Source: Anaerolineaceae bacterium (GTDB lineage: Bacteria > Chloroflexota > Anaerolineae > Anaerolineales > Anaerolineaceae). Taken from it: 64,000 nt of DNA. The translations under genes were made by a program, and so were the position numbers. Positions 1 to 64,000 of the stretch are shown piece after piece. Below the pieces are notes generated by a model, which had not been told where the DNA came from, did no database searches, and saw nothing but the letters and a program-made list of their open reading frames with translations. Positions within the stretch are counted from its first letter, which is position 1. Every line of letters begins with the position of its first letter. The stretch spans positions 1 through 64,000 of the forward strand of contig JAENZI010000004.1 in NCBI GenBank assembly GCA_016841365.1, in the 5' to 3' direction.

Positions 1-46
1 TGCCAGGGGTAAATTCCCTTAGTCTTCTCTTTACAAATAACACAGT

Positions 47-143
47 TACTGCGAGCGAAGCACCTGCGTAGCGTCCTGTAAGGAGGCAATCTGATAAAAG
101 AGAGATTGCTTCGTCGTCCCTGCGGGATTCCCTCGCAATGACA
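47..143. repeat. Palindromic dispersed repeat, copy 1
   Basis: An imperfect inverted repeat. The outer arms are ACTGCGAG near the left end and CTCGCAAT near the right end. The inner arms GCAATCT and AGATTGC flank a short GATAAAAGAG loop. The same core recurs at 1911-2017 and 2036-2144. This copy carries an insertion-like variation (CGTCCCTGCGGGATTCC) before the right arm. The transcript of either strand would fold into a long hairpin. No coding sequence is visible in positions 1-149. Elements of this general type are common between genes in draft bacterial genomes, but I cannot name a formal family. Confidence 0.75.
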
Positions 144-149
144 GATTTT

Positions 150-605
150 TTACTGAATATACTGCTTGATGATTTCCTCATGTTCTGGCAGTAGCTCGGG
201 CAGGTCGTCAAGCGCAAAAAACCGCGCCGCCGATACCTCGATTGACGGGGTGAAGTCTGCCTCTGTGTCCAATTCTGCCTCGAACAGCACCTCTAACCTG
301 GGGGTCTCATCCGATTGGATCACCTCCAGCAGCCTGAGGTTTTTCACCCGCAGGCCTGATTCCTCCCAAATCTCGCGCTGGATGGCTTCGTGCGGGTCTT
401 CACCGCGCATCAGATAACCCCCCGGGAATCCCCAGGGTGTTTCTTTGCGATAGGAATGATTGAACAGCAGGATCTCACCCTGTGCGTTGCGGATCAGCAC
501 GGCCGTGCCCACCACGAACTTGCGATTGATGAGATACATCAGCATATAGCGCAGGCGCTTGGGAAGGGGCAGCACCCGCCACAACCAGTAGAGGAATGGT
601 TTCAT
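150..605 (-). CDS. Nudix hydrolase
   Basis: About 151 residues. The Nudix box is complete: it opens with GGYLMRGE and ends with REIWEESGL, fitting GX5EX7REUXEEXGU, so a Mg-dependent nucleoside-diphosphate-X hydrolase is expected. The N-terminal 30 residues are basic and hydrophobic (MKPFLYWLWRVLPLPKRLRY) and may form a membrane-associated helix. The substrate cannot be read from the sequence. I chose the ATG at 605 because it follows the upstream stop by two bases and has GGTGAG in front. An earlier in-frame TTG at 635 would overlap the upstream gene and is less likely. It appears cotranscribed with the methyltransferase-like gene upstream. Confidence 0.85.
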   Translation of the reverse strand: MKPFLYWLWRVLPLPKRLRYMLMYLINRKFVVGTAVLIRNAQGEILLFNHSYRKETPWGFPGGYLMRGEDPHEAIQREIWEESGLRVKNLRLLEVIQSDETPRLEVLFEAELDTEADFTPSIEVSAARFFALDDLPELLPEHEEIIKQYIQ

Positions 606-607
606 GC

Positions 608-1306
608 TCACCACACGCCCGGGATCAGCCGCCAACGCACGCGCTGTGTATATTCACGGTAGCCGTCAAGGGATTCTTGCAGAAAATTGTCTTCCAGCCG
701 GGTGCGGATGAAGATCACGAGGAAAGTCAAAGCCACCGGGAAGAGCGTCCACCAGGAATCGAGCAGGAAGGGCGCGGCCAAATAGCTGAGCAACGCGCCG
801 GCATAGCCCGGATGGCGCACCCAGCGGTAAGGTCCAGATGAAACCACCTGATGGCCGCGTTCGGTTTGCAGGCGCACCATGCCCGAGAAGAAGCGGTTGG
901 CGATCAGCGCGTAGGCACCGAGGATGTAACCCGCCAGCAGGATCGCAATCGCAATCAGTTTGATCCACAAGCCGAACTGCGCCGATGGTCCGAAGCGGGC
1001 ATCCAGCCCGGCAACAATTGGGATTACGCCGCCAGCCAGACCCAGTAGGGGAGAGAGGGTTTTATCCCAGGCTTCCGGGTTGGCGTGTTGTAGAAACTGA
1101 CTGCGTTCAGTCAGCAGGTCAGGGTTGCGCCGGCCAGCCAGCCAACGGCTGACTGCAAAGCCGAGGATGTTCACTGCGGCGTACACCCAGGCCTCCCACC
1201 AGCCCCACTGCCACGAGATAATCAGGGGCAGCATAGGTAGTAACACGATGAAAATCAATAGCATCACGATGATGCGCGGGGAGAGAATCTTTTGTTTGTC
1301 GGTCAT
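608..1306 (-). CDS. Isoprenylcysteine carboxyl methyltransferase (ICMT/PEMT) family membrane protein
   Basis: A 232-residue polytopic protein with about five hydrophobic segments. The C-terminal half has the family signature: SGPYRWVRHPGY around residues 162-173, then a helix pair, then E-x-L-x4-GYxEYxxRVRWRLIPG at the end. Members bind S-adenosylmethionine within the membrane and methylate small or lipid-like substrates. Bacterial substrates are mostly unknown because protein prenylation is absent. Translation starts at an ATG. The next gene downstream (Nudix) begins two bases after its stop, so the two form an operon. No specific role is proposed. Confidence 0.8.
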   Translation of the reverse strand: MTDKQKILSPRIIVMLLIFIVLLPMLPLIISWQWGWWEAWVYAAVNILGFAVSRWLAGRRNPDLLTERSQFLQHANPEAWDKTLSPLLGLAGGVIPIVAGLDARFGPSAQFGLWIKLIAIAILLAGYILGAYALIANRFFSGMVRLQTERGHQVVSSGPYRWVRHPGYAGALLSYLAAPFLLDSWWTLFPVALTFLVIFIRTRLEDNFLQESLDGYREYTQRVRWRLIPGVW

Positions 1307-1353
1307 GTGTTGATTTTACACGAAAAAAGAAGGAAGCAGGTGAAATACCCTGG

Positions 1354-1362
1354 TGCTATAAT
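1354..1362 (+). promoter_or_regulatory. Extended -10 promoter for the SGR homologue
   Basis: The sequence TGCTATAAT is a TGn-TATAAT extended -10 element, and no good -35 hexamer lies 16-18 bases upstream. It sits 54 bases before the GTG start of the staygreen homologue and reads in its direction. Extended -10 elements can replace a -35 box for sigma-70 type polymerases. Confidence 0.6.
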
Positions 1363-1415
1363 AGATTTACAGGTCATTTTAACTTTAAAGGTGGATAATT
1401 GAAGGGTTAAAACTA

Positions 1416-1883
1416 GTGTCAAAGTTTAATCCTGAAAAATTGCATGTGACTTTCGAACCAAGCCTTGAGGAGCAGACCTCACTAATTCCGCGTTGCTATA
1501 CGCTGACTCACTCTGACCGCACAGGTGAGCTTTTTCTGACTGTGGGGCATGCTTATGACCAGGTGCAAATCAGTGGATGGTACACATGTCTGATGCGAGA
1601 CGAGGTGCTTGGCGAGTGGGTAGCGGAGGGGGAGAGGTTTGTCCTGCACTTTCATTGTCATGTGAGCGGTGGTTTGGTGTTTGGAACAGCGGGTTTCAGG
1701 GATAAGATCTTCAGGCACCACCTGCCGATGGCGTTGGGCGCAATCTGCTGGGGAGATAAAACCTTTATTGCTACTGATGATCGCCTGATGGATGCCCCGA
1801 TAAAGGTGCACTTCCATGCCCGGCAGTGGAAGTTTGACCGCGTGGAGGATTGGGGGAGTGTGAGGGAGAAGTTGCAAGTTTAA
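1416..1883 (+). CDS. Staygreen (SGR) family protein, Mg-dechelatase homologue
   Basis: A 155-residue protein with the full SGR pattern: NPEKLHV at the start, YTLTHSDRTGELFLT around residues 28-42, MRDEVLGEW at 60-68, then CHVSGGLVFGTA and a C-terminal VHFHA. In plants SGR removes Mg from chlorophyll a. Bacterial homologues from non-photosynthetic Anaerolineae have been reported to do this in vitro. His32, Asp34 and Asp62, which I recall as the catalytic residues of a bacterial homologue, fall at exactly those positions here. The natural substrate is unknown, since no chlorophyll genes are visible; another metal-tetrapyrrole is possible. The start is GTG, preceded by GAAGGG. It stands alone between divergent and repeat sequences. 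Confidence 0.88.
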   Translation: MSKFNPEKLHVTFEPSLEEQTSLIPRCYTLTHSDRTGELFLTVGHAYDQVQISGWYTCLMRDEVLGEWVAEGERFVLHFHCHVSGGLVFGTAGFRDKIFRHHLPMALGAICWGDKTFIATDDRLMDAPIKVHFHARQWKFDRVEDWGSVREKLQV

Positions 1884-1910
1884 AGCAAAAAGATCGAAGA
1901 AAGATTGTTT

Positions 1911-2017
1911 TAGGGTGTAGTGCGGTTTTCACCACACCTGATTGTAATTGCGATGCCCGAAGGGCAGAAGCAATCTGAGGTGCGATAAGAGAGATTGCTT
2001 CGTTCCTCGCAATGACC
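1911..2017. repeat. Palindromic dispersed repeat, copy 2 (left member of a tandem pair)
   Basis: The unit begins TAGGGTGTAGTGCGGTTTTCACC and ends in CTCGCAATGACC. It contains the inverted core AATTGCGA / GAAGCAATCT / AGAGATTGCTTCG / CTCGCAAT. A second unit with the same leader and core follows after 18 bases. Together with copy 1 it shows a family of palindromic units of about 100 bp. The 415-base gap between the SGR homologue and dnaG (1884-2298) consists largely of these two units. Confidence 0.75.
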
Positions 2018-2035
2018 TTCTTTTTTGTCCAGTCG

Positions 2036-2144
2036 TAGGATGAAGCGCGGTTTTTACTCCACCAAGAGATTGTCATTGCGAGCGTAGCGCAGCGAAGCGT
2101 GGCAATCTGATAAAAGAGAGATTGTTTCGTTCCTCGCAATGACC
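2036..2144. repeat. Palindromic dispersed repeat, copy 3 (right member of the tandem pair)
   Basis: It begins TAGGATGAAGCGCGGTTTTT, matching the leader of copy 2. It continues with CATTGCGAG, GGCAATCTGATAAAAG, AGAGATTG and CTCGCAATGACC. The centre is nearly identical to copy 1. Bases 2145-2286 hold no gene. They do hold a short low-complexity stretch, with TAATACCT occurring twice between 2220 and 2243, and then the dnaG promoter. Confidence 0.75.
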
Positions 2145-2286
2145 CTTGTTGGAGGTAGGCTGAAACATTATGGGTACACAAATCCTGACCGCAACTGATC
2201 ATTCCCAACTCCCCAATTCCTAATACCTGGTACCTAATACCTAACGCCCATTTCCCACTCCTTCATCCCTTCTACGCATTTTCTCG

Positions 2287-2292
2287 TATAAT
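2287..2292 (+). promoter_or_regulatory. dnaG -10 box, TATAAT six bases before the start codon
   Basis: TATAAT is followed by six bases and then the dnaG ATG at 2299. No Shine-Dalgarno sequence precedes the ATG. Initiation about seven bases after the -10 would place the transcript start at or next to the ATG, which suggests a leaderless mRNA. The -35 region is weak. Confidence 0.5.
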
Positions 2293-2298
2293 TCAGGT

Positions 2299-4212
2299 AT
2301 GACTGCTGTTGATGAAATCAAAGCCCGGCTCGATATTGTGGATATCGTCTCTGAGACGGTGAATCTGCGCCATTCGGGCAAGAACTACACGGGGTTTTGC
2401 CCCTTCCACACCAACACTAAAACGCCTGCCTTTGTGGTCTTCCCCGATACGCAGACCTGGCGCTGTTTCGGGCAGTGCAATGAGGGCGGCGACCTGTTCA
2501 GCTTTATGATGAAGCGCGAGGGCTGGGACTTCCCTGAGACGCTGCGCCGTCTGGCGGAGCGCGCCGGGGTCACCCTGCAGGAGTTCACTCCCGAGCAGCA
2601 GGAGCAGGCGGAAGAAAACGAGCACTTGCGCGAGGTGCTCAGCAAGGCGGTGACTTTCTTCCAGCACCAACTGCGCAACACACCCGCCGGCAAAGGTGCG
2701 CTGGACTACCTGCATGGGCGCAAGCTGACCGATGAGACGATCGAAGTCTTTGCCCTGGGCTACGCGCCTGATTCGTGGGACGCACTGACGAATTACATGA
2801 TTTCCCGTGATATCCCGGAAGCGGACCTGATTGCGGCGGGTCTGGTTTCGGAGCGAGAGGGCGGCGGAGTGTATGACCGTTTTCGCCACCGCCTGGTGAT
2901 CCCCATCCGCGACCACCGCGGACGCATGGCGGGTTTCGGCGGGCGGGTGCTGCGGGCGGAGGATGTGCCTAAGTATCTCAATTCCCCCAAGACCGAGCTG
3001 TTTGACAAGGGGCGACTGCTGTATGGCTTGGATATGGCCCGGCGGGAGATCCGCACGAAGGATGAAGTGGTGATCGTTGAAGGTTACCTGGACGTGATCG
3101 GCCCCTACCAGGCGGGGTTCAAGAATTGTGTCTCGCCGATGGGCACTGCGCTGACTGAGGACCAGTTCCGGCTGATCAAGCGCTACTCCCGCAGGATTGT
3201 GCTGGCGCTCGACCCCGATGCTGCCGGGCAGAAAGCGACCCTGCGCGGGTTGGAGACCGCCCGCCAGAGCATGGACCGTGAAGGCGATGTGATGTTTGAT
3301 GCCCGGGGTCTGATGCAGGTGGAAGGGCGTCTGAAGGCCGACATCCGCGTGACGACCCTGCCTGATGGACTTGACCCGGACGAGATCGCGCTGGCTGACC
3401 CGACACAGTGGGAGTCGTTGGTCAAGAACGCCAAGCCGGTGGTGATCCACGTGATGGAGACCCTGGCGCAGCGTGAGGATTTTGACGATCCCAAGGCCAA
3501 AGAGGAGATCGCCAACCAGGTGCTGCCGTTGATCGAGGATGTGAAGGGCAGCGTGGAGCGTGAGGCATACCGTCAGCGGTTGGCACGTCTGTTGAAGGTG
3601 GATGAGCGCGCGCTGGTGCGGCGTTCATCGGGTTACAGCCCCCGGCCGCGTCGGTCCTACCAGCCCAAACCGGAAGTGCCGCCTGCAACCCGTCCTTCCA
3701 AAGGCACATCGCACAGGCGCCTGGAAGAGATCTGCATCAAAGCCATGCTGTCTGATCCAACGCTGATCCATTATGTCGATCGTGCCTTCCGTGAATACGA
3801 ACTGGCTTGTTTGAATGTGGAGGATTTTTCCAGCACAGAATATAAGGAGATCTTCAAGCTGATCAAAAGTTCACTGGACCAGGACGAAGAAACACCGATT
3901 GATTTCATTCGCCATCACATGCCAGAAGCCCTGCTGGACGCCTTTTCAGACACCTCAGACGAAGCAGAGGATTACCCGGATTGGCGGCTTCAGCCGAAAG
4001 AGCCGATATTGGAGGCTTTATTGAAATCTTTCCTCCGATTACGGCGCATCCGAGTAGATGAGGGATTAGACCAGCTTGTATTTCTTCAGTCTCAGTCGAC
4101 AGAAGCGGGCGAGCCAGCGCTGACCGACCTCAATAAAGTGGTAATGGACTACATCCGCGCCCGGGCCAGGTTAGACCAGGCGCTGCGTCAGACAGCTGCT
4201 CACGGCACATAA
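2299..4212 (+). CDS. dnaG: DNA primase DnaG
   Basis: A 637-residue primase, within the usual length range. The N-terminal CHC2 zinc-binding domain has Cys34, His37, Cys56 and Cys60 (CPFH ... WRCFGQCNEGGD). The catalytic TOPRIM core follows, with VVIVEGYLDVIG around residues 257-268 and the acidic DPDAAGQKA motif near 307. A basic, Pro-rich linker near residues 445-470 leads to the C-terminal helicase-interaction domain. It makes RNA primers at the replication fork with DnaB. It lies directly upstream of rpoD, the arrangement of the classic macromolecular-synthesis operon, though without rpsU. The start codon lies six bases after a TATAAT and lacks a ribosome-binding site. Confidence 0.97.
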   Translation: MTAVDEIKARLDIVDIVSETVNLRHSGKNYTGFCPFHTNTKTPAFVVFPDTQTWRCFGQCNEGGDLFSFMMKREGWDFPETLRRLAERAGVTLQEFTPEQQEQAEENEHLREVLSKAVTFFQHQLRNTPAGKGALDYLHGRKLTDETIEVFALGYAPDSWDALTNYMISRDIPEADLIAAGLVSEREGGGVYDRFRHRLVIPIRDHRGRMAGFGGRVLRAEDVPKYLNSPKTELFDKGRLLYGLDMARREIRTKDEVVIVEGYLDVIGPYQAGFKNCVSPMGTALTEDQFRLIKRYSRRIVLALDPDAAGQKATLRGLETARQSMDREGDVMFDARGLMQVEGRLKADIRVTTLPDGLDPDEIALADPTQWESLVKNAKPVVIHVMETLAQREDFDDPKAKEEIANQVLPLIEDVKGSVEREAYRQRLARLLKVDERALVRRSSGYSPRPRRSYQPKPEVPPATRPSKGTSHRRLEEICIKAMLSDPTLIHYVDRAFREYELACLNVEDFSSTEYKEIFKLIKSSLDQDEETPIDFIRHHMPEALLDAFSDTSDEAEDYPDWRLQPKEPILEALLKSFLRLRRIRVDEGLDQLVFLQSQSTEAGEPALTDLNKVVMDYIRARARLDQALRQTAAHGT

Positions 4213-4299
4213 TGTGCGACGTGGTGTATTTTTTTAGGGCTGGCAATTTAGAGCAAGTGTGCATGGCTCAAAGAGAATTGATGGTTTTGGAAACGAAGC

Positions 4300-5763
4300 A
4301 TGGTTAAGTCACAGCCAGAAAACGAAGCGGGACGCAAGGGCAAACCGGCACAGGGCTCCAAAAGTTCTGCTGCCAATGTGCCTGTATTGCCCGCAATCCC
4401 TTCCAACGTGGATGACCCCGTCAAGCTGTATTTACGCGAGATCGGGCACATCGACCTGCTGGATGGGGATCATGAATTCTGGCTTTCCGCACGCATGAAG
4501 GCGCAAGTGCTGGTATTGAAGTTGGAAAAGACCATTCCGGATGGTGAAGCGAAACGTGAGCAGGCGTTGATGCGATTGGTGTTTGACGAACTGCGCAATG
4601 TGTATGGTGAGCTGGTAATCTTATCACGCAAAGATACGATTCCGCTGCCCGATTGCACCGCCACCCTGCAGGAAGCACAGATGCTGCGTCAAGAATGGCA
4701 GATGGCCGAGCCGTCTTTTTTACGTGCTTTTCTTGATCGAGAATATTGGGGGAATGCTGCCAGACCGAAAGATGTTGTTAAAAGGATCTTTCGCGTTTTC
4801 CTGTGTTTTTACCTGCTCCCAAGCGGCCTGGCAGATAGGGTATTGGCGGAAGTAAAAAAGCGGGGGCATTTGCCAGGCGCGTTTTTCTTCCGGCGCAACA
4901 TGCCTGATGAGCACATCCTGAAAGAAAATTTTGCGGCAGTGCAGACGTTATACGAGGAATCGAACCAGGTATTGATCCGGTCGAACCTGCGGTTGGTGGT
5001 CAGCGTGGCCAAGCGCTATATGAACCGGGGCATCTCTTTTTTGGATTTGATTCAGGAAGGTAATTTAGGGCTGTTGCGGGCGGTCGAAAAGTTCGACCCG
5101 GTGCTGGGTTATAAGTTCAGTACCTATGCGACCTGGTGGATCCGGCAGTCCATCAGCCGGCATATCGCCGAAAGCGCCCGCACGATCCGCATCCCGGTGC
5201 ATATGTATGAGTCGATTTCGCGCATTGTGCGCATTCAGCGTTCGCTGACCCAAAAATTAGGCCGGGATCCGACTTTTGAGGAGATTGCGCTGGAATCAGA
5301 CCAGATTGACGAAGCTGTGGCTGAACAGATTCGGCGTGCCCAAAAAAGCGGCCGGGTGATTGAGCCTGTGCTGCTTTCAGCCTGGGCGGACGCTACCAGC
5401 AAAGTTCAGAACATCCTCAAGGTGGCGCAGGAGCCGGTGTCGCTGGAACTGCCGGTCGGTGATGAAGATAACAGCACGCTGGCAGATTTCATCGAAGATC
5501 GGGACGCAACCGCACCGCTGGAGTCTGCTGCACGCGAGATGTTGAACGCCCAGGTGCGCGCATCGCTGGCGGTTTTGAGCGAACGCGAGCGCCAGGTGCT
5601 TGAACTGCGCTTTGGGTTGATCGATGGCCGCGACCATACCCTTGAAGAGGTCAGCCAGTATTTTGGCGTGACCCGTGAGCGTATTCGGCAGATCGAATCC
5701 AAAGCGTTGCGGAAATTGCGCCACCCAAGCCACAGCAGTGAATTACGCGAATTTCTATCCTGA
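4300..5763 (+). CDS. rpoD: Primary sigma-70 factor RpoD/SigA
   Basis: 487 residues. Region 1.2 ([11 protein letters not shown]) is near residues 45-55. A non-conserved stretch of about 160 residues follows. Region 2 begins with [16 protein letters not shown] at about 228 and includes the -10-recognising [13 protein letters not shown]. Region 3 follows, and region 4 ends the protein with the helix-turn-helix [20 protein letters not shown] near 447. The complete set of core motifs marks a group 1 or closely related factor that directs housekeeping transcription. This fits the TATAAT-type promoters seen across the window. It starts at an ATG 87 bases after dnaG, consistent with cotranscription. 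Region 1.1 is short or absent. Confidence 0.95.
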
Positions 5764-5784
5764 ACGAAAAGAGATAGTCAATAA

Positions 5785-6606
5785 ATGGCAAAAACAGAAA
5801 AGATTCCTTATGATCAGGCGCGTGAAGGCAACCGGGCTTTGTGGGATGAGATCACGCCCGTACACCTGCGGTCTTATGGGGTTGAGCGGTTTTTGGCAGG
5901 CGAGCAATGGCTGCCCGCACAAATTTTAAGAGAAGTCGGCGATGTTGAAGGAAAAACCCTGCTGCACCTGCAATGCCATTTCGGGCTGGACAGCCTGGCA
6001 TGGGTTCGGCAAGGCGCACTGTTGACCGGCGTGGATCTGTCGCCAGCGTCGATTAAGGCGGCACAATCACTATCTCAAAAGGCAAATTTGCCTGCGACAT
6101 TTATCTGTTCTGATGTGTATGACCTTCCACAGAATTTAGAGGGTCAATTTGATATTGTTTTTACCTCGATCGGCGTCTTGTGCTGGTTGAAGGATTTGGA
6201 CGCCTGGGCGCGGGTCATTGCCCATTTCCTCAAACCTGGCGGGGTGTTCTATATCATGGATGGGCATCCCTTGCTCTACACCTTCGATGACGAAGGGGGA
6301 TGGCGCTTTGAATTATCCTATTTTCACCAGGAGGCACCCTACCTCTGGGATGATGACAGCCCGGATTATATGGACTCTTCCTATGTGCCGCAGTCGCCGA
6401 GTTATGAGTGGCAGTGGACGGTCAGCGACATCATCAACGCCGTCCTCAAAGCCGGTTTGCGGTTGGAATTCTTCAATGAATTTGAGGCACTCACGGATCA
6501 GATTTATCCGGAGATGGTTCAGCGCGCGGATGGGCTTTACACTTTTCCAAACATGCCCGTGCCGCTGCCGGTGGTGTTCTCGTTAAGGGCGCACAAGCCA
6601 GGATAG
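5785..6606 (+). CDS. Class I SAM-dependent methyltransferase
   Basis: 273 residues. The SAM-binding motif I appears as LLHLQCHFGLDSL near residues 54-66, followed by the acidic TGVDLSPASI strand and the post-motif FDIVFTSIGVLCWL. The N-terminus (NRALWDEITPVHL) and the C-terminal region rich in aromatic and acidic residues are typical of a widespread uncharacterised methyltransferase group. The target molecule cannot be inferred. It begins 21 bases after rpoD on the same strand and is followed within eight bases by the alkyltransferase-like gene, so it may be a late member of the dnaG-rpoD unit. Confidence 0.85.
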   Translation: MAKTEKIPYDQAREGNRALWDEITPVHLRSYGVERFLAGEQWLPAQILREVGDVEGKTLLHLQCHFGLDSLAWVRQGALLTGVDLSPASIKAAQSLSQKANLPATFICSDVYDLPQNLEGQFDIVFTSIGVLCWLKDLDAWARVIAHFLKPGGVFYIMDGHPLLYTFDDEGGWRFELSYFHQEAPYLWDDDSPDYMDSSYVPQSPSYEWQWTVSDIINAVLKAGLRLEFFNEFEALTDQIYPEMVQRADGLYTFPNMPVPLPVVFSLRAHKPG

Positions 6607-6614
6607 AGTCAGAT

Positions 6615-6950
6615 ATGATTGAGAAGACAAAGCTTTACGAACGGATTTACGCGATGGTGCGCCGCATACCACCAGGCAAAGTGACCACCTATGGCAGAAT
6701 TGCCGAGCTGGTGGGCGGGTGCACGGCACGTATGGTGGGTTATGCCATGGCGGCGCTCAAACGCGGTACTGCCCCGGATGTTCCCTGGCAGCGGGTGATC
6801 AATGCCAAGGGGAGAATTTCTGTACATGGCGACGGAATAGGGAACGCGATGCAGCGCACCATTCTAGAGGAAGAGGGTGTTGTGTTTGACGCAGAAGGCA
6901 GGGTGGATTTTGCGATCTTTGGCTGGCCTGGGCCGGATGAGCCTTATTAA
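6615..6950 (+). CDS. Alkyltransferase-like protein (ATL, MGMT-like without catalytic Cys)
   Basis: A 111-residue protein of the O6-alkylguanine-DNA alkyltransferase DNA-binding fold. The active-site motif PCHRV of MGMT is replaced by PWQRV (Trp58), the hallmark of alkyltransferase-like proteins. These proteins bind O6-alkylguanine and flag it for nucleotide excision repair instead of repairing it directly. Tyr26 and Arg39 (ARMVGYAM), which match the nucleotide-flipping residues of characterised ATLs, are present. Bacterial ATLs recruit UvrA, and uvrA lies about 6 kb downstream on the same strand. The start is ATG, eight bases after the preceding methyltransferase. Confidence 0.92.
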   Translation: MIEKTKLYERIYAMVRRIPPGKVTTYGRIAELVGGCTARMVGYAMAALKRGTAPDVPWQRVINAKGRISVHGDGIGNAMQRTILEEEGVVFDAEGRVDFAIFGWPGPDEPY

Positions 6951-6978
6951 CCCCTTGTATGGCTGATTGGAGAAAAGA

Positions 6979-7344
6979 ATGGCACTTGTGAAAGAAAACC
7001 AGATGCAGGTCATCTTATTTGTGAAGGATATGGCCTCTGAAGTGCAATTTTACAAGGACTTGCTCGGGCTGCCGATCCGCTACCCCGAAGGAGTTACGGA
7101 CTTTTCAACAGAGATGTGGGTGGAATTTGACTGCGGCGGCTTTTCGCTGGCGCTGCACGGGGGCGCACAGACGTTGCCTGATGACCTGCATGAGGTGGTC
7201 TTTTGGGTGGAAGATGTCGCGCAAGCCAGAGATAAATTGGTCGAAGCTGGCGTTGAAATTGGTGAAATCCGTGATTTGGAAGATGGCGCACCGATAGCCG
7301 AAGGGTACGACCCAGCCGGTCACCGGTTTGCCATCCGGTCTTGA
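6979..7344 (+). CDS. VOC (glyoxalase/bleomycin-resistance) superfamily protein
   Basis: About 121 residues forming one vicinal-oxygen-chelate module pair. The features are VILFVKDMASEVQFYKDLLG near the start, a central HEVVFWVEDVAQARDKL, and a terminal DPAGHRFAIRS. The fold binds a metal and small molecules in dioxygenases, glyoxalases and drug-binding proteins. No particular ligand is evident. The ATG at 6979 is preferred because GGAG lies eight bases upstream; an upstream in-frame TTG at 6967 lies inside that region. It is the last gene of a rightward run that began at dnaG. Confidence 0.82.
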   Translation: MALVKENQMQVILFVKDMASEVQFYKDLLGLPIRYPEGVTDFSTEMWVEFDCGGFSLALHGGAQTLPDDLHEVVFWVEDVAQARDKLVEAGVEIGEIRDLEDGAPIAEGYDPAGHRFAIRS

Positions 7345-7423
7345 TTACTTCTTCTGATAAGTACACCAAATAACGCTGCCAATCCTGCTTAACAAAACGA
7401 TAAAAATTAGCCGGTCAAGCCCA

Positions 7424-7432
7424 TGTTATAAT
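7424..7432 (+). promoter_or_regulatory. Extended -10 promoter for the purA-like gene
   Basis: TGTTATAAT matches TGn-TATAAT and lies 53 bases before the start codon at 7486, which has a good GGAGG site. No convincing -35 hexamer is visible. The arrangement matches the SGR and DUF2254 promoters. Confidence 0.6.
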
Positions 7433-7485
7433 CGTGGGCGTGTTCAAAATTGTCTATACAAATCAGATCCTGGAGGACGTAAATC

Positions 7486-8565
7486 ATGGGTGCAAATATT
7501 GTTGTCGGCGGGTTTTGGGGCGATGAGGGCAAGGGCTTGATCAGTGCTTGGCAGACTTATAAACATCATGCGCTGGGTGTTTTCAGAGGCTGCGGCGGGG
7601 CAAACCCCGAGCACGGTTTATTCTTTAACGAAAGCTATATCAAGACCAATCAACTGCCACTCGGGTTCATTTTTGAAAACTGCCTGATCGGCATCGGCCC
7701 GGGAACAGCAGTGGATGTTCAGAAATTCCTTTATGAAGTGGAAAAATTCCACCTTTCGCCTGAGCAAGTGCGGGTTGACCGCAAGTGCCCGATCATCACC
7801 CCCGGGAATATCCAGGAGGAAATTGACAGCTCAAGCATGGACGCCATCGGCAGCACAAAAAGCGGCACCGGGATCGCCATGTCCCATGCAGCGTTGCGGA
7901 TTGCCCCTTTAGCCGAAGATGTTATCGCACTGCAGCCATTTTTGGATGACGTGCCCGCAATGGCCAACCGGCTGGCGGGAGAAGGGCCGATAAGCATTGA
8001 AAGTACCCAGGGCACTTTCCTTTCCCGTTATCATGGCGAATACCCGAATGTGACCTCGGTGGATGTGACTGCACCTTCGGTTATCGCAGGGGTGGGGCTG
8101 AACTGGCGCTCAGTGGAAGATGTGATTGTAGGCGTCAAGGCTTTACCGACCCGTGAGGGCACCGGCCCGATGGGTGATGTTGAGGAATTTACGGTTGAAG
8201 AGATGGAAGCGCTGGGGATTGTGGAATATAGTTCGATCATTGACCCAGACACAGGCAAGCATCAGATTCGGCGAAAGGCGAAGGGGATCGATTATTCACT
8301 CCTGAACCGGATCATCATGCTGAACGGTGCCAACCAGATCGCACTGACATTTGCGGAGCAGGTCGATCGGGCAGTGGAGAACGTGACCAAGTGGTCTGAA
8401 CTGACCCCCAAGGTCAAGAACTTAATCAGTGAGATTGAGCGCCGCACTAATGTTGAGGTAACGCTCGTCAATACCGGAAAACAGTGGTCGAGTATGGCCA
8501 GTAAGGATGATGACCTGCCAGAGATCACCGACTCCTTGATCGAAAGATTGAAGACCTATCGCTAA
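7486..8565 (+). CDS. purA: Adenylosuccinate synthetase, short archaeal-type
   Basis: 359 residues, against about 430 in ordinary bacterial PurA and about 340 in archaeal enzymes. The GTP-binding and catalytic segment GGFWGDEGKG retains the Asp of GDEGKG. The second motif reads GANPEHG with the catalytic His kept. The downstream PTREGTGP and EYSS blocks align best with the archaeal short form as I remember it. The enzyme joins IMP and aspartate using GTP, the first committed step to AMP. It faces a convergent hypoxanthine phosphoribosyltransferase gene, suggesting a small purine locus. The start ATG has GGAGG eight bases upstream. Whether a long bacterial PurA also exists lies outside the window. 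Confidence 0.85.
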   Translation: MGANIVVGGFWGDEGKGLISAWQTYKHHALGVFRGCGGANPEHGLFFNESYIKTNQLPLGFIFENCLIGIGPGTAVDVQKFLYEVEKFHLSPEQVRVDRKCPIITPGNIQEEIDSSSMDAIGSTKSGTGIAMSHAALRIAPLAEDVIALQPFLDDVPAMANRLAGEGPISIESTQGTFLSRYHGEYPNVTSVDVTAPSVIAGVGLNWRSVEDVIVGVKALPTREGTGPMGDVEEFTVEEMEALGIVEYSSIIDPDTGKHQIRRKAKGIDYSLLNRIIMLNGANQIALTFAEQVDRAVENVTKWSELTPKVKNLISEIERRTNVEVTLVNTGKQWSSMASKDDDLPEITDSLIERLKTYR

Positions 8566-8573
8566 TTGGCGTT

Positions 8574-8607
8574 AACGCCTGGCTCTCGCAGTCAGGCGTT
8601 TTGTTTT
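8574..8607. terminator. Bidirectional intrinsic terminator between purA and hpt
   Basis: AACGCCTG (8574-8581) pairs with CAGGCGTT (8593-8600), leaving an 11-base loop. TTGTTTT follows on the plus strand. It lies directly after purA and includes the last codons of the convergent phosphoribosyltransferase gene. Confidence 0.75.
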
Positions 8608-9230
8608 GCAATCTGCTCATCCACCCAGTTCTGCCCATCCGGGGTCAGTGTACGGATTTCTTCTATATCCCGTCCATGCTGGCGGTAATCCAGGCCGTAA
8701 CCGACCACGAACAGCGGTTCGATGAACAAACCCACATGCCTGACTTCGGGCAAATGTTGAAAGCCATTCAAGCCCCTGTTGCGCCACTCAATGTTTTCGG
8801 GGCGTTCCTTGAAAAGAAATGTGCAGATATTCCGCTGCATCACATGCTGCTGATCCAGGTATTCGCACACTTTGATGATCGTTTCTGAGGAATCGATGAT
8901 GTCTTCAATGATGATGACCAGGCGGCCATCCAGGCTGGGGCCCTCATAGGGGAACACTTTAACGTCCCCGCTGCCTTCGGTGCCTGCGTAGCGGTGATGG
9001 GTTTTTAGCCAGGCATTTTCAAACGGAAAAGAAAGCGCTTCTAATTCACGGCTGAGATCTTGGTGAAATGGTACGGCACCCTCTCTCAGGCAGAGCAGGA
9101 TCGGGGTTTCGCCGACATAATCCACGCTATAATAGATCTCTTTTGCGACGCGTTTTACCGTTGATTGGATGCGGGCTTTGCTGGCGACAACATCGCCGAG
9201 TAGGTGTTCTGGTATTGCGTTAAGCGCCAT
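8592..9230 (-). CDS. hpt: Hypoxanthine(-guanine) phosphoribosyltransferase family protein
   Basis: 212 residues with the type I phosphoribosyltransferase PRPP loop VIIIEDIIDSSET near residues 104-116 and the purine-pocket segment FVVGYGLDYRQHGRD near 176-190. These features point to purine-base salvage, converting hypoxanthine or guanine with PRPP to the nucleotide. It is somewhat longer than typical Hpt (about 180), with an N-terminal extension of about 40 residues. The ATG at 9230 has AAAGGAG eleven bases upstream, and a clear promoter lies at 9276-9304. It is convergent with purA. Confidence 0.8.
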   Translation of the reverse strand: MALNAIPEHLLGDVVASKARIQSTVKRVAKEIYYSVDYVGETPILLCLREGAVPFHQDLSRELEALSFPFENAWLKTHHRYAGTEGSGDVKVFPYEGPSLDGRLVIIIEDIIDSSETIIKVCEYLDQQHVMQRNICTFLFKERPENIEWRNRGLNGFQHLPEVRHVGLFIEPLFVVGYGLDYRQHGRDIEEIRTLTPDGQNWVDEQIAKQNA

Positions 9231-9275
9231 GAGGGGCTCCTTTGTGCCAACTGATTATTGCTGAATCCGAAGCTA

Positions 9276-9304
9276 ATCTTACTGAAGGTTGCACAGGGCG
9301 TCAA
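9276..9304 (-). promoter_or_regulatory. Sigma-70 promoter for hpt
   Basis: On the minus strand, TTGACG and TAAGAT are separated by exactly 17 bases. The -10 lies about 45 bases upstream of the hpt start codon. Confidence 0.65.
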
Positions 9305-9375
9305 TTGAATTATGTTAAAATTTCGCAGCAAACATGGGTTATTAACATTGTGCAGTGTTGGTATGGTTTGGCGGA

Positions 9376-9381
9376 TATAAT
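9376..9381 (+). promoter_or_regulatory. Possible -10 box for the methyltransferase at 9468
   Basis: A TATAAT hexamer lies 86 bases before the start codon in an A+T-rich stretch. No clear -35 element is found. The 237-base gap 9231-9467 otherwise contains only the hpt promoter and nothing recognisable as a gene. Confidence 0.35.
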
Positions 9382-9467
9382 GATGAAAGAACGTGAAATT
9401 GTGTTTGTTCAGTCTCCGTACCATAGTATTGAAAACACCCAACCAATAAAATGAAGGCAGGAGACTT

Positions 9468-10163
9468 ATGCCTGATTCAAATCAAATTTATCAGAATTAC
9501 GCAGGCCGGTATCATGCACTGGTAGCCAGGGAGGATTATGAAAACAACCTTCTTCCTGCGATCACTGAGATCGTGCCATTGCAAAACAAAGTTATTGTGG
9601 AACTGGGTGCTGGGACATGCAGGGTGAGCCTTTTGCTGGCGCCACTGGTTAAGCGCCTGTTTGTTGGAGACCGTTCCCACCATATGCTGTCTTACGGGGG
9701 GAAAATCGTAGGTGGATCGGGGTTAGAAAATTGGCACATGTTTCTCGAGTCGCATCTGGCGCTGCCTTTGGTTGATCACAAGGCAGACGTGGTTATCACC
9801 GGATGGAGTTTTTGTCATATCGGTTCTGAGGCGGGTGAAGCCTGGGAGGCAGCCCTTGAAAGGGGCTTATCTGAGGTGGCGAGAGCTCTGAAACCGGGCG
9901 GCGTGGTGATCATCATTGAAACACTGGGCACGGGCTTTCAATCACCCCATCCGCCGGCAAGGTTGCAGAAATTTCTGGCTTACCTGGACTCTCACGGGTT
10001 CCAATCCGACTGGATCCGGACGGATTATTGCTTCAAAGATGTGGCGGAAGCGAAAGACCTGACGGCATTCTTTTTCGGCGAAGATCCGCTGCCCATGTGG
10101 GAAGTAGATGGCGGTGTGGTTGTGCCCGAATGCACCGGGTTGTGGTGGAAAACAATCCAGTAG
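9468..10163 (+). CDS. Class I SAM-dependent methyltransferase
   Basis: 231 residues. Motif I is VIVELGAGTCRVSLLLA near residues 43-59. The later FDIV-equivalent strand is ADVVITGWSFCHIG, and the post-III motif is ALKPGGVVIIIETLGTG, close to the UbiE/COQ5 type of small-molecule methyltransferase. The substrate is unknown. The start ATG has GCAGGAGAC upstream. It stands alone, convergent with the ATP-grasp ligase, with a weak GCAAT-ATTGC hairpin in the 59-base gap downstream. Confidence 0.82.
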   Translation: MPDSNQIYQNYAGRYHALVAREDYENNLLPAITEIVPLQNKVIVELGAGTCRVSLLLAPLVKRLFVGDRSHHMLSYGGKIVGGSGLENWHMFLESHLALPLVDHKADVVITGWSFCHIGSEAGEAWEAALERGLSEVARALKPGGVVIIIETLGTGFQSPHPPARLQKFLAYLDSHGFQSDWIRTDYCFKDVAEAKDLTAFFFGEDPLPMWEVDGGVVVPECTGLWWKTIQ

Positions 10164-10222
10164 ATCAAAATTCTTGCTTACAGCAACTTAATTGTCAATG
10201 CGCAATAGAAAATTGCAAAATC

Positions 10223-11287
10223 TTAATCGATCATCCCATAACGCCGCAGGGCAGTCTCTAAGATCATATTGACCAGCTCGGTATGCCCCACGCCTTCCGC
10301 TGCCGCTTCGATCACGATATCTGAGATTCCGGGCGAAAGACCGGGCAGGGGGTTGATCTCGAGGATGTAAGGTTTCCAGTCTTCGTTGGCGTTCAGCCTG
10401 AAGTCCACTCTGGCCACGTCCAATGCGCCAGTCACGCGAAAGACGGCAGCTGCCAGCCAGTTGAGTTCATCCACCATTTCATCATCAAGGGGTGCCGGGC
10501 ACAGGTAGTTAAGCTGGTCTGCCAGGGCAACCTTGAGCCGATTGGCATACACGGCGTCGGTTTCAAGGTAGGGGGTCAGGTCAACTTCCATTGGCGGGAA
10601 GAAACGCAACCCTGCTTGAATGCGGGGCAGATCTTCATTATGCGGCAAACGGCGGGCCACAGGCCCGACCAGGTTGCCCACCATCCCTACGGTTACCTCG
10701 CGGCCTTCAATGAAGGTTTCGACTAACGCCGCTTGCTGATAACGCTCGATCATCATGGCGACTCTTTCCCGTAATTCCTGCTCGTTGGTCACAATCGATT
10801 GGGCGGTCACACCCATGCCGGTTCCTTCACGGCTGGGTTTGACGAATAACGGGAATTGCATCTTTTCATCAAGAGGTTCATCAACGCGCTCAAAGGTTTG
10901 GAAGTCGGGTGTTGGCAGGTCGTGATAGGTGAGCACCCGTTTGGTCATGGGCTTGTCTAATGCCAATGCCAGGCACAACACCTTCGACCCGGTGTAGGGG
11001 ATGCGTAATTTTTCTAAGATTGCAGGCACCTGGGCTTCACGGGCATCGCCAAAGTGGCTTTCGCAGATATTGAAGCACATATCGGGTTTGAACTTACGGA
11101 CGGTATCAACGATGGAGATGTCACCTTCTAAGAATTCGCAGGTGTGCCCGCCAGAACGGATGGCTTCAACCAGGGCGTTTATGGTCTTTTCGCTGTCGAG
11201 GTCATCCCACTGGTCCTCAGGCATGCCTTCCCAGTGCGGTGCATTTTTCTTTAAGTTGGCGAGCAGTGCTACCCGAAATGATTTCAT
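10223..11287 (-). CDS. D-alanine--D-alanine ligase-like ATP-grasp enzyme
   Basis: 354 residues with the Ddl fold. The N-terminal domain resembles the preATP-grasp domain (FNICESHFGDAREAQVPA around residue 96). The ATP-grasp core has FPLFVKPSREGTGMGV near 149, and the C-terminal metal-binding segment is PYILEINPLPGLSPG. It should couple ATP hydrolysis to dipeptide-like bond formation. An acidic insertion (DLDSEKTINALVEAI) and the absence of neighbouring mur genes leave open whether it is the cell-wall Ddl or a paralogue acting on another amino acid. The upstream minus-strand AATAAT lies six bases before the ATG, and no Shine-Dalgarno is evident. Confidence 0.78.
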   Translation of the reverse strand: MKSFRVALLANLKKNAPHWEGMPEDQWDDLDSEKTINALVEAIRSGGHTCEFLEGDISIVDTVRKFKPDMCFNICESHFGDAREAQVPAILEKLRIPYTGSKVLCLALALDKPMTKRVLTYHDLPTPDFQTFERVDEPLDEKMQFPLFVKPSREGTGMGVTAQSIVTNEQELRERVAMMIERYQQAALVETFIEGREVTVGMVGNLVGPVARRLPHNEDLPRIQAGLRFFPPMEVDLTPYLETDAVYANRLKVALADQLNYLCPAPLDDEMVDELNWLAAAVFRVTGALDVARVDFRLNANEDWKPYILEINPLPGLSPGISDIVIEAAAEGVGHTELVNMILETALRRYGMID

Positions 11288-11347
11288 TGTTGGATTATTA
11301 CTTTCTTGATCAATGTGGATAATGAAAATATTGATTACAAAGTAACT

Positions 11348-12667
11348 TTAACTTAACTGGTTTACTTTAATCATCTTTGCATCTTCTTGTTGCGCCTGCT
11401 TTATGCCGCGTTCAATATTTACACGGCGCAACATAATTATACCAATGATAAAAAAGATGACTAAGGAAACGATTCCCCATCGACTGTCACCAGTAAGCTG
11501 TGTTACAAGTGCCATGATGAAAGGGCCTACTACTGTATTGAACTTTTCGGATACACTGAAAAATCCATAAAATTCAGCGGTTTTGCTCTTAGGCATCAGT
11601 TGGCCAACCAAAGATCGGCTTAGTGCTTGACTACCACCTTGAACCATGGCAACGCCAAAACCGAGAATTAGGAAATGCCATTCCTTTGACATAAAGTAAC
11701 CGACAATCGCAACAAGTGTGTAAATTAGCAAGCTAAGAGTAATCGATTTTTTAATCCCGATTCTCTTGGAAAGTTTGCCAAATAAGATAGCAAATGGAGC
11801 AGCAACGAATTGCACCATCAAAAGTGTACCAATTAAAATCATCGTACCAAAGCCCAGATCGGTACCAAATGCAACAGCCATTGTAATTATGGTGCCGATA
11901 CCATTAGCATATATAAAGAAGGTTAGTAAGAACCAGAAAAGGTCCTGAAATTTCGAAATATCCTTTAATGCTTTGAAAAAACGTTTGAATCCTACTGCGA
12001 TGACTTTTTGACCAATTTCACTAGTTTCAATCATTCGTTCGGGTTCTTTAACGTGTCGAAAGATTGGGATGGAAAAGACTGCCCACCATACCGCGACACT
12101 TGTCAAGCTGAGCCTCATCATTAATTTAGTGGCTTCGGTTTCATCCATATTGGGCAGCATGGAGGGGCCGAGAAAGATCATGGCTACGTTAATTAGTAAT
12201 AGCAGGCCACCACCGATGTAACCCATTGCATAACCTTTGGAAGAAACTTGGTCGATTTCATTCTCGTCAGCAACATGCGGCAGGAGAGCATCGTAAAAAA
12301 CTAAAGAGCCAGCAAAACCGATTGTACCCAGAATGTATAAAATTGATGCTAAAAGTTGATCTCCAGGCTGATCAATTAGGAATAGCAAAGCTGTGCTGAT
12401 CACGCCTATTGCAACAAAGAATGCCATGAACTTTTTCTTTGAACCACGAAAATCTGCAATGGCACCTAAAACAGGGCTGATTAATGCAGCTATCAAGCTT
12501 CCAATGGCAACGGTATACCCCCAAATTGATAATGCGCCTTCCAAAGCGATATAGGCGGCAAAGTAATTGGGTAAGATAGCACCCATTACAGTAGTAGCAA
12601 ACGCTGAGTTTGCCCAGTCATACATCACCCAGGCAAATTGGGCACGCTTTTTCTCTTTAGCTTCCAT
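11348..12667 (-). CDS. UMF1-family MFS transporter (Atg22-like)
   Basis: 439 residues with about 12 membrane-spanning segments. The N-terminal VMYDWANSAFATTVMGAILPN block is the signature of the UMF1/Atg22-like group of the major facilitator superfamily, whose bacterial substrates are unknown. The conserved GAIADFRGSKKK loop between helices 2 and 3 is present. The gene is distinctly A+T-rich: two 60-base lines that I counted gave about 36 % G+C, against about 67 % for a line in uvrA. This suggests recent acquisition or relaxed composition. The start ATG has GGAGAG upstream. It stands alone, between ddl-like and the divergent uvrA. Confidence 0.88.
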   Translation of the reverse strand: MEAKEKKRAQFAWVMYDWANSAFATTVMGAILPNYFAAYIALEGALSIWGYTVAIGSLIAALISPVLGAIADFRGSKKKFMAFFVAIGVISTALLFLIDQPGDQLLASILYILGTIGFAGSLVFYDALLPHVADENEIDQVSSKGYAMGYIGGGLLLLINVAMIFLGPSMLPNMDETEATKLMMRLSLTSVAVWWAVFSIPIFRHVKEPERMIETSEIGQKVIAVGFKRFFKALKDISKFQDLFWFLLTFFIYANGIGTIITMAVAFGTDLGFGTMILIGTLLMVQFVAAPFAILFGKLSKRIGIKKSITLSLLIYTLVAIVGYFMSKEWHFLILGFGVAMVQGGSQALSRSLVGQLMPKSKTAEFYGFFSVSEKFNTVVGPFIMALVTQLTGDSRWGIVSLVIFFIIGIIMLRRVNIERGIKQAQQEDAKMIKVNQLS

Positions 12668-12854
12668 CGACTCTCCTTATTTATAGATGTTTGCTTGTAA
12701 TTATATAACCGAAATAAAAAGTAAAGGTTGCTTTATTTTCACAGTCTGCTCAGGTGAAACGCCGTCTTGAGAAAAAAGCAAAGCTAACGTTCGGTTTGCC
12801 TGAAGGGTATAATAACCAATTGCGCTTTAAACAGGCGATTAAATAAAACATTTG

Positions 12855-12863
12855 TGCTACAAT
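12855..12863 (+). promoter_or_regulatory. Extended -10 promoter for uvrA
   Basis: TGCTACAAT fits TGn-TANAAT. The uvrA ATG at 12871 follows seven bases after the hexamer, so the message could be leaderless. A second TATAAT lies at 12808-12813 and could give a leadered transcript. Confidence 0.45.
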
Positions 12864-12870
12864 TGATTGA

Positions 12871-15786
12871 ATGAGTGAAAATATGATGATGGCACTGGAT
12901 AACCTGCGTGTGGTTGGCGCACGCGAACACAACTTAAAAAATATCACCGTCGAAATCCCCCGCGACAAGCTGGTGGTGATCACTGGTCTTTCAGGCTCAG
13001 GGAAGAGTTCCCTGGCGTTTGATACGATCTTTGCTGAGGGGCAGCGTCGGTATGTTGAGTCCCTTTCTTCTTATGCCCGGCAGTTTTTGGGGCAGATGAA
13101 CAAGCCCGATGTCGATTCGATTGAAGGTCTCTCACCGGCGGTTTCGATCGACCAGAAGGCGACCTCGCATAACCCGCGGTCAACCGTGGGCACGGTGACG
13201 GAAGTATATGACTATATGCGTTTGCTATATGCCCGGGTGGGGATTCCGCACTGCCCGGTTTGCGGCAGAGAGGTGCAAAAGCAATCCGCCCAGGAGATTG
13301 TGGACGCGATTGAAAGTCTGCCCGCAAGCAGCCGGCTGCAGATCCTTTCACCACTGGTGCGGGAGCGCAAGGGCACCTACCAGGCGGTTTTCGAAGAGAT
13401 CCGGAAGGCTGGTTTTCTGCGTGTACGCGTGGATGGTGACACGCACACCCTGGATGAAACCTTTGATTTGGACCGCTATAAGCAGCACACGATCGAGGCT
13501 GTAGTTGACCGTGTGATCCTGCGTGACCAGGAGATTGACGAAGAGGCACAATCAGCCCGATCACGCATTAATGATTCGGTGGAAACTGCGCTGAAGTTTG
13601 GCGAAGGTTACGTGACCGTTCAGATCCTGTCCGAAGATACGCCGCGTGATTTACAGTTTTCCGAATATCTTGCCTGCCCGGAGCATGGCAGCATCATCAC
13701 AGAGATCGAACCGCGTACTTTTTCATTCAATACCCCTCACGGGGCCTGCCCGACCTGCCAGGGGCTTGGCAGCCGGCAAGAAATTGACCCGGATTTATTA
13801 ATCCCCGACCCCAGCATTTCGCTGATTGACGGCGCGATTGTGGATACGGCCTGGGACGGCCCGAAAGACGATGGTGGTTATTACTGGCAGATGCTTGAGG
13901 CTGTTGCCGAACATTATAAGATCGATCTTGAAGCACCCGTTGAAACCATCCCGCAGGAAAAACTGGATAAGATCCTGTATGGCACCGGCCGCAAAGAACT
14001 GAATGTTGAATTTACCGGGCGGAATGGACGCAAGAGCTCCTTCCGTGCCACGTTTGAAGGTGTGATCAATAACCTTGAACGACGTTACCGCGAAACCAAC
14101 TCGGAATATGTCAAAAGCCGGCTTTCGGAATTTATGAGCGACCGCCCTTGCCAAACCTGCGGCGGTGACCGCCTGAAGAAGGAAGCCCTGGCTGTGACGG
14201 TTGACGGCCAGAATATTATTGAAGTCAGCCGCTGGCCTGTAAGGCGCAGTTTGGACTGGATCAAAGCGTTATCCGGTGATGATTCGCTGTTTTCTGAGCG
14301 GGAACGTTTGATTGCCTCCAGAATCCTCAAGGAAATTGAAGCCCGATTGGGTTTCCTGGTCAATGTTGGATTGGACTATTTGACGTTGCAGCGTTCTGCA
14401 GGGTCACTTTCGGGGGGCGAAGCACAGCGCATTCGGCTGGCTACCCAAATCGGGTCACGCTTGATGGGTGTGCTTTACGTCCTCGACGAACCCTCCATTG
14501 GTTTGCATCCCCGTGACAATGATCGTTTGCTGGTCACGCTGGAGGGGATGCGGGATTTAGGTAACACGGTGCTGGTGGTGGAGCATGATGAAGAGACCAT
14601 CCGGCGTGCCGATTGGGTTGTGGATATGGGACTTGGTGCGGGCGAGCTGGGTGGTGAGGTGGTTGCCCAGGGTCCGCCGGAAGATATTATCAAGCATCCT
14701 GAGTCGCTAACGGGGGCCTATCTTTCGGGGCGCAAGTATGTTCCCATCCCGGAAAAGCGCCGCGACGGCACCGGTGAACACCTTGTGCTGAAAGGCGGCC
14801 GTGAAAACAACCTGAAGAATGTCACATTGGATATCCCATTAGGGAAATTTGTCTGCATGACGGGCGTTTCTGGTTCGGGCAAATCTTCCTTGTTGATTGA
14901 TACGCTCTATCGCAGCCTGGCACGTCAACTGCATGGCGCGCGTACCGCCCCGGGTGATTTTGATTCCATCGAAGGCGTTGAACACATTGATAAGGTCATC
15001 AATATCGACCAATCACCCATCGGGCGCACACCACGTTCGAACCCGGGAACCTACACGGGTGTATTCGACTATGTCCGTGATCTGTTTGCGGAATTGCCAG
15101 AGAGCAAAATGCGCGGGTATAAGAAAGGGCGTTTCAGTTTCAATGTTAAAGGCGGTCGCTGTGAAGCCTGTGCAGGGCAGGGGCAGCTCAAGATCGAGAT
15201 GCAGTTTTTACCCGATATTTATGTTCCCTGTGACGTTTGCCATGGCGCACGTTATAACCGCGAAACACTGCAAATTAAATTCAAAGACAAGAGCATTGCG
15301 GACGTGCTGGATATGACCATCGACTCTGCTGCCGCGTTCTTTGAAGCCTTCCCCAAGATTACCCGCCGGCTGGAAACGCTCCAGGATGTGGGTTTGGGTT
15401 ATATCCGGCTCGGCCAGTCTGCAACAACGCTTTCAGGCGGTGAGGCACAGCGGGTTAAGCTCTCGAAGGAGTTGTCGCGCCGCTCAACGGGCAGCACCTT
15501 GTATGTGCTGGATGAGCCTTCTGTAGGTCTGCATGCCGCCGATGTGCACCGCTTGATCGAGGTGTTGCAGCGCCTGGTGGATGAAGGGAATACGGTGGTG
15601 ATCATCGAGCACAACCTGGACATCATCAAGGTTTCGGATTGGATCATAGATCTGGGTCCGGAAGGCGGCGATGCTGGCGGTGAGATCATCGCTGAAGGCG
15701 AACCCGAACAGATTTGTGAAATGGCGCACTCCTATACGGGGCAGTTCATGAAACGCATGCTTGAATGTCATAAGTCAACCGCTTGA
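12871..15786 (+). CDS. uvrA: UvrABC system protein A
   Basis: 971 residues. The first ATPase half begins [15 protein letters not shown] with Walker [13 protein letters not shown], followed by the [23 protein letters not shown] segment typical of UvrA. Zinc-binding cysteine pairs occur at CPVCG, at CPTCQGLG and, in the second half, at CEACAGQG and [10 protein letters not shown]. Both ABC signatures ([14 protein letters not shown] and [14 protein letters not shown]) are present. The protein recognises bulky DNA lesions and loads UvrB. An alkyltransferase-like protein, a known UvrA partner in bacteria, is encoded upstream. Four in-frame ATGs lie within the first seven codons, none with a good ribosome site; the first was chosen. 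Confidence 0.97.
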
Positions 15787-15972
15787 TTTATGTTAGTCGG
15801 CCTTGAAAATTTCACTTTGCAATTTAACATTATATAAACTATGATTAATTTGATTAAATTGAGCGACTCGACCGGGATTTGATTTTCGGTTAAAATAGAA
15901 ACGTGAACGATCAAGTAAATGGATGATCTTGTCCGTACTTATGGATTGATCCGAAACTGAAAAGGAAATATT

Positions 15973-16704
15973 ATGAGCAAAAAAGATGCGAAAAACGTGA
16001 TTTCATCGTATCGCAAAAAGCAAAAACTTGGGCCATATATCATCGGCGGAATTGCGATCTTATTGGCTATTGCCGGTATCGTTCTGTTGGTGATCTATCT
16101 TGTGGGCGGCGGAAACGGCCCGGGGTTATCATTGTTCGCCAGCAAAACCCCAACGCCGACCGAGACGCCAACGCCTACACCGGTCACGCCGACTGCTACA
16201 GCCACAATGACGGCGACCGTCACCAATACGCCTACCATCACACCAACCAACACCCCCTCCGCCCCATTCGAATATGAGGTTCAGGAAGGCGATAACTGTA
16301 CCACGATCGCCGAGGAGTTTGAGGTGTCGATTGAGGTGCTTCTGGCTTTGAATAACCTGGATGTGAACTGTTTCATCAACCCCGGAGATACGATCTTGAT
16401 CCCCGCTCCTGGGCAAGAACTGCCCACAGCCACACCGCTTCCAGATGATATTGCACCCGGCACGTTGATCGAGTACAGAATCCGTTCGGGTGACAGCTTA
16501 TATGTGCTTGCTGAGCAATTCAACAGCACGGTTGAGCGCATCATCGAAGAGACCAATGATTACCGCCGTCAGAATGATATGGATGAAATGGAAGATGCCA
16601 ATGATATCTTTGTTGGCGATATCCTTATCATCCCGGTCAACATTGTCACGCCTGTGCCGACTGCCACAAACACAGTCAGCCCGACGGAGACACCAGAACC
16701 CTGA
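15973..16704 (+). CDS. Membrane-anchored protein with two LysM domains
   Basis: 243 residues: a basic cytoplasmic tail of about 20 residues, one transmembrane helix (YIIGGIAILLAIAGIVLLVI) near 24-43, a Thr/Pro-rich linker of about 45 residues, then two LysM domains. The first runs from FEYEVQEGDNCTTIA to INPGDTILIP. The second runs from EYRIRSGDSLYVLAEQF to VGDILIIP, with an acidic insertion. LysM modules bind N-acetylglucosamine polymers such as peptidoglycan. The topology (inside tail, single helix, extracellular domains) suggests a cell-wall-binding surface protein. The start has AAGGAAAT upstream. It ends just before a strong hairpin shared with araA. Confidence 0.88.
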   Translation: MSKKDAKNVISSYRKKQKLGPYIIGGIAILLAIAGIVLLVIYLVGGGNGPGLSLFASKTPTPTETPTPTPVTPTATATMTATVTNTPTITPTNTPSAPFEYEVQEGDNCTTIAEEFEVSIEVLLALNNLDVNCFINPGDTILIPAPGQELPTATPLPDDIAPGTLIEYRIRSGDSLYVLAEQFNSTVERIIEETNDYRRQNDMDEMEDANDIFVGDILIIPVNIVTPVPTATNTVSPTETPEP

Positions 16705-16732
16705 TCCAGAATATTAAATCGAATATAAACGA

Positions 16733-16761
16733 TATCGGCGGCCTGTGAATGGCCGCCGATA
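16733..16761. terminator. Strong hairpin between the LysM gene and araA
   Basis: TATCGGCGGCC (16733-16743) pairs perfectly with GGCCGCCGATA (16751-16761) around a 7-base loop. It lies between convergent genes and likely ends transcription from both sides, although the T-tracts are short. Confidence 0.6.
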
Positions 16762-16794
16762 CCGTTTAACCAAGGAGAGTTGTATTTAAGAGTA

Positions 16795-18300
16795 TTACCA
16801 TCCGCGCTTCATGCTGAAATATGCCTCGTTCCAGCGGAGTTGGTTCTTGAAATCAGGAATAGTTGTTTGATTGTCGATCAGCAAGAATTCAATATCTGCT
16901 ATTTCGCTGAAATCCGCCAGTTGATCAGCGGTGACATCAAAGCTGAAGCTGGTGTGGTGAGCGCCGCCAGCTAAGATCCAGGCGGTGGCTGATGTTTTTA
17001 GATTAGGTCGGGGGAGCCAGAAAGCACGAGCGACTGGCAGGTTGGGCAGGGGTTCATCTGTTGGGACGACATCTACCTCGTTGACGATCAGGCGGAAGCG
17101 CGAGCCCATATCAACCAGCGATGCCGCCACCGCTTCACCGGTCTTCGAATCGAAAATCAGGCGCACCGGGTCGGCTTTTCCGCCGATGGAAAGCGGCAGC
17201 ACTTCAAGGGCAGGTTTTGATGCGGCAATCGATTCGCATACTTCGAGCATATGCGCACCAAGGATCTTGTCACCATTGTCGCTAAAGTGGTAGGTGTAAT
17301 CTTCCATGAAGGCGGTTCCTTTAGGCTGGCCGGTGCTCATCACCTTCATTGCCCTTAGGAGGGCAGCAGTTTTCCAATCGCCTTCAGCGCCAAAACCATA
17401 GCCATCCGCCATCAACCGTTGGACACCTAAACCCGGTAGTTGAGCGAGTCCGTTCAGGTCTTCAAAGTTGGTGGTAAAGGCTTTGAAGTTTCCCGCCTCT
17501 AAGAAGCGGCGCATTCCCAGTTCGATCCGGGCTGCTTCACGAAGGGAGTCGTGCCGCTCGCCATCCGGCAAGAGGTTGGGGGGTGTGATGTAAGTATCCA
17601 GATATTCCGTGATCAGGTCTGATATCTCAACCGGGGTGACCTGCCCGATTGTATAAACAAGATCGCCCACGCCATACCCATTGACGTTGAAACCAAGCTG
17701 GATTTCAGCGGCAACTTTATCGCCTTCGGTCACAGCAACATCACGCATATTGTCACCAAACCGGGCGATCTTAAGCGTTTGCCAATCGTGCCAGGCACAG
17801 GCAACGCGTGCCCAGTTTCCCAGTTCCTTCTGAACGGTGTCATCCTGCCAGTAGCCGACGACAACTTTCCGGTTGAGTCCCATCCGGCTGTTGATGAAAC
17901 CATACTCACGATCGCCATGTGCAGACTGATTCAGGTTCATAAAGTCCATATCGATCTCAGCCCACGGGATCTCGCGGTTGAACTGGGTGTGCAGGTGGAC
18001 ATAGGGTTTGGTCAGGCGTTTCAGGCCGCCGATCCACATTTTTGCTGGTGAAAAGGTGTGCATCCAGGTGATCAATCCTACGCACGCGTCTGTTGCCGAA
18101 GCTTCCTGCATCAGGTTTCTGATTTCTTCTGGGGTGGTTAATACGGGTTTATGAATGATGGAAATCGGGATGTGTGAAGAGTTGTTGAGCTGGTCTGCCA
18201 TCACTTGGGCGTGCTGCCTGACCTTCTCAAGCGTTTCAGGTCCATACATGTGCTGGCTACCGGTAACGAACCAGACCTGCAATTCACGAAATTCTTTCAT
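16795..18300 (-). CDS. araA: L-arabinose isomerase
   Basis: 501 residues, the family length. The N-terminus has [16 protein letters not shown], a diagnostic AraA block. Further conserved blocks are [30 protein letters not shown], and the catalytic-region [15 protein letters not shown] with metal ligands in [19 protein letters not shown] and GGAHHTSFS. The enzyme interconverts L-arabinose and L-ribulose with a divalent metal. It is the last gene of an araB-araD-araA group (15 bases after araD), placed after a complete sugar ABC transporter, so it works in arabinose catabolism towards xylulose 5-phosphate. The start ATG follows AAGGAGAA. Confidence 0.97.
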
Positions 18301-18315
18301 TAGTAAATTCTCCTT

Positions 18316-19017
18316 TTATGACTGCTTTGATTGTCCATAATAGGCATTTTCGCCATGTTTTCTCAGATAATGTTTGTCCAATAATTCCTGCTGCATTGGT
18401 GGAATGTGTGGGTTAAGCATTTGTGTGTGGTAATTCATAAAGGCGACTTCTTCCAGCACCACCGCGTTGTGAATTGCCTCCAGAGGGTCTTTGCCCCACA
18501 CGAAGGGTCCGTGACTGTGAACGAGGACGGCCGGGATGGTGTTATGGTCACGCTCCGCGAAGGTTTCTTTGATCACCAATCCGGTTTCCTGTTCATAATC
18601 CCTGGCCAGTTCTTCGCCAGTCAATTTTCGGGTACAGGGGATTTCGCCGTAAAAATAATCCGCGTGGGTGGTGCCAAGGGCCATGATGCCGCGTCCTGCC
18701 TGGGCAAAAATTGTTGCCCAGCGGCTGTGCGTGTGTACGATACCGCCGATCTCCGGAAATGCCTTATACAGCTCGAGATGGGTTGGCGTATCTGAGGAGG
18801 GATTCAGGTGCCCTTCAACCGTTTTACCTGTCTCCAGATCCACCACCACCATATCTTCAGCCTTCATCACATCGTATGCGACCCCTGAGGGCTTGATGAC
18901 CATTAAATTGCGGGTCCTGTCAACGCCAGAAACATTGCCCCAGGTGAAGGTGACCAGACCATGCTCAGGGAGCAGTAAGTTGGCTTTCAATACGGTTTCT
19001 TTTAATGCCGCTAACAT
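18316..19017 (-). CDS. araD: L-ribulose-5-phosphate 4-epimerase
   Basis: 233 residues, near the 231 of the E. coli enzyme. It belongs to the class II aldolase fold. Motifs visible are [25 protein letters not shown], the zinc-ligand pair [14 protein letters not shown] and a third histidine in HSHGPFVWG. It epimerises L-ribulose 5-phosphate to D-xylulose 5-phosphate. The ATG at 19017 is chosen because the araB stop codon ends one base before it (TAAAATG), indicating translational coupling. An upstream alternative at 19050 would overlap araB and give an atypical extension. Confidence 0.96.
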
Positions 19018-19018
19018 T

Positions 19019-20620
19019 TTATTTAAGCACCTCCACAGCGGTTCGTTCAATCGCTAGGCCTTTTTGATACCGTTCCATAAACAATGCAAAACCAGCCACA
19101 TCTGCCGGGTCTGGGGCAAGGGTTTTCTCCTGCCCGCAGGCAAACACACTCTCAACCAGGTAGGTTTCTAAGGTTTGGTATGCGTCTTTTTGGCGTATGT
19201 AGGCAGCCAAAAGCGCCATTCCCCAGGCACCGCCTTCACCGGCGGTTTCCATCACGGAAACGGGGACATTCATGGCTGCTGCCATTATTTTTTGGCCGAC
19301 GGTCTCCGTCTTAAAGAACCCGCCATGACCAAGAATTTTATCGATCTCCACCTTTTCCTGTTCAAAGATAATGTTTAATCCGATCTTGAGCGCACCAAAC
19401 GCTGAGAACAGATGCACGCGTATGAAGTTTGCGAGGTTGAAGCGGCTTTCGGGCGTGCGTACGAATAACGGACTTCCTTCTTCAAGGTGGGTGATGTGTT
19501 CACCCGAAACATTGTTATAGGCGAGCAGTCCGCCGCCATCCGCATCACCCTTGAGCGCCTGCTGGTATAAAACCTCAAATAATTTGGATTGCGACATCTC
19601 CACGCCGAGCAGGCTGGCGAATTCGTCGAAGAGTTCAACCCATGCATTTAAATCCGAAGTGCAGTTGTTGCTGTGCACCATCGCAACCGGCTTGCCGGTG
19701 GGTGTGGTAACTATATCAATCTCGGGATAAAGTTTTGAGAGCGGATGTTCCAATACAATCATGGCAAATACCGAAGTCCCGGCGGAAACATTACCCGTTC
19801 TGGGGGCAACGCTGTTTGTCGCAACCATCCCTGTGCCTGCATCACCTTCGGGTGGGCAGAGGGGAACACCTGCGCGTAATGTGCCTGTGAGGTCAAGCAG
19901 TTTAGCGCCTTCTTCTGTCAGCACGCCTGCCTCGTCGCCTGCCATCAACACCTGGGGCAGTAGGTCTTCAAGCTTCCAGGGCAGGTTGCGGTTTGCAATC
20001 TGCTGATTGAATCGTTCGACCATGCGCTTGTCATAGGTGTTTGTCTGGCTGTCGATGGGGAACATCCCCGAGGCTTCACCCACACCCAGCACTTTCTGAC
20101 CTGTCAGCTTCCAGTGAACATAGCCAGCCAGCGTGGTCAAAAAACAGATGTTTGGAACGTGGGGTTCTTCATTGAGGATCGCCTGGTACAGGTGGGCGAT
20201 ACTCCAGCGCTGCGGGATGTTGAACTGGAAGAGTGCTGTCAGTTCCTGTGCGGCTTTGCCCGTGATGGTGTTGCGCCAGGTGCGAAATGGGACGAGCAGG
20301 TTGCCGTCCTGGTCGAAGGGCAAATAGCCATGCATCATGGCGCTGAAGCCCATCGCACCGGTGGTCTCGAGTTTGATGCCATACTTCTTGTAGATATCCT
20401 CTTGCAGCGTTTGGAAACAATCCTGTAAACCGGTCCACACATCTTCAAAGGAGTAGGTCCACATCCCGTTTTCATAGCGGTTTTCCCAGGCGTGACTGCC
20501 AGAGGCGATCGGTGAGTGATTTTCATCAATCAAAACTGCCTTGATGCGGGTGGAACCGAGTTCGATGCCGAGGGATGTTCTGCTCTCTGCGATGGCTGTT
20601 TGAATGTCTTTAATATGCAT
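19019..20620 (-). CDS. araB: FGGY-family L-ribulokinase
   Basis: 533 residues with the sugar-kinase fold: the N-terminal phosphate loop [17 protein letters not shown] and the C-terminal nucleotide segment [19 protein letters not shown]. The position first in an araBDA order, after an arabinose-type transporter, makes L-ribulose the likely substrate. The sequence is not of the enterobacterial AraB type. It resembles the divergent FGGY kinases found in araBDA clusters of other phyla, so xylulose or another ketose remains possible. The start ATG has TTTGGAGGA upstream. A GTGA-N4-TCAC box lies 66 bases before it. Confidence 0.88.
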
Positions 20621-20684
20621 CTAATTAAAAATCCTCCAAAGGTTGATGATGATGCTTACCTTGTGCAAACTGCTTCATAGCCCG

Positions 20685-20698
20685 GGTGACTATTCACC
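20685..20698. promoter_or_regulatory. Operator-like palindrome before araB
   Basis: GGTGACTATTCACC is an inverted repeat of form GTGA-N4-TCAC, the same form as the boxes at 26775-26798 before lacI. It lies in the 112-base gap between the transporter ATPase gene and araB. It is probably a binding site of the LacI-type regulator, letting araBDA respond separately or acting as a roadblock within the operon. Confidence 0.5.
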
Positions 20699-20732
20699 AA
20701 CCATTTATTCTACTAACTTCTGTTACACAAAA

Positions 20733-22244
20733 TCAATCAGCCCCAGCAATTGCCTGCATGATGTTGTGCTCAGTGGTGTCGCCAGGGAGTTCAGTTACTT
20801 TTTCCTGGTCGCGCATGACAACAATCCGGTTGCTGGTGCGCATCACCTCTTCGAGTTCTGACGAGATGAACATGCACGACATGCCTTCGTTTGCCAGCGA
20901 GATGACCAGCTTTTGGATCTCGGCTTTGGTGCCCACATCAATACCTCTCGTGGGTTCATCGAGGATCAATAATTTGGGGTGCGTCGCCAGCCAACGTGCC
21001 AGAATCACCTTTTGTTGATTGCCGCCGCTCAAGTTCTTCACGAGCTGATCAGATGATGGCGTGGAAATGTTGAGCATATCAATATATTTTTGTGCAATCT
21101 CATATTGTTGTTTTTTGTTCAGGTACTTAAACCAGCCCATGCGCGCTTGCATCGCAAGAATGATGTTCTCTCGAATGGTCAAGTCACCTAAGATGCCAGA
21201 TTCCTTGCGGTCTTCTGGGCATAGGGCAATTCCCCTTAGCAGGGATTCATGCGGGGAGTGTTTGTCTACAGGTTGATTATCCACACGAATATCCCCGGTA
21301 TCGGGTTCTTCGACGCCAAAAATTAATTTTGCCACGCCAGTGCGGCCTGATCCAAGCAGCCCTGCCATACCCACCACTTCACCGGTCTTGAGTGTCAGGT
21401 CAGTAGGTTGGACAGTGCCGCTGCGCCCCAGGTTGTTCGTTTCGATCAAAACCTGCTGTTTATCGGGATCTTGCTTGGCTTTTTCCATATCCTCATATTC
21501 AGCCAGGCTGCGCCCGATCATTTTTTGAATCAGCGAGATTGTGGGCAGGTTCTCGGTATCATAGGTCCCGACCAGTTTCCCATTCCGCAACACGGTGATG
21601 CGGTCTGAAACCTCGTAGATCTGGTTGATGAAGTGAGTGATGAAAATGATACCAACACCGGTTTCGCGAAGTTTGCGCATACACTGAAAAATCAGATCAG
21701 ATTCACGCACATCCAGGCTTGAAGTTGGCTCATCGAGGATCAGGACTTTTGTCGATGATATTTCTAAGGCTCGGGCGATTGCAGTGATTTGCTGAATAGC
21801 GGTGGAAAAGGTTGCCAGGGGTGCTTTAACATCAATGTCCACATCCAAACCCAGCATGATCTCCTTTGCCCGAGTGTTCATCGCTTTCCAATTGATTTTC
21901 CCGCCAAATTGACGTGGTTCGCGGCCAAGCAGAATGTTTTCTGCAACCGACAAATTGGTGCAAAGGTTGACCTCTTGATAGACCGTGCTGATGCCGATGT
22001 TGTTGGCATGTTGTGGGGATTTGATTTTCATCTCAACGCCATCATAGAGCATTCTCCCCTGATCTGGCTTTTCAACACCAGTCATTACTTTGATCAGGGT
22101 TGATTTTCCAGCACCGTTCTCGCCAACCAATGCGTGGATTTCTCCCTTTTTCAGACAGAAATTAACATTTTGGAGTGCCTGGACACCAGGGAATGATTTT
22201 GAGATGTTTTCTATCCGCAATATTTCGTGATTGTTAGCTGCCAT
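20733..22244 (-). CDS. ytfR: Sugar ABC transporter ATPase, YtfR/AraG type
   Basis: About 503 residues with two fused ABC domains, as usual for pentose/hexose importers of the CUT2 class. The first has Walker A GENGAGKSTLIK and signature-region residues before ILDEPTSSLDVRES. The second has GLLGSGRTGVAKL in place of a canonical Walker A and the signature LSGGNQQKVILARWL, then ILDEPTRGIDVG. It powers uptake with the two permeases upstream. The ATG at 22244 follows TTGAGGATC; an earlier in-frame TTG at 22259 lies in that region. Confidence 0.95.
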   Translation of the reverse strand: MAANNHEILRIENISKSFPGVQALQNVNFCLKKGEIHALVGENGAGKSTLIKVMTGVEKPDQGRMLYDGVEMKIKSPQHANNIGISTVYQEVNLCTNLSVAENILLGREPRQFGGKINWKAMNTRAKEIMLGLDVDIDVKAPLATFSTAIQQITAIARALEISSTKVLILDEPTSSLDVRESDLIFQCMRKLRETGVGIIFITHFINQIYEVSDRITVLRNGKLVGTYDTENLPTISLIQKMIGRSLAEYEDMEKAKQDPDKQQVLIETNNLGRSGTVQPTDLTLKTGEVVGMAGLLGSGRTGVAKLIFGVEEPDTGDIRVDNQPVDKHSPHESLLRGIALCPEDRKESGILGDLTIRENIILAMQARMGWFKYLNKKQQYEIAQKYIDMLNISTPSSDQLVKNLSGGNQQKVILARWLATHPKLLILDEPTRGIDVGTKAEIQKLVISLANEGMSCMFISSELEEVMRTSNRIVVMRDQEKVTELPGDTTEHNIMQAIAGAD

Positions 22245-22284
22245 AACAATGATCCTCAAACTGATAAATCATCAAACGGAGAAA

Positions 22285-23262
22285 TTAAGTATGTTTCTTT
22301 CTCACATAAAACAGGCTTTGAATGCCGATGAATATTAAGGTTAAAATGCCGACACCGATCCTGGTCCACCAGGAGGTGAGGGTGCCATTGAATTGCAGGA
22401 TTGTGACGATGATGCCGTTGATCAGCACCCCGAACAGGGTGCCGAAGACATTCCCAACACCACCGGTCAAGGCAGTGCCGCCGATCACAACGGATGCGAT
22501 GGCGTCCATCTCCATAGAGAGGGCATACCCACCGAAGCCGGAGGTTAGTGAGATGCTGAACACAATCCCTGCTAAAGCGGAGCAAAAGCCGCTGAAGGCG
22601 TACACGATCAGCTTGGTGCGGGCGACCGGCAGCCCCATCAACAAGGCAGATTGCTCGTTGTTGCCAATCGCATACACGGTGCGACCAAATCGTGTGAAGA
22701 CCAGAATAATGAATGTGACGACCAGCAGCACAATTGCCACAAGGGATGTGATATACACATACGCGTTTTCAAAGAAGGGAACGTGAATTTTGGTCAGTGC
22801 AAGGAATTTATAAAAATCATCCGTGATGGTGATCGAACTGCGGTTGATGACATAAGCCATGCCGCGGGCAAAAAATTGGCCCATCAGGGTGACCACAAAC
22901 GCTTCCACCTTCAGGTAGTGGGTAATTGCCCCCATAGTCAACCCGAATAAGATGCCCATTAAGGTCATCATCAGGATGACCAATAAGGGGGGAAAGTTTT
23001 GCTGTAACAGCGCTGCTGAAGCCACGCTAGTCAGGGCAATCATAGCCCCAACAGAAAGGTCAATGCCCTTCATGATAACCACCAGCGTCATCCCGATGGA
23101 GATGATCAGCAGGCTGGCGTTATTGATAAACAGGTTGAAGAACACCTGGGGTTTGCGCATTGCCGGGTAAAGCTGGCCGCCGATGGCATACACGATAAAG
23201 AATATCAGGATGGTGGCCAGTAAGGGGCCGTTCTTAAAAAGGAATTTTTTGATCCTATGCAT
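22285..23262 (-). CDS. yjfF: Sugar ABC transporter permease, YjfF type
   Basis: About 325 residues with 8-10 membrane helices. The CUT2 permease motif GMTLVVIMKGIDLSVGAMIALTS and the later IASVVIGGTALTGGVGNVFGT loop, which contacts the ATPase, are present. It pairs with the YtfT-type permease upstream to form a heterodimeric channel. The ATG at 23262 overlaps the upstream stop (ATGCATAG), has AAAGGAA before it, and shows translational coupling. An in-frame start eight codons earlier is less likely. Confidence 0.93.
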   Translation of the reverse strand: MHRIKKFLFKNGPLLATILIFFIVYAIGGQLYPAMRKPQVFFNLFINNASLLIISIGMTLVVIMKGIDLSVGAMIALTSVASAALLQQNFPPLLVILMMTLMGILFGLTMGAITHYLKVEAFVVTLMGQFFARGMAYVINRSSITITDDFYKFLALTKIHVPFFENAYVYITSLVAIVLLVVTFIILVFTRFGRTVYAIGNNEQSALLMGLPVARTKLIVYAFSGFCSALAGIVFSISLTSGFGGYALSMEMDAIASVVIGGTALTGGVGNVFGTLFGVLINGIIVTILQFNGTLTSWWTRIGVGILTLIFIGIQSLFYVRKKHT

Positions 23263-24340
23263 CACGACGTTCCTTTTTACCTTCAAATAATGAATTGATT
23301 AATCGCCTTGATTGTTCTGAGTAGAGCAGGATAACCAGGAGCACTAGGACGGCTTTGGCTGCCAGCAAAGCGTTTGCCGGCACGCCGATGGTGTACATTG
23401 TGATCGTAAAGGTTCGGATCACGACTGCGCCGATCACGCTGGCTAAAAGCGAAAAGCGCCCGCCAGCCATCAATGTGCCGCCGATGACGACCGAGAGGAT
23501 GGCGTCCAGCTCATAATTTGAACCGATATTGTTTGCGTCAGCACTGTGAACATAAGAGCTCAGGATCAGCCCCGCTACCGCAGCGCAAAAACCGCAAAAT
23601 GTGTAGGCAAGCAGTTTCACATTCTTCTCGCTGATGCCGCTGTAGTAGGTTGATTTATCGTTGATGCCCACAGATTCAACGAACAGCCCGATGGAGGTCT
23701 TGCGCACCAAAAACCAGGCGAGAAGTAAAACCGCAGCAACAATATACATGGCGACGGGGATGCCGAGGATGAAACCGTTGCCAAAGAAGAAGTAAGGTGT
23801 GTAATATATGGTCATGATCTGACCATTGGTGATCAATTGGGCAAGCCCGCGCCCGGCAACCATCAGGATCAGCGTTGCCACCATGGGTTGGATTTTGGCT
23901 CTTGAAACCAAGAAACCGTTCCACAAACCGCAAGCCGTGCCTGCGCCGAGGTTTGCCAGAACAATCAGCGGGAGAGGGGTCTTTGAGACGTTTTGTGTCA
24001 AAATTTCGTTCGAGATCAACTCATTACCGAAGGCCGGGTTGATCAACACCGCACCCATCGCCGCCGAAATGGCAATCACAGCGCCGACCGACAGGTCCAC
24101 ACCACCTGTGGCGATCACCATGGTCATGCCGATGGCGACCAAAATCAATGGCGCGCCGTTGTTGAAAACGTCGATCAGGTTGCCGTATAAGTGCCCGTCC
24201 AGGATGCCAATTTTGAAAAATCCTGGTGCGTAAATGGCGTCAAAAATTAAAATGAGTGCGAGTGCTACCAGCGGCCAAAATAATCGGCTTTTTCGAAACC
24301 GATGAAAAAACGAGGTCTTGTTTTCCGAATTGGTATCCAT
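23255..24340 (-). CDS. ytfT: Sugar ABC transporter permease, YtfT type
   Basis: 361 residues with a cytoplasmic N-terminus and about 8-10 helices. The family block GMTMVIATGGVDLSVGAVIAIS and the coupling-helix block ILSVVIGGTLMAGGRFSLLAS are clear. It is the partner of the overlapping YjfF-type permease. It lies 225 bases downstream of the binding-protein gene, with a stable stem-loop in that gap. Confidence 0.93.
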   Translation of the reverse strand: MDTNSENKTSFFHRFRKSRLFWPLVALALILIFDAIYAPGFFKIGILDGHLYGNLIDVFNNGAPLILVAIGMTMVIATGGVDLSVGAVIAISAAMGAVLINPAFGNELISNEILTQNVSKTPLPLIVLANLGAGTACGLWNGFLVSRAKIQPMVATLILMVAGRGLAQLITNGQIMTIYYTPYFFFGNGFILGIPVAMYIVAAVLLLAWFLVRKTSIGLFVESVGINDKSTYYSGISEKNVKLLAYTFCGFCAAVAGLILSSYVHSADANNIGSNYELDAILSVVIGGTLMAGGRFSLLASVIGAVVIRTFTITMYTIGVPANALLAAKAVLVLLVILLYSEQSRRLINSLFEGKKERRDA

Positions 24341-24476
24341 AAAATTATTCCCTGCCTAAGAACTGCATTCGCCGATAAAGTCTTTCAATCATCAAATTTT
24401 TTTATTCAAATAGGTTGAACTGCGTTTGACAGTGGTTTCGCGTCAGTTTGCACACGGTTCGAGTCCTATTACTTTT

Positions 24477-24512
24477 GGGGAGAAGCAGATGATTGGAATC
24501 CCGCTTCTCCCC
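24477..24512. other. Stem-loop between binding-protein and permease genes
   Basis: GGGGAGAAGC pairs perfectly with GCTTCTCCCC around a 16-base loop. It follows the ytfQ stop on the transcribed strand and lacks a T-tract, so it more likely protects the upstream mRNA 3' end, raising binding-protein levels, than terminates. A second small palindrome, TTCGTCTAAGACGAA, lies at 24528-24542. The rest of the gap 24341-24565 shows nothing recognisable. Confidence 0.55.
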
Positions 24513-24565
24513 GGATTGTTGTGCTTATTCGTCTAAGACGAAGGTTGTGTCAGATGGTGATCGGT

Positions 24566-25549
24566 TTAGTATTGCCTTGAATCGATCAGATCGGCTGCTT
24601 CTTCTGGATAATAGACGGTTTCATTGGTGAGGATTTCCGGTTCAACGGCTTCACCGTTCATTAATTTCAGGGCGATCTCGATGACCTGAGGTCCGAGAAG
24701 CGGGTTGCATTCCACATCAGCCTGGATCCAGCCGTCAATCATAGCCTGGAAGCCACCGCGTGTACCGTCAACGGAGACGATCTTGATGTCACCGGGTTGG
24801 ATTCCTGCGTTCTTGAGGGCTTCGATGGCGCCGATGGCCATGTCATCGTTATGGATGAACATGCCGTCGATCTGGCCTTCGTATTTCTTGAGGAAGGCTT
24901 CAGTCACGGGGATGGCTTCGGCACGGGTGAAGTTGCCGGTCTGTGAGTCCAAAATGGTGATGTTGTCGTTCAACTTATCGCGGAAGCCATCGGCACGGCC
25001 TTCAGCAGCACCTGAACCAACGGTCCCGAACAACTCAACGATATTGCCGCCATCAGGCAGCAGGCGATTCATTTCTTCGGCAGCCCTCTGACCTTCGAGG
25101 AACATGTCTGAACCGAGATGGACATCATACAATGAGGAATCTGCGCTCACTGAGCGGTCCACGATGATGACGGGAATGCCGGCATCTTTGGCTTCGGTCA
25201 GTACTGCATCCCAACCATCCTCAACCACAGGTGGCAGCGCAATCACATCCACACCCTGGGCAATACAAGAACGGACTGCCGAGATCTGGTTTTCCTGTTT
25301 TTGCTGAGCGTCAGAGAAAATCAACTGCTTGATCCCATAGTTCTCTGCCTCTTGCTTGATCGAGGCTGAGTTTGCAGTACGCCAGTCGGATTCTGCGCCT
25401 AACTGCGGATAGCACAAAACCATATCTTCATAGGTTTTTGTTTCCGGTTCTTCTTCCGCAGGCGGTTCGGCTACCTCTGGTGAGGAGCAGGCAGCCAGGG
25501 CTAATATCAAAATCGCCATCAACAATACGAGTTTCTTAATGTTTTTCAT
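24566..25549 (-). CDS. ytfQ: Sugar-binding lipoprotein, YtfQ type
   Basis: 327 residues. The signal peptide ends in lipobox L-A-A-C with Cys21 as the lipid-anchored residue, followed by a Glu/Pro-rich linker. The mature domain is a periplasmic-binding-protein type 1 fold very close to E. coli YtfQ: LGAESDWRTANSASIKQEA, the QQKQENQISAVRSCIAQGVD block, APVV-like PPVVEDGW, and HNDDMAIGAIEALKNAG. YtfQ binds galactofuranose; relatives in other bacteria bind arabinose, and placement before araBDA favours arabinose or arabinofuranose here. The ATG overlaps the stop of a short upstream ORF (ATGA) and has GAAGGAG before it. Confidence 0.94.
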   Translation of the reverse strand: MKNIKKLVLLMAILILALAACSSPEVAEPPAEEEPETKTYEDMVLCYPQLGAESDWRTANSASIKQEAENYGIKQLIFSDAQQKQENQISAVRSCIAQGVDVIALPPVVEDGWDAVLTEAKDAGIPVIIVDRSVSADSSLYDVHLGSDMFLEGQRAAEEMNRLLPDGGNIVELFGTVGSGAAEGRADGFRDKLNDNITILDSQTGNFTRAEAIPVTEAFLKKYEGQIDGMFIHNDDMAIGAIEALKNAGIQPGDIKIVSVDGTRGGFQAMIDGWIQADVECNPLLGPQVIEIALKLMNGEAVEPEILTNETVYYPEEAADLIDSRQY

Positions 25550-25665
25550 CCTAAAATCTCCTTCAATGTCCTGATTAGTTTGTGGGTATAATCAAGTCGT
25601 GCGACGCCCGATCGGCTCTCTAAACTGGTCGGCTCGCACACTCTTTTTAAGCAAATTTTGTCCAT
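25546..25665 (-). CDS. Possible 39-residue leader ORF upstream of ytfQ
   Basis: An ATG at 25665 follows a strong AAGGAGGTG site and opens 39 sense codons ending in a TGA that overlaps the ytfQ ATG. The product (starting MDKICLKRVCEP) is basic, with no recognised motif. It begins 13 bases after the lacI stop. The spacing from the ribosome site to the ATG is short, about three bases. A stable stem-loop lies inside it at 25599-25639. It may couple translation of ytfQ to that of the leader, or be chance; the ribosome site and the ATGA overlap argue for the former. Confidence 0.4.
   Translation of the reverse strand: MDKICLKRVCEPTSLESRSGVARLDYTHKLIRTLKEILG
25599..25639. promoter_or_regulatory. 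Stem-loop inside the ytfQ leader
   Basis: GTGCGA at one end pairs with TCGCAC at the other. The inner GCC/GGC and GA/TC pairs extend the stem with two single-base bulges. It is transcribed between lacI and ytfQ and could modulate expression or processing of the transporter message. Confidence 0.4.
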
Positions 25666-25677
25666 TCACCTCCTTTT

Positions 25678-26718
25678 TTAATTTTCTGGCGTCGAGCTTT
25701 TGCGAATAATCAATTCAGGCTTGATGGTGTGGTAAATTGGTTCGCTGTCTTCACGGTCTGAATTGTTTTCTTCGACCATCCTGGCAAGCTCCTCAACCGC
25801 AACAGACCCCAACATATCCAAGTCTTGATGGACTGAGCTGAGTGACGGCGAGTAATACTCCGCCTCAGGCAGGTTATCAAAGCCGACTACTGACAACTCG
25901 TTGGGGATATCAATGTTTTGTTCGCACGCCGTTTGTAATACGCTCAGGGCCATTTGGTCATTACCTGAAAACACTGCATCCATCTCAGGGAAGGTGGACA
26001 AGAGATGACCAAAGGCTGCTTTACCGCTTTTTGAGGACCAATTCCCCTCGGTGACCATTCTTTCTTCAGGTTCAATCCCTGCTGCCTGTAATGCATCCCG
26101 CCACCCCTGCAGACGCTGCTGCGATTCCCACCAGGTCATTGGCCCTGAAATATGGCCGATGTTTTTCCGCCCAATCTTCAGTAGATGTTCTGTCGCTAAT
26201 CTGGCACCATGATAGTTATCAATGGTGACAATCGAGATGTTTTCTCGTTTCGCGCTGGTGAGGAAGATGATTGGCACATGGATGTCTTTGATCATGTCAT
26301 CCACCCACTCACGGTTCGGGCCGATCTCAGGTACAGCCCAGATGATCCCATCCACCTGGCGGGAAAGAAACCAATCCAAGAGCGGTTGAATATTGTTGGC
26401 ATTAAAGCTGGGCAATTCTTTCAGGTACAGTCCGTAACCGAGTTTCTCAGATTTTTTAGCGATGCCGCTCATGGTGACAGAGGGACCAATAAATTCCAAA
26501 CCGGCCGTTAGAAGGCCAAAATTATAACTGCGCTGTTTGCTCAGGCTGCGGGCAATGGCGCTGGGGCGGTATTCGATTTCGTCAATGATGCGTAAGATCC
26601 GCTCCCGGGTGTCATCAGCAACGTCGGGACGGTTGTTGATCACCCGCGAGACCGTTTGCCTCGAAACGCCGGCACGTTTGGCGACTTCATAGATTGTCGG
26701 TTTGGACACTTTACCCAT
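25678..26718 (-). CDS. LacI-family transcriptional regulator of the pentose block
   Basis: 346 residues. The N-terminal helix-turn-helix is typical (TIYEVAKRAGVSRQTVSRVINN near residues 8-29), followed by the hinge YRPSAIARSL and a periplasmic-binding-protein-like effector domain ending near residue 340. It is first in a minus-strand run leading into the sugar transporter and araBDA, with its own strong promoter at 26805-26833. Three tandem 12-base boxes at 26763-26798 lie just after the predicted transcript start, indicating autorepression relieved by a sugar. The likely effector is arabinose or a derivative. Confidence 0.93.
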   Translation of the reverse strand: MGKVSKPTIYEVAKRAGVSRQTVSRVINNRPDVADDTRERILRIIDEIEYRPSAIARSLSKQRSYNFGLLTAGLEFIGPSVTMSGIAKKSEKLGYGLYLKELPSFNANNIQPLLDWFLSRQVDGIIWAVPEIGPNREWVDDMIKDIHVPIIFLTSAKRENISIVTIDNYHGARLATEHLLKIGRKNIGHISGPMTWWESQQRLQGWRDALQAAGIEPEERMVTEGNWSSKSGKAAFGHLLSTFPEMDAVFSGNDQMALSVLQTACEQNIDIPNELSVVGFDNLPEAEYYSPSLSSVHQDLDMLGSVAVEELARMVEENNSDREDSEPIYHTIKPELIIRKSSTPEN

Positions 26719-26762
26719 TAAAACAATCCTTCTTTTCTACGAATAAGGTGGTGGGAAATTAT

Positions 26763-26798
26763 GTGAGCGATCCCGTGATCGTTCACGTGACCGTTCAC
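26763..26798. promoter_or_regulatory. Tandem LacI-type operator array
   Basis: Three directly adjacent 12-base units: GTGAGCGATCCC (26763-26774), GTGATCGTTCAC (26775-26786) and GTGACCGTTCAC (26787-26798). The last two fit GTGA-N4-TCAC; the first keeps only the left half. They start at the predicted transcription start of the lacI promoter, an ideal position for repression. The same form occurs before araB (20685-20698). Confidence 0.75.
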
Positions 26799-26804
26799 AA
26801 TCCT

Positions 26805-26833
26805 ATCATATAAAAAAATTGAATAAATGTCAA
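26805..26833 (-). promoter_or_regulatory. Strong sigma-70 promoter of the lacI-transporter operon
   Basis: On the minus strand TTGACA (26833-26828) and TATGAT (26810-26805) are separated by exactly 17 bases. Transcription should begin near 26798, immediately before the operator array, leaving a leader of about 80 bases to lacI. The gap 26719-27031 contains this promoter and array; nothing else is recognised in it. Confidence 0.85.
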
Positions 26834-27031
26834 GGGGTTAATGTTAACAATGTTAAGATTGATGATTGCGATTTTGCGGATTTCAAGTTGAATGTGTTAC
26901 TTTGACCGTTAGATTATTAAAATTCTGATTGCTGGTAAGATTCTCTAATCAATGGTAAGAAGCACTCACATTTCTTTTCGATGCTTATCTAACGGTTTAT
27001 AGGTTTGAAAATTATTGAGAAACATTTAAAA

Positions 27032-28387
27032 ATGAACACTTCTGGTTTTTCTTGCAAAATACTGCCCATCGCCATGATCGCGATGCTTGTCGTTCTTTCT
27101 GCCTGCGGGTTATCAACCGGGAGCGGCTTGATCGAACAGACCTTCCCCGCACCCGGAACAGAACTGAGCGCGTATGGCTGGGTGGGTGTGTCATTCGCTG
27201 AGGAAGTGGTTAAAGAAAGTGTTGAACAGGCTTTTGCGATCTCGCCCGCTGTCTCAGGGGAATTCTTTTGGCAAGGGGACATCTTCTGGTTCCGGCCGAT
27301 CCAAGCCTTTGAAGCCGGTATTGACTATCAGGTGAAATTGCAGGGTGAGATCGAAACGGCTGGCGGAAGAAGTGTCAAGGCAGACCGCACCTGGACATTT
27401 GAAGTACGTGAACCGTTGCTGCTGTATTTTGTGCCGCAAGATAAGGGCGGAGAGATCTGGCGAACGGGTTTGAATGGCAGCGAACCTGAACAGTTGACAT
27501 TTACCGATGGGAATGTGCTTGAATTCATCCCTGATCGCGTTGGCGAGCAAATTGCCTACACCGCCAGAAATCAGGACGGCGGCAGTGATGTATGGTTGAT
27601 GGACCGGGGAGGTGTAAGCCAGCGGCAGTTGATCGATTGCGGTGCTGATATTTGTATGGAACCAGCCTGGTCGGCTGATTCAGGCTGCTTGGCTTGTGTC
27701 CGTCAAGTGTATGATGAAGAGGCAGGCAGTTATCAGCCCGCCAAAATCCTGACGACTGCGATTGCGCCAGGCACTACCTGCTTACCTGCGCCTGAAATCG
27801 ATCTGTATGGCACTTCTCCCTCCTATTCGCCAGATGGCGTGCATTTCGCCTATTATGACATTTCAAACGCAAGGATCCAGATTCTAAATCTTGATGATGG
27901 TGGGGAATTCAATCTGCCTTCTACTGGGCCGGGGTTTGTGGATTGGTCACCGGATGGAACCCAGATCATCTATACGGATGTCGCGGCGGCGCATCATGAG
28001 CCTTTTGTAGCGGCATATATTGCAGATCTACAGGCACAAACGGCCGCGCTTGCCTTCGATGAGGGGGCGACGGATACAGAATTCAGTCAACCGCGCTGGT
28101 CTCCTGATGGTGAGTGGGTGGCTGCAGGGCTGCGTCCCGTAAATTCGGCAATTTCAAAGGCTTTATGGGTTTTGAACTTGAAGGGTAAAGGTTTCTTGAC
28201 GGTGGCTGATGACCCCACAGCGACTTATTCAGCCTACCAGTGGGATCCGTGGGGGACAGGGCTGGTTTACCAGCAATATGACCTGGGACGGTCTGAAGAG
28301 CAGCTCTCCATCTGGTATTGGGATTGGGAATCGCTTGAGAGCAGGCAGATTATCGACTACGGTGCCCGACCAATTTGGCTTCCCTGA
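27032..28387 (+). CDS. Exported lipoprotein with Ig-like and TolB-type propeller domains
   Basis: About 451 residues. The signal peptide ends in lipobox L-S-A-C (Cys25). Residues of about 35-130 look like a bacterial Ig-like domain (EQTFPAPGTELSAYGWVGVSFAEEV ... DRTWTFEVREP). The rest has repeated PD40/TolB blades such as SPSYSPDGVHFAYYD, FVDWSPDGTQIIYTD and QPRWSPDGEWVAAG. This suggests a surface-anchored beta-propeller that binds a ligand or protein; no enzyme motif is seen. The ATG at 27032 is preferred; a TTG nine codons earlier is possible. It is divergent from lacI. Confidence 0.75.
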   Translation: MNTSGFSCKILPIAMIAMLVVLSACGLSTGSGLIEQTFPAPGTELSAYGWVGVSFAEEVVKESVEQAFAISPAVSGEFFWQGDIFWFRPIQAFEAGIDYQVKLQGEIETAGGRSVKADRTWTFEVREPLLLYFVPQDKGGEIWRTGLNGSEPEQLTFTDGNVLEFIPDRVGEQIAYTARNQDGGSDVWLMDRGGVSQRQLIDCGADICMEPAWSADSGCLACVRQVYDEEAGSYQPAKILTTAIAPGTTCLPAPEIDLYGTSPSYSPDGVHFAYYDISNARIQILNLDDGGEFNLPSTGPGFVDWSPDGTQIIYTDVAAAHHEPFVAAYIADLQAQTAALAFDEGATDTEFSQPRWSPDGEWVAAGLRPVNSAISKALWVLNLKGKGFLTVADDPTATYSAYQWDPWGTGLVYQQYDLGRSEEQLSIWYWDWESLESRQIIDYGARPIWLP

Positions 28388-28495
28388 TTAAAAAATAGAT
28401 TTTGTGAGTTTTTGATAGGCAGAATCACCTATGATAAGGGCAGGATAATTCAAGGTTTCAAACCCGCAAATTTGATGTGAAAGGTCTATCAGCAC

Positions 28496-28711
28496 ATGAA
28501 AGATTTACACTGCCCTAAATGCCGCTCACAGGAGATCCTCCGGATACCCGAGGGTCTGGAACCGCCATCCATGCTCAGTGGCGCGAAACCGCCTTCCTCG
28601 TTCAAGACGATTAATGTCACCCGGTATTGCTGTGTCAATTGCGGCTATACAGAAGTTTGGGTTGATGACCCCGCTGATCTGAAGGAACTGCTAAAGAAGT
28701 ATGGATTTTAA
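28496..28711 (+). CDS. Small zinc-ribbon protein
   Basis: 71 residues with two CxxC knuckles, Cys6/Cys9 (CPKC) and Cys46/Cys49 (CVNC), the pattern of a zinc ribbon. The middle is Pro/Ser-rich. The C-terminus (DPADLKELLKKYGF) is a short charged helix. Similar small proteins with an N-terminal CPKC and a YCCVNCGYTE-like second knuckle are widespread and uncharacterised. It ends ten bases before the convergent HEAT-repeat gene. Confidence 0.75.
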   Translation: MKDLHCPKCRSQEILRIPEGLEPPSMLSGAKPPSSFKTINVTRYCCVNCGYTEVWVDDPADLKELLKKYGF

Positions 28712-28721
28712 ATTGCTGTGA

Positions 28722-30107
28722 TTAATCGGTGGCCTCTCGAAGGTAAACGATCAATGTTGAAAGCGCCTGGTCAACATCCGCCAATTCCTCAAGTGAAAAA
28801 TGTTTCTGTAAATCTGGCAGGGATTCCTGCCAATCCTCGAGCATAGTCAACAATAAATCTCTTTGTTCTTGCAGCGCTTCAGGGAAAGGTGCACGCATCT
28901 TCGGTGTTTTTTCTGGCATGGGTTTGACGGCGCTCAGGTCGTGCACCTGCAAGGCTTCTCGGGCGAACTCAGCAGTGTCTTCATCATCTGCCAACCTGAG
29001 CAATGCAGCTTTACCATCCGGTGTGAGGTGTTCGATTTGTGCCAGGCTCTGCGCGACAGCTCTACGCACATGTAAGTTCAAGTCCTCTGAAAGATCCACC
29101 AGGTCTGGCAGGGCATCCTGCCCCAACAGATTTGTGAGCGTGATCACTGCTTGGGGGCGAACGAATGGGTTGGGGTCGTTGAAGGCAATGTTGCGCACAT
29201 CCTCAACCGACACCCTGTCTCCCCATTTTGACACAGCCGCCAATGCCGTTTCGCGCACGGTGATGGCACTATCTTTCAGCAAGGGGCGCACAAGGGGCAG
29301 CGCTGCTGCGTAATCTGCCTGCATCATCATCTCAATCAGGTTGCGGCGCAGCCGGTTGCTTGGGTCGCTCAACAGGGGGGAGAGAATCGCTGCGGCTTCT
29401 TCGGCATTCATCTCAATCAGGGCTTCGACCGCAACACCGCGCAGACCAACCTCGTGTTCGGCAATTTCCACCAAGGTGGGGATGGCTTCCTTGGTGCCCA
29501 ATTTTGCCAGCACTTCGATGTAGAGTTTGGGCAGTTTGAGATCTTCCTGGTCGCCAGCATCCATAAAGTTTTTGAGGGCTTTGAGAATAAACGGCCCGCA
29601 GGGGCGATGTAAAAGCCAGCCGCAAGCCCGGGTGGCTGCCAGATGGATCAGGTATTCGTCCGATTGGATGAGCTCAGTCAGCCTGTCCTTGATCAGGTCG
29701 GGGTCTATTCTGGCCAGCGCGAGGATAGCCGCCTGAACGATAATCGGATGGGTGTCGGTCAGACAGGCTTCAACCTGGTTGACCGCTCCTTTGGCTTCGA
29801 GCAGTCCCAATGAATTGACAGCTGCGGCGCAGACATAGTTGTTCGGGTCATCGATGGCAGCCAACAAATGGGAGATCACTTCCGGCGCAGGCAATTCAAT
29901 AGAACGACCCAAGGCTTCAGCGGCAGCGGAACGGACAAACCCATTGGGGTCTTCCATCAAAGACATCAGGATATCAGGCCTGGCTTTCAATTCCCCCAAT
30001 CGCTTCGCAGCATAAGACCGGTCACGAGGGTTTCTGGATTGGATCAGTCTCAGGCAGCGGTCAATTTCTTCTTGTTTGTCATTATTTCTTTTAAATTGGT
30101 CTATCAT
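28722..30107 (-). CDS. HEAT-repeat (PBS-lyase-like) protein
   Basis: 461 residues built almost entirely of HEAT-like helical pairs of about 31 residues. Examples are DPNGFVRSAAAEALGRS, DPNNYVCAAAVNSLGLL, DTHPIIVQAAILALARI, DPNPFVRPQAVITLTNL and DLNLHVRRAVAQSLAQI. Such proteins form extended solenoids that bind other proteins. No enzymatic residues or signal peptide are present, so it is probably a cytoplasmic scaffold. The C-terminal 60 residues are a separate acidic helical region. It sits 42 bases downstream of rsmG on the same strand. Confidence 0.85.
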   Translation of the reverse strand: MIDQFKRNNDKQEEIDRCLRLIQSRNPRDRSYAAKRLGELKARPDILMSLMEDPNGFVRSAAAEALGRSIELPAPEVISHLLAAIDDPNNYVCAAAVNSLGLLEAKGAVNQVEACLTDTHPIIVQAAILALARIDPDLIKDRLTELIQSDEYLIHLAATRACGWLLHRPCGPFILKALKNFMDAGDQEDLKLPKLYIEVLAKLGTKEAIPTLVEIAEHEVGLRGVAVEALIEMNAEEAAAILSPLLSDPSNRLRRNLIEMMMQADYAAALPLVRPLLKDSAITVRETALAAVSKWGDRVSVEDVRNIAFNDPNPFVRPQAVITLTNLLGQDALPDLVDLSEDLNLHVRRAVAQSLAQIEHLTPDGKAALLRLADDEDTAEFAREALQVHDLSAVKPMPEKTPKMRAPFPEALQEQRDLLLTMLEDWQESLPDLQKHFSLEELADVDQALSTLIVYLREATD

Positions 30108-30149
30108 TGTTTTATAAGTTTACTACATTAAGAAAACACAAATAAATGA

Positions 30150-30872
30150 TTAAACCAGGGGAGTCTTTGCGGGTGCACCTGTTCGACGGGGGTATTCATC
30201 GGGGGTATGGGCGATCTTGTTAACGACCACAATAAACCGCTCCTCAACCACGCCCGGTAACTGGATGTGCACCAGCCGGTTGAGGCGGCCGCCTGTCAGC
30301 CGGATGGCGTTTTCGGCTTCCTGGGTCTCCGCTGGGGCAGACTCACCCTTCATGGCCATCACCATCCCATTCCGGTGCACCAGGGGCAGCAGGTATTCCA
30401 TCAGGATTGGCATCCGCGCGACCGCTCGTGCGACTGCCAGGTCGTAAGATTGGCGGTGAGCCGGGTTTTGTCCGACGGTTTCTGCCCTTTCAGGCAGGAT
30501 GGTCACACCCTCCAAGCCTAATTTCTCAACAATGTGAGCGCAGAAATCGGCTTTCTTGTGAACGGATTCAACCAGTGTGACCTGCGTGCCCGGCCAGACG
30601 AGTTTTAGAACCAATCCGGGGAATCCGGCACCGGTGCCGACATCGATCAGGTTTTTGGGCGGGGTCTGGCGATCCCAGGCGAGCAATATGGTTAAGGAGT
30701 CTAGAAAGTGCTTGATCCTTACGCCCTCTGCATCCCGGATAGCGGTCAGGCTGATGCGTTCGTTCCAGGTTAATAATTCGTCTTCAAAAATCTTGAGTGA
30801 TTCGATTTGATCTTTGGTCATCCTCAGCCCCAGAAGGGCCGAGGCAGTTTCAGTGAATGCCGTAAACGTCAC
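30150..30872 (-). CDS. rsmG: 16S rRNA (guanine-527-N7)-methyltransferase RsmG
   Basis: 240 residues. The SAM-binding motif is NLIDVGTGAGFPGLVLKLVWP near residues 74-94, a diagnostic RsmG/GidB block. It is followed by VTLVESVHKKADFCAHIVEKLGL and the late AVARAVARMPILMEYLLPLV. The enzyme methylates G527 in the 530 loop of 16S rRNA; its loss gives low-level streptomycin resistance. The start is GTG with little ribosome-site sequence. It is not next to mnmG or parAB here, unlike in many bacteria. Confidence 0.95.
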   Translation of the reverse strand: MTFTAFTETASALLGLRMTKDQIESLKIFEDELLTWNERISLTAIRDAEGVRIKHFLDSLTILLAWDRQTPPKNLIDVGTGAGFPGLVLKLVWPGTQVTLVESVHKKADFCAHIVEKLGLEGVTILPERAETVGQNPAHRQSYDLAVARAVARMPILMEYLLPLVHRNGMVMAMKGESAPAETQEAENAIRLTGGRLNRLVHIQLPGVVEERFIVVVNKIAHTPDEYPRRTGAPAKTPLV

Positions 30873-30982
30873 TTACATGCCTATCTCTATTTTGGTTAAA
30901 TGAACATCTTAACCGTAATTATAGCCATAAACAGAGGTTAAATTAAGGGGCATCCCTATGATTGGCGTTTGGTTGAATTAAC

Positions 30983-33475
30983 TTACGATTTGGTTTGCCG
31001 AGCCGAACGCGCTTCAAGCTCCCATTGGATCGCCCAGATCGCCAGAGGACGCATATAGCTGATGGCGCGCACGCTTTCGTATGCGCTCATCGCTTCGGGC
31101 GTCTGGAACCACAGCCCATAGTCTTCATAAACCATGTTGTAAACGCCCTTTGCGGTCTCAAAGGCTTCCTCGGTCATTCCCGCCTGCAGCATGGCTGCTG
31201 CGGCTGTAAAAGTCGTTCCCGTCCAAATTTCCATAGACTGCATGCCGGTTTTATCAAGTGTCCCATCTGGACGCATCCCGTTCATCGCACCCAGGCGCCC
31301 GTTCTTGAACTTGCACACATTAAAGTTAAAGATTGTCTTCATGGCGGATTGCGCATGATCTGTGGGCACAACACCCCCAAAGCCGCAAGCCAGACTATAC
31401 CAGTGACCGGCAAGCTGGTCTGCCATGATGCTGTTGTGGTGTTTGCTGCCGCCTGATTCGTAATTGTAGTATTCACCGTTCCACAGTGCTTTTTCATAGA
31501 CTTTTTGTGCACGGGTAAAGCGCTGGCGGTAGGCTATTGCCAGGTCTGGCTGGAGCATTTCTTCAGCCAGGCTTGCCGCTGCTTGCAGGCATGCCAGCCA
31601 CAACCCGCCGGTATACGCGCTGACGCCCTCGGCGGACCATACGTCATAGGTTTGATCTGGAAAACCTTCGTTTTCGATCATGCCGTCACCATTTTTGTCG
31701 AACTGGTCCATATAGGCGATGGCGTCCGTGACGGCAAGCCAAACCTCGTTGAGGAAGGCTTTGTCTTTGGTCAGAACGTAATCCCGGGCGACCTGCAGAA
31801 CGAATTTCGGGTTGAGGTCCTTCCAGCGCGAGACATCCTGGGCGTTATAGGCATTGATCTTCACCCATGGGTCTTCAAGGGATGACCCTAGGTCGTGGGG
31901 GATGGCGTGCTGCACTTTGCGAGGCGCTCTGGCACCCGAGAAGGAATAGGTGAAGACCTCATCATCTTTTATCTCAAGTGCAGACGCAAAATCCCGCTGG
32001 ATGCTCAGTTCAAGCTTAGGCCATAACATCGCCAGCGCAAAGGACGCGGAAAAATGCACGTCGTAGGTGTTAACCATGCGGTATTCATGGCTTTCGAGGT
32101 AGCCAAAATGCCCGAATTCCGGTTCGGGCAAGGGTTCATTCTCCGAATCAGGAGACTCATCCCAGCCTGCTGTCCACAGCGTACCGCCATCCACCAGGTA
32201 ATAGGTTTCGTTAAACAGCATTTGCCGGTACCACAGCGGCAGTGCATCATCGGTCATAATTGGCATCTGCCAGGCATCTATCTCAGTTTCCCACGTTTCA
32301 TAGTGAGTCAGGGCATCTCTGAGCAATGCAGGGGCGGCATCCCCTTCTCGGCCGTAAAACTTTGTATAGCGCCGGTACCAGCCAGTACCTTCCGGAAAGC
32401 GTGCAATTGGCATATCCCAGACCAGTGCGAAAACGATCTGGCGTCTTTCGCCGGGGGGCACCAGTACCTGTGCACAGATTGCGCCGCCGATCGCCTCACC
32501 GGCAGGTGATGGCGACTCGTCAATCGTATTGCTCAATTGCCCGTCCTGTGAGAAGTCCTCCCAGAGATCGGAAGAGGCGGTATTGGTGAAAAACCGCGTC
32601 TGGTAACTGATTGCGATATCCTCTGTTTTTAGTGCGCCGATGGCAAATGTGAGCGGGTCTTCATACCGGGTCTGCTGCGAGAGCTTTTGCCCTACCTCAA
32701 GCGGCTTGGGGTGCCGGTGGATGTGGTTCAGGGCAATTCCGACCACTTGATCCGGGTCACTTTCATCAGCAATTAGATGGTTGCTGTGCCCCCCGGCAAA
32801 ATCATTTTCAATGCCGGCACCGTTCTGGAAGGAAAACATCAATGAGACCGAGGCACTCGTTTCTGCTTTGTTTTCAACCATCCAGACGAAGGTGCTGATA
32901 GGCAGGCTGGAGTCGGTGTAATTGTGGGGGATGACTGGTGAGACCTGCCGGCAGGTAAGGTGGATGCCTTCAACGGGTTCATCGTAATCATGCCAGGCGC
33001 GAGGGAACAGGGCGCGATAAGTTACTTTTGAAGGGGAAAGTCCCCAGCCCCAATTTCGCAGATGTTTTCCTGCGGGCATGGTGGGATTGAGCACCACGGC
33101 TTGTGGCGGGGCGCCTTCCCGTTCGACGAACAGGGAAAACTGGTCGGCGGTGACTGCCCCATAGGTATAATCGCCGGGTTTGAGCGCCCAGCGGTTGAAG
33201 TCGCCGCTGATACCGCGTGTGATCGTCCCGCCGCCTAACCCACCCAAAGGCACGCCTTTATCCGGCTCAACCGGAAAGCCTCCCATCACCAGGTCGAACA
33301 GGGGTCTGCGCCCCGTGCGCCGCAACTGCCGCGCCCAGCGGTTAATGCGCCAGATGCCGGGCAGCATATGCCACAGCAGTTTGGGCGTGATGCGCATTGG
33401 CCTGGGCTTGCGCGGGAGGGGATCGGCCAGGTTTCGCCGCCAGGCTAATGATTTGATCGTGTCAGAAGGGGACAT
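30983..33475 (-). CDS. GH116 family glycoside hydrolase (GBA2-like)
   Basis: 830 residues. The N-terminal beta-sandwich carries the family block GVPLGGLGGGTITRGISGDFNRW near residue 75. The (alpha/alpha)6 catalytic domain contains FNETYYLVDGGTLW, whose Glu (near 420) matches the nucleophile, and PDQTYDVWSAEG, whose Asp (near 604) matches the acid/base. Characterised members act on beta-glucosides or beta-xylosides and on glucosylceramide. There is no signal peptide, so it is cytoplasmic and would act on imported oligosaccharides or internal glycosides. The ATG has GGAG five bases upstream. It is not grouped with a transporter. Confidence 0.9.
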   Translation of the reverse strand: MSPSDTIKSLAWRRNLADPLPRKPRPMRITPKLLWHMLPGIWRINRWARQLRRTGRRPLFDLVMGGFPVEPDKGVPLGGLGGGTITRGISGDFNRWALKPGDYTYGAVTADQFSLFVEREGAPPQAVVLNPTMPAGKHLRNWGWGLSPSKVTYRALFPRAWHDYDEPVEGIHLTCRQVSPVIPHNYTDSSLPISTFVWMVENKAETSASVSLMFSFQNGAGIENDFAGGHSNHLIADESDPDQVVGIALNHIHRHPKPLEVGQKLSQQTRYEDPLTFAIGALKTEDIAISYQTRFFTNTASSDLWEDFSQDGQLSNTIDESPSPAGEAIGGAICAQVLVPPGERRQIVFALVWDMPIARFPEGTGWYRRYTKFYGREGDAAPALLRDALTHYETWETEIDAWQMPIMTDDALPLWYRQMLFNETYYLVDGGTLWTAGWDESPDSENEPLPEPEFGHFGYLESHEYRMVNTYDVHFSASFALAMLWPKLELSIQRDFASALEIKDDEVFTYSFSGARAPRKVQHAIPHDLGSSLEDPWVKINAYNAQDVSRWKDLNPKFVLQVARDYVLTKDKAFLNEVWLAVTDAIAYMDQFDKNGDGMIENEGFPDQTYDVWSAEGVSAYTGGLWLACLQAAASLAEEMLQPDLAIAYRQRFTRAQKVYEKALWNGEYYNYESGGSKHHNSIMADQLAGHWYSLACGFGGVVPTDHAQSAMKTIFNFNVCKFKNGRLGAMNGMRPDGTLDKTGMQSMEIWTGTTFTAAAAMLQAGMTEEAFETAKGVYNMVYEDYGLWFQTPEAMSAYESVRAISYMRPLAIWAIQWELEARSARQTKS

Positions 33476-33562
33476 GGCTGCTCCATGGGTGAGGATTTAG
33501 GAACGTGATATGAATATTTTACACGCAAAACAAACCAACCCCGAACGGCAACCAGTGCGGTT

Positions 33563-34429
33563 TTACGTTTCACCCTTGCCAAGAAATTGCGAAATCAGGG
33601 TGCCGGCTAAAATCAAGGCGCTCCCGCCCAGGTCTCTGAAGGTGAGGATTTCGTTCAGCACAAGCCATCCGCCCAAAGCGGCAAATGCGCCTTCCATGCT
33701 GAGGATCACCACCGCGTGGGTGGGGTCAGCAGTGCGTTGGGCAACGACCTGCAGGGTGTAAGCCAGGCCGACGGATAAGAATGACCCGTAAAGGATCGGC
33801 CAGATGCCATCGGTGATGGCGGTGATGGTCGGTGCTTCAAATATCAGGGCAGCGATTGTGCTGAGCACACCGCAGATCAAAAATTGCATGATAGAAAGTC
33901 GGATCGGCCCAACCTGGGCTGAGTAGCGCGCAATCAGGTGCACATGTACCGCCCACATGAACGCCCCTGCAAGGACGATCAGGTCGAATGTTGATACTGT
34001 CAGGTCACCCCTAACGGAGAGGAAGTACAGCCCGATGGCAGCCAAGATGGCGCCTGCCCAATGTGCAAGGTGGGTGCGTTTACCCCACAACAACGCCAAC
34101 AGGGGCACCAATATCACATATAAACCGGTGATGAAACCCGCTTTGCCTGCCGTGGTACCTACCAGGCCAATTTGCTGCAGCGAGGCGCCGGCAAACAACG
34201 CCAAACCGATTAGCATCGCGGGCATCAAAGATTGTTTAAATGGCAATAATGAATGTTGCTTGGTTTTGCGGCGTGTGAGAAAAAGGACAGGCAGCAGTGA
34301 CAACCCGCCTAAGGTGAAGCGCAGGGCGTTAAACGTAAACGGCCCCATATGGTCCATGCCCATGCGCTGGGCGACAAAAGCAAAACCCCAGATGATGGCT
34401 GTAATGAGTAAGAGCAGATCTGCTTTCAC
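33563..34429 (-). CDS. DMT-superfamily (EamA) transporter
   Basis: About 288 residues with ten predicted helices in two EamA repeats. The first begins LLLITAIIWGFAFVAQRMGMDHMGPFTFNALRF. The second begins about residue 150 and includes AIEMEGAFAALGG-like LSMEGAFAALGGWLVLNEI. The family exports or imports small metabolites; the substrate cannot be told. The GTG at 34429 is preferred because it lies beyond the upstream stop and is preceded by AAGGAA; an upstream start at 34501 would overlap the peptidase gene by 47 bases. It is the third gene after sodN. Confidence 0.82.
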   Translation of the reverse strand: MKADLLLLITAIIWGFAFVAQRMGMDHMGPFTFNALRFTLGGLSLLPVLFLTRRKTKQHSLLPFKQSLMPAMLIGLALFAGASLQQIGLVGTTAGKAGFITGLYVILVPLLALLWGKRTHLAHWAGAILAAIGLYFLSVRGDLTVSTFDLIVLAGAFMWAVHVHLIARYSAQVGPIRLSIMQFLICGVLSTIAALIFEAPTITAITDGIWPILYGSFLSVGLAYTLQVVAQRTADPTHAVVILSMEGAFAALGGWLVLNEILTFRDLGGSALILAGTLISQFLGKGET

Positions 34430-34454
34430 GGGGCGTTTGGGTTCCTTGTGCGAA

Positions 34455-34754
34455 TTAGGGTTTATGGATGTGCCAGATGACTTTGCCCTTGATTGCCTCA
34501 CGTGTCACAGGGCCATAATCCCGGCTGTCGGTGCTGTTGATCTGTGTGCCGCGCACATCAAAGGCTGATCCCCCATTCAGGACGGTTTGCACGCGTTTGA
34601 TCAGGGTGCCTAAACCGGGTTGATGAAAGACGATCACATCACCAACCCGGATCTTATTGATAGGTAAAGGAAAACCCGCGGCCAAAACGTAGTCACCATC
34701 TTTGAAGTCAGGGTGCAGGCTGTGACCGCGGATTTTGTAAAATTTTAAAAGCAA
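34455..34754 (-). CDS. sodX: Ni-superoxide dismutase maturation protease (S26 signal-peptidase family)
   Basis: A 99-residue minimal signal-peptidase-like protein. Ser12 in GHSLHPDFKDGDYV is the nucleophile and Lys53 in TLIKRV the general base, the Ser/Lys dyad of family S26. It lacks a membrane anchor. It begins with a TTG directly after the sodN stop codon, a fixed pairing in Ni-SOD organisms, where it removes the SodN propeptide to expose the His-Cys nickel hook. A peptide bond before His21 of SodN is the expected substrate. Confidence 0.9.
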   Translation of the reverse strand: MLLKFYKIRGHSLHPDFKDGDYVLAAGFPLPINKIRVGDVIVFHQPGLGTLIKRVQTVLNGGSAFDVRGTQINSTDSRDYGPVTREAIKGKVIWHIHKP

Positions 34755-35258
34755 TTAGAGTTCGGGTACAACGATCTCTTCACTGACGGAATAGGGCGCC
34801 TTAACGCGCTTGGTTTTGATGCCCTTGATTTGCCAGAAGATCTCCGCAAATTCATTGACAGCCTGAAGCAAAGCCACCGATGTCTCCCGGTCAACGGACT
34901 GCCGGGCTTTTGAGCCGAGCTGCATGATCTTGTGAACCAGCTCGTTCAATTGGGGATATTCCTCGGTGTGCGGGGTTTTCATAAAGTCGCCCCAGATCAC
35001 ACGGATTTCGTGTTTGGTCAGTTCAGCGTGTTCTTCTTTGACAGCAACATAGCGTGACATGCTGTTGATGAACTCGGCTGTTTCAACCTTGTCGTGTGTC
35101 TTGACGAAGTCATCAATCAGGTCCACCATGCGGATCACGGTCAGGGCACCAATGATCGCCTGGTGCGGATCGTAAATGCCGCAGGGGATATCACAATGGG
35201 CGTCAACATGGTCAAAGTGCAGGTGGTTATCAATTTTTTGGGTCAATTTGTGGAACAT
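34755..35258 (-). CDS. sodN: Nickel superoxide dismutase
   Basis: 167 residues. A 20-residue propeptide is followed by HCDIPCGIYDP, the Ni-binding hook. After cleavage His21 becomes residue 1 and supplies the amino and imidazole ligands, with Cys22 and Cys26 as thiolates. The rest is a four-helix bundle (MVDLIDDFVKTHDKVETAEFINSMSRYVAVKEEHAE and onward). It disproportionates superoxide in the cytoplasm. No Fe/Mn-SOD is in this window. The start ATG has AAGGAGATG upstream, and a near-consensus promoter lies at 35309-35337. The maturation protease follows immediately. Confidence 0.96.
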   Translation of the reverse strand: MFHKLTQKIDNHLHFDHVDAHCDIPCGIYDPHQAIIGALTVIRMVDLIDDFVKTHDKVETAEFINSMSRYVAVKEEHAELTKHEIRVIWGDFMKTPHTEEYPQLNELVHKIMQLGSKARQSVDRETSVALLQAVNEFAEIFWQIKGIKTKRVKAPYSVSEEIVVPEL

Positions 35259-35308
35259 AAGCGCATCTCCTTTAGTTAGTGGTTATTTCGATATTGTTTA
35301 TATTAATT

Positions 35309-35337
35309 ATTATAATTTTAACAGGGTTGATTTGCAA
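35309..35337 (-). promoter_or_regulatory. sodN promoter
   Basis: On the minus strand TTGCAA and a perfect TATAAT are spaced 17 bases apart, with an A+T-rich discriminator, about 50 bases before the sodN start codon. Confidence 0.8.
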
Positions 35338-35342
35338 CTTTT

Positions 35343-35369
35343 AAAAAATCCCCCGGCGTGGGGGGATTT
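35343..35369 (-). terminator. Intrinsic terminator of the C39-peptidase gene
   Basis: AAATCCCCC and GGGGGATTT form a 9-base stem with a short loop. On the minus strand the stem is followed by a run of T. It lies just after the stop codon at 35381 and ahead of the sodN promoter. Confidence 0.85.
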
Positions 35370-35380
35370 CGTTCACGATG

Positions 35381-36712
35381 TTAAGGTGTAACACCTAAGT
35401 TAATTAATTCCTGTTCAGCCACCCACCAGTCCGGGTGCCATTCCAGGGCAGTTCTGAAATCTTCAATCCCGCCTTCGATATCCCCGAGGGCGACTTTGGC
35501 ACGTCCGCGCCAAACCCATGATTCCTCGATGGCGGGTTGCGCAGAGGAGTAACTGAGGGTGATATCCGCCAGGTCGATCACATCCTGGTAGCGCCCCGTG
35601 TAAAAGTAGGCAAAATAAGGCCCGGTCTGATACCAGGTGATGCGCCAGGGCTTGGCAGACAGATCCGCATAGATCTCATAAGCCTGATCGTATGCCTGGG
35701 CTGAGCCGTAATAATCGCCCAAATACATCAGGTTTGTCCCATAATTGAACCAGGCAAAGAACAGTTCACGGTCGGAAAGGACCTCGATCTCTTCCAATGC
35801 TTTTTGTGCGGCCTGCTGATAGTTGTAAACCTCATCCGCATGGGGACCAAGGATTGACAGAACCTCTGCCTCGCGGTCTGGCGGGTAGATGATGATGTAG
35901 GCATAATTGAACGAGCGCCAATGGCGTTCGACTTTCTCGTAGGGATTGGAATAGTCGGCTGCCACATAGGAATCCTGGATGAGAAAGGTTTGTTTTTCCT
36001 CGTCGTAGGCGGTGATCACGCCATAATGACCCATCCAGGCTTTTTGTGCCACTTCTTCTTCAAAGCCTTTTTCGATGATCACTGGGAATCCAGCCGCAAC
36101 AAACTGCTTGATGATGTCAAGATCGCCGCCCCAGCGCAGGAGGGCTCTAAAATTTGTCTGTGTATTGACGTAGTCCACCATCTCATAGGGCATCACATTG
36201 CGGTCTTCCATCCTGGGCTTGAGCCATGCTGCTGTGACCAACTGGTCGCCTTCCCATCCCCAATAGGATAGTGCCATAGACAGGTTTGCAGGGCCGCAGT
36301 TGTTGAATTTTTGGAATTCATGCACCACGCCATTTAGGCGAACCTGGTCCGGGATTGGTGTTGGGGAGGGTGTTGGTGTGAGGGTGGCGGTGGGCGTCGG
36401 GCTGACAAAGTTCGTCGGTGTGAGCGACGGCACCAGTGTGGCAGTTGCTGTAGGCGCCATGGCGGTTTGCGTGCTCTGGACGATCACTTCCATTTGTTCC
36501 TGCTGCCCGGGCGAGAAGGAGGTTTCCTCTGGGGGGTTGAAGAAATAGAAGATATCCGCCCGAATATTAGCGAAGCGCCAATAGAGACGGTCATGTATGG
36601 GTGGGAATTGGTATAGCGCCGCCATCAGGGCGATCCCGCCAATCAGGATCAAAATGATCTTGAGGGCTGTATTTTTCTTCTTTTTGGGTGTATCCCATCG
36701 CTTTTTTGGCAT
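35381..36712 (-). CDS. Exported C39-like cysteine peptidase with TPR domain
   Basis: 443 residues: a basic N-terminus, a transmembrane or signal-anchor helix near 18-34, and a Thr/Pro-rich linker around 85-120. A C39_2-type papain-fold domain follows, with catalytic Cys in FNNCGPANLSMALSYWG, His in MGHYGVITAYD and Asp in LIQDSYV. The C-terminal 150 residues form tetratricopeptide-like helices (NYGTNLMYLGDYYGSAQAYDQAY, WVWRGRAKVALGDIEGGIEDF). It is likely displayed outside the membrane and cleaves or binds peptides. No bacteriocin gene is adjacent. The start ATG follows TATAAT by six bases with no ribosome site. Confidence 0.82.
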   Translation of the reverse strand: MPKKRWDTPKKKKNTALKIILILIGGIALMAALYQFPPIHDRLYWRFANIRADIFYFFNPPEETSFSPGQQEQMEVIVQSTQTAMAPTATATLVPSLTPTNFVSPTPTATLTPTPSPTPIPDQVRLNGVVHEFQKFNNCGPANLSMALSYWGWEGDQLVTAAWLKPRMEDRNVMPYEMVDYVNTQTNFRALLRWGGDLDIIKQFVAAGFPVIIEKGFEEEVAQKAWMGHYGVITAYDEEKQTFLIQDSYVAADYSNPYEKVERHWRSFNYAYIIIYPPDREAEVLSILGPHADEVYNYQQAAQKALEEIEVLSDRELFFAWFNYGTNLMYLGDYYGSAQAYDQAYEIYADLSAKPWRITWYQTGPYFAYFYTGRYQDVIDLADITLSYSSAQPAIEESWVWRGRAKVALGDIEGGIEDFRTALEWHPDWWVAEQELINLGVTP

Positions 36713-36718
36713 ACAGGG

Positions 36719-36724
36719 ATTATA
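36719..36724 (-). promoter_or_regulatory. -10 box of the C39-peptidase gene
   Basis: TATAAT on the minus strand ends six bases before the ATG at 36712. The missing ribosome site and this spacing suggest a leaderless message, as for dnaG. Confidence 0.45.
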
Positions 36725-36800
36725 ACCGTTCCGTTAATTAAAGCAAATCACGGCAGGGGGAAGACAGCCTACTCAAAACTGAATTTAATCTTTCCTGCGC

Positions 36801-36829
36801 TTGACAAATTGGTTTGGTTAGACTAATAT
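36801..36829 (+). promoter_or_regulatory. Consensus promoter for the regulator-MFS pair
   Basis: TTGACA and TAATAT separated by exactly 17 bases. Transcription should start near 36836, giving a leader of about 120 bases to the regulator gene. Confidence 0.82.
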
Positions 36830-36854
36830 CTAACCGATTAGGTGTTCATCTAAT
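36816..36854. promoter_or_regulatory. Two operator-like palindromes over the regulator promoter
   Basis: GGTTAGA-N6-TCTAACC (36816-36835) covers the -10 box. ATTAGGTG-TT-CATCTAAT (36837-36854) covers the predicted start site. Both contain TTAG/CTAA half sites. They are probably bound by the ArsR-type protein encoded next, for autorepression. Confidence 0.65.
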
Positions 36855-36955
36855 AAAGCGATGGAAGACAGAATGTGATTAGAAGTTATTTCTTCCCCCC
36901 AAAAGGTCTGAACCCTGATCATTTGTAATTCAATTAATCACTTAAAGAGGTTTTT

Positions 36956-38014
36956 ATGGATCAACAACCACAACTCATTTGGGACAAAGGCAGCGCGTAT
37001 GATTTGTTTGTCAGCCTATCGATATTGCACGAACCTGAAGAATTTGGTCTGCGCCCTTCATGGGCAGCAGGTGTGCGCTCGCGCCTGCCCATCCACCTGC
37101 GGGACGTGCTGGTTCAGACCCAAAAATTTTTGAATGTCCCTTTGCGCTTTATTTATGAATTGCCCGAACCCAAGGATGCCGCAGTGGTGATCGAGGTGCT
37201 CGAATCACTCCCCCCAGAGGACCGTTTGCCCGCGATTTATTTCGGATCAATCAATTCAGAGACGAGGCGGGCTTACCGGGACCTGCTGCTCTCGCTGGAC
37301 GGAAAACAACGCCTAACTGCGGCAACTGAAGCACAAATCAAAGAAGGCTACCGCCCCCAAAACCGTGCTACTAGGCAGGTGATCAGGGCATTGTTTGACG
37401 CTTGGGTGGACCGTAAGCAATTTGGTATTGATCTGCTGGATGCACTCAAGGCGTATGTGGAAAACTTCTACCAGGAGGAAGAAATCCGCATCATCCCCGC
37501 GCAAGAAACTGCGTTAACCAAAGCCCAGGAGATGTCTGAAACAACAGATGTGCTGACTCTGCTTGAGAAATTATCAGCAGGTGTACGCATGGATTGGATT
37601 TCGGAAGTCTCAACCCTTGTCCTTGCGCCGTCATTCTGGGGCGCGCCATTCATGTTTTTCAGCAGGCTGAATGAACAAAAAGCGATTGTGCTGTTTGGCG
37701 CACGGCCGGATGGCATGGCGCTCGTTCCGGGAGACCTGGTGCCTGAAGATTTGCTGAATGCTTTAAAAGCGCTGGCTGACCCTACGCGGCTGCGCATCTT
37801 ACGCTACCTGCTGGAGGGACCATCCACGCCCAGTGAACTGAGCAAGATTTTGCGCCTGCGCCCCCCAACGGTAACTTATCATTTGCATAATTTACGTCTG
37901 GCTGGCATGGTGCAGGTGACCGTGTCGCCGGAGGCTGAGCGCCAATATGCTCTGCGTATGGATGGGGTGAATGCCACCGTTGAACACTTCAGGGCATTTT
38001 TATCAGGAGATTGA
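36956..38014 (+). CDS. ArsR-type winged-helix regulator with large N-terminal domain
   Basis: 352 residues. The C-terminal 85 residues are an ArsR-type winged helix: LADPTRLRILRYLLEGPSTPSELSKIL, then RPPTVTYHLHNLRLAGMV, then a wing. The first 265 residues have no recognised fold, resemble nothing with obvious catalytic motifs, and probably sense a ligand or oligomerise. There is no cysteine-rich metal site in the HTH part. It overlaps no gene, but the MFS gene starts three bases after its stop, so it likely controls that transporter and itself through the palindromes upstream. Confidence 0.85.
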   Translation: MDQQPQLIWDKGSAYDLFVSLSILHEPEEFGLRPSWAAGVRSRLPIHLRDVLVQTQKFLNVPLRFIYELPEPKDAAVVIEVLESLPPEDRLPAIYFGSINSETRRAYRDLLLSLDGKQRLTAATEAQIKEGYRPQNRATRQVIRALFDAWVDRKQFGIDLLDALKAYVENFYQEEEIRIIPAQETALTKAQEMSETTDVLTLLEKLSAGVRMDWISEVSTLVLAPSFWGAPFMFFSRLNEQKAIVLFGARPDGMALVPGDLVPEDLLNALKALADPTRLRILRYLLEGPSTPSELSKILRLRPPTVTYHLHNLRLAGMVQVTVSPEAERQYALRMDGVNATVEHFRAFLSGD

Positions 38015-38016
38015 TC

Positions 38017-39297
38017 TTGGAAATCAAGGAAACAACAGAGCAAACCCCTGAAAATGGTGTGATTAAAACCTATCTTGAACGTGTAAGGGCTTTTCGACCG
38101 AATGCCCGTAAGTATCTGATCAGCATCATGATCTATGGTGCCGGTTTCGGTGTGCACCGGATCCTGTTCAATTTCTTTCTGCGCAGCATGGGCTATGATG
38201 AAACGCTGATGGGCCTGCTTTCAACCGTCAGCAGCATGTCAACCCTGATAGTGGCGCTGCCCATGGGTTACCTGGCGGACATGTTGGGACGAAAGCGGTC
38301 CCTGGTGATTTCAGGCCTGGTGACGGGTTCGTCCATCTTGTTAATGGTACTTTTCCCCTCTGTTCCCATGCTGATCGCCATGAATATTTTGATGGGGGTT
38401 GGATCAAGTTTAGGTGCTGTGACCAATGGGCCATTCTTGATGGAAAACAGCGGCGAGGTTGAACGGACTTATTTGTTCAGCATCGGCTCGGGGTTGCGAA
38501 TGGCGGCTTTTTCCGTTGGCGATTGGATTGGCGGTTATCTGCCCACCTGGTTTGGCGGCATTTTTGAAGTCAGCCCGGTCAGCACACAGGCTTATGCCTG
38601 GGCGATTGGCGTAGCAGGCGTGCTGGTGATCCTCGCAGTCATCCCGCGCTTATTACTGAAGAGCAATATTCTCCCCTCCGAAGAAGTGACTGTGTTTGCA
38701 CCGCTGACCTATGCCCGTGAGAACCCGGGGATGCTCACCAAATTGCTGTTACCGATGTTTATCACATCGATTGGGGCGGGTCTGATCATGCCCTTCATGA
38801 ATATCTTCTTCAGCAAAGTGCACAATCAGCCGGACCCCGTGATCGGCACGATGTTCGCCTGGGGCTCATTAGCGATGGGTGTCGGGTTGATCTTGGCGCC
38901 GGCATTTGCAGATCGTTTTGGCAAGATCAAGGTTGTGGTCTTTACGCAGGCTATCTCGATCCCATTCCTGATCTTATTAGGTTTCTCGCCATTGTTCAGC
39001 CTCAGTGCGCTGGCTTACTTCATCCGTCTGACATTGATGAATATGAGCTCACCCGTTTATGAGACCTTTGTGATGGAACAGGTTGATGCAGAATCACGGG
39101 CGATGGTAGCCAGCCTGAACAGCATGGTGCACAGCTTCGGGCGGGCTTTCAGCCCCGTGATCAGCGGTATGCTCCAGGTGAGTTATGGCTTTTCACCATC
39201 GTTCCTGGGCACGATCACACTGTATGTGATCGCGATTGCCATGTATTACCTGTTCTTTATGCATGGGCGGAAGCAAAAGGCAGCTCAGAACGATTGA
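38017..39297 (+). CDS. MFS transporter
   Basis: About 426 residues with 12 helices. The MFS loop-2/3 motif GYLADMLGRKRSLVISG near residue 88 and the second-half repeat AFADRFGKIKVVVFTQ are clear, and one or more proton-coupled exporters of drugs or metabolites share this organisation. The likely start is the TTG at 38017, which has AGGAGA six bases upstream and follows the regulator stop directly. A TTG at 38011 sits inside that site. Cotranscription with the ArsR-type gene suggests an inducible efflux or uptake pump. Confidence 0.87.
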   Translation: MEIKETTEQTPENGVIKTYLERVRAFRPNARKYLISIMIYGAGFGVHRILFNFFLRSMGYDETLMGLLSTVSSMSTLIVALPMGYLADMLGRKRSLVISGLVTGSSILLMVLFPSVPMLIAMNILMGVGSSLGAVTNGPFLMENSGEVERTYLFSIGSGLRMAAFSVGDWIGGYLPTWFGGIFEVSPVSTQAYAWAIGVAGVLVILAVIPRLLLKSNILPSEEVTVFAPLTYARENPGMLTKLLLPMFITSIGAGLIMPFMNIFFSKVHNQPDPVIGTMFAWGSLAMGVGLILAPAFADRFGKIKVVVFTQAISIPFLILLGFSPLFSLSALAYFIRLTLMNMSSPVYETFVMEQVDAESRAMVASLNSMVHSFGRAFSPVISGMLQVSYGFSPSFLGTITLYVIAIAMYYLFFMHGRKQKAAQND

Positions 39298-39330
39298 TTT
39301 GCCAAACAGATTGAAATGGAATAAATAAAT

Positions 39331-39364
39331 ATCCCCGAAGGCATTTCCTTCGGGGATGTTTTAT
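39331..39364 (+). terminator. Intrinsic terminator after the MFS gene
   Basis: ATCCCCGAAGG pairs with CCTTCGGGGAT around a 5-base loop, followed by GTTTTAT. Confidence 0.9.
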
Positions 39365-39367
39365 AAG

Positions 39368-39400
39368 AAAAAACGCCCCGGTTGATGCAATCGAGGCGTT
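39368..39400 (-). terminator. Intrinsic terminator of the DUF1667 triad
   Basis: On the minus strand AACGCC and GGCGTT form the stem, followed by TTTTTTC. It lies back to back with the terminator of the convergent MFS gene. Confidence 0.75.
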
Positions 39401-39428
39401 AAAAATATTCTTTTGGTTCAGGATGGTT

Positions 39429-39800
39429 TCAATCTACTTTGGGCATGTCCCGGCTGGCGATCACGTCAATGCCGGTGCCGAGGGCGTTTTGTAATACCAC
39501 CTGGTTGATCTTGACCGGCGCAGGCACTTCAACCTCGCGCAGTTTTTGCGCAAGTTGAGGGATGAGCGGCTTAGGGAAGCCTTCTCGGGTATAGACCGGA
39601 ACCAGCGGATGCAATCCGCCTTTCACTTTGACGGTGGAGGCGACCATCCGACGCGGGTCTTGCAGCTCGCAAATGGCATATTCTTTACCTCGCCGGCACC
39701 CAGCACCGATCACTTCGATCACATCTTTGCCTTCGTGTTTAACTTGCAGCGCACATCCCTTAGGGCAGGCCACACAAATGATTTCACTGGTTTCAGCCAT
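39429..39800 (-). CDS. DUF1667 protein
   Basis: 123 residues with an N-terminal Cys cluster, IICVACPKGCAL and a later GAGCRRG, capable of binding a metal or Fe-S centre, followed by the conserved PRRMVASTVKVKGG. DUF1667 proteins are consistently encoded with a GlpA-like dehydrogenase and an FAD/NAD oxidoreductase, as here, and are presumed to be small electron-transfer or scaffold subunits. It is the last gene of the three, 32 bases after the oxidoreductase. Confidence 0.87.
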   Translation of the reverse strand: MAETSEIICVACPKGCALQVKHEGKDVIEVIGAGCRRGKEYAICELQDPRRMVASTVKVKGGLHPLVPVYTREGFPKPLIPQLAQKLREVEVPAPVKINQVVLQNALGTGIDVIASRDMPKVD

Positions 39801-39832
39801 GGGTTCTTCCTTTCTTCAATACCAATAATTTT

Positions 39833-41107
39833 TCAGCGTTTGCGCACATTAACCATCAGCCCAGTTGCTTGCTGCACAGCATCATAAGCCTGGGGCTTGA
39901 TGCTTAGCGAGAGAATCTCGCCCGGCCGCGCGTAGGCTTCTGCCTTTTTGGCAATCACCTCGCCGTTTTGATCTTCTACGGTGACCAACACCCGTTCTTC
40001 AATCGGGGTGATGGCGCGCATCTGCAGGCGAACTTCATCCTCTGCCAGGTGCGCTTTTTCCAACTTATGGGGGACGACATAGCGGATGTTTTCGCCAGTT
40101 TTGAGTTGGATTTGCTCGCCGGCTTTGATTTTTTCAGCCTGGGCGAATTGAGCTGCGCCTTTGCCGGCGACATACCCTGCTTCGGTCACCCAATCGACCA
40201 GGTCATAGACATGCACCACATTACCTGCTGCAAAGATGCCGGGTACATTGGTCATAAAGCGGTCATCGACGAAGGGGCCGTTGGTGACCGGGTCCAGCAA
40301 AACGCCGGCTTTCTTCGAAAGCTCATTTTCGGGGATCAAGCCCACAGACAGCAGCAAGGTGTCGCAGGGGATGATCTCTTTGGAGTTTGGGATTGGGATC
40401 CAGTGCTCATCCACGCTGACCGCTTCGATCGCCTCCACGCGGTCATTGCCGATAATGCGGTTAACTGTGCGCTGCTTTTGGAGGGTGATGCCGTAATCGA
40501 GCAGGCACTGCACATAATTGCGTGTCAGTCCGGTGAGGTAGGGCATGATCTCAAGCACGCGTTCCACCTTGGCGCCTTCAATCGTCAGGCGGCGCGCCAT
40601 GATCATGCCGATATCGCCTGAACCGAGGATCACAAACTTTTCGCCGGGCATCTGGCCTTCCACATTCACAAAGCGCTGGGCTGTGCCGGCGGTATAAACA
40701 CCGGCAGGGCGTGCACCGGGCAATAAAATCTGGGCGCGGGTCCGTTCGCGGCAGCCCATGGCCAACACGATGGCGCGTGCGGAAAGGTCAATATAGCCCT
40801 GATCTTTGTTGATCGCATAAACCTTGCGCTCTGGTGTGATATCCAGCACCATGGTGTCCATCAAGGTGTGGATGCCAAGCCCTTTGACTTTTTCGATAAA
40901 GTGCTGGGCATAAGCAGGGCCGGGCATATCCTGATCGAAGAGCTCAAGGCCGAACCCGTTGTGGATACATTGTAAAAGAATGCCGCCCAGTTCTAAATCG
41001 CGTTCGATGATCAATACATCCTGTGCACCGTTTTCTTTGGCGGCAATAGCTGCTGCCAAACCGCCGGGACCGCTGCCGATGACGATCACATCGTAGTTGT
41101 GTTTCAT
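39833..41107 (-). CDS. FAD/NAD(P)-dependent oxidoreductase of the GlpA-DUF1667 triad
   Basis: 424 residues. The N-terminal FAD-binding Rossmann motif is VIVIGSGPGGLAAAIAAKENG. A second nucleotide-binding motif is VILGSGDIGMIMARRLTIEGA near 180, and the late GIFAAGNVVHVYDLVD segment contacts FAD. It resembles the small-subunit-like partner found with GlpA homologues in anaerobes and could pass electrons from a substrate dehydrogenase to NAD(P) or a quinone. Its ATG overlaps the stop of the upstream gene by four bases (ATGA). Confidence 0.88.
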   Translation of the reverse strand: MKHNYDVIVIGSGPGGLAAAIAAKENGAQDVLIIERDLELGGILLQCIHNGFGLELFDQDMPGPAYAQHFIEKVKGLGIHTLMDTMVLDITPERKVYAINKDQGYIDLSARAIVLAMGCRERTRAQILLPGARPAGVYTAGTAQRFVNVEGQMPGEKFVILGSGDIGMIMARRLTIEGAKVERVLEIMPYLTGLTRNYVQCLLDYGITLQKQRTVNRIIGNDRVEAIEAVSVDEHWIPIPNSKEIIPCDTLLLSVGLIPENELSKKAGVLLDPVTNGPFVDDRFMTNVPGIFAAGNVVHVYDLVDWVTEAGYVAGKGAAQFAQAEKIKAGEQIQLKTGENIRYVVPHKLEKAHLAEDEVRLQMRAITPIEERVLVTVEDQNGEVIAKKAEAYARPGEILSLSIKPQAYDAVQQATGLMVNVRKR

Positions 41108-42621
41108 ATCAAGTCCTCCACGGTCAGATGGTCTTGCGTGACATCTTTGGTTTGCCGGAAGAGCAGTTCAGACCCTTTGCCCTTCTTGGTGACCTCCTCC
41201 GGTGAGAGACCCAGCTCTTCGGAGAGGATGCTGACCACCCGCGGCATGTCGAACCCACCCTGGCAGCGGCCGGTGCCCAACCAGGTGCGGCGCTTGATGG
41301 CATCATAGGTATCTGCCGGGATCGGTGCATGGATTTCTGCCAGGATTTCGCCTTCAGCCACGTTTTCGCAACGGCAGACGATTCTGCCATAAGCGGGTTT
41401 TTCAGCAATCAGTGCAGCCTGTTCTTCACGGGTCAGGTGCCTGAAAACAGGACGGGCTTTTCGGATCGGGTTCCAATTAGACTTTTCAACCAGATTTTCG
41501 CCTGCACCTTTTAGCTGATCAATCACTTTGACGGCAATGGCGGGTGCTGATGTGAAACCGGGGGATTCGATCCCGCCCAGGTTGACCAAACCTTTGACCT
41601 TGTCCGGAATCTCGATGATGAAATCCTGGTTGTAATCGATGTCCGGGTTGGGTGTGGGGGCATTGCCTGTGGCGCGCAGGCCCGCAAACTCTGCAATGAT
41701 GTGCCTACGGTTGACGCTTGGGACGAGGGTCTTCCCGCCCGACCAGATCTCTTCAATCCCCTCTTTGGTCATCTCTTTGTTTTCTTTGGAGTCAACGAAA
41801 TTAGCATTTGGGCCGACGATCACGTTGCCGTGCAGGGTTGAAGCAACCAGAATACCCTTTCCTTTATCGGAAGGCGTTGGGAAGAGGATGGTGTTTTGTG
41901 TCAGTTGGAAATCAGCCTTGTCGAGGATCAGGTATTCACCCCGGCGGGGGCGGATCTTGAAATCTGGACGGACGCCGGCTTTGTGCATCACCTCGTCGGC
42001 ATATAGGCCTGCTGCATTCACCACCCAGCGGCAAGCGAAGTCACCCTGGTTGGTGCGGATGCCGGTGATTTGATCGCCTTCCATGATGAAATCTTCAAAG
42101 GCTGTGCAAAGTTTGATTTCAACGCCGTTCATCACGGCGTTTTCCGCAGCAGCGATATTGGCCGCGAAGGGATCGCTGATTCCGCCGGTGGGTGCCCATA
42201 GTGCGCCGATGGTGTCCGGACGGATCAGGGGTTCTCTACGGCGCATCTCCTCACCGCTGATGATCTCCATCCCGGGGACGCCGTTTTGACGGCCACGGTC
42301 CAGCAGTTCTTCCAATACCTGCATATCGGCATCGCTGACAGCGACCACATAGTCCCCGCAGCGTTCATAAGCGATGCCCAATTCTTCTGAGAGCTGGGGC
42401 CACATCTCCACAGCCATCACATTGGTGATCGCCTTGTTGCTGCCCGGGACCGCATCATAACCCGCATGAACGGCGGCGGAGTTCGCTGAACTGGTGCCCA
42501 TCCCGATATCCACCTCTTTTTCAATCATCAGGATATCCAGCTCATACTTAGAAAGAAAACGCGCCACCATACTGCCGACAATGCCGGCGCCAATCACGAT
42601 CACATCATATTTTTCAGCCAT
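41104..42621 (-). CDS. GlpA-like FAD-dependent dehydrogenase with BFD-type [2Fe-2S] domain
   Basis: About 505 residues. The DAO-type FAD domain starts DVIVIGAGIVGSMVARFLSKY. The middle resembles GlpA/GlpO dehydrogenases (SSANSAAVHAGYD, RPRRGEYLILDK). The C-terminal 90 residues are a bacterioferritin-associated-ferredoxin-like domain with IVCRCENVAEGEI and the second Cys in GTGRCQGGFD. The expected reaction is oxidation of sn-glycerol 3-phosphate or a related alpha-hydroxy compound. No glpK or glpF is nearby, so the substrate is open. The ATG at 42621 has GGAGG upstream; a TTG four codons earlier is disfavoured. Confidence 0.87.
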   Translation of the reverse strand: MAEKYDVIVIGAGIVGSMVARFLSKYELDILMIEKEVDIGMGTSSANSAAVHAGYDAVPGSNKAITNVMAVEMWPQLSEELGIAYERCGDYVVAVSDADMQVLEELLDRGRQNGVPGMEIISGEEMRRREPLIRPDTIGALWAPTGGISDPFAANIAAAENAVMNGVEIKLCTAFEDFIMEGDQITGIRTNQGDFACRWVVNAAGLYADEVMHKAGVRPDFKIRPRRGEYLILDKADFQLTQNTILFPTPSDKGKGILVASTLHGNVIVGPNANFVDSKENKEMTKEGIEEIWSGGKTLVPSVNRRHIIAEFAGLRATGNAPTPNPDIDYNQDFIIEIPDKVKGLVNLGGIESPGFTSAPAIAVKVIDQLKGAGENLVEKSNWNPIRKARPVFRHLTREEQAALIAEKPAYGRIVCRCENVAEGEILAEIHAPIPADTYDAIKRRTWLGTGRCQGGFDMPRVVSILSEELGLSPEEVTKKGKGSELLFRQTKDVTQDHLTVEDLI

Positions 42622-42742
42622 GTGAGCCTCCAACTTAAGACAGTGTTACCATCCCTGGCAACGTTCCCAATTATACCTTGAATGAAATTACCGGGCATAG
42701 TAGGGACAGAGTGCGAAGGATGGTTTTTGGGGGTTTGATCTT

Positions 42743-43486
42743 TCAGGGTAACAATTGAAGGGGGAGGCTATCCAGGATAATGACTGCCCCATAGGTGGTG
42801 TTGGACTGCCTGATCACAAGGCGCACATCGGTCAGTCCTTTGATGTAGGTGTAGGTAATAGGGATGTCAAACTCGATCATCTCATCTGGATTTATAACAG
42901 CTAACTGCGCCGAACCGACGACGCGGTCACCTTCAGTGACCAGTTCAAAGAAGATCGGGTTTTGTGTAATGGGTACGACCGAACCCTTGATTTGGAACCG
43001 TCCGCCTTCGAGGACCGCCATTTCAGCAGGATTGTCAATTACCACCCAGGATGATTGAGATGTGTGTGCCCCAGGGCTTGAAATGCCGCTGGAAGTCAGG
43101 TTGAGGTTGACAGACCGCAGGTTGATCGGCCGGTGTTTTGTATCTAATGTTTCAAGCTTCATCAGGGCATGGGTGCTATCGGCGGGGATTTCGAAGAGAA
43201 TTTCTGATCTGAACGCGGACGGGTAACGATCATCCCCCGGGCTCACACGCAGTAATTGCCGTGCGAGCGGGTTACCATTGTGGTCCAGCAGCGTCACGCG
43301 GATCAAACCCTCCGGGTCAGCCACTACCTCTGCATCCAGCAGGATTGGGGAGGTGAGCGTAGCGCCTTCTCCGGGACTGAGGATTGAAATGGCTGGGGAG
43401 GGCTGTGCCAGGCTGCCTTCAGGCGGCAGCAGGCAAAAAGCCGCCAACAGGCAAAACAACAGGCTAATCCTAAGTTTGGTCAGCAT
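42743..43486 (-). CDS. Secreted protein of unknown function
   Basis: About 247 residues. An N-terminal signal peptide (LLFCLLAAFCLLPPEGSLA) is followed by two beta-rich, Ig-like segments. The first has PAISILSPGEGATLTSPILLDAEV. The second has WVVIDNPAEMAVLEGGRFQIKGSV and a Gmad2-like ending. No catalytic motif is seen, and it is likely an exported adhesion or carbohydrate-binding type module. The start ATG follows TATAAT by six bases and lacks a ribosome site; an in-frame TTG at 43501 overlaps the -10 box and is unlikely. Confidence 0.7.
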   Translation of the reverse strand: MLTKLRISLLFCLLAAFCLLPPEGSLAQPSPAISILSPGEGATLTSPILLDAEVVADPEGLIRVTLLDHNGNPLARQLLRVSPGDDRYPSAFRSEILFEIPADSTHALMKLETLDTKHRPINLRSVNLNLTSSGISSPGAHTSQSSWVVIDNPAEMAVLEGGRFQIKGSVVPITQNPIFFELVTEGDRVVGSAQLAVINPDEMIEFDIPITYTYIKGLTDVRLVIRQSNTTYGAVIILDSLPLQLLP

Positions 43487-43492
43487 GGTTAA

Positions 43493-43498
43493 ATTATA
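43493..43498 (-). promoter_or_regulatory. -10 box of the secreted-protein gene
   Basis: TATAAT on the minus strand, six bases (TTAACC) before the ATG at 43486. No Shine-Dalgarno, so probably leaderless. Confidence 0.5.
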
Positions 43499-43519
43499 CA
43501 ATCAATCCTTGCCGCACGC

Positions 43520-43551
43520 GAAAAGGCCGCCTCATTAAAGGGGCGGCCTTT
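43520..43551 (-). terminator. Intrinsic terminator of the M32 carboxypeptidase gene
   Basis: AAAGGCCGCC pairs with GGCGGCCTTT around a loop of about 10 bases. On the minus strand TTTT follows the stem. Confidence 0.85.
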
Positions 43552-43573
43552 GAGACTTAGCGTTTAAATTAAA

Positions 43574-45094
43574 TTAGAGATTATAAATCTCGCCGTATTT
43601 TGTTTTGAGATATTGAATGTAAGGTTCGGGCGTGATCTTGCTGCCGGTGGCTTTGAGCATCAGCTCCTGCGGCTCAAACTTGCTGCCATATTGGTGGATG
43701 TGTTCACGCATCCAACCCAAAATGGTGTCGAATTTGCCCTGTGCGATCTCATCCGGGATGTTTGGGTTCTCTTCCAGCATCTTATCCCATAACTGCACGG
43801 AAGCCAGGTTGCCAAGGGCATAGGTCGGGAAGTAGCCGATCATCCCGCCTGACCAATGCACATCTTGCAGCACACCCCGGGCAACATCCGGCGGGGTGAT
43901 GCCCAGGTAGTCTTGCATCTTGGTGTTCCAAATTTCCGGCAGGTCACCCACAGCAATCGTGCCTTCCATTAACCCGATCTCGATTTCGAGGCGGAGCATG
44001 ATGTGCATGTTGTAGGTCGCCTCGTCGGCTTCTACACGGATGAAGGACGGCTCAACCCGGTTGATACCGCGGTAGAAATCAGTCTCGCTGACATTCCCAA
44101 GATATTGCGGGAAGAGCATTTGCAGGGAGGGATAGAAGAAGGACCAGAATTCCTTGCTGCGCCCGACCAGGTTCTCCCACAGTCTGGACTGGGACTCATG
44201 GATGGCGAGGGACGCGGCGCCGCTGAGCGGGTGCCGGCGGTATTTCGGGGGGACACCCTGTGCATACATGGCGTGTCCGGCTTCATGCATGGTGCTGAAC
44301 AGGGCAGAACCGGCATCGTCCTTGAGATAGCGGGTGGTGATGCGCACATCGCCCTGGCCAAATTCCGTCGTGAAGGGGTGCGCAGCCAGGTCTAATCGGC
44401 CCCGATTCCAATCATATCCAAAGCGGGTGATGACATAACGCCCAATGGTTTCCTGTAAGTCTTCATCGTAGTGCTGTTTGAGGAAGGAATTATCAGGTGG
44501 TTCTTTTTCCGCGATGGCTTGCAGCAATTCAACTTGCTGGGGGCGCAGTTTGTTGAAAATCTCTTTGACTTCTGCGGTTTTCATCCCGGGCTCAAAGTCA
44601 TCCAGCAGCGGGTCGTAAACATGGTCATAGGGTTTGAAAAGGTCAGCATATTGTTTACGCAGATCGACAATCTTCTCAAGGAGAGGCTGGAAGATTGAAA
44701 AATCAGATTTCGCTTTGGCTTCTTCCCAGGCTTGATGTGCCATGGTGGTGACCTTGATTTGCTCCATCAGCATGGGCAGGGGCACTTTGGTTTGTTTTTC
44801 ATAGACTCGTTTCGCTACCTTGATGGCGCGAGCTTCGTCGGTTTCTGCGTTCAGGTCTCCGACCTCTTCTACGAGATCGTCGATGAGCTGGCCGACTTCA
44901 TCAGAGGTGAATTTTTCGTGCATGATGCGTCCGATGGCGGCGGACTGCAGCCCGCGTTCTTCTGCCCCGCCATGGGGCATATTCACTTGCTGGTCCCATC
45001 CCAACAGGGCGGCGATGTGACCCAGATCATCTAATTCGGCGGCTAAATCGTAAAGATTTTGCATTTTGGGTGAAATTTCAGGTTTATCAGACAT
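43574..45094 (-). CDS. M32 metallocarboxypeptidase
   Basis: 506 residues, the usual length of the Thermus carboxypeptidase Taq family. The zinc site is HEAGHAMYAQG (HExxH) near residue 270, with the third ligand Glu in the downstream IHESQSRLWENLVGRS block. The family block LGWDQQVNMPHGGAEERG is near residue 38. It removes C-terminal residues from peptides in the cytoplasm. The ATG has AAGGAAG upstream. It lies 57 bases after the phosphoglycerate dehydrogenase-like gene and is followed by a strong terminator. Confidence 0.95.
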   Translation of the reverse strand: MSDKPEISPKMQNLYDLAAELDDLGHIAALLGWDQQVNMPHGGAEERGLQSAAIGRIMHEKFTSDEVGQLIDDLVEEVGDLNAETDEARAIKVAKRVYEKQTKVPLPMLMEQIKVTTMAHQAWEEAKAKSDFSIFQPLLEKIVDLRKQYADLFKPYDHVYDPLLDDFEPGMKTAEVKEIFNKLRPQQVELLQAIAEKEPPDNSFLKQHYDEDLQETIGRYVITRFGYDWNRGRLDLAAHPFTTEFGQGDVRITTRYLKDDAGSALFSTMHEAGHAMYAQGVPPKYRRHPLSGAASLAIHESQSRLWENLVGRSKEFWSFFYPSLQMLFPQYLGNVSETDFYRGINRVEPSFIRVEADEATYNMHIMLRLEIEIGLMEGTIAVGDLPEIWNTKMQDYLGITPPDVARGVLQDVHWSGGMIGYFPTYALGNLASVQLWDKMLEENPNIPDEIAQGKFDTILGWMREHIHQYGSKFEPQELMLKATGSKITPEPYIQYLKTKYGEIYNL

Positions 45095-45151
45095 GTTTCT
45101 TCCTTTTATGTGAATAATGAGCCAAATTTAATGATGGCTCTGTCATTCTGA

Positions 45152-46090
45152 TCAGACAATTTTCCAGCGCAGGGGTTTGCCATCTAAACCGGCAACCACT
45201 TCAGAGACGATATCGTGCCCGGCACGCAACTGGGCTTCTTTGGTCTGTGCGCCAATGTGGGGCGTAGCGACCACTTTGGGGTGCATGGGCAATCGCTCTG
45301 CACCAGGAGGTTCCTTTTCAAACACGTCCAGCGCGACGCCAGCCACTTTGCCGCTGTCGAGGGCAGCCAACAGCGCGCTTTCGTCAATCACACCGCCGCG
45401 GGCCGCGCAGACGATCAGCACGTTATCCTTCATCAATTTGAATGCAGCTTCATTAAGCAGGTGATGCGTGGGTTCGATATGCGGGATGTGCATGGTGATG
45501 ATGTCAGCCTGTTGGAGGAGGTCTTCGAATTCGACGGGTTCTGCCCCAGCAGCTTTAACTTCCTCTGCGGAGCGGACCGGGTCACAGGCAATCACGCGCA
45601 TGCAGAAAGCCATGGCTCTCTTCCCCACCTCTTCGCCGATGTGACCAAAACCGATCACGCCCAGGGTCTTTTGGTAAAGCTCAGTGCCGACCAGTTCTTT
45701 CTTAAGCCATTCGCCCGTTTTCATGCCTGCATCGGCTTTGGCGATCCCACGAATCAAGCTTAGCATTAACCCCATGGTGAGTTCAGCGACCGACACGGTG
45801 GTTGCCACCGGGGCGTTTACCACGGTGACTCCGTGTGCCTTGGCGGCTTTCAGGTCGATGTTATCCACGCCAACGCCCATCCGTCCGACAAGTTTCAGGT
45901 TCTCGGTGGCAGCAAGGACTTCCTCTGTGATTTTTGTGCGGCCGCGCACGATCACTGCGTCGTAATCTGCAATCACTTCCAGCAGTTCTTCAGCGGTTAT
46001 GCCTTTTCGATCATCAAGGTCAACCTTTGCCAGCAGTTCCTGGTCATCTATTGGGGCAAGACCGTCTGTGAGTAAAATTTTCCATCGCAT
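45152..46090 (-). CDS. serA: D-3-phosphoglycerate dehydrogenase-like 2-hydroxyacid dehydrogenase
   Basis: 312 residues of the D-isomer-specific 2-hydroxyacid dehydrogenase family. The NAD-binding motif is GVIGFGHIGEEVGKRA near 145. The catalytic Arg (CAARGGVIDESAL), Glu (DVFEKEPP) and His (TPHIGAQT) are present. The short form without an ACT domain agrees with either a feedback-insensitive SerA or another hydroxyacid dehydrogenase. The GRMGVGVDNIDLKAA block favours 3-phosphoglycerate. The ATG has AAAGGAGAG upstream. It would supply serine, which is also the precursor for selenocysteine; selB is the next gene upstream. Confidence 0.85.
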   Translation of the reverse strand: MRWKILLTDGLAPIDDQELLAKVDLDDRKGITAEELLEVIADYDAVIVRGRTKITEEVLAATENLKLVGRMGVGVDNIDLKAAKAHGVTVVNAPVATTVSVAELTMGLMLSLIRGIAKADAGMKTGEWLKKELVGTELYQKTLGVIGFGHIGEEVGKRAMAFCMRVIACDPVRSAEEVKAAGAEPVEFEDLLQQADIITMHIPHIEPTHHLLNEAAFKLMKDNVLIVCAARGGVIDESALLAALDSGKVAGVALDVFEKEPPGAERLPMHPKVVATPHIGAQTKEAQLRAGHDIVSEVVAGLDGKPLRWKIV

Positions 46091-46242
46091 AACTTGGATC
46101 TCTCCTTTGGTTAAATGATTGGTGAGTGCTTCACTATTTTACCGTAAATTTCAATGTGACTGATGAGAAAAGTCGTTGATTTGATGCGGTTATGGGGAGG
46201 AGAAATGTTGAAGAGGATGATTGATTGGCGTGTGCTGCGGAC

Positions 46243-48123
46243 TTATCTTGGGCGCCTTAAAACGCGTTTGTCGTCGCGCCGTAAGGTGATCCCGGTCTGA
46301 TCGAGATATTCGAGGACCGCAACGGCATATTTGCGGCTCGTGTCGAACTTATCCCGCAGTTCAGCCAGGGTGATGCTGCCGTATTCTTTGATGTGGTCGA
46401 TGACGGCAGTTTGCATTTCTTCATATACAGGGTGCTCGAACAGCACATCCTCGCTTAATTGGATCAATTGACCGGTTTCAATCAATGCCTGTAAAAGCGG
46501 CTCGCCAATCTCCTCGGCGCACTGCTTGACTGAAGGCGGTGAATAGGGCGATGCGTGAAAGGCTTTCAGGAGTGAGTCGATCTGGGTTTGCTGCTTTTGT
46601 GTAAACTGCACGGCGTGGCCGGATAGATGCAGTTTGGCGCCGGTTTCGATGAGGACATCGCCGGCTGCCATGCGTGAAATCAGGGCATCGAACACATTTG
46701 ATGCCAGGCCCATTTCTGATTTTAGCTGCTCCCTCGGCATGCCGGGTCGCAGGGGGAATCCCTGATGATACGCATCGAGTTTTTCTTCGATTTTTTGCTG
46801 CAGGGTGCGAACGTTCTCAACTGGGAGGATCAAACGCTCTCCGTTTAAAGGCACCAGCGTGCCGCCGTCGATCAATGTTTTGGCAGCTTGTTGTGCAGGG
46901 GCATTCTCTAACCCCGAGGTTTCAATGATTTCCTTGAGAGAGGTAGCGCCCAATTTTTGAGCTGTCTGGAAGATGATCTCCTCAGGCGAGCCGATCAATA
47001 ATTGTTCCAGCTCTGCCAGGCGGATCTCGTTAAAGCGTTTATGCCTGCGTTTTGGGTGCGGGTCAACCACCTGTCCGCCCCCGATCGTGGCAGGCGGCGA
47101 AGGCCGGCGGATGATGAAACGGTCTTGCCGAAGGGCAACGATGGGATCTTCCAGCATCAACTGCAAGAAGGCATCTTCTCCCGGTTGCAACACCTCGACC
47201 CCCAGCAGGCGTACTCTGGCCATGACCTCCGCTGCGCCGATATAAATTTTTACTTCAGTGTTGTGTTTCAGCGGCGCATCTGCGTCTTTGATTAGGGTGC
47301 ACCAAACGTCAATCATCTTTGTCCCAGAATAAGTGCCTGGGTGAACGAGAACGTCGCCGCGCATAACTTGATCTACGCTGATACCGGTGATATTGACTGC
47401 CGTGCGGCCACCCGGGAGGGCACGCTCCTCTGCCTGCTTATGAGTCTGCAAGCCGCGTATTCGGCCTTCCAACCCCGATGGGAGAATTTCCACGCTGTCA
47501 CCGACCGCAAGTTGACCGTCCATCAATGTGCCCGTGACGATTGTCCCGAACCCGGGCAGGGTAAAGACCCGGTCGATGGGGAGGCGCGGGCGTCCCAGGT
47601 CAGGGCGGTGGGGGCGCAGAGAAAGGATATCCTGCAAAACACTTATCAGCTCATCGATGCCTTCACCCGTGCGTGCGCTGACCCTGACGATGGGTGCATT
47701 TGCCAGCACGGTGCCCTGCAGGGTTTCGCTTAAGTCGGCTTCGACCAGGTCGAGCCATTCAGGTTCTTTGATCAGGTCCGTTTTGGTTAATGCAACAACG
47801 CCTGCTGGGATCTGCAGCAGGTCGAGGATGGCAAGGTGCTCGCGGGTCTGGGGCATCACGCCTTCATCGGCTGCCACCACAAACAGCGCGGCATCGATGC
47901 CGCCAATGCCCGCCAGCATATTTTCGATGAAATCGCGGTGTCCGGGCACATCCACAATGCCGATTTCTTCACCGTTTGGCAATTGGATCCAGGCAAAGCC
48001 CAGCTCAATGCTCATCTCCCGATCCTGTTCTTCTTTCAGCCGATCCGGGTTGATCCCTGTGAGGCGGTTGATGAGCGTGGATTTGCCATGGTCTACATGA
48101 CCGGCGGTTCCGATAACCTGCAC
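46243..48123 (-). CDS. selB: Selenocysteine-specific translation factor SelB
   Basis: 626 residues. The G1 motif is GTAGHVDHGKSTLINRL, then DREMSIELGFAW, DVPGHRDF and TKTD. Domains II and III follow, and the C-terminal 200 residues carry winged-helix repeats (RPGMPREQLKSEMGLASNVFDALISRM and SITLAELRDKFDTSRKYAVAVLEYLDQ) that read the SECIS hairpin. It delivers Sec-tRNA(Sec) to in-frame UGA codons. It starts at a GTG preceded by AGGAA. selA, selC and selD are not in the window. It is cotranscribed with the coiled-coil gene, 18 bases upstream. Confidence 0.94.
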   Translation of the reverse strand: MQVIGTAGHVDHGKSTLINRLTGINPDRLKEEQDREMSIELGFAWIQLPNGEEIGIVDVPGHRDFIENMLAGIGGIDAALFVVAADEGVMPQTREHLAILDLLQIPAGVVALTKTDLIKEPEWLDLVEADLSETLQGTVLANAPIVRVSARTGEGIDELISVLQDILSLRPHRPDLGRPRLPIDRVFTLPGFGTIVTGTLMDGQLAVGDSVEILPSGLEGRIRGLQTHKQAEERALPGGRTAVNITGISVDQVMRGDVLVHPGTYSGTKMIDVWCTLIKDADAPLKHNTEVKIYIGAAEVMARVRLLGVEVLQPGEDAFLQLMLEDPIVALRQDRFIIRRPSPPATIGGGQVVDPHPKRRHKRFNEIRLAELEQLLIGSPEEIIFQTAQKLGATSLKEIIETSGLENAPAQQAAKTLIDGGTLVPLNGERLILPVENVRTLQQKIEEKLDAYHQGFPLRPGMPREQLKSEMGLASNVFDALISRMAAGDVLIETGAKLHLSGHAVQFTQKQQTQIDSLLKAFHASPYSPPSVKQCAEEIGEPLLQALIETGQLIQLSEDVLFEHPVYEEMQTAVIDHIKEYGSITLAELRDKFDTSRKYAVAVLEYLDQTGITLRRDDKRVLRRPR

Positions 48124-48141
48124 CTGTAATTTCCTGTCTGT

Positions 48142-49323
48142 TTATTCTTTGAAAATGTTATTGTATGTGTCGATTGCATCCCGGTACGTGCTCAGGATGG
48201 ATTGCATTTGTTTGATTTCCTGGTTGCCAAGCTGTTGGATGGTATCCTGGATGGATTCGAAAGTGTCTTCAAGGTTGGCGATCCGGTCCGCGACGCTGTC
48301 GAGCGAGCGGTTCATTTCACGATGCTGTTCTTCTTGCGATAAGGTGTAATTAGACCACCGCTTTTGATCGTCAGACTTGAAGGATGTCCATTCCTGCCTG
48401 AAGCGGTCTTCATTCAGGCGTTGGACCTCTGTAATCTCATTGATTCGTCGCTCAAACCGTTGGGTGACTTCATCGAGCGCGGCCTGAGATTGTTTGACGG
48501 AGCGGTGGGTATCTTCTAAGCCAGAAATTTGTTCTTCAAGGCTGGTCGTAATCTGTTCCATGCTTTCAAATCGTTCCGACCATTGCGTGAAGACGCGGTC
48601 GCGATCTACCTGGGACATGTTGACCTTTTCGATGAAGGCAGTTTGTGCGTCGCGCCGTTCAGATTCTGCTTCCAGCAGGCTTCTGATCCTTGTTTCCAGC
48701 TTGCGCATGGTGTCACTGACCAGTTCCTGTTTGCCGCGGGTTTCATCTTGCCGCTTGCGGATTGCGGAAATCTCGCCTTGTAAATCGGTCAATTTTTTGG
48801 CATCCTGGCGGCGGTTCTCCTCAAACATGCGCAGTGAGCGTTTATAATCCTCGTCAAAACGTCCGATTTCATTGACATGGGCTTTTAATTCTTCGATCAA
48901 TTTCGCCAGGCGTGCATCTTCTTCTTTACGATCATCGAGCAGGTCATGGACATCGTCAAAGGTGGTGATTTTTTTGCGCAGATCAATCAGATCGCCTTTC
49001 AGGTCTTCAATATCCTTCTGATTACGATCTGTTTTGATGCTCTTTTCAGCAACCGACTCTTTGAAATCTTCAATTTTTCGGTTCGTTTCTGTACGAAGGC
49101 TGGTGACATCTCCCTCGAATTGTTCTAAACGTGCCATCAAGGTGTTCAGGCGGGTGATTTCACTTTCTAAATCTGCCAGCCGCATCCTGAGGGCGTTGTT
49201 TTCAGTGCCCAGGTTCTCTAATTTGCTTTGTAACGCGGCGATCAAGGTCTTATCGTTTCGCCGTTCATTATCCAGCATTTCCAGGCGCTTTTCAAATTGT
49301 TCTGAATCAAGTGGTTTTTCCAT
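48142..49323 (-). CDS. Long coiled-coil protein
   Basis: 393 residues, almost wholly heptad-repeat helix rich in Glu, Lys, Arg and Asp, with no signal peptide or membrane segment. It resembles SMC-like or tropomyosin-like rods but has no ATPase head. It is expected to be a cytoplasmic dimeric rod or scaffold. The function is unknown. The ATG at 49323 has AGGTGA upstream; an in-frame start 24 codons earlier lacks one. It is immediately upstream of selB and 144 bases downstream of the antiporter-like module. A GAG/CTC stem-loop at 49366-49389 is in its leader. Confidence 0.75.
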   Translation of the reverse strand: MEKPLDSEQFEKRLEMLDNERRNDKTLIAALQSKLENLGTENNALRMRLADLESEITRLNTLMARLEQFEGDVTSLRTETNRKIEDFKESVAEKSIKTDRNQKDIEDLKGDLIDLRKKITTFDDVHDLLDDRKEEDARLAKLIEELKAHVNEIGRFDEDYKRSLRMFEENRRQDAKKLTDLQGEISAIRKRQDETRGKQELVSDTMRKLETRIRSLLEAESERRDAQTAFIEKVNMSQVDRDRVFTQWSERFESMEQITTSLEEQISGLEDTHRSVKQSQAALDEVTQRFERRINEITEVQRLNEDRFRQEWTSFKSDDQKRWSNYTLSQEEQHREMNRSLDSVADRIANLEDTFESIQDTIQQLGNQEIKQMQSILSTYRDAIDTYNNIFKE

Positions 49324-49365
49324 GTGTTCACCTATTAATATTGGGATTAAGTTGAACCCCAGATT

Positions 49366-49389
49366 AACCTGAGATGATTGCCTCAGGTT
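49366..49389. other. Stem-loop in the coiled-coil gene leader
   Basis: AACCTGAG pairs with CTCAGGTT around an 8-base loop. It lies in the leader before 49323, without a T-tract on the minus strand. It may be an mRNA-stability element or the end of the antiporter-module transcript. Confidence 0.4.
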
Positions 49390-49467
49390 GTTCATGAATT
49401 ATACACAACAAGCCTCTTTTTTGCCCGGCACCATTGGTGCGATAAAAGGGTTGTTTGTTTTTGGAGT

Positions 49468-50880
49468 TTACTGCAATTGCGTAAAGGCGGTCAAGGTATC
49501 TGTGATTTTAGCAAAGATGGTGTGCGGGAACAAACCTAAAATCACCAGGAGCAGAATCACGATCAATAGCGGAATATACTCAAATCTTTTTTCCGAGATG
49601 GACCAGCGATGAGATACATCCTTATTTTTAGGGGATACCAGATTGGCTGCCAGGCGCAAAGTAAAAAGAAACAAACCCAGGTTGCCGATAAATGCCAGCG
49701 TCCCAATCGTTTGGTTTGTTCCGGCAACGGCTGTGAGCAGATTGATTTTAATTGGAAAGGCTGCCAGAATGGGTAAACCGGCAATGCTTAATTGAGCCAA
49801 AATCAATCCGCTGGAAAGGAGGGGGTAGCGGCGTGCCAACCCGATAACTGAAGATATGGTGAGGGAGTCCGCGTATTTTTCGATCTGGGTCAGCGCATAT
49901 CCCCAAAGCCAAAACCCCAGCGCACGCACCGGGAAGAGCATCAACATCCAACGCGCGCCGCCTTGCGGGAGCAGACTGAGAGCGAGAAGCGAGAAACCAG
50001 TTTCTGCGAGGGCTGCGAAGCCAAAGGCACGTTTGAGGTTGTCTTGGAACATCGTCCAGACGCCGCCAAAGATCACCATCAGCGCGCCCATTGTTCCTAA
50101 AATGATATACAGGTTCTCAGAAGTCCTGAGAAAAGTGTAACGATCGAAGAAGTTCAGGCTGAATGTGAGGATGGTCGTCGGGAAGAGCGTCATCAGGTAA
50201 ATCATGATTGCGGGCTGGCTGTCTTCACCGACCATCGGCACCCAGGTATGAAAGGGAAATATCCCCAGCCACAAGGCAAACCCAAGCCCTAAAACGATTG
50301 TGGTTTGAGCCACCTTTGGGCTGTCTGGCGGCAGGGTTTCAACCCCCGTCAGCAGCCAACCTGCCAGCAAGATGAGCGGCAGCGCCAGTGTTTGCAGGGT
50401 GAGGTAGCGCAGGATGCCGGGGTTGGTCTTTTTTGTCACCGGGGAAAGAATGGGCACAGACACCAGCACAGCCGCCTGGATAAATAGGGCGGCATACAGG
50501 AATGGTTCCACACCCATGGCTGCTGTTAATAACGCGGTGATCATCAGGCTGATCGGCCGGAATATCTCTGGGATGCTGGGTGTGCCGCTGTTTAGACTCC
50601 ACAGACCGGTCACCGCAAAGATGAACGAAATGAAAGGCAGTATCTCATAAGCTATTGTTATTTGGCGGCCAAGGATAGCAAGACTTTCAGTAAAAACTAA
50701 TTGGACGGGGCCGATCGAAAGGGTTAGATCTTCTGGGAATAAGATTGCCAACAGAGATAAACCAAAAGCGGTAATGGCAGTGATAACAATCCCCAAAATA
50801 CGTTTATTAAGGAATGCAAAGGACGCAGCCGCTACAACAAAAGGAAGAACAACCCACAGCAAAGGCATACTGAGGCTCAT
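49468..50880 (-). CDS. Proton-antiporter-like membrane subunit (NuoN/MrpD/HyfF type)
   Basis: 470 residues with about 14 helices of the complex I/Mrp antiporter fold. Recognisable are IFPFHTWVPMVGEDSQPA, the counterpart of the PFHxWLPDA motif, a conserved VEPFLYAALFIQ segment on the fifth helix, and FPIKINLLTA with its helix-12 Lys. The Lys that normally precedes the PFHxW motif by a few residues is replaced (FALWLGIFPFH), so proton translocation may be altered. Its start overlaps the HyfE-like gene by four bases (ATGA). No NADH- or hydrogenase-type subunit is nearby. Confidence 0.75.
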   Translation of the reverse strand: MSLSMPLLWVVLPFVVAAASFAFLNKRILGIVITAITAFGLSLLAILFPEDLTLSIGPVQLVFTESLAILGRQITIAYEILPFISFIFAVTGLWSLNSGTPSIPEIFRPISLMITALLTAAMGVEPFLYAALFIQAAVLVSVPILSPVTKKTNPGILRYLTLQTLALPLILLAGWLLTGVETLPPDSPKVAQTTIVLGLGFALWLGIFPFHTWVPMVGEDSQPAIMIYLMTLFPTTILTFSLNFFDRYTFLRTSENLYIILGTMGALMVIFGGVWTMFQDNLKRAFGFAALAETGFSLLALSLLPQGGARWMLMLFPVRALGFWLWGYALTQIEKYADSLTISSVIGLARRYPLLSSGLILAQLSIAGLPILAAFPIKINLLTAVAGTNQTIGTLAFIGNLGLFLFTLRLAANLVSPKNKDVSHRWSISEKRFEYIPLLIVILLLVILGLFPHTIFAKITDTLTAFTQLQ

Positions 50881-51488
50881 TTAACCTCCTCCTCAATTAG
50901 GGTTTGTTTTTCTTTATCACCGGATTTTATGATGAAAAACACACCAACCAGTGCCAGGCCCAGGTTGACGATCACCAGCAGCCCGGTCAGGAGGGTGGAC
51001 CGTTCAAGCCCGGCATGAATTACCTCAAAGCCTCCCATCAGGCTCAGTAAACTGATGATGGTCAGGTAGGGTTCGGCACTGCTGCCAAGCTGCATTAATG
51101 CCATACCGATCATCATCAACCCGCCCTGCACAATGACAAGGTCTATTGATGGGAATAGATTTTCTTGCAGGCTGGGTGAGATGACAAAGATCACCATGAT
51201 CACCAGCAAACCAGATAATCCTCGGAAAAACATACTGGCGTTAGGTTCGGTTGCTGTTTCTGTTGGATATTGGCGCAAGCAGGTCAGGGCAATTGCAGCG
51301 GTTGCCATCCAGCCGGTGATGACTTTCACGACTGCCATCCCTAACGGCCAGGAGAGAGTGACCAGAGCAAAAGCCGCCAGGTATTGGACTGCCAGGGCGA
51401 GGGTGTTGATCCGCCAATCTCTGAAGATCAGGATGACCATGGCGGTGATCACAATCAGCACGAAGGCGAGGGTTGAGAGGATGGACAT
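50877..51488 (-). CDS. Small membrane subunit (HyfE/NuoK-like)
   Basis: About 203 residues with six hydrophobic helices. The C-terminal half (LIGMALMQLGSSAEPYLTIISLLSLMGGFEVIHAGLE and onward) resembles hydrogenase-4 component E, a NuoK-related subunit, with acidic residues in a membrane helix. Its position between two antiporter-like genes repeats the HyfD-HyfE-HyfF order. The ATG at 51488 is one base after the upstream stop (TGAAATG) and has GGAGGG upstream, so the three genes are translationally linked. Confidence 0.7.
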   Translation of the reverse strand: MSILSTLAFVLIVITAMVILIFRDWRINTLALAVQYLAAFALVTLSWPLGMAVVKVITGWMATAAIALTCLRQYPTETATEPNASMFFRGLSGLLVIMVIFVISPSLQENLFPSIDLVIVQGGLMMIGMALMQLGSSAEPYLTIISLLSLMGGFEVIHAGLERSTLLTGLLVIVNLGLALVGVFFIIKSGDKEKQTLIEEEVK

Positions 51489-51489
51489 T

Positions 51490-53106
51490 TCAGTTAAGCC
51501 CTCCACCCGACAACAGCGAAATCAGCAGCACCAATAAGATGAAGGTCCACAGGATTCCGCCATCGCTTTCTAAAAGCGTTGAGATTGCGTTCAATAATTT
51601 ACCGATCCAGTTGTTGATGCGCCACATGACCTTGTAAAGCCACTCCAGACGGAGGATAGGCTCAAGGCGCGGCATTATGGTTTCAAAAACTTTAGCCATC
51701 CTGCTGCTGGCAGGCAGTGTGTAATTGGGTGGACTGATCCCCAGCTTATTTGCAAGCAGGATGATCCCAATGATAAGGAGGTTGCCGATCAGCGGCAGCC
51801 ACCAAACCCCTACCGTCAGAGAACCGGGCCATCCGATCAAACCAAGTGCAAATATTGCCTGGATGATGAAGATTAAGCCCAACGGATAAACCAGCCTCGC
51901 CCAAGATTCGAGCGTGCCGGGTTCTCCACCGGGTTGAAGGATGCGATTCAGGTAACCCAAAACCATCATTGTGTGAATTAGCAGATAAAGAATACTGAAA
52001 ACATTGAAGCCATCAGCCGTAAACCCAGCCCAACCGCTTGCGATGGGGGTAAAGGGTAAACCGACGAGTCCGATCAAACCAAAATACAGCAAAAAGTTCA
52101 TGCGCTGGATGCGCGGGTAGTAAAGAAATAAAAGACTCCCGGGCAAAATGAGCGCTATGCCCCAGGCAATGCTTGCTGCAGGTACCCCATTCAGCACCGA
52201 GGCTGTCGCTAGTGCTGACCAGGCAATGATCCAAAACGGTCGGCCTACAATTTCGTCAGATGCGCGCAGCCAGCGTACAGCAGCATAAAACCCGGCTAAA
52301 AGGAGCAGCACATGGAACAGCGGTTCCCAGCTTTGCAGCCCTTGCGGGATCAGATCAGCCGGAAGACGTGCCAGCAGACTCAGGCTGGTGATCGTAGGTG
52401 CTAAACGGATGATGTTGCCAGCGCCGCGTCGTAGGTCGGGTTCCTGCAAAAATGGCAGCGTAAGCGGGAAGACACCTAAACGCAAACCCGCAGCCAAAAG
52501 GAAGACGAAACCGGCTTTTTGCGGGATAGCGGTCAGGTCAAAACTGCCGTTAACCTGCCAGGCAAGCGTGGTTGCGTAAAACACCATCAGGATGGAAAGC
52601 ATTCGAACGCCATAGGAAATGATGATCCTGAGTGTGAATTGTTGGGCGGTTTCAAGTCGCAGCAGGTAGACAAGTTTGACCAGGTCTACAATCGCCCAGG
52701 TGACCATCAGCATCAGACTGGTGCCGGAAAGGAGTGCCATCAGGCTGATCGCCGTGATCATCAGGCTGGCGGACCATGATTGTGGGGTGCTGTCGTAGCG
52801 AGTGCGGGCTGCGTCTGTCAGAATAACCGAGAGGGCAATGGTGATCAGTGCGAAAACATAAGGCCAATTGCCGTAATCCAGCAATAGAGAAAAATCTCCG
52901 AGAAAACCGGGTGCGACTTGTTCCCAGCTAAAAATTTCGAGTGTGGTGGGAAGATATAGCCGCAGGATCAAAATCGTCAGCCAGGCAACGGCCGATGTGA
53001 TTGACGCGATCAACCAGCTTGTGCCGAATTTGGGCCTGATCTGGTCAAGGATAAAAATTGCCAGTGAGGCTAAAAGCAGAATCCCAACGGGGAGCAGAAG
53101 TATCAT
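51490..53106 (-). CDS. Antiporter-like membrane subunit (NuoL/NuoN type), divergent
   Basis: 538 residues with about 14-15 helices. Similarity to NuoL/NuoN is in the overall helix pattern. The usual PFHxW motif appears only as GVFPLTLPFLQEPDLRRG, with no His, and key helix charges are missing, so it is a degenerate member. The C-terminal 70 residues (LRLEWLYKVMWRINNWIGKLL then a final helix) resemble the lateral-helix tail of NuoL. It starts 19 bases after the dihydropyrimidinase gene with little ribosome-site sequence. Confidence 0.68.
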   Translation of the reverse strand: MILLLPVGILLLASLAIFILDQIRPKFGTSWLIASITSAVAWLTILILRLYLPTTLEIFSWEQVAPGFLGDFSLLLDYGNWPYVFALITIALSVILTDAARTRYDSTPQSWSASLMITAISLMALLSGTSLMLMVTWAIVDLVKLVYLLRLETAQQFTLRIIISYGVRMLSILMVFYATTLAWQVNGSFDLTAIPQKAGFVFLLAAGLRLGVFPLTLPFLQEPDLRRGAGNIIRLAPTITSLSLLARLPADLIPQGLQSWEPLFHVLLLLAGFYAAVRWLRASDEIVGRPFWIIAWSALATASVLNGVPAASIAWGIALILPGSLLFLYYPRIQRMNFLLYFGLIGLVGLPFTPIASGWAGFTADGFNVFSILYLLIHTMMVLGYLNRILQPGGEPGTLESWARLVYPLGLIFIIQAIFALGLIGWPGSLTVGVWWLPLIGNLLIIGIILLANKLGISPPNYTLPASSRMAKVFETIMPRLEPILRLEWLYKVMWRINNWIGKLLNAISTLLESDGGILWTFILLVLLISLLSGGGLN

Positions 53107-53124
53107 AGATTTATGAAAGAGCCT

Positions 53125-54543
53125 CTACAGGATCTCACCTTCGTGACGGTGGAGGTAACGTCCCATGCCCGGTTTGCCGTGCCATTCGCCTTTGTCGACG
53201 ATCAGTTGCCCGCGCAAAAACACTTTGGTCGGGAAGCCTTTCAGATGCCAGTCTTCATAGAGATTGTAATCTGTGCGGTGCTGCGCCACATTCACGCCAT
53301 ACTGCAATTCTAAATTCGGATCCCAAATGGCGATATCCGCATCTGCACCGGGCACCAATGCGCCTTTTTGTGGATACAACCCAAAAATTTTGGCCGGGTT
53401 GGTCGCATGCAGAGCAACAAATTGATTGGGCGTCAAACGCCCGTTGCCCACGCCCTGGGTCCATAAGATGGGCATACGGTCTCCAACGCCGGGCAGGCCG
53501 TTGGGGATTTTGGTGAAGTCATCCTTACCCAGCTCTTTACCCGGGATCGCGACCATTTCCCCTTCGTATTCTATGGGTTGGGTGCCGTCAAAGAAGAATG
53601 GGCAGTGGTCAGTTGACACTGTTTGGATGATGTCATCCTCAAGGCCTTTCCATAACCGGTTGTTATCTCGTTCAGTACGGATAGGCGGTGAACAGATCCA
53701 TTTTGCCCCGTCTTCACGTTGCAGGTCCTCTTCAACGAAGAACAGGTAGTGGGGGCAAGTTTCGCCCATCATGTTCAACCCATGTTCACGGGCATATGCC
53801 AATTGATCTACTTCTCCGGCGGCATTCATATGCACCAGATAAAGCGGTGCATCCCCTGCCTGGGCCGCCAGTGCTGCCGCTCTGAGGGAGGCTTCTACGG
53901 CACCCCATGCTGGGCGGGTTTTAGCATGATAATAGGGCGCAATATTGCCTGCTGCCAGGGCTTCTTCCACCAGGATGTCGATCACATCGCCGTTCTCGGC
54001 GTGTACCATGGTTAACATGCCAGCGGCGCGCGCCACCCGCATCACGCGGAAAATCTCACTATCTTGCAGGCGAAGGCGCCCGTTGTAGGCAGTGAAGACC
54101 TTCAGGCTGGTTATGCCGAGATCGGGTAAGCTGAAAATTTCTTTAGCCACGTCTTTGTCGAAGCGGGTGATATTCATGTGAAAGCCAAAATCGACAGACG
54201 CTTTCGGGTCGGCTTTGGCGTGCCAGCGGTTGATGTTTTCTTCCAAGGTGCCTTCATCCTGCGGGACGAAATCGATTACGGTGGTGGTACCCCCAAAAGC
54301 AGCGGCTTTACCCCCGGTATAGTGATCGTCGGATGAAACAGTGCCAAACATGGGCAGGTCGAGGTGCACATGGGCATCGATGCCGCCGGGCAATACGAGC
54401 TTGTCCTGCGCGTCAATGACTTGTGCGTCGGGGTGGGTCAGTCCCTCTCCGATCAACTTGATTTTTTCGCCTTCAATCAGCAGATCCGCCTTGAAACTCT
54501 TGCTGGCGGTAACCAAAGTGCCGTTTTTTATCAGAATTGCCAT
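53125..54543 (-). CDS. hydA: Dihydropyrimidinase / hydantoinase
   Basis: About 472 residues of the cyclic amidohydrolase family. Metal ligands appear in GGIDAHVHLDLPMFG (HxH), the carboxylated Lys in LKVFTAYNGR, His in MVHAENGD and LVHMNAAGE, and Asp in STDHCPFFF. It hydrolyses dihydropyrimidines, hydantoins or related cyclic ureides to N-carbamoyl amino acids. A YgeW-type transcarbamoylase and a carbamate kinase, encoded about 8 kb away on the same strand, could use such products. The ATG at 54543 has GGAG eight bases upstream. It is followed within 20 bases by the antiporter-like genes. Confidence 0.92.
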   Translation of the reverse strand: MAILIKNGTLVTASKSFKADLLIEGEKIKLIGEGLTHPDAQVIDAQDKLVLPGGIDAHVHLDLPMFGTVSSDDHYTGGKAAAFGGTTTVIDFVPQDEGTLEENINRWHAKADPKASVDFGFHMNITRFDKDVAKEIFSLPDLGITSLKVFTAYNGRLRLQDSEIFRVMRVARAAGMLTMVHAENGDVIDILVEEALAAGNIAPYYHAKTRPAWGAVEASLRAAALAAQAGDAPLYLVHMNAAGEVDQLAYAREHGLNMMGETCPHYLFFVEEDLQREDGAKWICSPPIRTERDNNRLWKGLEDDIIQTVSTDHCPFFFDGTQPIEYEGEMVAIPGKELGKDDFTKIPNGLPGVGDRMPILWTQGVGNGRLTPNQFVALHATNPAKIFGLYPQKGALVPGADADIAIWDPNLELQYGVNVAQHRTDYNLYEDWHLKGFPTKVFLRGQLIVDKGEWHGKPGMGRYLHRHEGEIL

Positions 54544-54687
54544 AAGATTCACTCCAAGGAATGGTCTGGATGCGGGTTCTTATTTAATGATTTTAGCAGA
54601 TTAAGAGAAAAATAGTGACGACGGCTCTTTGCAAAGGTGCATTCTCTCAAGGGTTACAGAAGGGTTGAATCGTGTTTTGTTTGTAAA

Positions 54688-54696
54688 TGTTATACT
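54688..54696 (+). promoter_or_regulatory. Extended -10 promoter for the DUF2254 gene
   Basis: TGTTATACT fits TGn-TATAnT and lies 83 bases before the ATG at 54780. No good -35 box. Confidence 0.5.
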
Positions 54697-54779
54697 TATG
54701 ATGAATTTGCTTGTTTTAGGTGTTGACATTTTTTAGTCATAGGCCAGCCTTACAAGTGGCGTGAAAAGGACGGACATTG

Positions 54780-56042
54780 ATGGGCGATCGGATCAGGTTT
54801 TATTACAATCGTATTCGCGAACATTTATGGGTCAAACCCTTGGTGATATGCATTTTGTCGGTGGCTGCAGCTTTTGTGGCAAAACTTGCAGACCAGATCG
54901 AGTTCCTCAGTGTTGTGCCTGAGGTTACCCTGAATTCATTGAATGTTTTCTTGAGTATTTCCTCAGGGAGCATGTTAGGTGTGGCGACATTTGCGGTCGG
55001 CTCAATGCTGACGGCATATGGCTCTGCCAGCAATACCGCTACACCCCGCTCTTTCCCCCTGATCATCGCTGATGATGTTTCACAAAGTGCTCTTTCATCC
55101 TTTATCGGCGCCTTTATTTTCAGCATTGTGGCATTGGTCGCTTTAGAAAATGGTTATTATGGTCCAGCTGGTCGATTTCTAATTTTTTTATTGACGGTGT
55201 TTGTTTTCGCAGTGATTATTTTCAATTTTATCCGCTGGCTGGATCGCATCGCTCGCTTAGGGCGCTTAGGCAATACTGTGGATAAGGTGGAGAAAGTCGC
55301 CTGCGAGTCACTGATAAGGCGAAGAAAGAGATCTACATATGGGGCCAAGGAAGCCGTCGGTTCACCTGAGGGTGAGCCAATTTATGCTGAAAAGGTTGGT
55401 TATATTCAGCGTATTGATCTACCAATACTTCAACGGATTGCTGAAACATCCGATGTACATATCACCGTTGCGTCATTGCCAGGCAAGTTCACATTTCCAG
55501 ATCAGCCTGTTGCATATGTGGCCGGTCAGATTGACCCCGATAAAAAGGATGGAAAGATCAATCAAATTTTAGATACGTTTATTATTGATGATGATCGCGC
55601 TTTCGATGAAGATCCACGTTTTGGGCTGGTGGTTCTTTCGGAAATTGCCAGCCGAGCCTTATCCCCGGCTGTCAACGATCCGGGTACAGCCATTGACGTG
55701 ATTGGTTCCCTGGTCAGAATTTTTACCGCCTGGGTCAGGGTCGACGAAAAGAATATTGAAACCGATGTAGAATTTGATCGGGTGTCTGTTCCAAAGCCCT
55801 CCATTGAAGATATGTTTGATGATGCTTTTACTGGAATTTCTCGAGATGGGGCTGGCACGATCGAGGTCGTTGTCCATCAAATGAAGGCATTAAGGTCGCT
55901 GGCGTGTTTGGGAGATGTTGACATGCAAAAAGAAGCCACTGTCCATGCAGAGCGAACTTTGAACTATGCGCAGAAATCCCTCAGCCTGAGAGAGGAAATT
56001 GCCCAGGTTGAGGCGCTTTATCATAGCATTTCGAAGCTGTAA
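54780..56042 (+). CDS. DUF2254 membrane protein
   Basis: 420 residues. Four membrane helices in the first 150 residues are followed by a soluble domain of about 250. The family block is SISSGSMLGVATFAVGSMLTAYGSAS near 55-80, with the later SRALSPAVNDPGTAIDVIGSLVRI. DUF2254 proteins are widespread and uncharacterised. The gene has many A+T-rich codons. The ATG at 54780 is preferred over a TTG one codon earlier; AAGGA lies about 10 bases upstream. It stands alone, divergent from hydA. Confidence 0.88.
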   Translation: MGDRIRFYYNRIREHLWVKPLVICILSVAAAFVAKLADQIEFLSVVPEVTLNSLNVFLSISSGSMLGVATFAVGSMLTAYGSASNTATPRSFPLIIADDVSQSALSSFIGAFIFSIVALVALENGYYGPAGRFLIFLLTVFVFAVIIFNFIRWLDRIARLGRLGNTVDKVEKVACESLIRRRKRSTYGAKEAVGSPEGEPIYAEKVGYIQRIDLPILQRIAETSDVHITVASLPGKFTFPDQPVAYVAGQIDPDKKDGKINQILDTFIIDDDRAFDEDPRFGLVVLSEIASRALSPAVNDPGTAIDVIGSLVRIFTAWVRVDEKNIETDVEFDRVSVPKPSIEDMFDDAFTGISRDGAGTIEVVVHQMKALRSLACLGDVDMQKEATVHAERTLNYAQKSLSLREEIAQVEALYHSISKL

Positions 56043-56091
56043 CCGCGTTTTGCCTTATTGCTGATGTATAGATTGATAAATTCATGCAGGC

Positions 56092-56106
56092 AATTGTTTG
56101 ACAATT
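56092..56106. promoter_or_regulatory. Palindrome over the cold-shock promoter -35
   Basis: AATTGTTTGACAATT is an inverted repeat (AATTGT/ACAATT) that includes the -35 hexamer. It differs at one position from the palindrome downstream of the -10 box of the PLP-enzyme gene (58737-58751). This could be a common operator. Confidence 0.5.
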
Positions 56107-56125
56107 CTTTTTTAAGTGGTATTAT
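56098..56125 (+). promoter_or_regulatory. Cold-shock gene promoter
   Basis: TTGACA and TATTAT spaced 16 bases apart. The predicted start is near 56132, giving a leader of about 130 bases. Confidence 0.8.
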
Positions 56126-56162
56126 CACATATGAAGTGATGTCAGTTTTGGTAAGGTATCGA

Positions 56163-56202
56163 CCGTCCAGACTTGCGGAGACTGGATGGTTTTTTTATTT
56201 TT
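56163..56202 (+). terminator. Terminator-like hairpin inside the cold-shock leader
   Basis: CCGTCCAG pairs with CTGGATGG (one G-T pair) around an 11-base loop and is followed by TTTTTTTATTTTT. It lies between the promoter and the cold-shock start codon, so it either ends a short RNA or acts as an attenuator. The remaining leader is A-rich and unstructured. Confidence 0.75.
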
Positions 56203-56263
56203 ACCGACAAACTCAGATCACATAACAACAAAATTTTAGTAACAACAAAAGGAAGTAATTAGA

Positions 56264-56473
56264 ATGTCAGAAAAAGAAATTGGAACCGTAAAATGGTTCA
56301 ATGATGCAAAAGGTTATGGTTTTATCGCACGTGAAGCTGGCGATGATGTCTTCGTACATCACACCGCTATCCTGGGTTCAGGCTTCAAATCACTGCGAGA
56401 AGAACAACAGGTAGAATTCTCCGTGGAACAGGGTCCGAAGGGCCTGCAAGCTAAGGACGTTCAACCCCTCTAG
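56264..56473 (+). CDS. cspA: Cold-shock protein (CspA family)
   Basis: 69 residues, a single cold-shock domain. RNP1 is KGYGFI and RNP2 is VFVHH, with the surface aromatics W11, F12 and F20-region residues of the nucleic-acid-binding face. It binds single-stranded RNA and DNA and acts as an RNA chaperone. The start has AAGGAAG upstream. A terminator follows at 56500. Its leader carries an intrinsic terminator-like hairpin, unusual for this family, suggesting control by readthrough. Confidence 0.96.
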
Positions 56474-56499
56474 GCCCTAATCATTCGATTAGAAAAAAC

Positions 56500-56537
56500 A
56501 ACCGGTCAGGTTTCCGCAAACTGACCGGTTTTGATTT
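56500..56537 (+). terminator. Intrinsic terminator after the cold-shock gene
   Basis: AACCGGTCAG pairs with CTGACCGGTT around an 11-base loop, followed by TTGATTTT. Confidence 0.88.
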
Positions 56538-56551
56538 TAAACAGGCTGGGA

Positions 56552-57109
56552 TTATGATTTGTTGAACCCACCCAACAAAGCAAGGATGGCAGGATCGATG
56601 ATGGACTCGGGTAGATCGGTTTCCTGGTATTCGTTGGCATGCAGGGCACGCTCACGCAGCGTATGCCACAAGATCTCGCGTTCATCCTGGGTTTTTACTA
56701 CAAGGTCATTGATGGTTGTGGCAGTTTGGAACTGCTCACCGGTCGTGTAAAAGAATGTGATCCGTTTCCAATCTCCTGCAGGGATGGGGCGTTCGAGCCT
56801 TTGCAGCGGGCCGATCTGTAGTTTGAAATATTCTTCATGGGCGCGGGGATGGTCTGGTTCATCACGGATCAGATCCCGCCGTTGGACCAGTTCATGACCC
56901 AAAATTTCGGCGACATAGGCGATCTGCCAGCGTTCACCTTCACCAAAGGCTTTGGTTTGATAGAACGCGAGATAGTCTACTGAAATCACTTTGGGGGCGC
57001 TTTTCATCGGCACACGATACCAGCCGAAGAGGCGGGCGATGTCGAAATCACGTTGATTGGGCAGGATGGCGACCAGGATCAGTGAGGTTGCGGGCAGGAT
57101 GTTGCTCAT
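56552..57109 (-). CDS. Uncharacterised GWYR-motif protein
   Basis: 185 residues with the blocks LVAILPNQRDFDIARLFGWYRVP, YLAFYQTKAFGEGERWQIAYVAE, a DEPDHPRAHEEYFKLQIGPLQRL segment and ITFFYTTGEQFQTATTINDL. I recognise these as a conserved but unannotated family, seen alone or fused to nuclease-like (DUF559-type) domains in other bacteria, but I cannot assign a function. There is no signal peptide or catalytic signature. The ATG at 57109 is preferred because of GAGGG upstream; an earlier start at 57202 would add 31 residues unlike the family. Confidence 0.7.
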   Translation of the reverse strand: MSNILPATSLILVAILPNQRDFDIARLFGWYRVPMKSAPKVISVDYLAFYQTKAFGEGERWQIAYVAEILGHELVQRRDLIRDEPDHPRAHEEYFKLQIGPLQRLERPIPAGDWKRITFFYTTGEQFQTATTINDLVVKTQDEREILWHTLRERALHANEYQETDLPESIIDPAILALLGGFNKS

Positions 57110-57190
57110 AATCCCTCTTTTGGTGGTTGGGTCTGAGGAGATTTTATCATGGAATGGATACACCAACCGGTCATCAACTATAAATAAGTC

Positions 57191-57222
57191 AGCCCCCGGC
57201 AATGTTCAACTCGCCAGGGGCT
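57191..57222 (-). terminator. Hairpin after the PLP-enzyme gene
   Basis: AGCCCC-c-GGC pairs with GCC-a-GGGGCT. It follows the stop at 57251 on the minus strand; the T-tract is poor, so it may stabilise rather than terminate. Confidence 0.55.
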
Positions 57223-57250
57223 TTTGTCCTATGCGTTTTTGGATATTGAA

Positions 57251-58717
57251 TTACTTTAAACCAACCCGGTCGTTGAATTCTTCGATCAGGGCGTCAATTT
57301 CAGGCACCTGTTCCTGGAGTTCGTTCCAGTAATTTCGGTCATACCATTGTTTGTTGATTTCCTCAAAGGTTTTACCCTGCTGTTCGACCCAGGTGTAATA
57401 TTTCAAGTTGTGGATGCGTTTTCTGTCCATATAAGTCAGGTCTTCCAGGTAATCGATCCCGATTCCCTTGAGCCATCGGGCATCATCCGCTGCGGCTGTT
57501 TTTGCTGAATAAGCACCCATCTCTGCGTGCATTTCTTGTAGCCGGCTTTGATACAGTTCCATCGAGTCTGTCAACATCGTGACGATGATGTCATTTTCTG
57601 TAAGCTCGAAGTGTTTTGCGGTTTTAATCGCCGAGAGCAGGTTTGAGATGCCCGAGAATCCTAACAAGTCCAATCGTTCTACCAATTGGGATGGCACACC
57701 GGAATTAACAAGGTGGGCTCGTCCTTCTGGTTCATTGAACAGTCGGGCAAGGTTAACCACAGCATTATCGTCAATGGCGACAACTACATCGGTATTCCTT
57801 GCATTATGGATCCACGGCACGTGTTTATCGCCAATGCCTTCGATACGGTGTGCACCAAAGCCATTATTTAAGAGCGTCGGGCATTGGACGGCTTCAGAGG
57901 CAACAATGCGGCTTTTGGGGAAAATCTTCTTCAAATAGTCACCTGCGGCAATCGTCCCGGCAGAGCCGGTCGCAGAGACGATGCCCCAATATTCATCCTG
58001 TAGCCCAGCCACCTGGTTGATCATCGTTTCAACCGCGCGCCCGGTCAGATAATAGTGCCATAAGTGGTTGCCAAACTCATCAAATTGATTAAAGATCATC
58101 AGATCTTCACCTGTGGCGCGCAATTCCCAGCATTTGTCAAAGATTTCTTTTACATTAGATTCTGAACCCGGGGTGCGGATGACATCTCCGGCGACATTTG
58201 CCAGCCATTCAAACCGCTCACTGCTCATTTCCTCGGGAAGGATGGCGATGGATTCACAGGCTAGCAGCGCCGAATCATACGCGCCGCCGCGGCAGTAGTT
58301 ACCTGTGGATGGCCAAACCGCTTTTTGTTGGGTGGGGTCGAATTGGCCGGTCACCAATCGGGGAACCAGACAGCCAAAGGCAGCACCAACCTTGTGTGAA
58401 CCCGTCGGCATCCATTTGCCTTCCAGAGCGATAATGCGGGCGGGTACGCCGGTCAGGCTTTGGGGGAATTCCATGAAATTGAGCCCGCCATAAAGCCCGC
58501 CACTGGGTTTAGGTTCGTTATGCCATGTGATGCGGAACAGGTTGCGCGGGTGTAAATCCCACAAACCGATGCCTTTTAGTTCTTCTTTGATCTTGTCCGG
58601 GACAAGCTCCGGTTTCAGCATCTGTTCGAATGTGGGGATGATGATATTTCTTTCCCGAGCACGTTTTACGGTCCGCTCAAGGCGATCGGGGTTTTCCGTC
58701 AGGTCAATTTGTGTCAT
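57251..58717 (-). CDS. PLP-dependent fold-type II enzyme (cysteine-synthase/lyase-like)
   Basis: 488 residues. The PLP Lys is in PTGSHKVGAAFG near 108. The phosphate loop resembles the Gly-rich SATGSAGTIAAGDYL near 245. The family includes cysteine synthase, threonine and diaminopropionate lyases. The sequence belongs to a large group annotated only as PLP-dependent enzyme. Nearness to YgeW, ArcC and HydA homologues suggests a lyase acting on an amino acid derived from ureides, the role YgeX (diaminopropionate ammonia-lyase) has elsewhere; this is inference. The ATG has AAGGAG upstream, and a palindrome lies after its -10 box. Confidence 0.82.
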   Translation of the reverse strand: MTQIDLTENPDRLERTVKRARERNIIIPTFEQMLKPELVPDKIKEELKGIGLWDLHPRNLFRITWHNEPKPSGGLYGGLNFMEFPQSLTGVPARIIALEGKWMPTGSHKVGAAFGCLVPRLVTGQFDPTQQKAVWPSTGNYCRGGAYDSALLACESIAILPEEMSSERFEWLANVAGDVIRTPGSESNVKEIFDKCWELRATGEDLMIFNQFDEFGNHLWHYYLTGRAVETMINQVAGLQDEYWGIVSATGSAGTIAAGDYLKKIFPKSRIVASEAVQCPTLLNNGFGAHRIEGIGDKHVPWIHNARNTDVVVAIDDNAVVNLARLFNEPEGRAHLVNSGVPSQLVERLDLLGFSGISNLLSAIKTAKHFELTENDIIVTMLTDSMELYQSRLQEMHAEMGAYSAKTAAADDARWLKGIGIDYLEDLTYMDRKRIHNLKYYTWVEQQGKTFEEINKQWYDRNYWNELQEQVPEIDALIEEFNDRVGLK

Positions 58718-58736
58718 TAGAGGAACTCCTTGATTA

Positions 58737-58751
58737 ATTGTCAGACAATTG
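58737..58751. promoter_or_regulatory. Operator-like palindrome before the PLP-enzyme gene
   Basis: AATTGTC-A-GACAATT is a perfect inverted repeat, with 7-base arms about one odd base. It lies between the -10 box (TATAAT on the minus strand, 58765-58760) and the ribosome site. TTGTC-N-GACAA resembles sites of GntR-type regulators; a GntR-type gene lies at 63103-63834. Confidence 0.6.
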
Positions 58752-58802
58752 CTGTGTTATTATATCCATTTTTCCGGATTGTTGGTATGAAAGGAATGCG
58801 AT

Positions 58803-59753
58803 TTATGCTTCTTTGTTTTCCATATCAGCGGGGGCTTCAGCCACAATATACAGGGGACGGTCTTTGGCTTCATCGTAGATGCGCCCAATGTATTCGCCAA
58901 TGATCCCCAGGCTGATCAACTGCACGCCGCCCAAAAATAATACGATGATCAACGTGGTGGCTTGCCCTAAAAGGGCTGTGCCCGTCGTTAGACGTAAAAT
59001 AGCCACCACCGGGATAGCGACGACGCTTAACCCGGCGGCGATGAAACCGATATAAGTGGCAAGCTGCAAGGGGAAATAAGAAAAACTGGTGATGGCGTTC
59101 AGTGCGAACTGGATCATCTTTTTTAAGGGATATTTCGATGTTCCGGCATGACGGGGTTTGCGTTTGTATTTGACGCCAACCTGTTTGAACCCAACCCAGG
59201 CGGACATGCCGCGTAAAAAGCGGTGTTTTTCACGCATCTGACGCATGACCGCCACTACTTTTTTGTCCATCAATCTGAAGTCGCCTGTGTCGAGGGGGAT
59301 ATCTACATTGGTAATGGCGTGGATCAGGCGGTAAAACAAGGATGCAGTCACCTTCTTGAACCAGGTTTCGCCCTCTCGCTCTTCACGAACGGCATACACC
59401 ACCTCAAACCCCTCGCGCCATTTCTCGATCAGGTCAAGGATGACCTCTGGTGGGTCTTGCAGGTCCGCATCGATGATGATCACAGCGTCACCGCGGCTGT
59501 AGTCCACACCGGCGGTGGCGGCAATCTGGTGACCAAAGTTACGGGCAAAGATCACCGGACGCACGCGCTCGTCATTGTCGGCTAATTTCCGCATCACATC
59601 GGTTGAGCCATCGGTCGAGCCATCATCAACCATAATCAACTCCCAGGGTTCACCGGTTTGGTCCATCACATCCCTGACGCGGGGATACAGCTCGGGGATA
59701 TTTTCGAGCTCATTGTAGATGGGTGCCACGATGGAAAAGGTTGGTTTTGTCAT
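58803..59753 (-). CDS. GT2 family polyprenyl-phosphate glycosyltransferase (DPM1/GtrB type)
   Basis: 316 residues. The GT-A domain starts [21 protein letters not shown], with [12 protein letters not shown] and the DXD-like [13 protein letters not shown]. Two C-terminal membrane helices ([20 protein letters not shown] and [23 protein letters not shown]) mark the GtrB-type enzymes that transfer a sugar from a nucleotide donor to undecaprenyl phosphate at the inner membrane. Its ATG overlaps the thrC stop (ATGA), indicating translational coupling, although the metabolic connection is unclear. Confidence 0.92.
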
Positions 59754-60997
59754 TTGATCACCTTCTTTACTGCATCAAGTGTGGGTTCGATAATCGGTGC
59801 ATCTGCCACAGCCCGTCTGGCTGCGCTTACATCCTTTAAACCGCTGCCTGTGCTCAACACCAACACCGGGTCGTTGGGAGAGACAATCGATTGATTAACT
59901 GCTTTAACCAAACCCCCATAGGCTGTGGCAGCGGCGGGTTCTGCAAAGATGCCCACTCGGCCGAGTTCGGCAATGGCAGATAGGATGTCTTCATCCGGGA
60001 CAGTAAGATAAGTGCCGCCTGTTTCTCGGGCAGCTCGCAGGGCGCGCACCCCATCACGCGGCAGGTCCACTGCGATGCTGTCTGCAAGGGTGTTGGCCTG
60101 CACAGCCTGAATGATCTCATCGCCCTGATGGAAGGCGTTGGCAATCGCCGCAGAACCGGTGGACTGCACCCCGATGATACGTGGCATTTGGCTCAGCCAG
60201 CCGAGCGCATGCAAATCCTTAAAGCCTTTGTGCACACCAGAGATGATGTTGCCGTCACCAACGGGGATAAAGATGGTTAGTTTCTGGTTATTTTCAGGTA
60301 AATTCTTGATGACCTGCTCCCAAATTTCGTAGGCGGCGGTTTTCTTGCCTTCAGCAGTGAAGGGGTTGAATCCAGTATTGCGGTTATACCATCCAAAGGC
60401 TTGGGTTGCTTCAATGCTCAAGTCAAAAGCCTGGTCATAATTACCATCCACCAGCAGCACCTGCGCCCCATAGATAAGCAATTGTGCAATTTTTGCTGGC
60501 GGGGCTGTTTTGGGGGCAAAGATCACGGCTTTGGCACCAACCGCAGCAGCCATCCCAGCCAGTGCTGCCCCAGCATTACCGGTTGAAGCCGCAACAATTG
60601 TGTCGGCACCAATTTGCAGCGCCCGAGCGACGACCACCGCACTGGCGCGGTCCTTGAACGAAGCGGTGGGGTTGGGGCTTTCGTCTTTGACCCACAGGTC
60701 TTTGAGGCACAGTTTTTTCGCCAGACGGACGGGTTGATAGACGGGCGTCCAACCTGCTCGATGCAGCGGGGTGCCGAACCCGCCGGGGTCATCCACAGGC
60801 AGCAGATTGCGGTAACGCCAAAGTGATGCTTCGGGCAGGTCTGTAAACTTATCTGGTGTGAGACGTTTCTTTAGTGACTCAAAATCCAAAATCACATCCA
60901 GATTTCCACCGTCTTTTGGGCAGGTGTAGGTGACCTCTTCAGGGCTGTATTCAGTGCCGCAAATTGAGCATGTAGTGTGAGAAAACTTGTGTTTCAT
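59750..60997 (-). CDS. thrC: Threonine synthase
   Basis: 415 residues. The N-terminus has a zinc ribbon ([22 protein letters not shown]) found in many archaeal and bacterial ThrC proteins. PLP Lys is in [13 protein letters not shown] near 113, then [14 protein letters not shown] near 140. The enzyme turns O-phosphohomoserine into threonine. The zinc-ribbon version also covers paralogues of unknown substrate. Two PLP enzymes of fold type II occur within 4 kb. The ATG has GGAAGGACC-like sequence upstream. It starts after the arcC terminator. Confidence 0.87.
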
Positions 60998-61030
60998 CGG
61001 TCCTTCCAGTGAAACATTTGGAGACTTGGC

Positions 61031-61065
61031 AGAAAAGGGCTGCCATTTGGTCGATAGCAGCCCTT
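61031..61065 (-). terminator. Intrinsic terminator after arcC
   Basis: AAGGGCTGC pairs with GCAGCCCTT around a 13-base loop. TTTTC follows on the minus strand. It separates the arcC-ygeW unit from thrC. Confidence 0.85.
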
Positions 61066-61077
61066 AATTGCGAACAA

Positions 61078-62025
61078 TCAGGGGAGGATCCAGGTGCCGG
61101 TTTTGCCATCGAGGGCTTCACCGATATGTTCTGGATCGGTGATCAGGGCTTTTTTGCCGCCGTTTTCTAAAAATTGAATGATGGCCTGAACCTTTGGCAG
61201 CATGCTCCCGGGGGCAAAATGGCCTTCTTCAATATATTGCTTGGCTTCGGCAACGGTCATCTTGTCCAGCCATTTTTCGTCTGGCGTGTTGAAGTTGATG
61301 GCTACCTTTTCGACAGCGGTGCTGATCACAAAGAGGTCGGCATCAATCATCTTGGCCAACAGGGATGAGCCAAAATCCTTATCGATGACTGCTTCAATTC
61401 CTTCAATATCGCCCTGATCATTTTCGATGACCGGGATGCCGCCGCCCCCAACACCTACAACAATGATGCCGGCCTTGATCAGGCTGTCGATCACATTTGC
61501 CTCAACAATCCGTTCAGGCATGGGAGAGGGGACAACCCGCCGCCAGCCGCGTCCAGCGTCTTCGACCACGGTCCACCCATCCTTTTCTGCCCGTGTTTTG
61601 GCTTCGGTTTCTTCCATAAAACTGCCGATAGGCTTGGTGGGGTTAATGAAAGCAGGATCATCTTTACTTACCACGGTCTGGGTGACAACCGTTGCGGCTT
61701 CTTTTTTCAATCCACGCCGTTTGAATTCATTATCCAATGCTCTTTGGAACATGTAGCCGATTGCGCCCTGGGTGTCCGCACCGCAGTAATCCAGTGGGAC
61801 TTCATGGAGGACGTCTTTGGCGATCTCTGAGCGGCGCAGGATGAAACCGACCTGGGGACCGTTGCCATGGGTGATGACGACGTCCCAGCCTTTTTCGATC
61901 ATGTCCACGATGTGTTTCATCGTGTCTTTTGCCGCATCATATTGATCCTGGACAGTTTGATGTGCTTTATCCTTAATGAGTGCGTTGCCGCCGACAGCGA
62001 CGACCGCAATTCCTTTTCTTTCCAT
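61078..62025 (-). CDS. arcC: Carbamate kinase
   Basis: 315 residues. The amino-acid-kinase motif AVGGNALIKD is at the start, THGNGPQVGFILRRS near 52, VVASPMPERI-like VVPSPMPERIVEA near 162, and the ATP-site GVGGGGIPVIEN near 195. It converts carbamoyl phosphate and ADP to ATP, CO2 and ammonia. Next to a YgeW carbamoyltransferase, 37 bases downstream, it would harvest energy from carbamoyl compounds. The arginine-deiminase genes are not present here, so the source is more likely a ureide. Confidence 0.95.
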   Translation of the reverse strand: MERKGIAVVAVGGNALIKDKAHQTVQDQYDAAKDTMKHIVDMIEKGWDVVITHGNGPQVGFILRRSEIAKDVLHEVPLDYCGADTQGAIGYMFQRALDNEFKRRGLKKEAATVVTQTVVSKDDPAFINPTKPIGSFMEETEAKTRAEKDGWTVVEDAGRGWRRVVPSPMPERIVEANVIDSLIKAGIIVVGVGGGGIPVIENDQGDIEGIEAVIDKDFGSSLLAKMIDADLFVISTAVEKVAINFNTPDEKWLDKMTVAEAKQYIEEGHFAPGSMLPKVQAIIQFLENGGKKALITDPEHIGEALDGKTGTWILP

Positions 62026-62062
62026 ACTGTTAAAAACTCCTCATTTTTTATTGTGATTAAAT

Positions 62063-63043
62063 TTACGCCATTGTCAGCGCCATGACGGCTTTCTGTGCAT
62101 GCAGCCGGTTTTCTGCTTCATCATAAACGACTGACTGCGGCCCGGTGATAACGCCATCGGTGACTTCGATGTTGCGGTCTGCTGGCAGAGGGTGCATATA
62201 GATGGCATCTTCTTTAGCCAGTGCCATTTTCTGTTCGTCGGTGATCCAGCTTTCATACTTATTGGTCACCTTGGTGATCTCATCTGGGTCGCTGGTGGTG
62301 ACAAGCGGTCCCCAGGATTTAGCATAGACGATATCGGCATCTTTGAAGCCCTCTTCCATGTTATCTACAACTTCAAAGCCGGTCTTATACTTGCGTGCTT
62401 GTTCACGCGCCTGGTCCATAATTTCGGGCATCAATTCAAACTCCGGCGGGTGTGCCAGGGTGACGTCCAGCCCAAAGCGCGGCATTTGTAAGATCAGCGA
62501 TTGCGGAACGGAGATCGGTTTGGCATAAGATGACGCATAAGCCCAGGAGACAACGATCTTCTTGCCTCGCAAGTCACGGCCTTTCTTCTCCCAAATGGTC
62601 ATCAGGTCTGCCAGGCATTGGTGTGGGTGATAGACATCACATTGCATATTCAGGATGGGTGAACGGGATGCTTCGGCGACAAGGTTGAGATAGCGGTTGC
62701 CGATGCCCCAGTCGCAGTGGCGGATGGCGATGCCGTCGAAATAACGGCCGAGGATCTCACCAATTTCTTTTTCAGTGTCGCCGTGAGAAATCTGTGTAGT
62801 CTTTGATTCAATGAAGGCAGCATGCCCGCCTAATTGCGCCATGCCGGCTTCAAAGCTGCAGCGTGTGCGTGTGCTGGAAAAGAAGAACAACATACCGAGA
62901 ACCTTATCACGCAGGTAGGCGTGCGGTTGCCCCAGGGCACGTTTCATTTTCAGGTCAAAAGCCACATCAAGGACGGTTTCAACTTCTTCTTTGCTAAAAT
63001 CCAGGTCACTGATCAGGTCTCGACCGCGTAAGTTTGTGATCAT
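62063..63043 (-). CDS. ygeW: Carbamoyltransferase of the YgeW type
   Basis: 326 residues. The carbamoyl-phosphate-binding motif is FSSTRTRCSFEAGM near 56, then HPHQCLADLMTI near 145 and MHPLPADRNIEV near 280, the classic transcarbamoylase set. The segments IVVSWAYASSYAKPISVPQS and EEGFKDADIVYAKSWGPL favour the knotted YgeW class over ornithine or aspartate carbamoyltransferases. YgeW homologues occur with selenium-linked purine or ureide catabolism genes and are thought to yield carbamoyl phosphate from a ureidopropionate-like substrate. It is shorter than E. coli YgeW (about 396). Confidence 0.88.
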   Translation of the reverse strand: MITNLRGRDLISDLDFSKEEVETVLDVAFDLKMKRALGQPHAYLRDKVLGMLFFFSSTRTRCSFEAGMAQLGGHAAFIESKTTQISHGDTEKEIGEILGRYFDGIAIRHCDWGIGNRYLNLVAEASRSPILNMQCDVYHPHQCLADLMTIWEKKGRDLRGKKIVVSWAYASSYAKPISVPQSLILQMPRFGLDVTLAHPPEFELMPEIMDQAREQARKYKTGFEVVDNMEEGFKDADIVYAKSWGPLVTTSDPDEITKVTNKYESWITDEQKMALAKEDAIYMHPLPADRNIEVTDGVITGPQSVVYDEAENRLHAQKAVMALTMA

Positions 63044-63102
63044 AAAATTTCTCCTTGTTGACTAAATATGTGAATATGTTTTTTGGTTAACTTTCCAGTT
63101 TG

Positions 63103-63834
63103 TTACTGGTTAATACCGCCAATTTTACGGATGATGTGCAACCGGAAATACCCCGGAAGAAAATAACTGTAAGAAAGATCAACCGGGTGTCCATCAATAT
63201 CGAAGAGCAGACCGAATAACAGCAGCAACGTGTCGCCGCGTTGAATATCCAATGCTTTCGCAACATCGGCGTGGGCATGAACAGCACTGATTTCGGTTTT
63301 TGAGACAGATAGATTGGGTTTGCCATTCTGGAGCATCAGGTCGAGCACAGACCCTGTAAATTGTTGGGAGATGACTTGCGGGTCCAATATCCCTTCAGGC
63401 AGGATATCGATCAGGTAGGCTGCTGGTGCGTTTTCTGTTAAAATGACCCGTCGAATTTCAACCAGGCTATCCCCTACATTCAGATCTAATTTTTCCGCTT
63501 GTTTTTCGTCTGCCTGAATATGATTGATCTCAGAGTGCCCCATGGTGACATTCAACCCAATCTTTTCCGCCTGAGTTTCGATGCTTTCTAATACTTCAAG
63601 ACCAGTTTCAATGACCTGGGTGGGTCCGACCACAAACGTGCCCAAACCCTGCCTCCGGCGCAGTAAGCCCTGACTTTCAAAGGTGCGCATGGCTTCACGC
63701 AACGTTGCCCGTGAGACGTTCAGCGCCTCAGCGAGATCCGGTTCAGAAGGCAGCTTAGTGCCTTTGGGTGAGCTTTCGATGAGTTGGCTGAGCTCGTTTT
63801 GCAAGCGCTGATAAATTGAAAGTTCTTCGGTCAT
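63103..63834 (-). CDS. GntR/HutC-family transcriptional regulator
   Basis: About 243 residues. The N-terminal winged helix contains KLPSEPDLAEALNVSRATLREAMRTFESQGLLRRRQGLGTFV. The C-terminal UTRA-type ligand domain follows, with a central SLVEIRRVILTENAPAAYLIDILP and final SYSYFLPGYFRLHIIRK. It is likely a repressor responding to the substrate of the ygeW-arcC pathway. The ATG at 63834 has AAGGGA upstream; an earlier start would add 17 residues. It lies 59 bases before ygeW and 66 bases after the peptidase stop. Confidence 0.9.
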   Translation of the reverse strand: MTEELSIYQRLQNELSQLIESSPKGTKLPSEPDLAEALNVSRATLREAMRTFESQGLLRRRQGLGTFVVGPTQVIETGLEVLESIETQAEKIGLNVTMGHSEINHIQADEKQAEKLDLNVGDSLVEIRRVILTENAPAAYLIDILPEGILDPQVISQQFTGSVLDLMLQNGKPNLSVSKTEISAVHAHADVAKALDIQRGDTLLLLFGLLFDIDGHPVDLSYSYFLPGYFRLHIIRKIGGINQ

Positions 63835-63900
63835 AAAATAGTCCCTTAGCGGGTGATCGCTCCGGTTAATGCCACTTATGGGCACGGCAAATCGTATTGG

Positions 63901-64000
63901 TCATGAAGCCTGATCGATCAAATGACTGATGATCGCATAAAATCCAGTTGATTTAACAACATCATCCAGGTTGACGCTATCCAAATTCGTATGGGCAGTC
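63901..64000 (-). CDS. C-terminus of a metallopeptidase-like protein (partial)
   Basis: Only the last 32 residues are in the window: the frame reads TAHTNLDSVNLDDVVKSTG and ends HLIDQAS before a TGA. AHTN-DSVN with a following helix is typical of the end of M20 or M28 zinc peptidases and amidohydrolases. A YgeY-type hydrolase would fit the ygeW-arcC context, but this fragment is too short to decide. The start lies beyond the right edge. Confidence 0.5.
   Translation of the reverse strand, partial: TAHTNLDSVNLDDVVKSTGFYAIISHLIDQAS

Follow-up and report, generated by a model that had tools for sequence, protein, structure and literature searches.

It is debated which parts of the complex I membrane arm, both residues and subunits, are enough for ion movement, and engineered fragments are used to address the question. 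The Mrp antiporter is a redox-less set of proteins including NuoL-, NuoK- and NuoN/M-like members. Isolated antiporter modules of complex I, Nqo12 and Nqo13, conduct protons without a redox arm, and conduction is blocked once the middle or the terminal charged residue is lost (PMC11496545). In the DAB complex, DabB2 is NuoL-like and its partner DabA2 provides the missing TM12 charge; DabB2 retains residues of the cytoplasmic half-channel without the ion-pair motifs (PMC13144422).

Here we analyse a related trio of genes in 64,000 nucleotides of an Anaerolineaceae bacterium (contig JAENZI010000004.1, positions 1 to 64,000; hereafter the window). No description of this module was found in the open-licence literature searched. 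The trio and its neighbours are as follows.

53125..54552, minus strand: D-hydantoinase/dihydropyrimidinase (family match, TIGR02033), neighbour only.
51490..53106, minus strand: P0001 (F1), NuoL-fold large subunit, 538 aa, with a NuoL-like C-terminal helix region (open reading frame; predicted model superposes on NuoL).
50877..51488, minus strand: P0002 (F2), HyfE-like small subunit, 203 aa from ATG 51488 (open reading frame; seven-helix model).
49468..50880, minus strand: P0003 (F0), NuoN/HyfF-like large subunit, 470 aa (open reading frame; PF00361; NuoN in PDB).
48142..49323, minus strand: coiled-coil protein F3, neighbour only, belonging with SelB (context of F3 loci).
46243..48123, minus strand: SelB, selenocysteine-specific elongation factor, neighbour only (Pfam).

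The three frames are confirmed as open on the minus strand (51490-53106, 50877-51506 and 49468-50880). ATG 51488, one base past the P0001 stop, is the likeliest start of P0002, a longer form from GTG at 51506 being possible, and P0002 and P0003 overlap by ATGA. This large-HyfE-large arrangement is the hyfD-E-F order of E. coli, which bears out the initial annotation's claim of three coupled genes in the order of hydrogenase-4. It was also right that the dihydropyrimidinase gene on the same strand stops 18 bases before P0001, and that the locus holds neither a redox subunit nor a NuoH-like gene, none being identified among the flanking genes scanned. A separate MrpE, MrpF or MrpG gene is likewise absent beside the trio in the flanks scanned, where the hydantoinase and the coiled coil lie.

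P0001 has no match above cut-off in Pfam or NCBIfam. Its predicted model (pLDDT 85) aligns with NuoL structures at a VIA-align Z of 33-34 (7ar9_L, Z 34.1, 3.6 Å over 486 residues) and also superposes on MrpD/MrpA chains; by this model, P0001 has the NuoL/M/N (complex I antiporter-like) fold. P0003 matches PF00361 (Proton_antipo_M; 8e-15, 55.2 bits against a cut-off of 21.5), and a sequence search of PDB leads to NuoN (8e-13). P0002 also lacks a Pfam or NCBIfam match above cut-off, and Foldseek gives none at E <= 0.001. Its predicted model has seven helices, for which the best VIA-align row, a V-ATPase chain (Z 8.5), and the alignment with 8qby_J, presumably NuoJ (Z 7.6, 1.9 Å over 81 residues), are both too weak for a helical bundle; its profile, on the other hand, reaches small genes that sit between the large-subunit genes of HyfG clusters. 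It is very probable that the trio comprises a NuoL-like, a HyfE-like and a NuoN/M-like protein related to the hydrogenase-4/Ehr-type membrane arm.

The canonical set of TM5 Glu, TM7 Lys, TM8 Lys/His and TM12 Lys/Glu is not found in the large subunits. In P0003, W204 occupies the place of the TM7 Lys ahead of PFHTW, confirming the reported replacement of the Lys before PFHxW by Trp. P0001 has PLTLP where PxHxW is expected, and thus the reported loss of the His from one large subunit is correct for P0001 itself; the His is present in most of its relatives (PLHLP). From the gene order, the overlaps and such changes the initial annotation suggested a distinct function, provided that the charges had not simply shifted position. 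The canonical residues are indeed changed as it stated, although in P0001 some charges are moved or replaced rather than lost: the TM5 acid sits three residues onward (D141), and the position of the TM7 Lys is still basic (R209). In the aligned rows, of which the close ones derive from the 80 best among 284 relatives, the TM7 Lys occurs in 0/117 P0003-type and 0/95 P0001-type rows, after exclusion of partial sequences (L060_2, L052_52, L053_27), P0001-type rows no longer than 480 aa, and NuoL-like L107_110 and L112_89, which match the P0003 profile too. The P0003 relatives have gained a new buried acid (E/D293) and an arginine (R319), and the P0001 relatives keep the acid and the arginine while the TM12 lysine is mostly gone. 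In these alignments, the charges are rewired rather than simply lost in both large subunits. The two large subunits appear to complement each other in what they keep of the usual charge chain: the Asp and Arg of the first half in P0001, and in P0003 the acid, the Arg and a basic TM12 residue of the second half.

The small-subunit profile matches 214/298 Anaerolineae genomes, where a single-sequence scan of the genome contigs found no relative. The order and strand of the trio are constant in close loci; in some families the P0001-type gene is absent and the module is down to a two-gene pair. The trio is not a local oddity and recurs across the class Anaerolineae; locus L156 comes from a cultured relative, Anaerolinea thermolimosa IMO-1. 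Since simple ORF calling misplaced genes at some GC-rich loci, profile searches over all frames were used instead. In the survey of other Anaerolineae that the initial annotation had proposed, the trio recurs without complex I or hydrogenase redox genes: with E. coli, own-genome and L107 proteins as the only references, no redox subunit was detected near it at the 80 closest named loci (0/80) or at 39 loci from 27 other families, hand-picked for spread from longer match lists (0/39). Specifically, HyfG/49-kDa and HyfI/20-kDa subunits each score 0/80 and 0/39, and E. coli NuoH and HyfC have no match at the same 80 + 39 loci. This reference-protein search missed or barely touched a molybdopterin oxidoreductase (L100, L101) and a DHO_dh/Fer4 protein (L242).

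The Hyf/Ehr membrane arm resembles the trio in that a HyfE-like gene precedes a HyfF-like gene and follows another antiporter-like gene, and HyfG-linked relatives exist inside the same phylum; the trio differs in having no HyfG, HyfI or HyfC/NuoH genes and in its altered TM5, TM7 and TM12 charges. Like Mrp, it is redox-less with NuoL-, NuoK- and NuoN/M-like members, but it has three genes instead of six or seven and the canonical Lys is replaced. Nqo12 and Nqo13 are likewise antiporter subunits without a redox arm, although these were made in the laboratory and retain the canonical charges. The DAB complex shares a stand-alone NuoL-like protein working without a redox arm and an altered TM12 charge (PMC13144422), whereas the trio has three membrane subunits, no DabA and a residue pattern unlike that of DabB2.

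We read the trio as a self-contained ion-conducting membrane module of the complex I superfamily, a statement that as a whole has about an even chance of being right; that it moves an ion is predicted, by analogy, with similar confidence. It would be related to a Hyf/Ehr-type membrane arm and passed down the Anaerolineae without a NuoD/HyfG-type arm. The three subunits would assemble as one complex with an ion path shared between the two large ones, and H+, or Na+/K+ exchanged for H+, would move down or between existing gradients, as in Mrp and isolated antiporter subunits, and not via redox-driven pumping. Against this reading, the canonical chain is missing from both large subunits, which could mean that protons no longer have their usual route. 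Also counting against it are the molybdopterin oxidoreductase next to the two-gene version in family f13, the 49-kDa protein present in 22/24 trio genomes, and the absence of the NuoL-like gene from some families. More tentatively, the trio is possibly a minimal three-subunit transporter, a further machine of the superfamily beside redox complexes, Mrp and DAB, in which one path is split between a first half in the NuoL-like and a second half in the NuoN-like subunit with the HyfE-like subunit as a bridge, two subunits sufficing in some families.

It is doubtful, but conceivable by analogy, that the trio serves a non-redox partner as a transducer, in the way DabB serves DabA, with the gradient across the membrane driving a soluble or membrane enzyme or a transport step. 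The P0001 relatives have lost the TM12 Lys, as has DabB2, which receives this charge from DabA2 (PMC13144422). However, DabA (PF10070) is found in 0/24 trio genomes, the same profile being positive in 2/14 control genomes, which weakens a DAB-type partner, and among the reference proteins tested no neighbour accompanies the module in every family. A role in membrane structure or assembly that involves no ion movement seems unlikely: the canonical proton residues are gone from both large subunits, but a scaffold would not need conserved buried charges, some of them newly gained (E/D293 and R319 of P0003).

The trio might instead belong to a redox complex as its membrane arm, with a soluble arm that is either encoded at another site or of an unrelated kind, which we consider improbable. 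A 49-kDa protein occurs somewhere in 22/24 trio genomes, and the two-gene version of family f13 has a molybdopterin oxidoreductase gene next to it (58 bases off in L100, ~1.4 kb in L101). At 29 loci, likewise hand-picked for spread, a HyfG-like gene lies beside related genes in 8/13 from other classes and 0/16 from Anaerolineae (same profile); at these loci, an arrangement with a redox gene, which would have spoken against a distinct function, thus occurs only outside the class. Genome-wide, the 49-kDa protein (PF00346) is absent from G253 and G548, both trio genomes. The single-contig genome G253 also has no 20-kDa protein (PF01058), and its one PF00361 match is the trio's own. A NuoD/HyfG-type partner elsewhere is therefore not required. 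The 49-kDa protein of the window genome is clustered with three antiporter subunits of its own, and the loci tested revealed no NuoH-type interface gene close to the trio. Of the two options in the initial annotation, the stand-alone membrane module is thus favoured (80/80, 39/39, G253) and the partner of a soluble complex, as far as NuoD/HyfG types go, is weakened. That the trio is a decaying remnant of a former hydrogenase is barely credible, since the absence of redox genes and, in some families, of the NuoL-like gene is outweighed by invariant residues, class-wide retention and dN/dS values of 0.06-0.26 among the 14 of 21 close pairs listed, by which the trio is under purifying selection.

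On our preferred reading of a self-contained module, evolution has kept a redox-free membrane module class-wide with the canonical lysines swapped for other conserved charges, and this module, reduced to a two-gene pair in some families, offers a natural minimal system for asking what the antiporter fold does alone. Annotation is corrected as well: P0001 and P0002 had no family assignment, and P0003 resembles NADH dehydrogenase subunits, yet at least one host genome has no 49-kDa or 20-kDa protein. The hydantoinase adjoins the trio in 15/64 close loci with enough upstream sequence and in 1/39 loci of other families (L249), and a general link was dropped. F3 was not accepted as a module subunit, since in 11/13 fetched F3 loci remote from the trio the gene that follows on the strand is SelB.

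The three coupled genes on the minus strand encode a real, conserved complex I-type membrane module without a redox arm, the charges of which, judging from the protein sequences, are rewired relative to the complex I type. Its function is putative. The reading frames of the initial annotation were recovered at the same positions, and they are listed here with their neighbours.

51490–53106, minus strand: P0001, NuoL-fold large subunit
50877–51488, minus strand: P0002, HyfE-like small subunit
49468–50880, minus strand: P0003, NuoN/HyfF-like large subunit
48142–49323, minus strand: coiled-coil gene (F3), directly before SelB
46243–48123, minus strand: SelB, selenocysteine-specific elongation factor gene, directly after F3
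54777–56042, plus strand: predicted DUF2254 membrane protein (1.5e-93 to PF10011), its gene divergent from that of the hydantoinase (dihydropyrimidinase)

The trio is tightly coupled: a single base separates P0001 (538 aa) from P0002, and P0002 overlaps P0003 (470 aa) by ATGA. P0001 and P0002 had nothing above cut-off in Pfam or NCBIfam and no sequence match in the PDB. P0003 scored above cut-off for PF00361 and below the cut-offs of the NuoN and NuoM models, and matched NuoN in the PDB by sequence (8e-13). The predicted model of P0001, built on an alignment of 54 rows, is good (pLDDT 85, pTM 0.86) and superposes on NuoL chains with Z of 33–34 (7ar9_L, 3.6 A over 486 residues). P0002 is confidently predicted to have seven helices (pLDDT 95), and structure searches with this model gave no secure match.

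The module recurs in 80 close loci and in 39 loci chosen to represent 27 other Anaerolineae families. The close loci are the best 80 of 284 relatives in a named-genome scan with P0003, and the titles of these 80 all name Chloroflexi/Chloroflexota or subgroups (Anaerolineae, Anaerolineales, Anaerolineaceae, Brevefilum and Anaerolinea thermolimosa IMO-1). The P0001 gene is present in 72 of the 72 close loci with room for it, and all genes detected of the set from P0001 to SelB share one strand. In the other families, profiles found the small subunit in 39/39, the P0003-type gene in 37/39 and the P0001-type gene in 26/39 loci. The small-subunit profile matched 214/298 Anaerolineae genomes (130/190 of good quality) and 58/301 genomes of a phylum sample; P0001 as a single query found relatives in 27/298 Anaerolineae genomes. 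In some families (f6, f41, f45 and f13), only HyfE-like and NuoN-like genes were found. Loci of this two-gene type are L095, L096, L097, L257, L258, L261, L262 and L275, where no NuoL-like gene was found upstream.

Charged residues were aligned with E. coli NuoL/M/N and HyfB/D/F and read through the generally known roles of NuoN residues; the pattern is consistent. The loss of the canonical lysine from one large subunit, noticed at first, proved general: in the P0003 type, the TM7 Lys is replaced by an uncharged residue (Leu, Trp or other) in 80/80 close and 37/37 other-family rows. The TM5 Glu is retained in 69/80 close rows, being Gln in the window, and an acid stands at 293, His in NuoN and NuoM (79/80 close, 31/37 other-family rows), together with Arg319 (76/80 and 36/37) and a basic TM12 residue (79/80 and 33/37). 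In the P0001 type, the TM5 acid is not lost but shifted three residues on (D141 in 72/72 close rows, an acid in 21/23 others), the place of the TM7 Lys is taken by Arg (72/72 and 20/23) and that of the TM12 Lys by Trp (70/72 and 10/23). The changes are conserved replacements and no sign of decay; the three genes have dN/dS of 0.06 to 0.26 (14 of 21 close pairs). Residue 144 of the window's P0001 (about 52675–52677, minus strand) is Lys, the position being Glu or Asp in 72/72 close rows.

Isolated Nqo12 and Nqo13 both conduct protons in liposomes; conduction rises upon an ion-pair Glu-to-Gln change, and it is blocked when Nqo13 loses its middle Lys or its terminal Glu, or Nqo12 its terminal Lys (PMC11496545). 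Judged by these results, a complete canonical path is absent from both large subunits of the trio. Their remaining charges are complementary, which suggests that one ion path may be split over P0001 and P0003. A precedent for a partner filling in is DabB2, a NuoL-like protein whose missing TM12 charge comes from its partner (PMC13144422). The same precedent speaks for the main rival explanation, a DAB-like coupling of the trio to some partner. The favoured reading is putative ion transport by the trio, which would be powered by existing gradients.

By name, the closest redox relatives are the Ehr complexes, which are defined as hydrogenase-like complexes lacking the Ni-Fe ligands (PMC6349859). 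The original observation that redox subunits are absent near the trio extends to its relatives: complex I/hydrogenase redox reference proteins matched in 0/80 close loci, and 49-, 30-, 20-kDa or NuoH proteins in 0/39 loci of the other families, one of which (L242) has a weak ferredoxin-type match within a DHO_dh/Fer4 protein on the opposite strand. A 49-kDa (NuoD/HyfG) protein is encoded somewhere in 22 of 24 trio genomes and was not found genome-wide in G253 and G548. G253, a single contig of 2.95 Mb, also gave no 20-kDa protein, and its sole PF00361 match is the trio's own, at Pfam's sensitivity, since Pfam misses P0001-type proteins; G548 is a weaker case because it has two 20-kDa matches. 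A NuoD-type partner is thus not needed by the trio. The window's genome has three further PF00361 proteins on another contig, in a cluster that carries its own 49-, 30-, 20-kDa and NuoH proteins. In family f13, the two-gene version is followed on its own strand by a molybdopterin oxidoreductase gene, after 58 bases (L100) or about 1.4 kb (L101); this may be a redox link in that family, and it counts against the redox-free reading.

G000:C19, about 139000–148500 (L056, L057): group-4-hydrogenase-type cluster of the window's genome (three PF00361, PF01058, PF00329, PF00346, PF00146)
L100, 5585–7921, strand of the two-gene version: molybdopterin oxidoreductase gene (PF00384)
L101, 3938–6274, strand of the two-gene version: molybdopterin oxidoreductase gene (PF00384)

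Whether kin of the trio lie inside redox clusters, as the initial annotation had considered, depends on the class. Among 29 loci retrieved by means of the small-subunit profile, a HyfG/49-kDa gene adjoins the related genes in 8 of 13 from other classes of the phylum, three of the 8 also having HyfI/20-kDa, and in 0 of 16 from Anaerolineae. Both are Pfam-confirmed in L107. These small HyfG-NuoL-HyfE-HyfF clusters (L107, L108, L109, L111, L112, L115, L117 and L118) gave no NuoH or HyfC match. Their HyfG-like proteins hold both CxxC motifs in five cases and the second alone in three, and the TM7 residue of their P0003-type proteins is Arg in 8/8. A tree built from 97 rows of the P0003 type has a branch (support 94) that sets the eight redox-linked rows apart from the others, and 76/77 Anaerolineae rows group with a support of 80, which is not strong, the long row L268 falling outside. 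The redox arm was likelier lost than gained, the tree being unrooted.

F3 and SelB come after the trio in close loci (F3 in 74/74, SelB in 65/67). F3 belongs with SelB rather than with the trio, because it is present in 258/298 Anaerolineae genomes and, of 13 F3 loci retrieved from places without the trio, 11 have SelB as the next same-strand gene. It may be an accessory of selenocysteine insertion, or something older. Loci in which F3 was noted beside SelB are L277–L281, L284–L286 and L288–L290. In G253, F3 adjoins the trio, SelB is not adjacent, and a tRNA-Sec search gave no match over the gathering score. The adjacency to a dihydropyrimidinase gene described at first holds in 15 of the 64 close loci with room and not in the rest. 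Together with a hydantoinase-type gene close to the trio in L249 and the DHO_dh protein of L242, it may point to a loose tie of the trio to pyrimidine catabolism.
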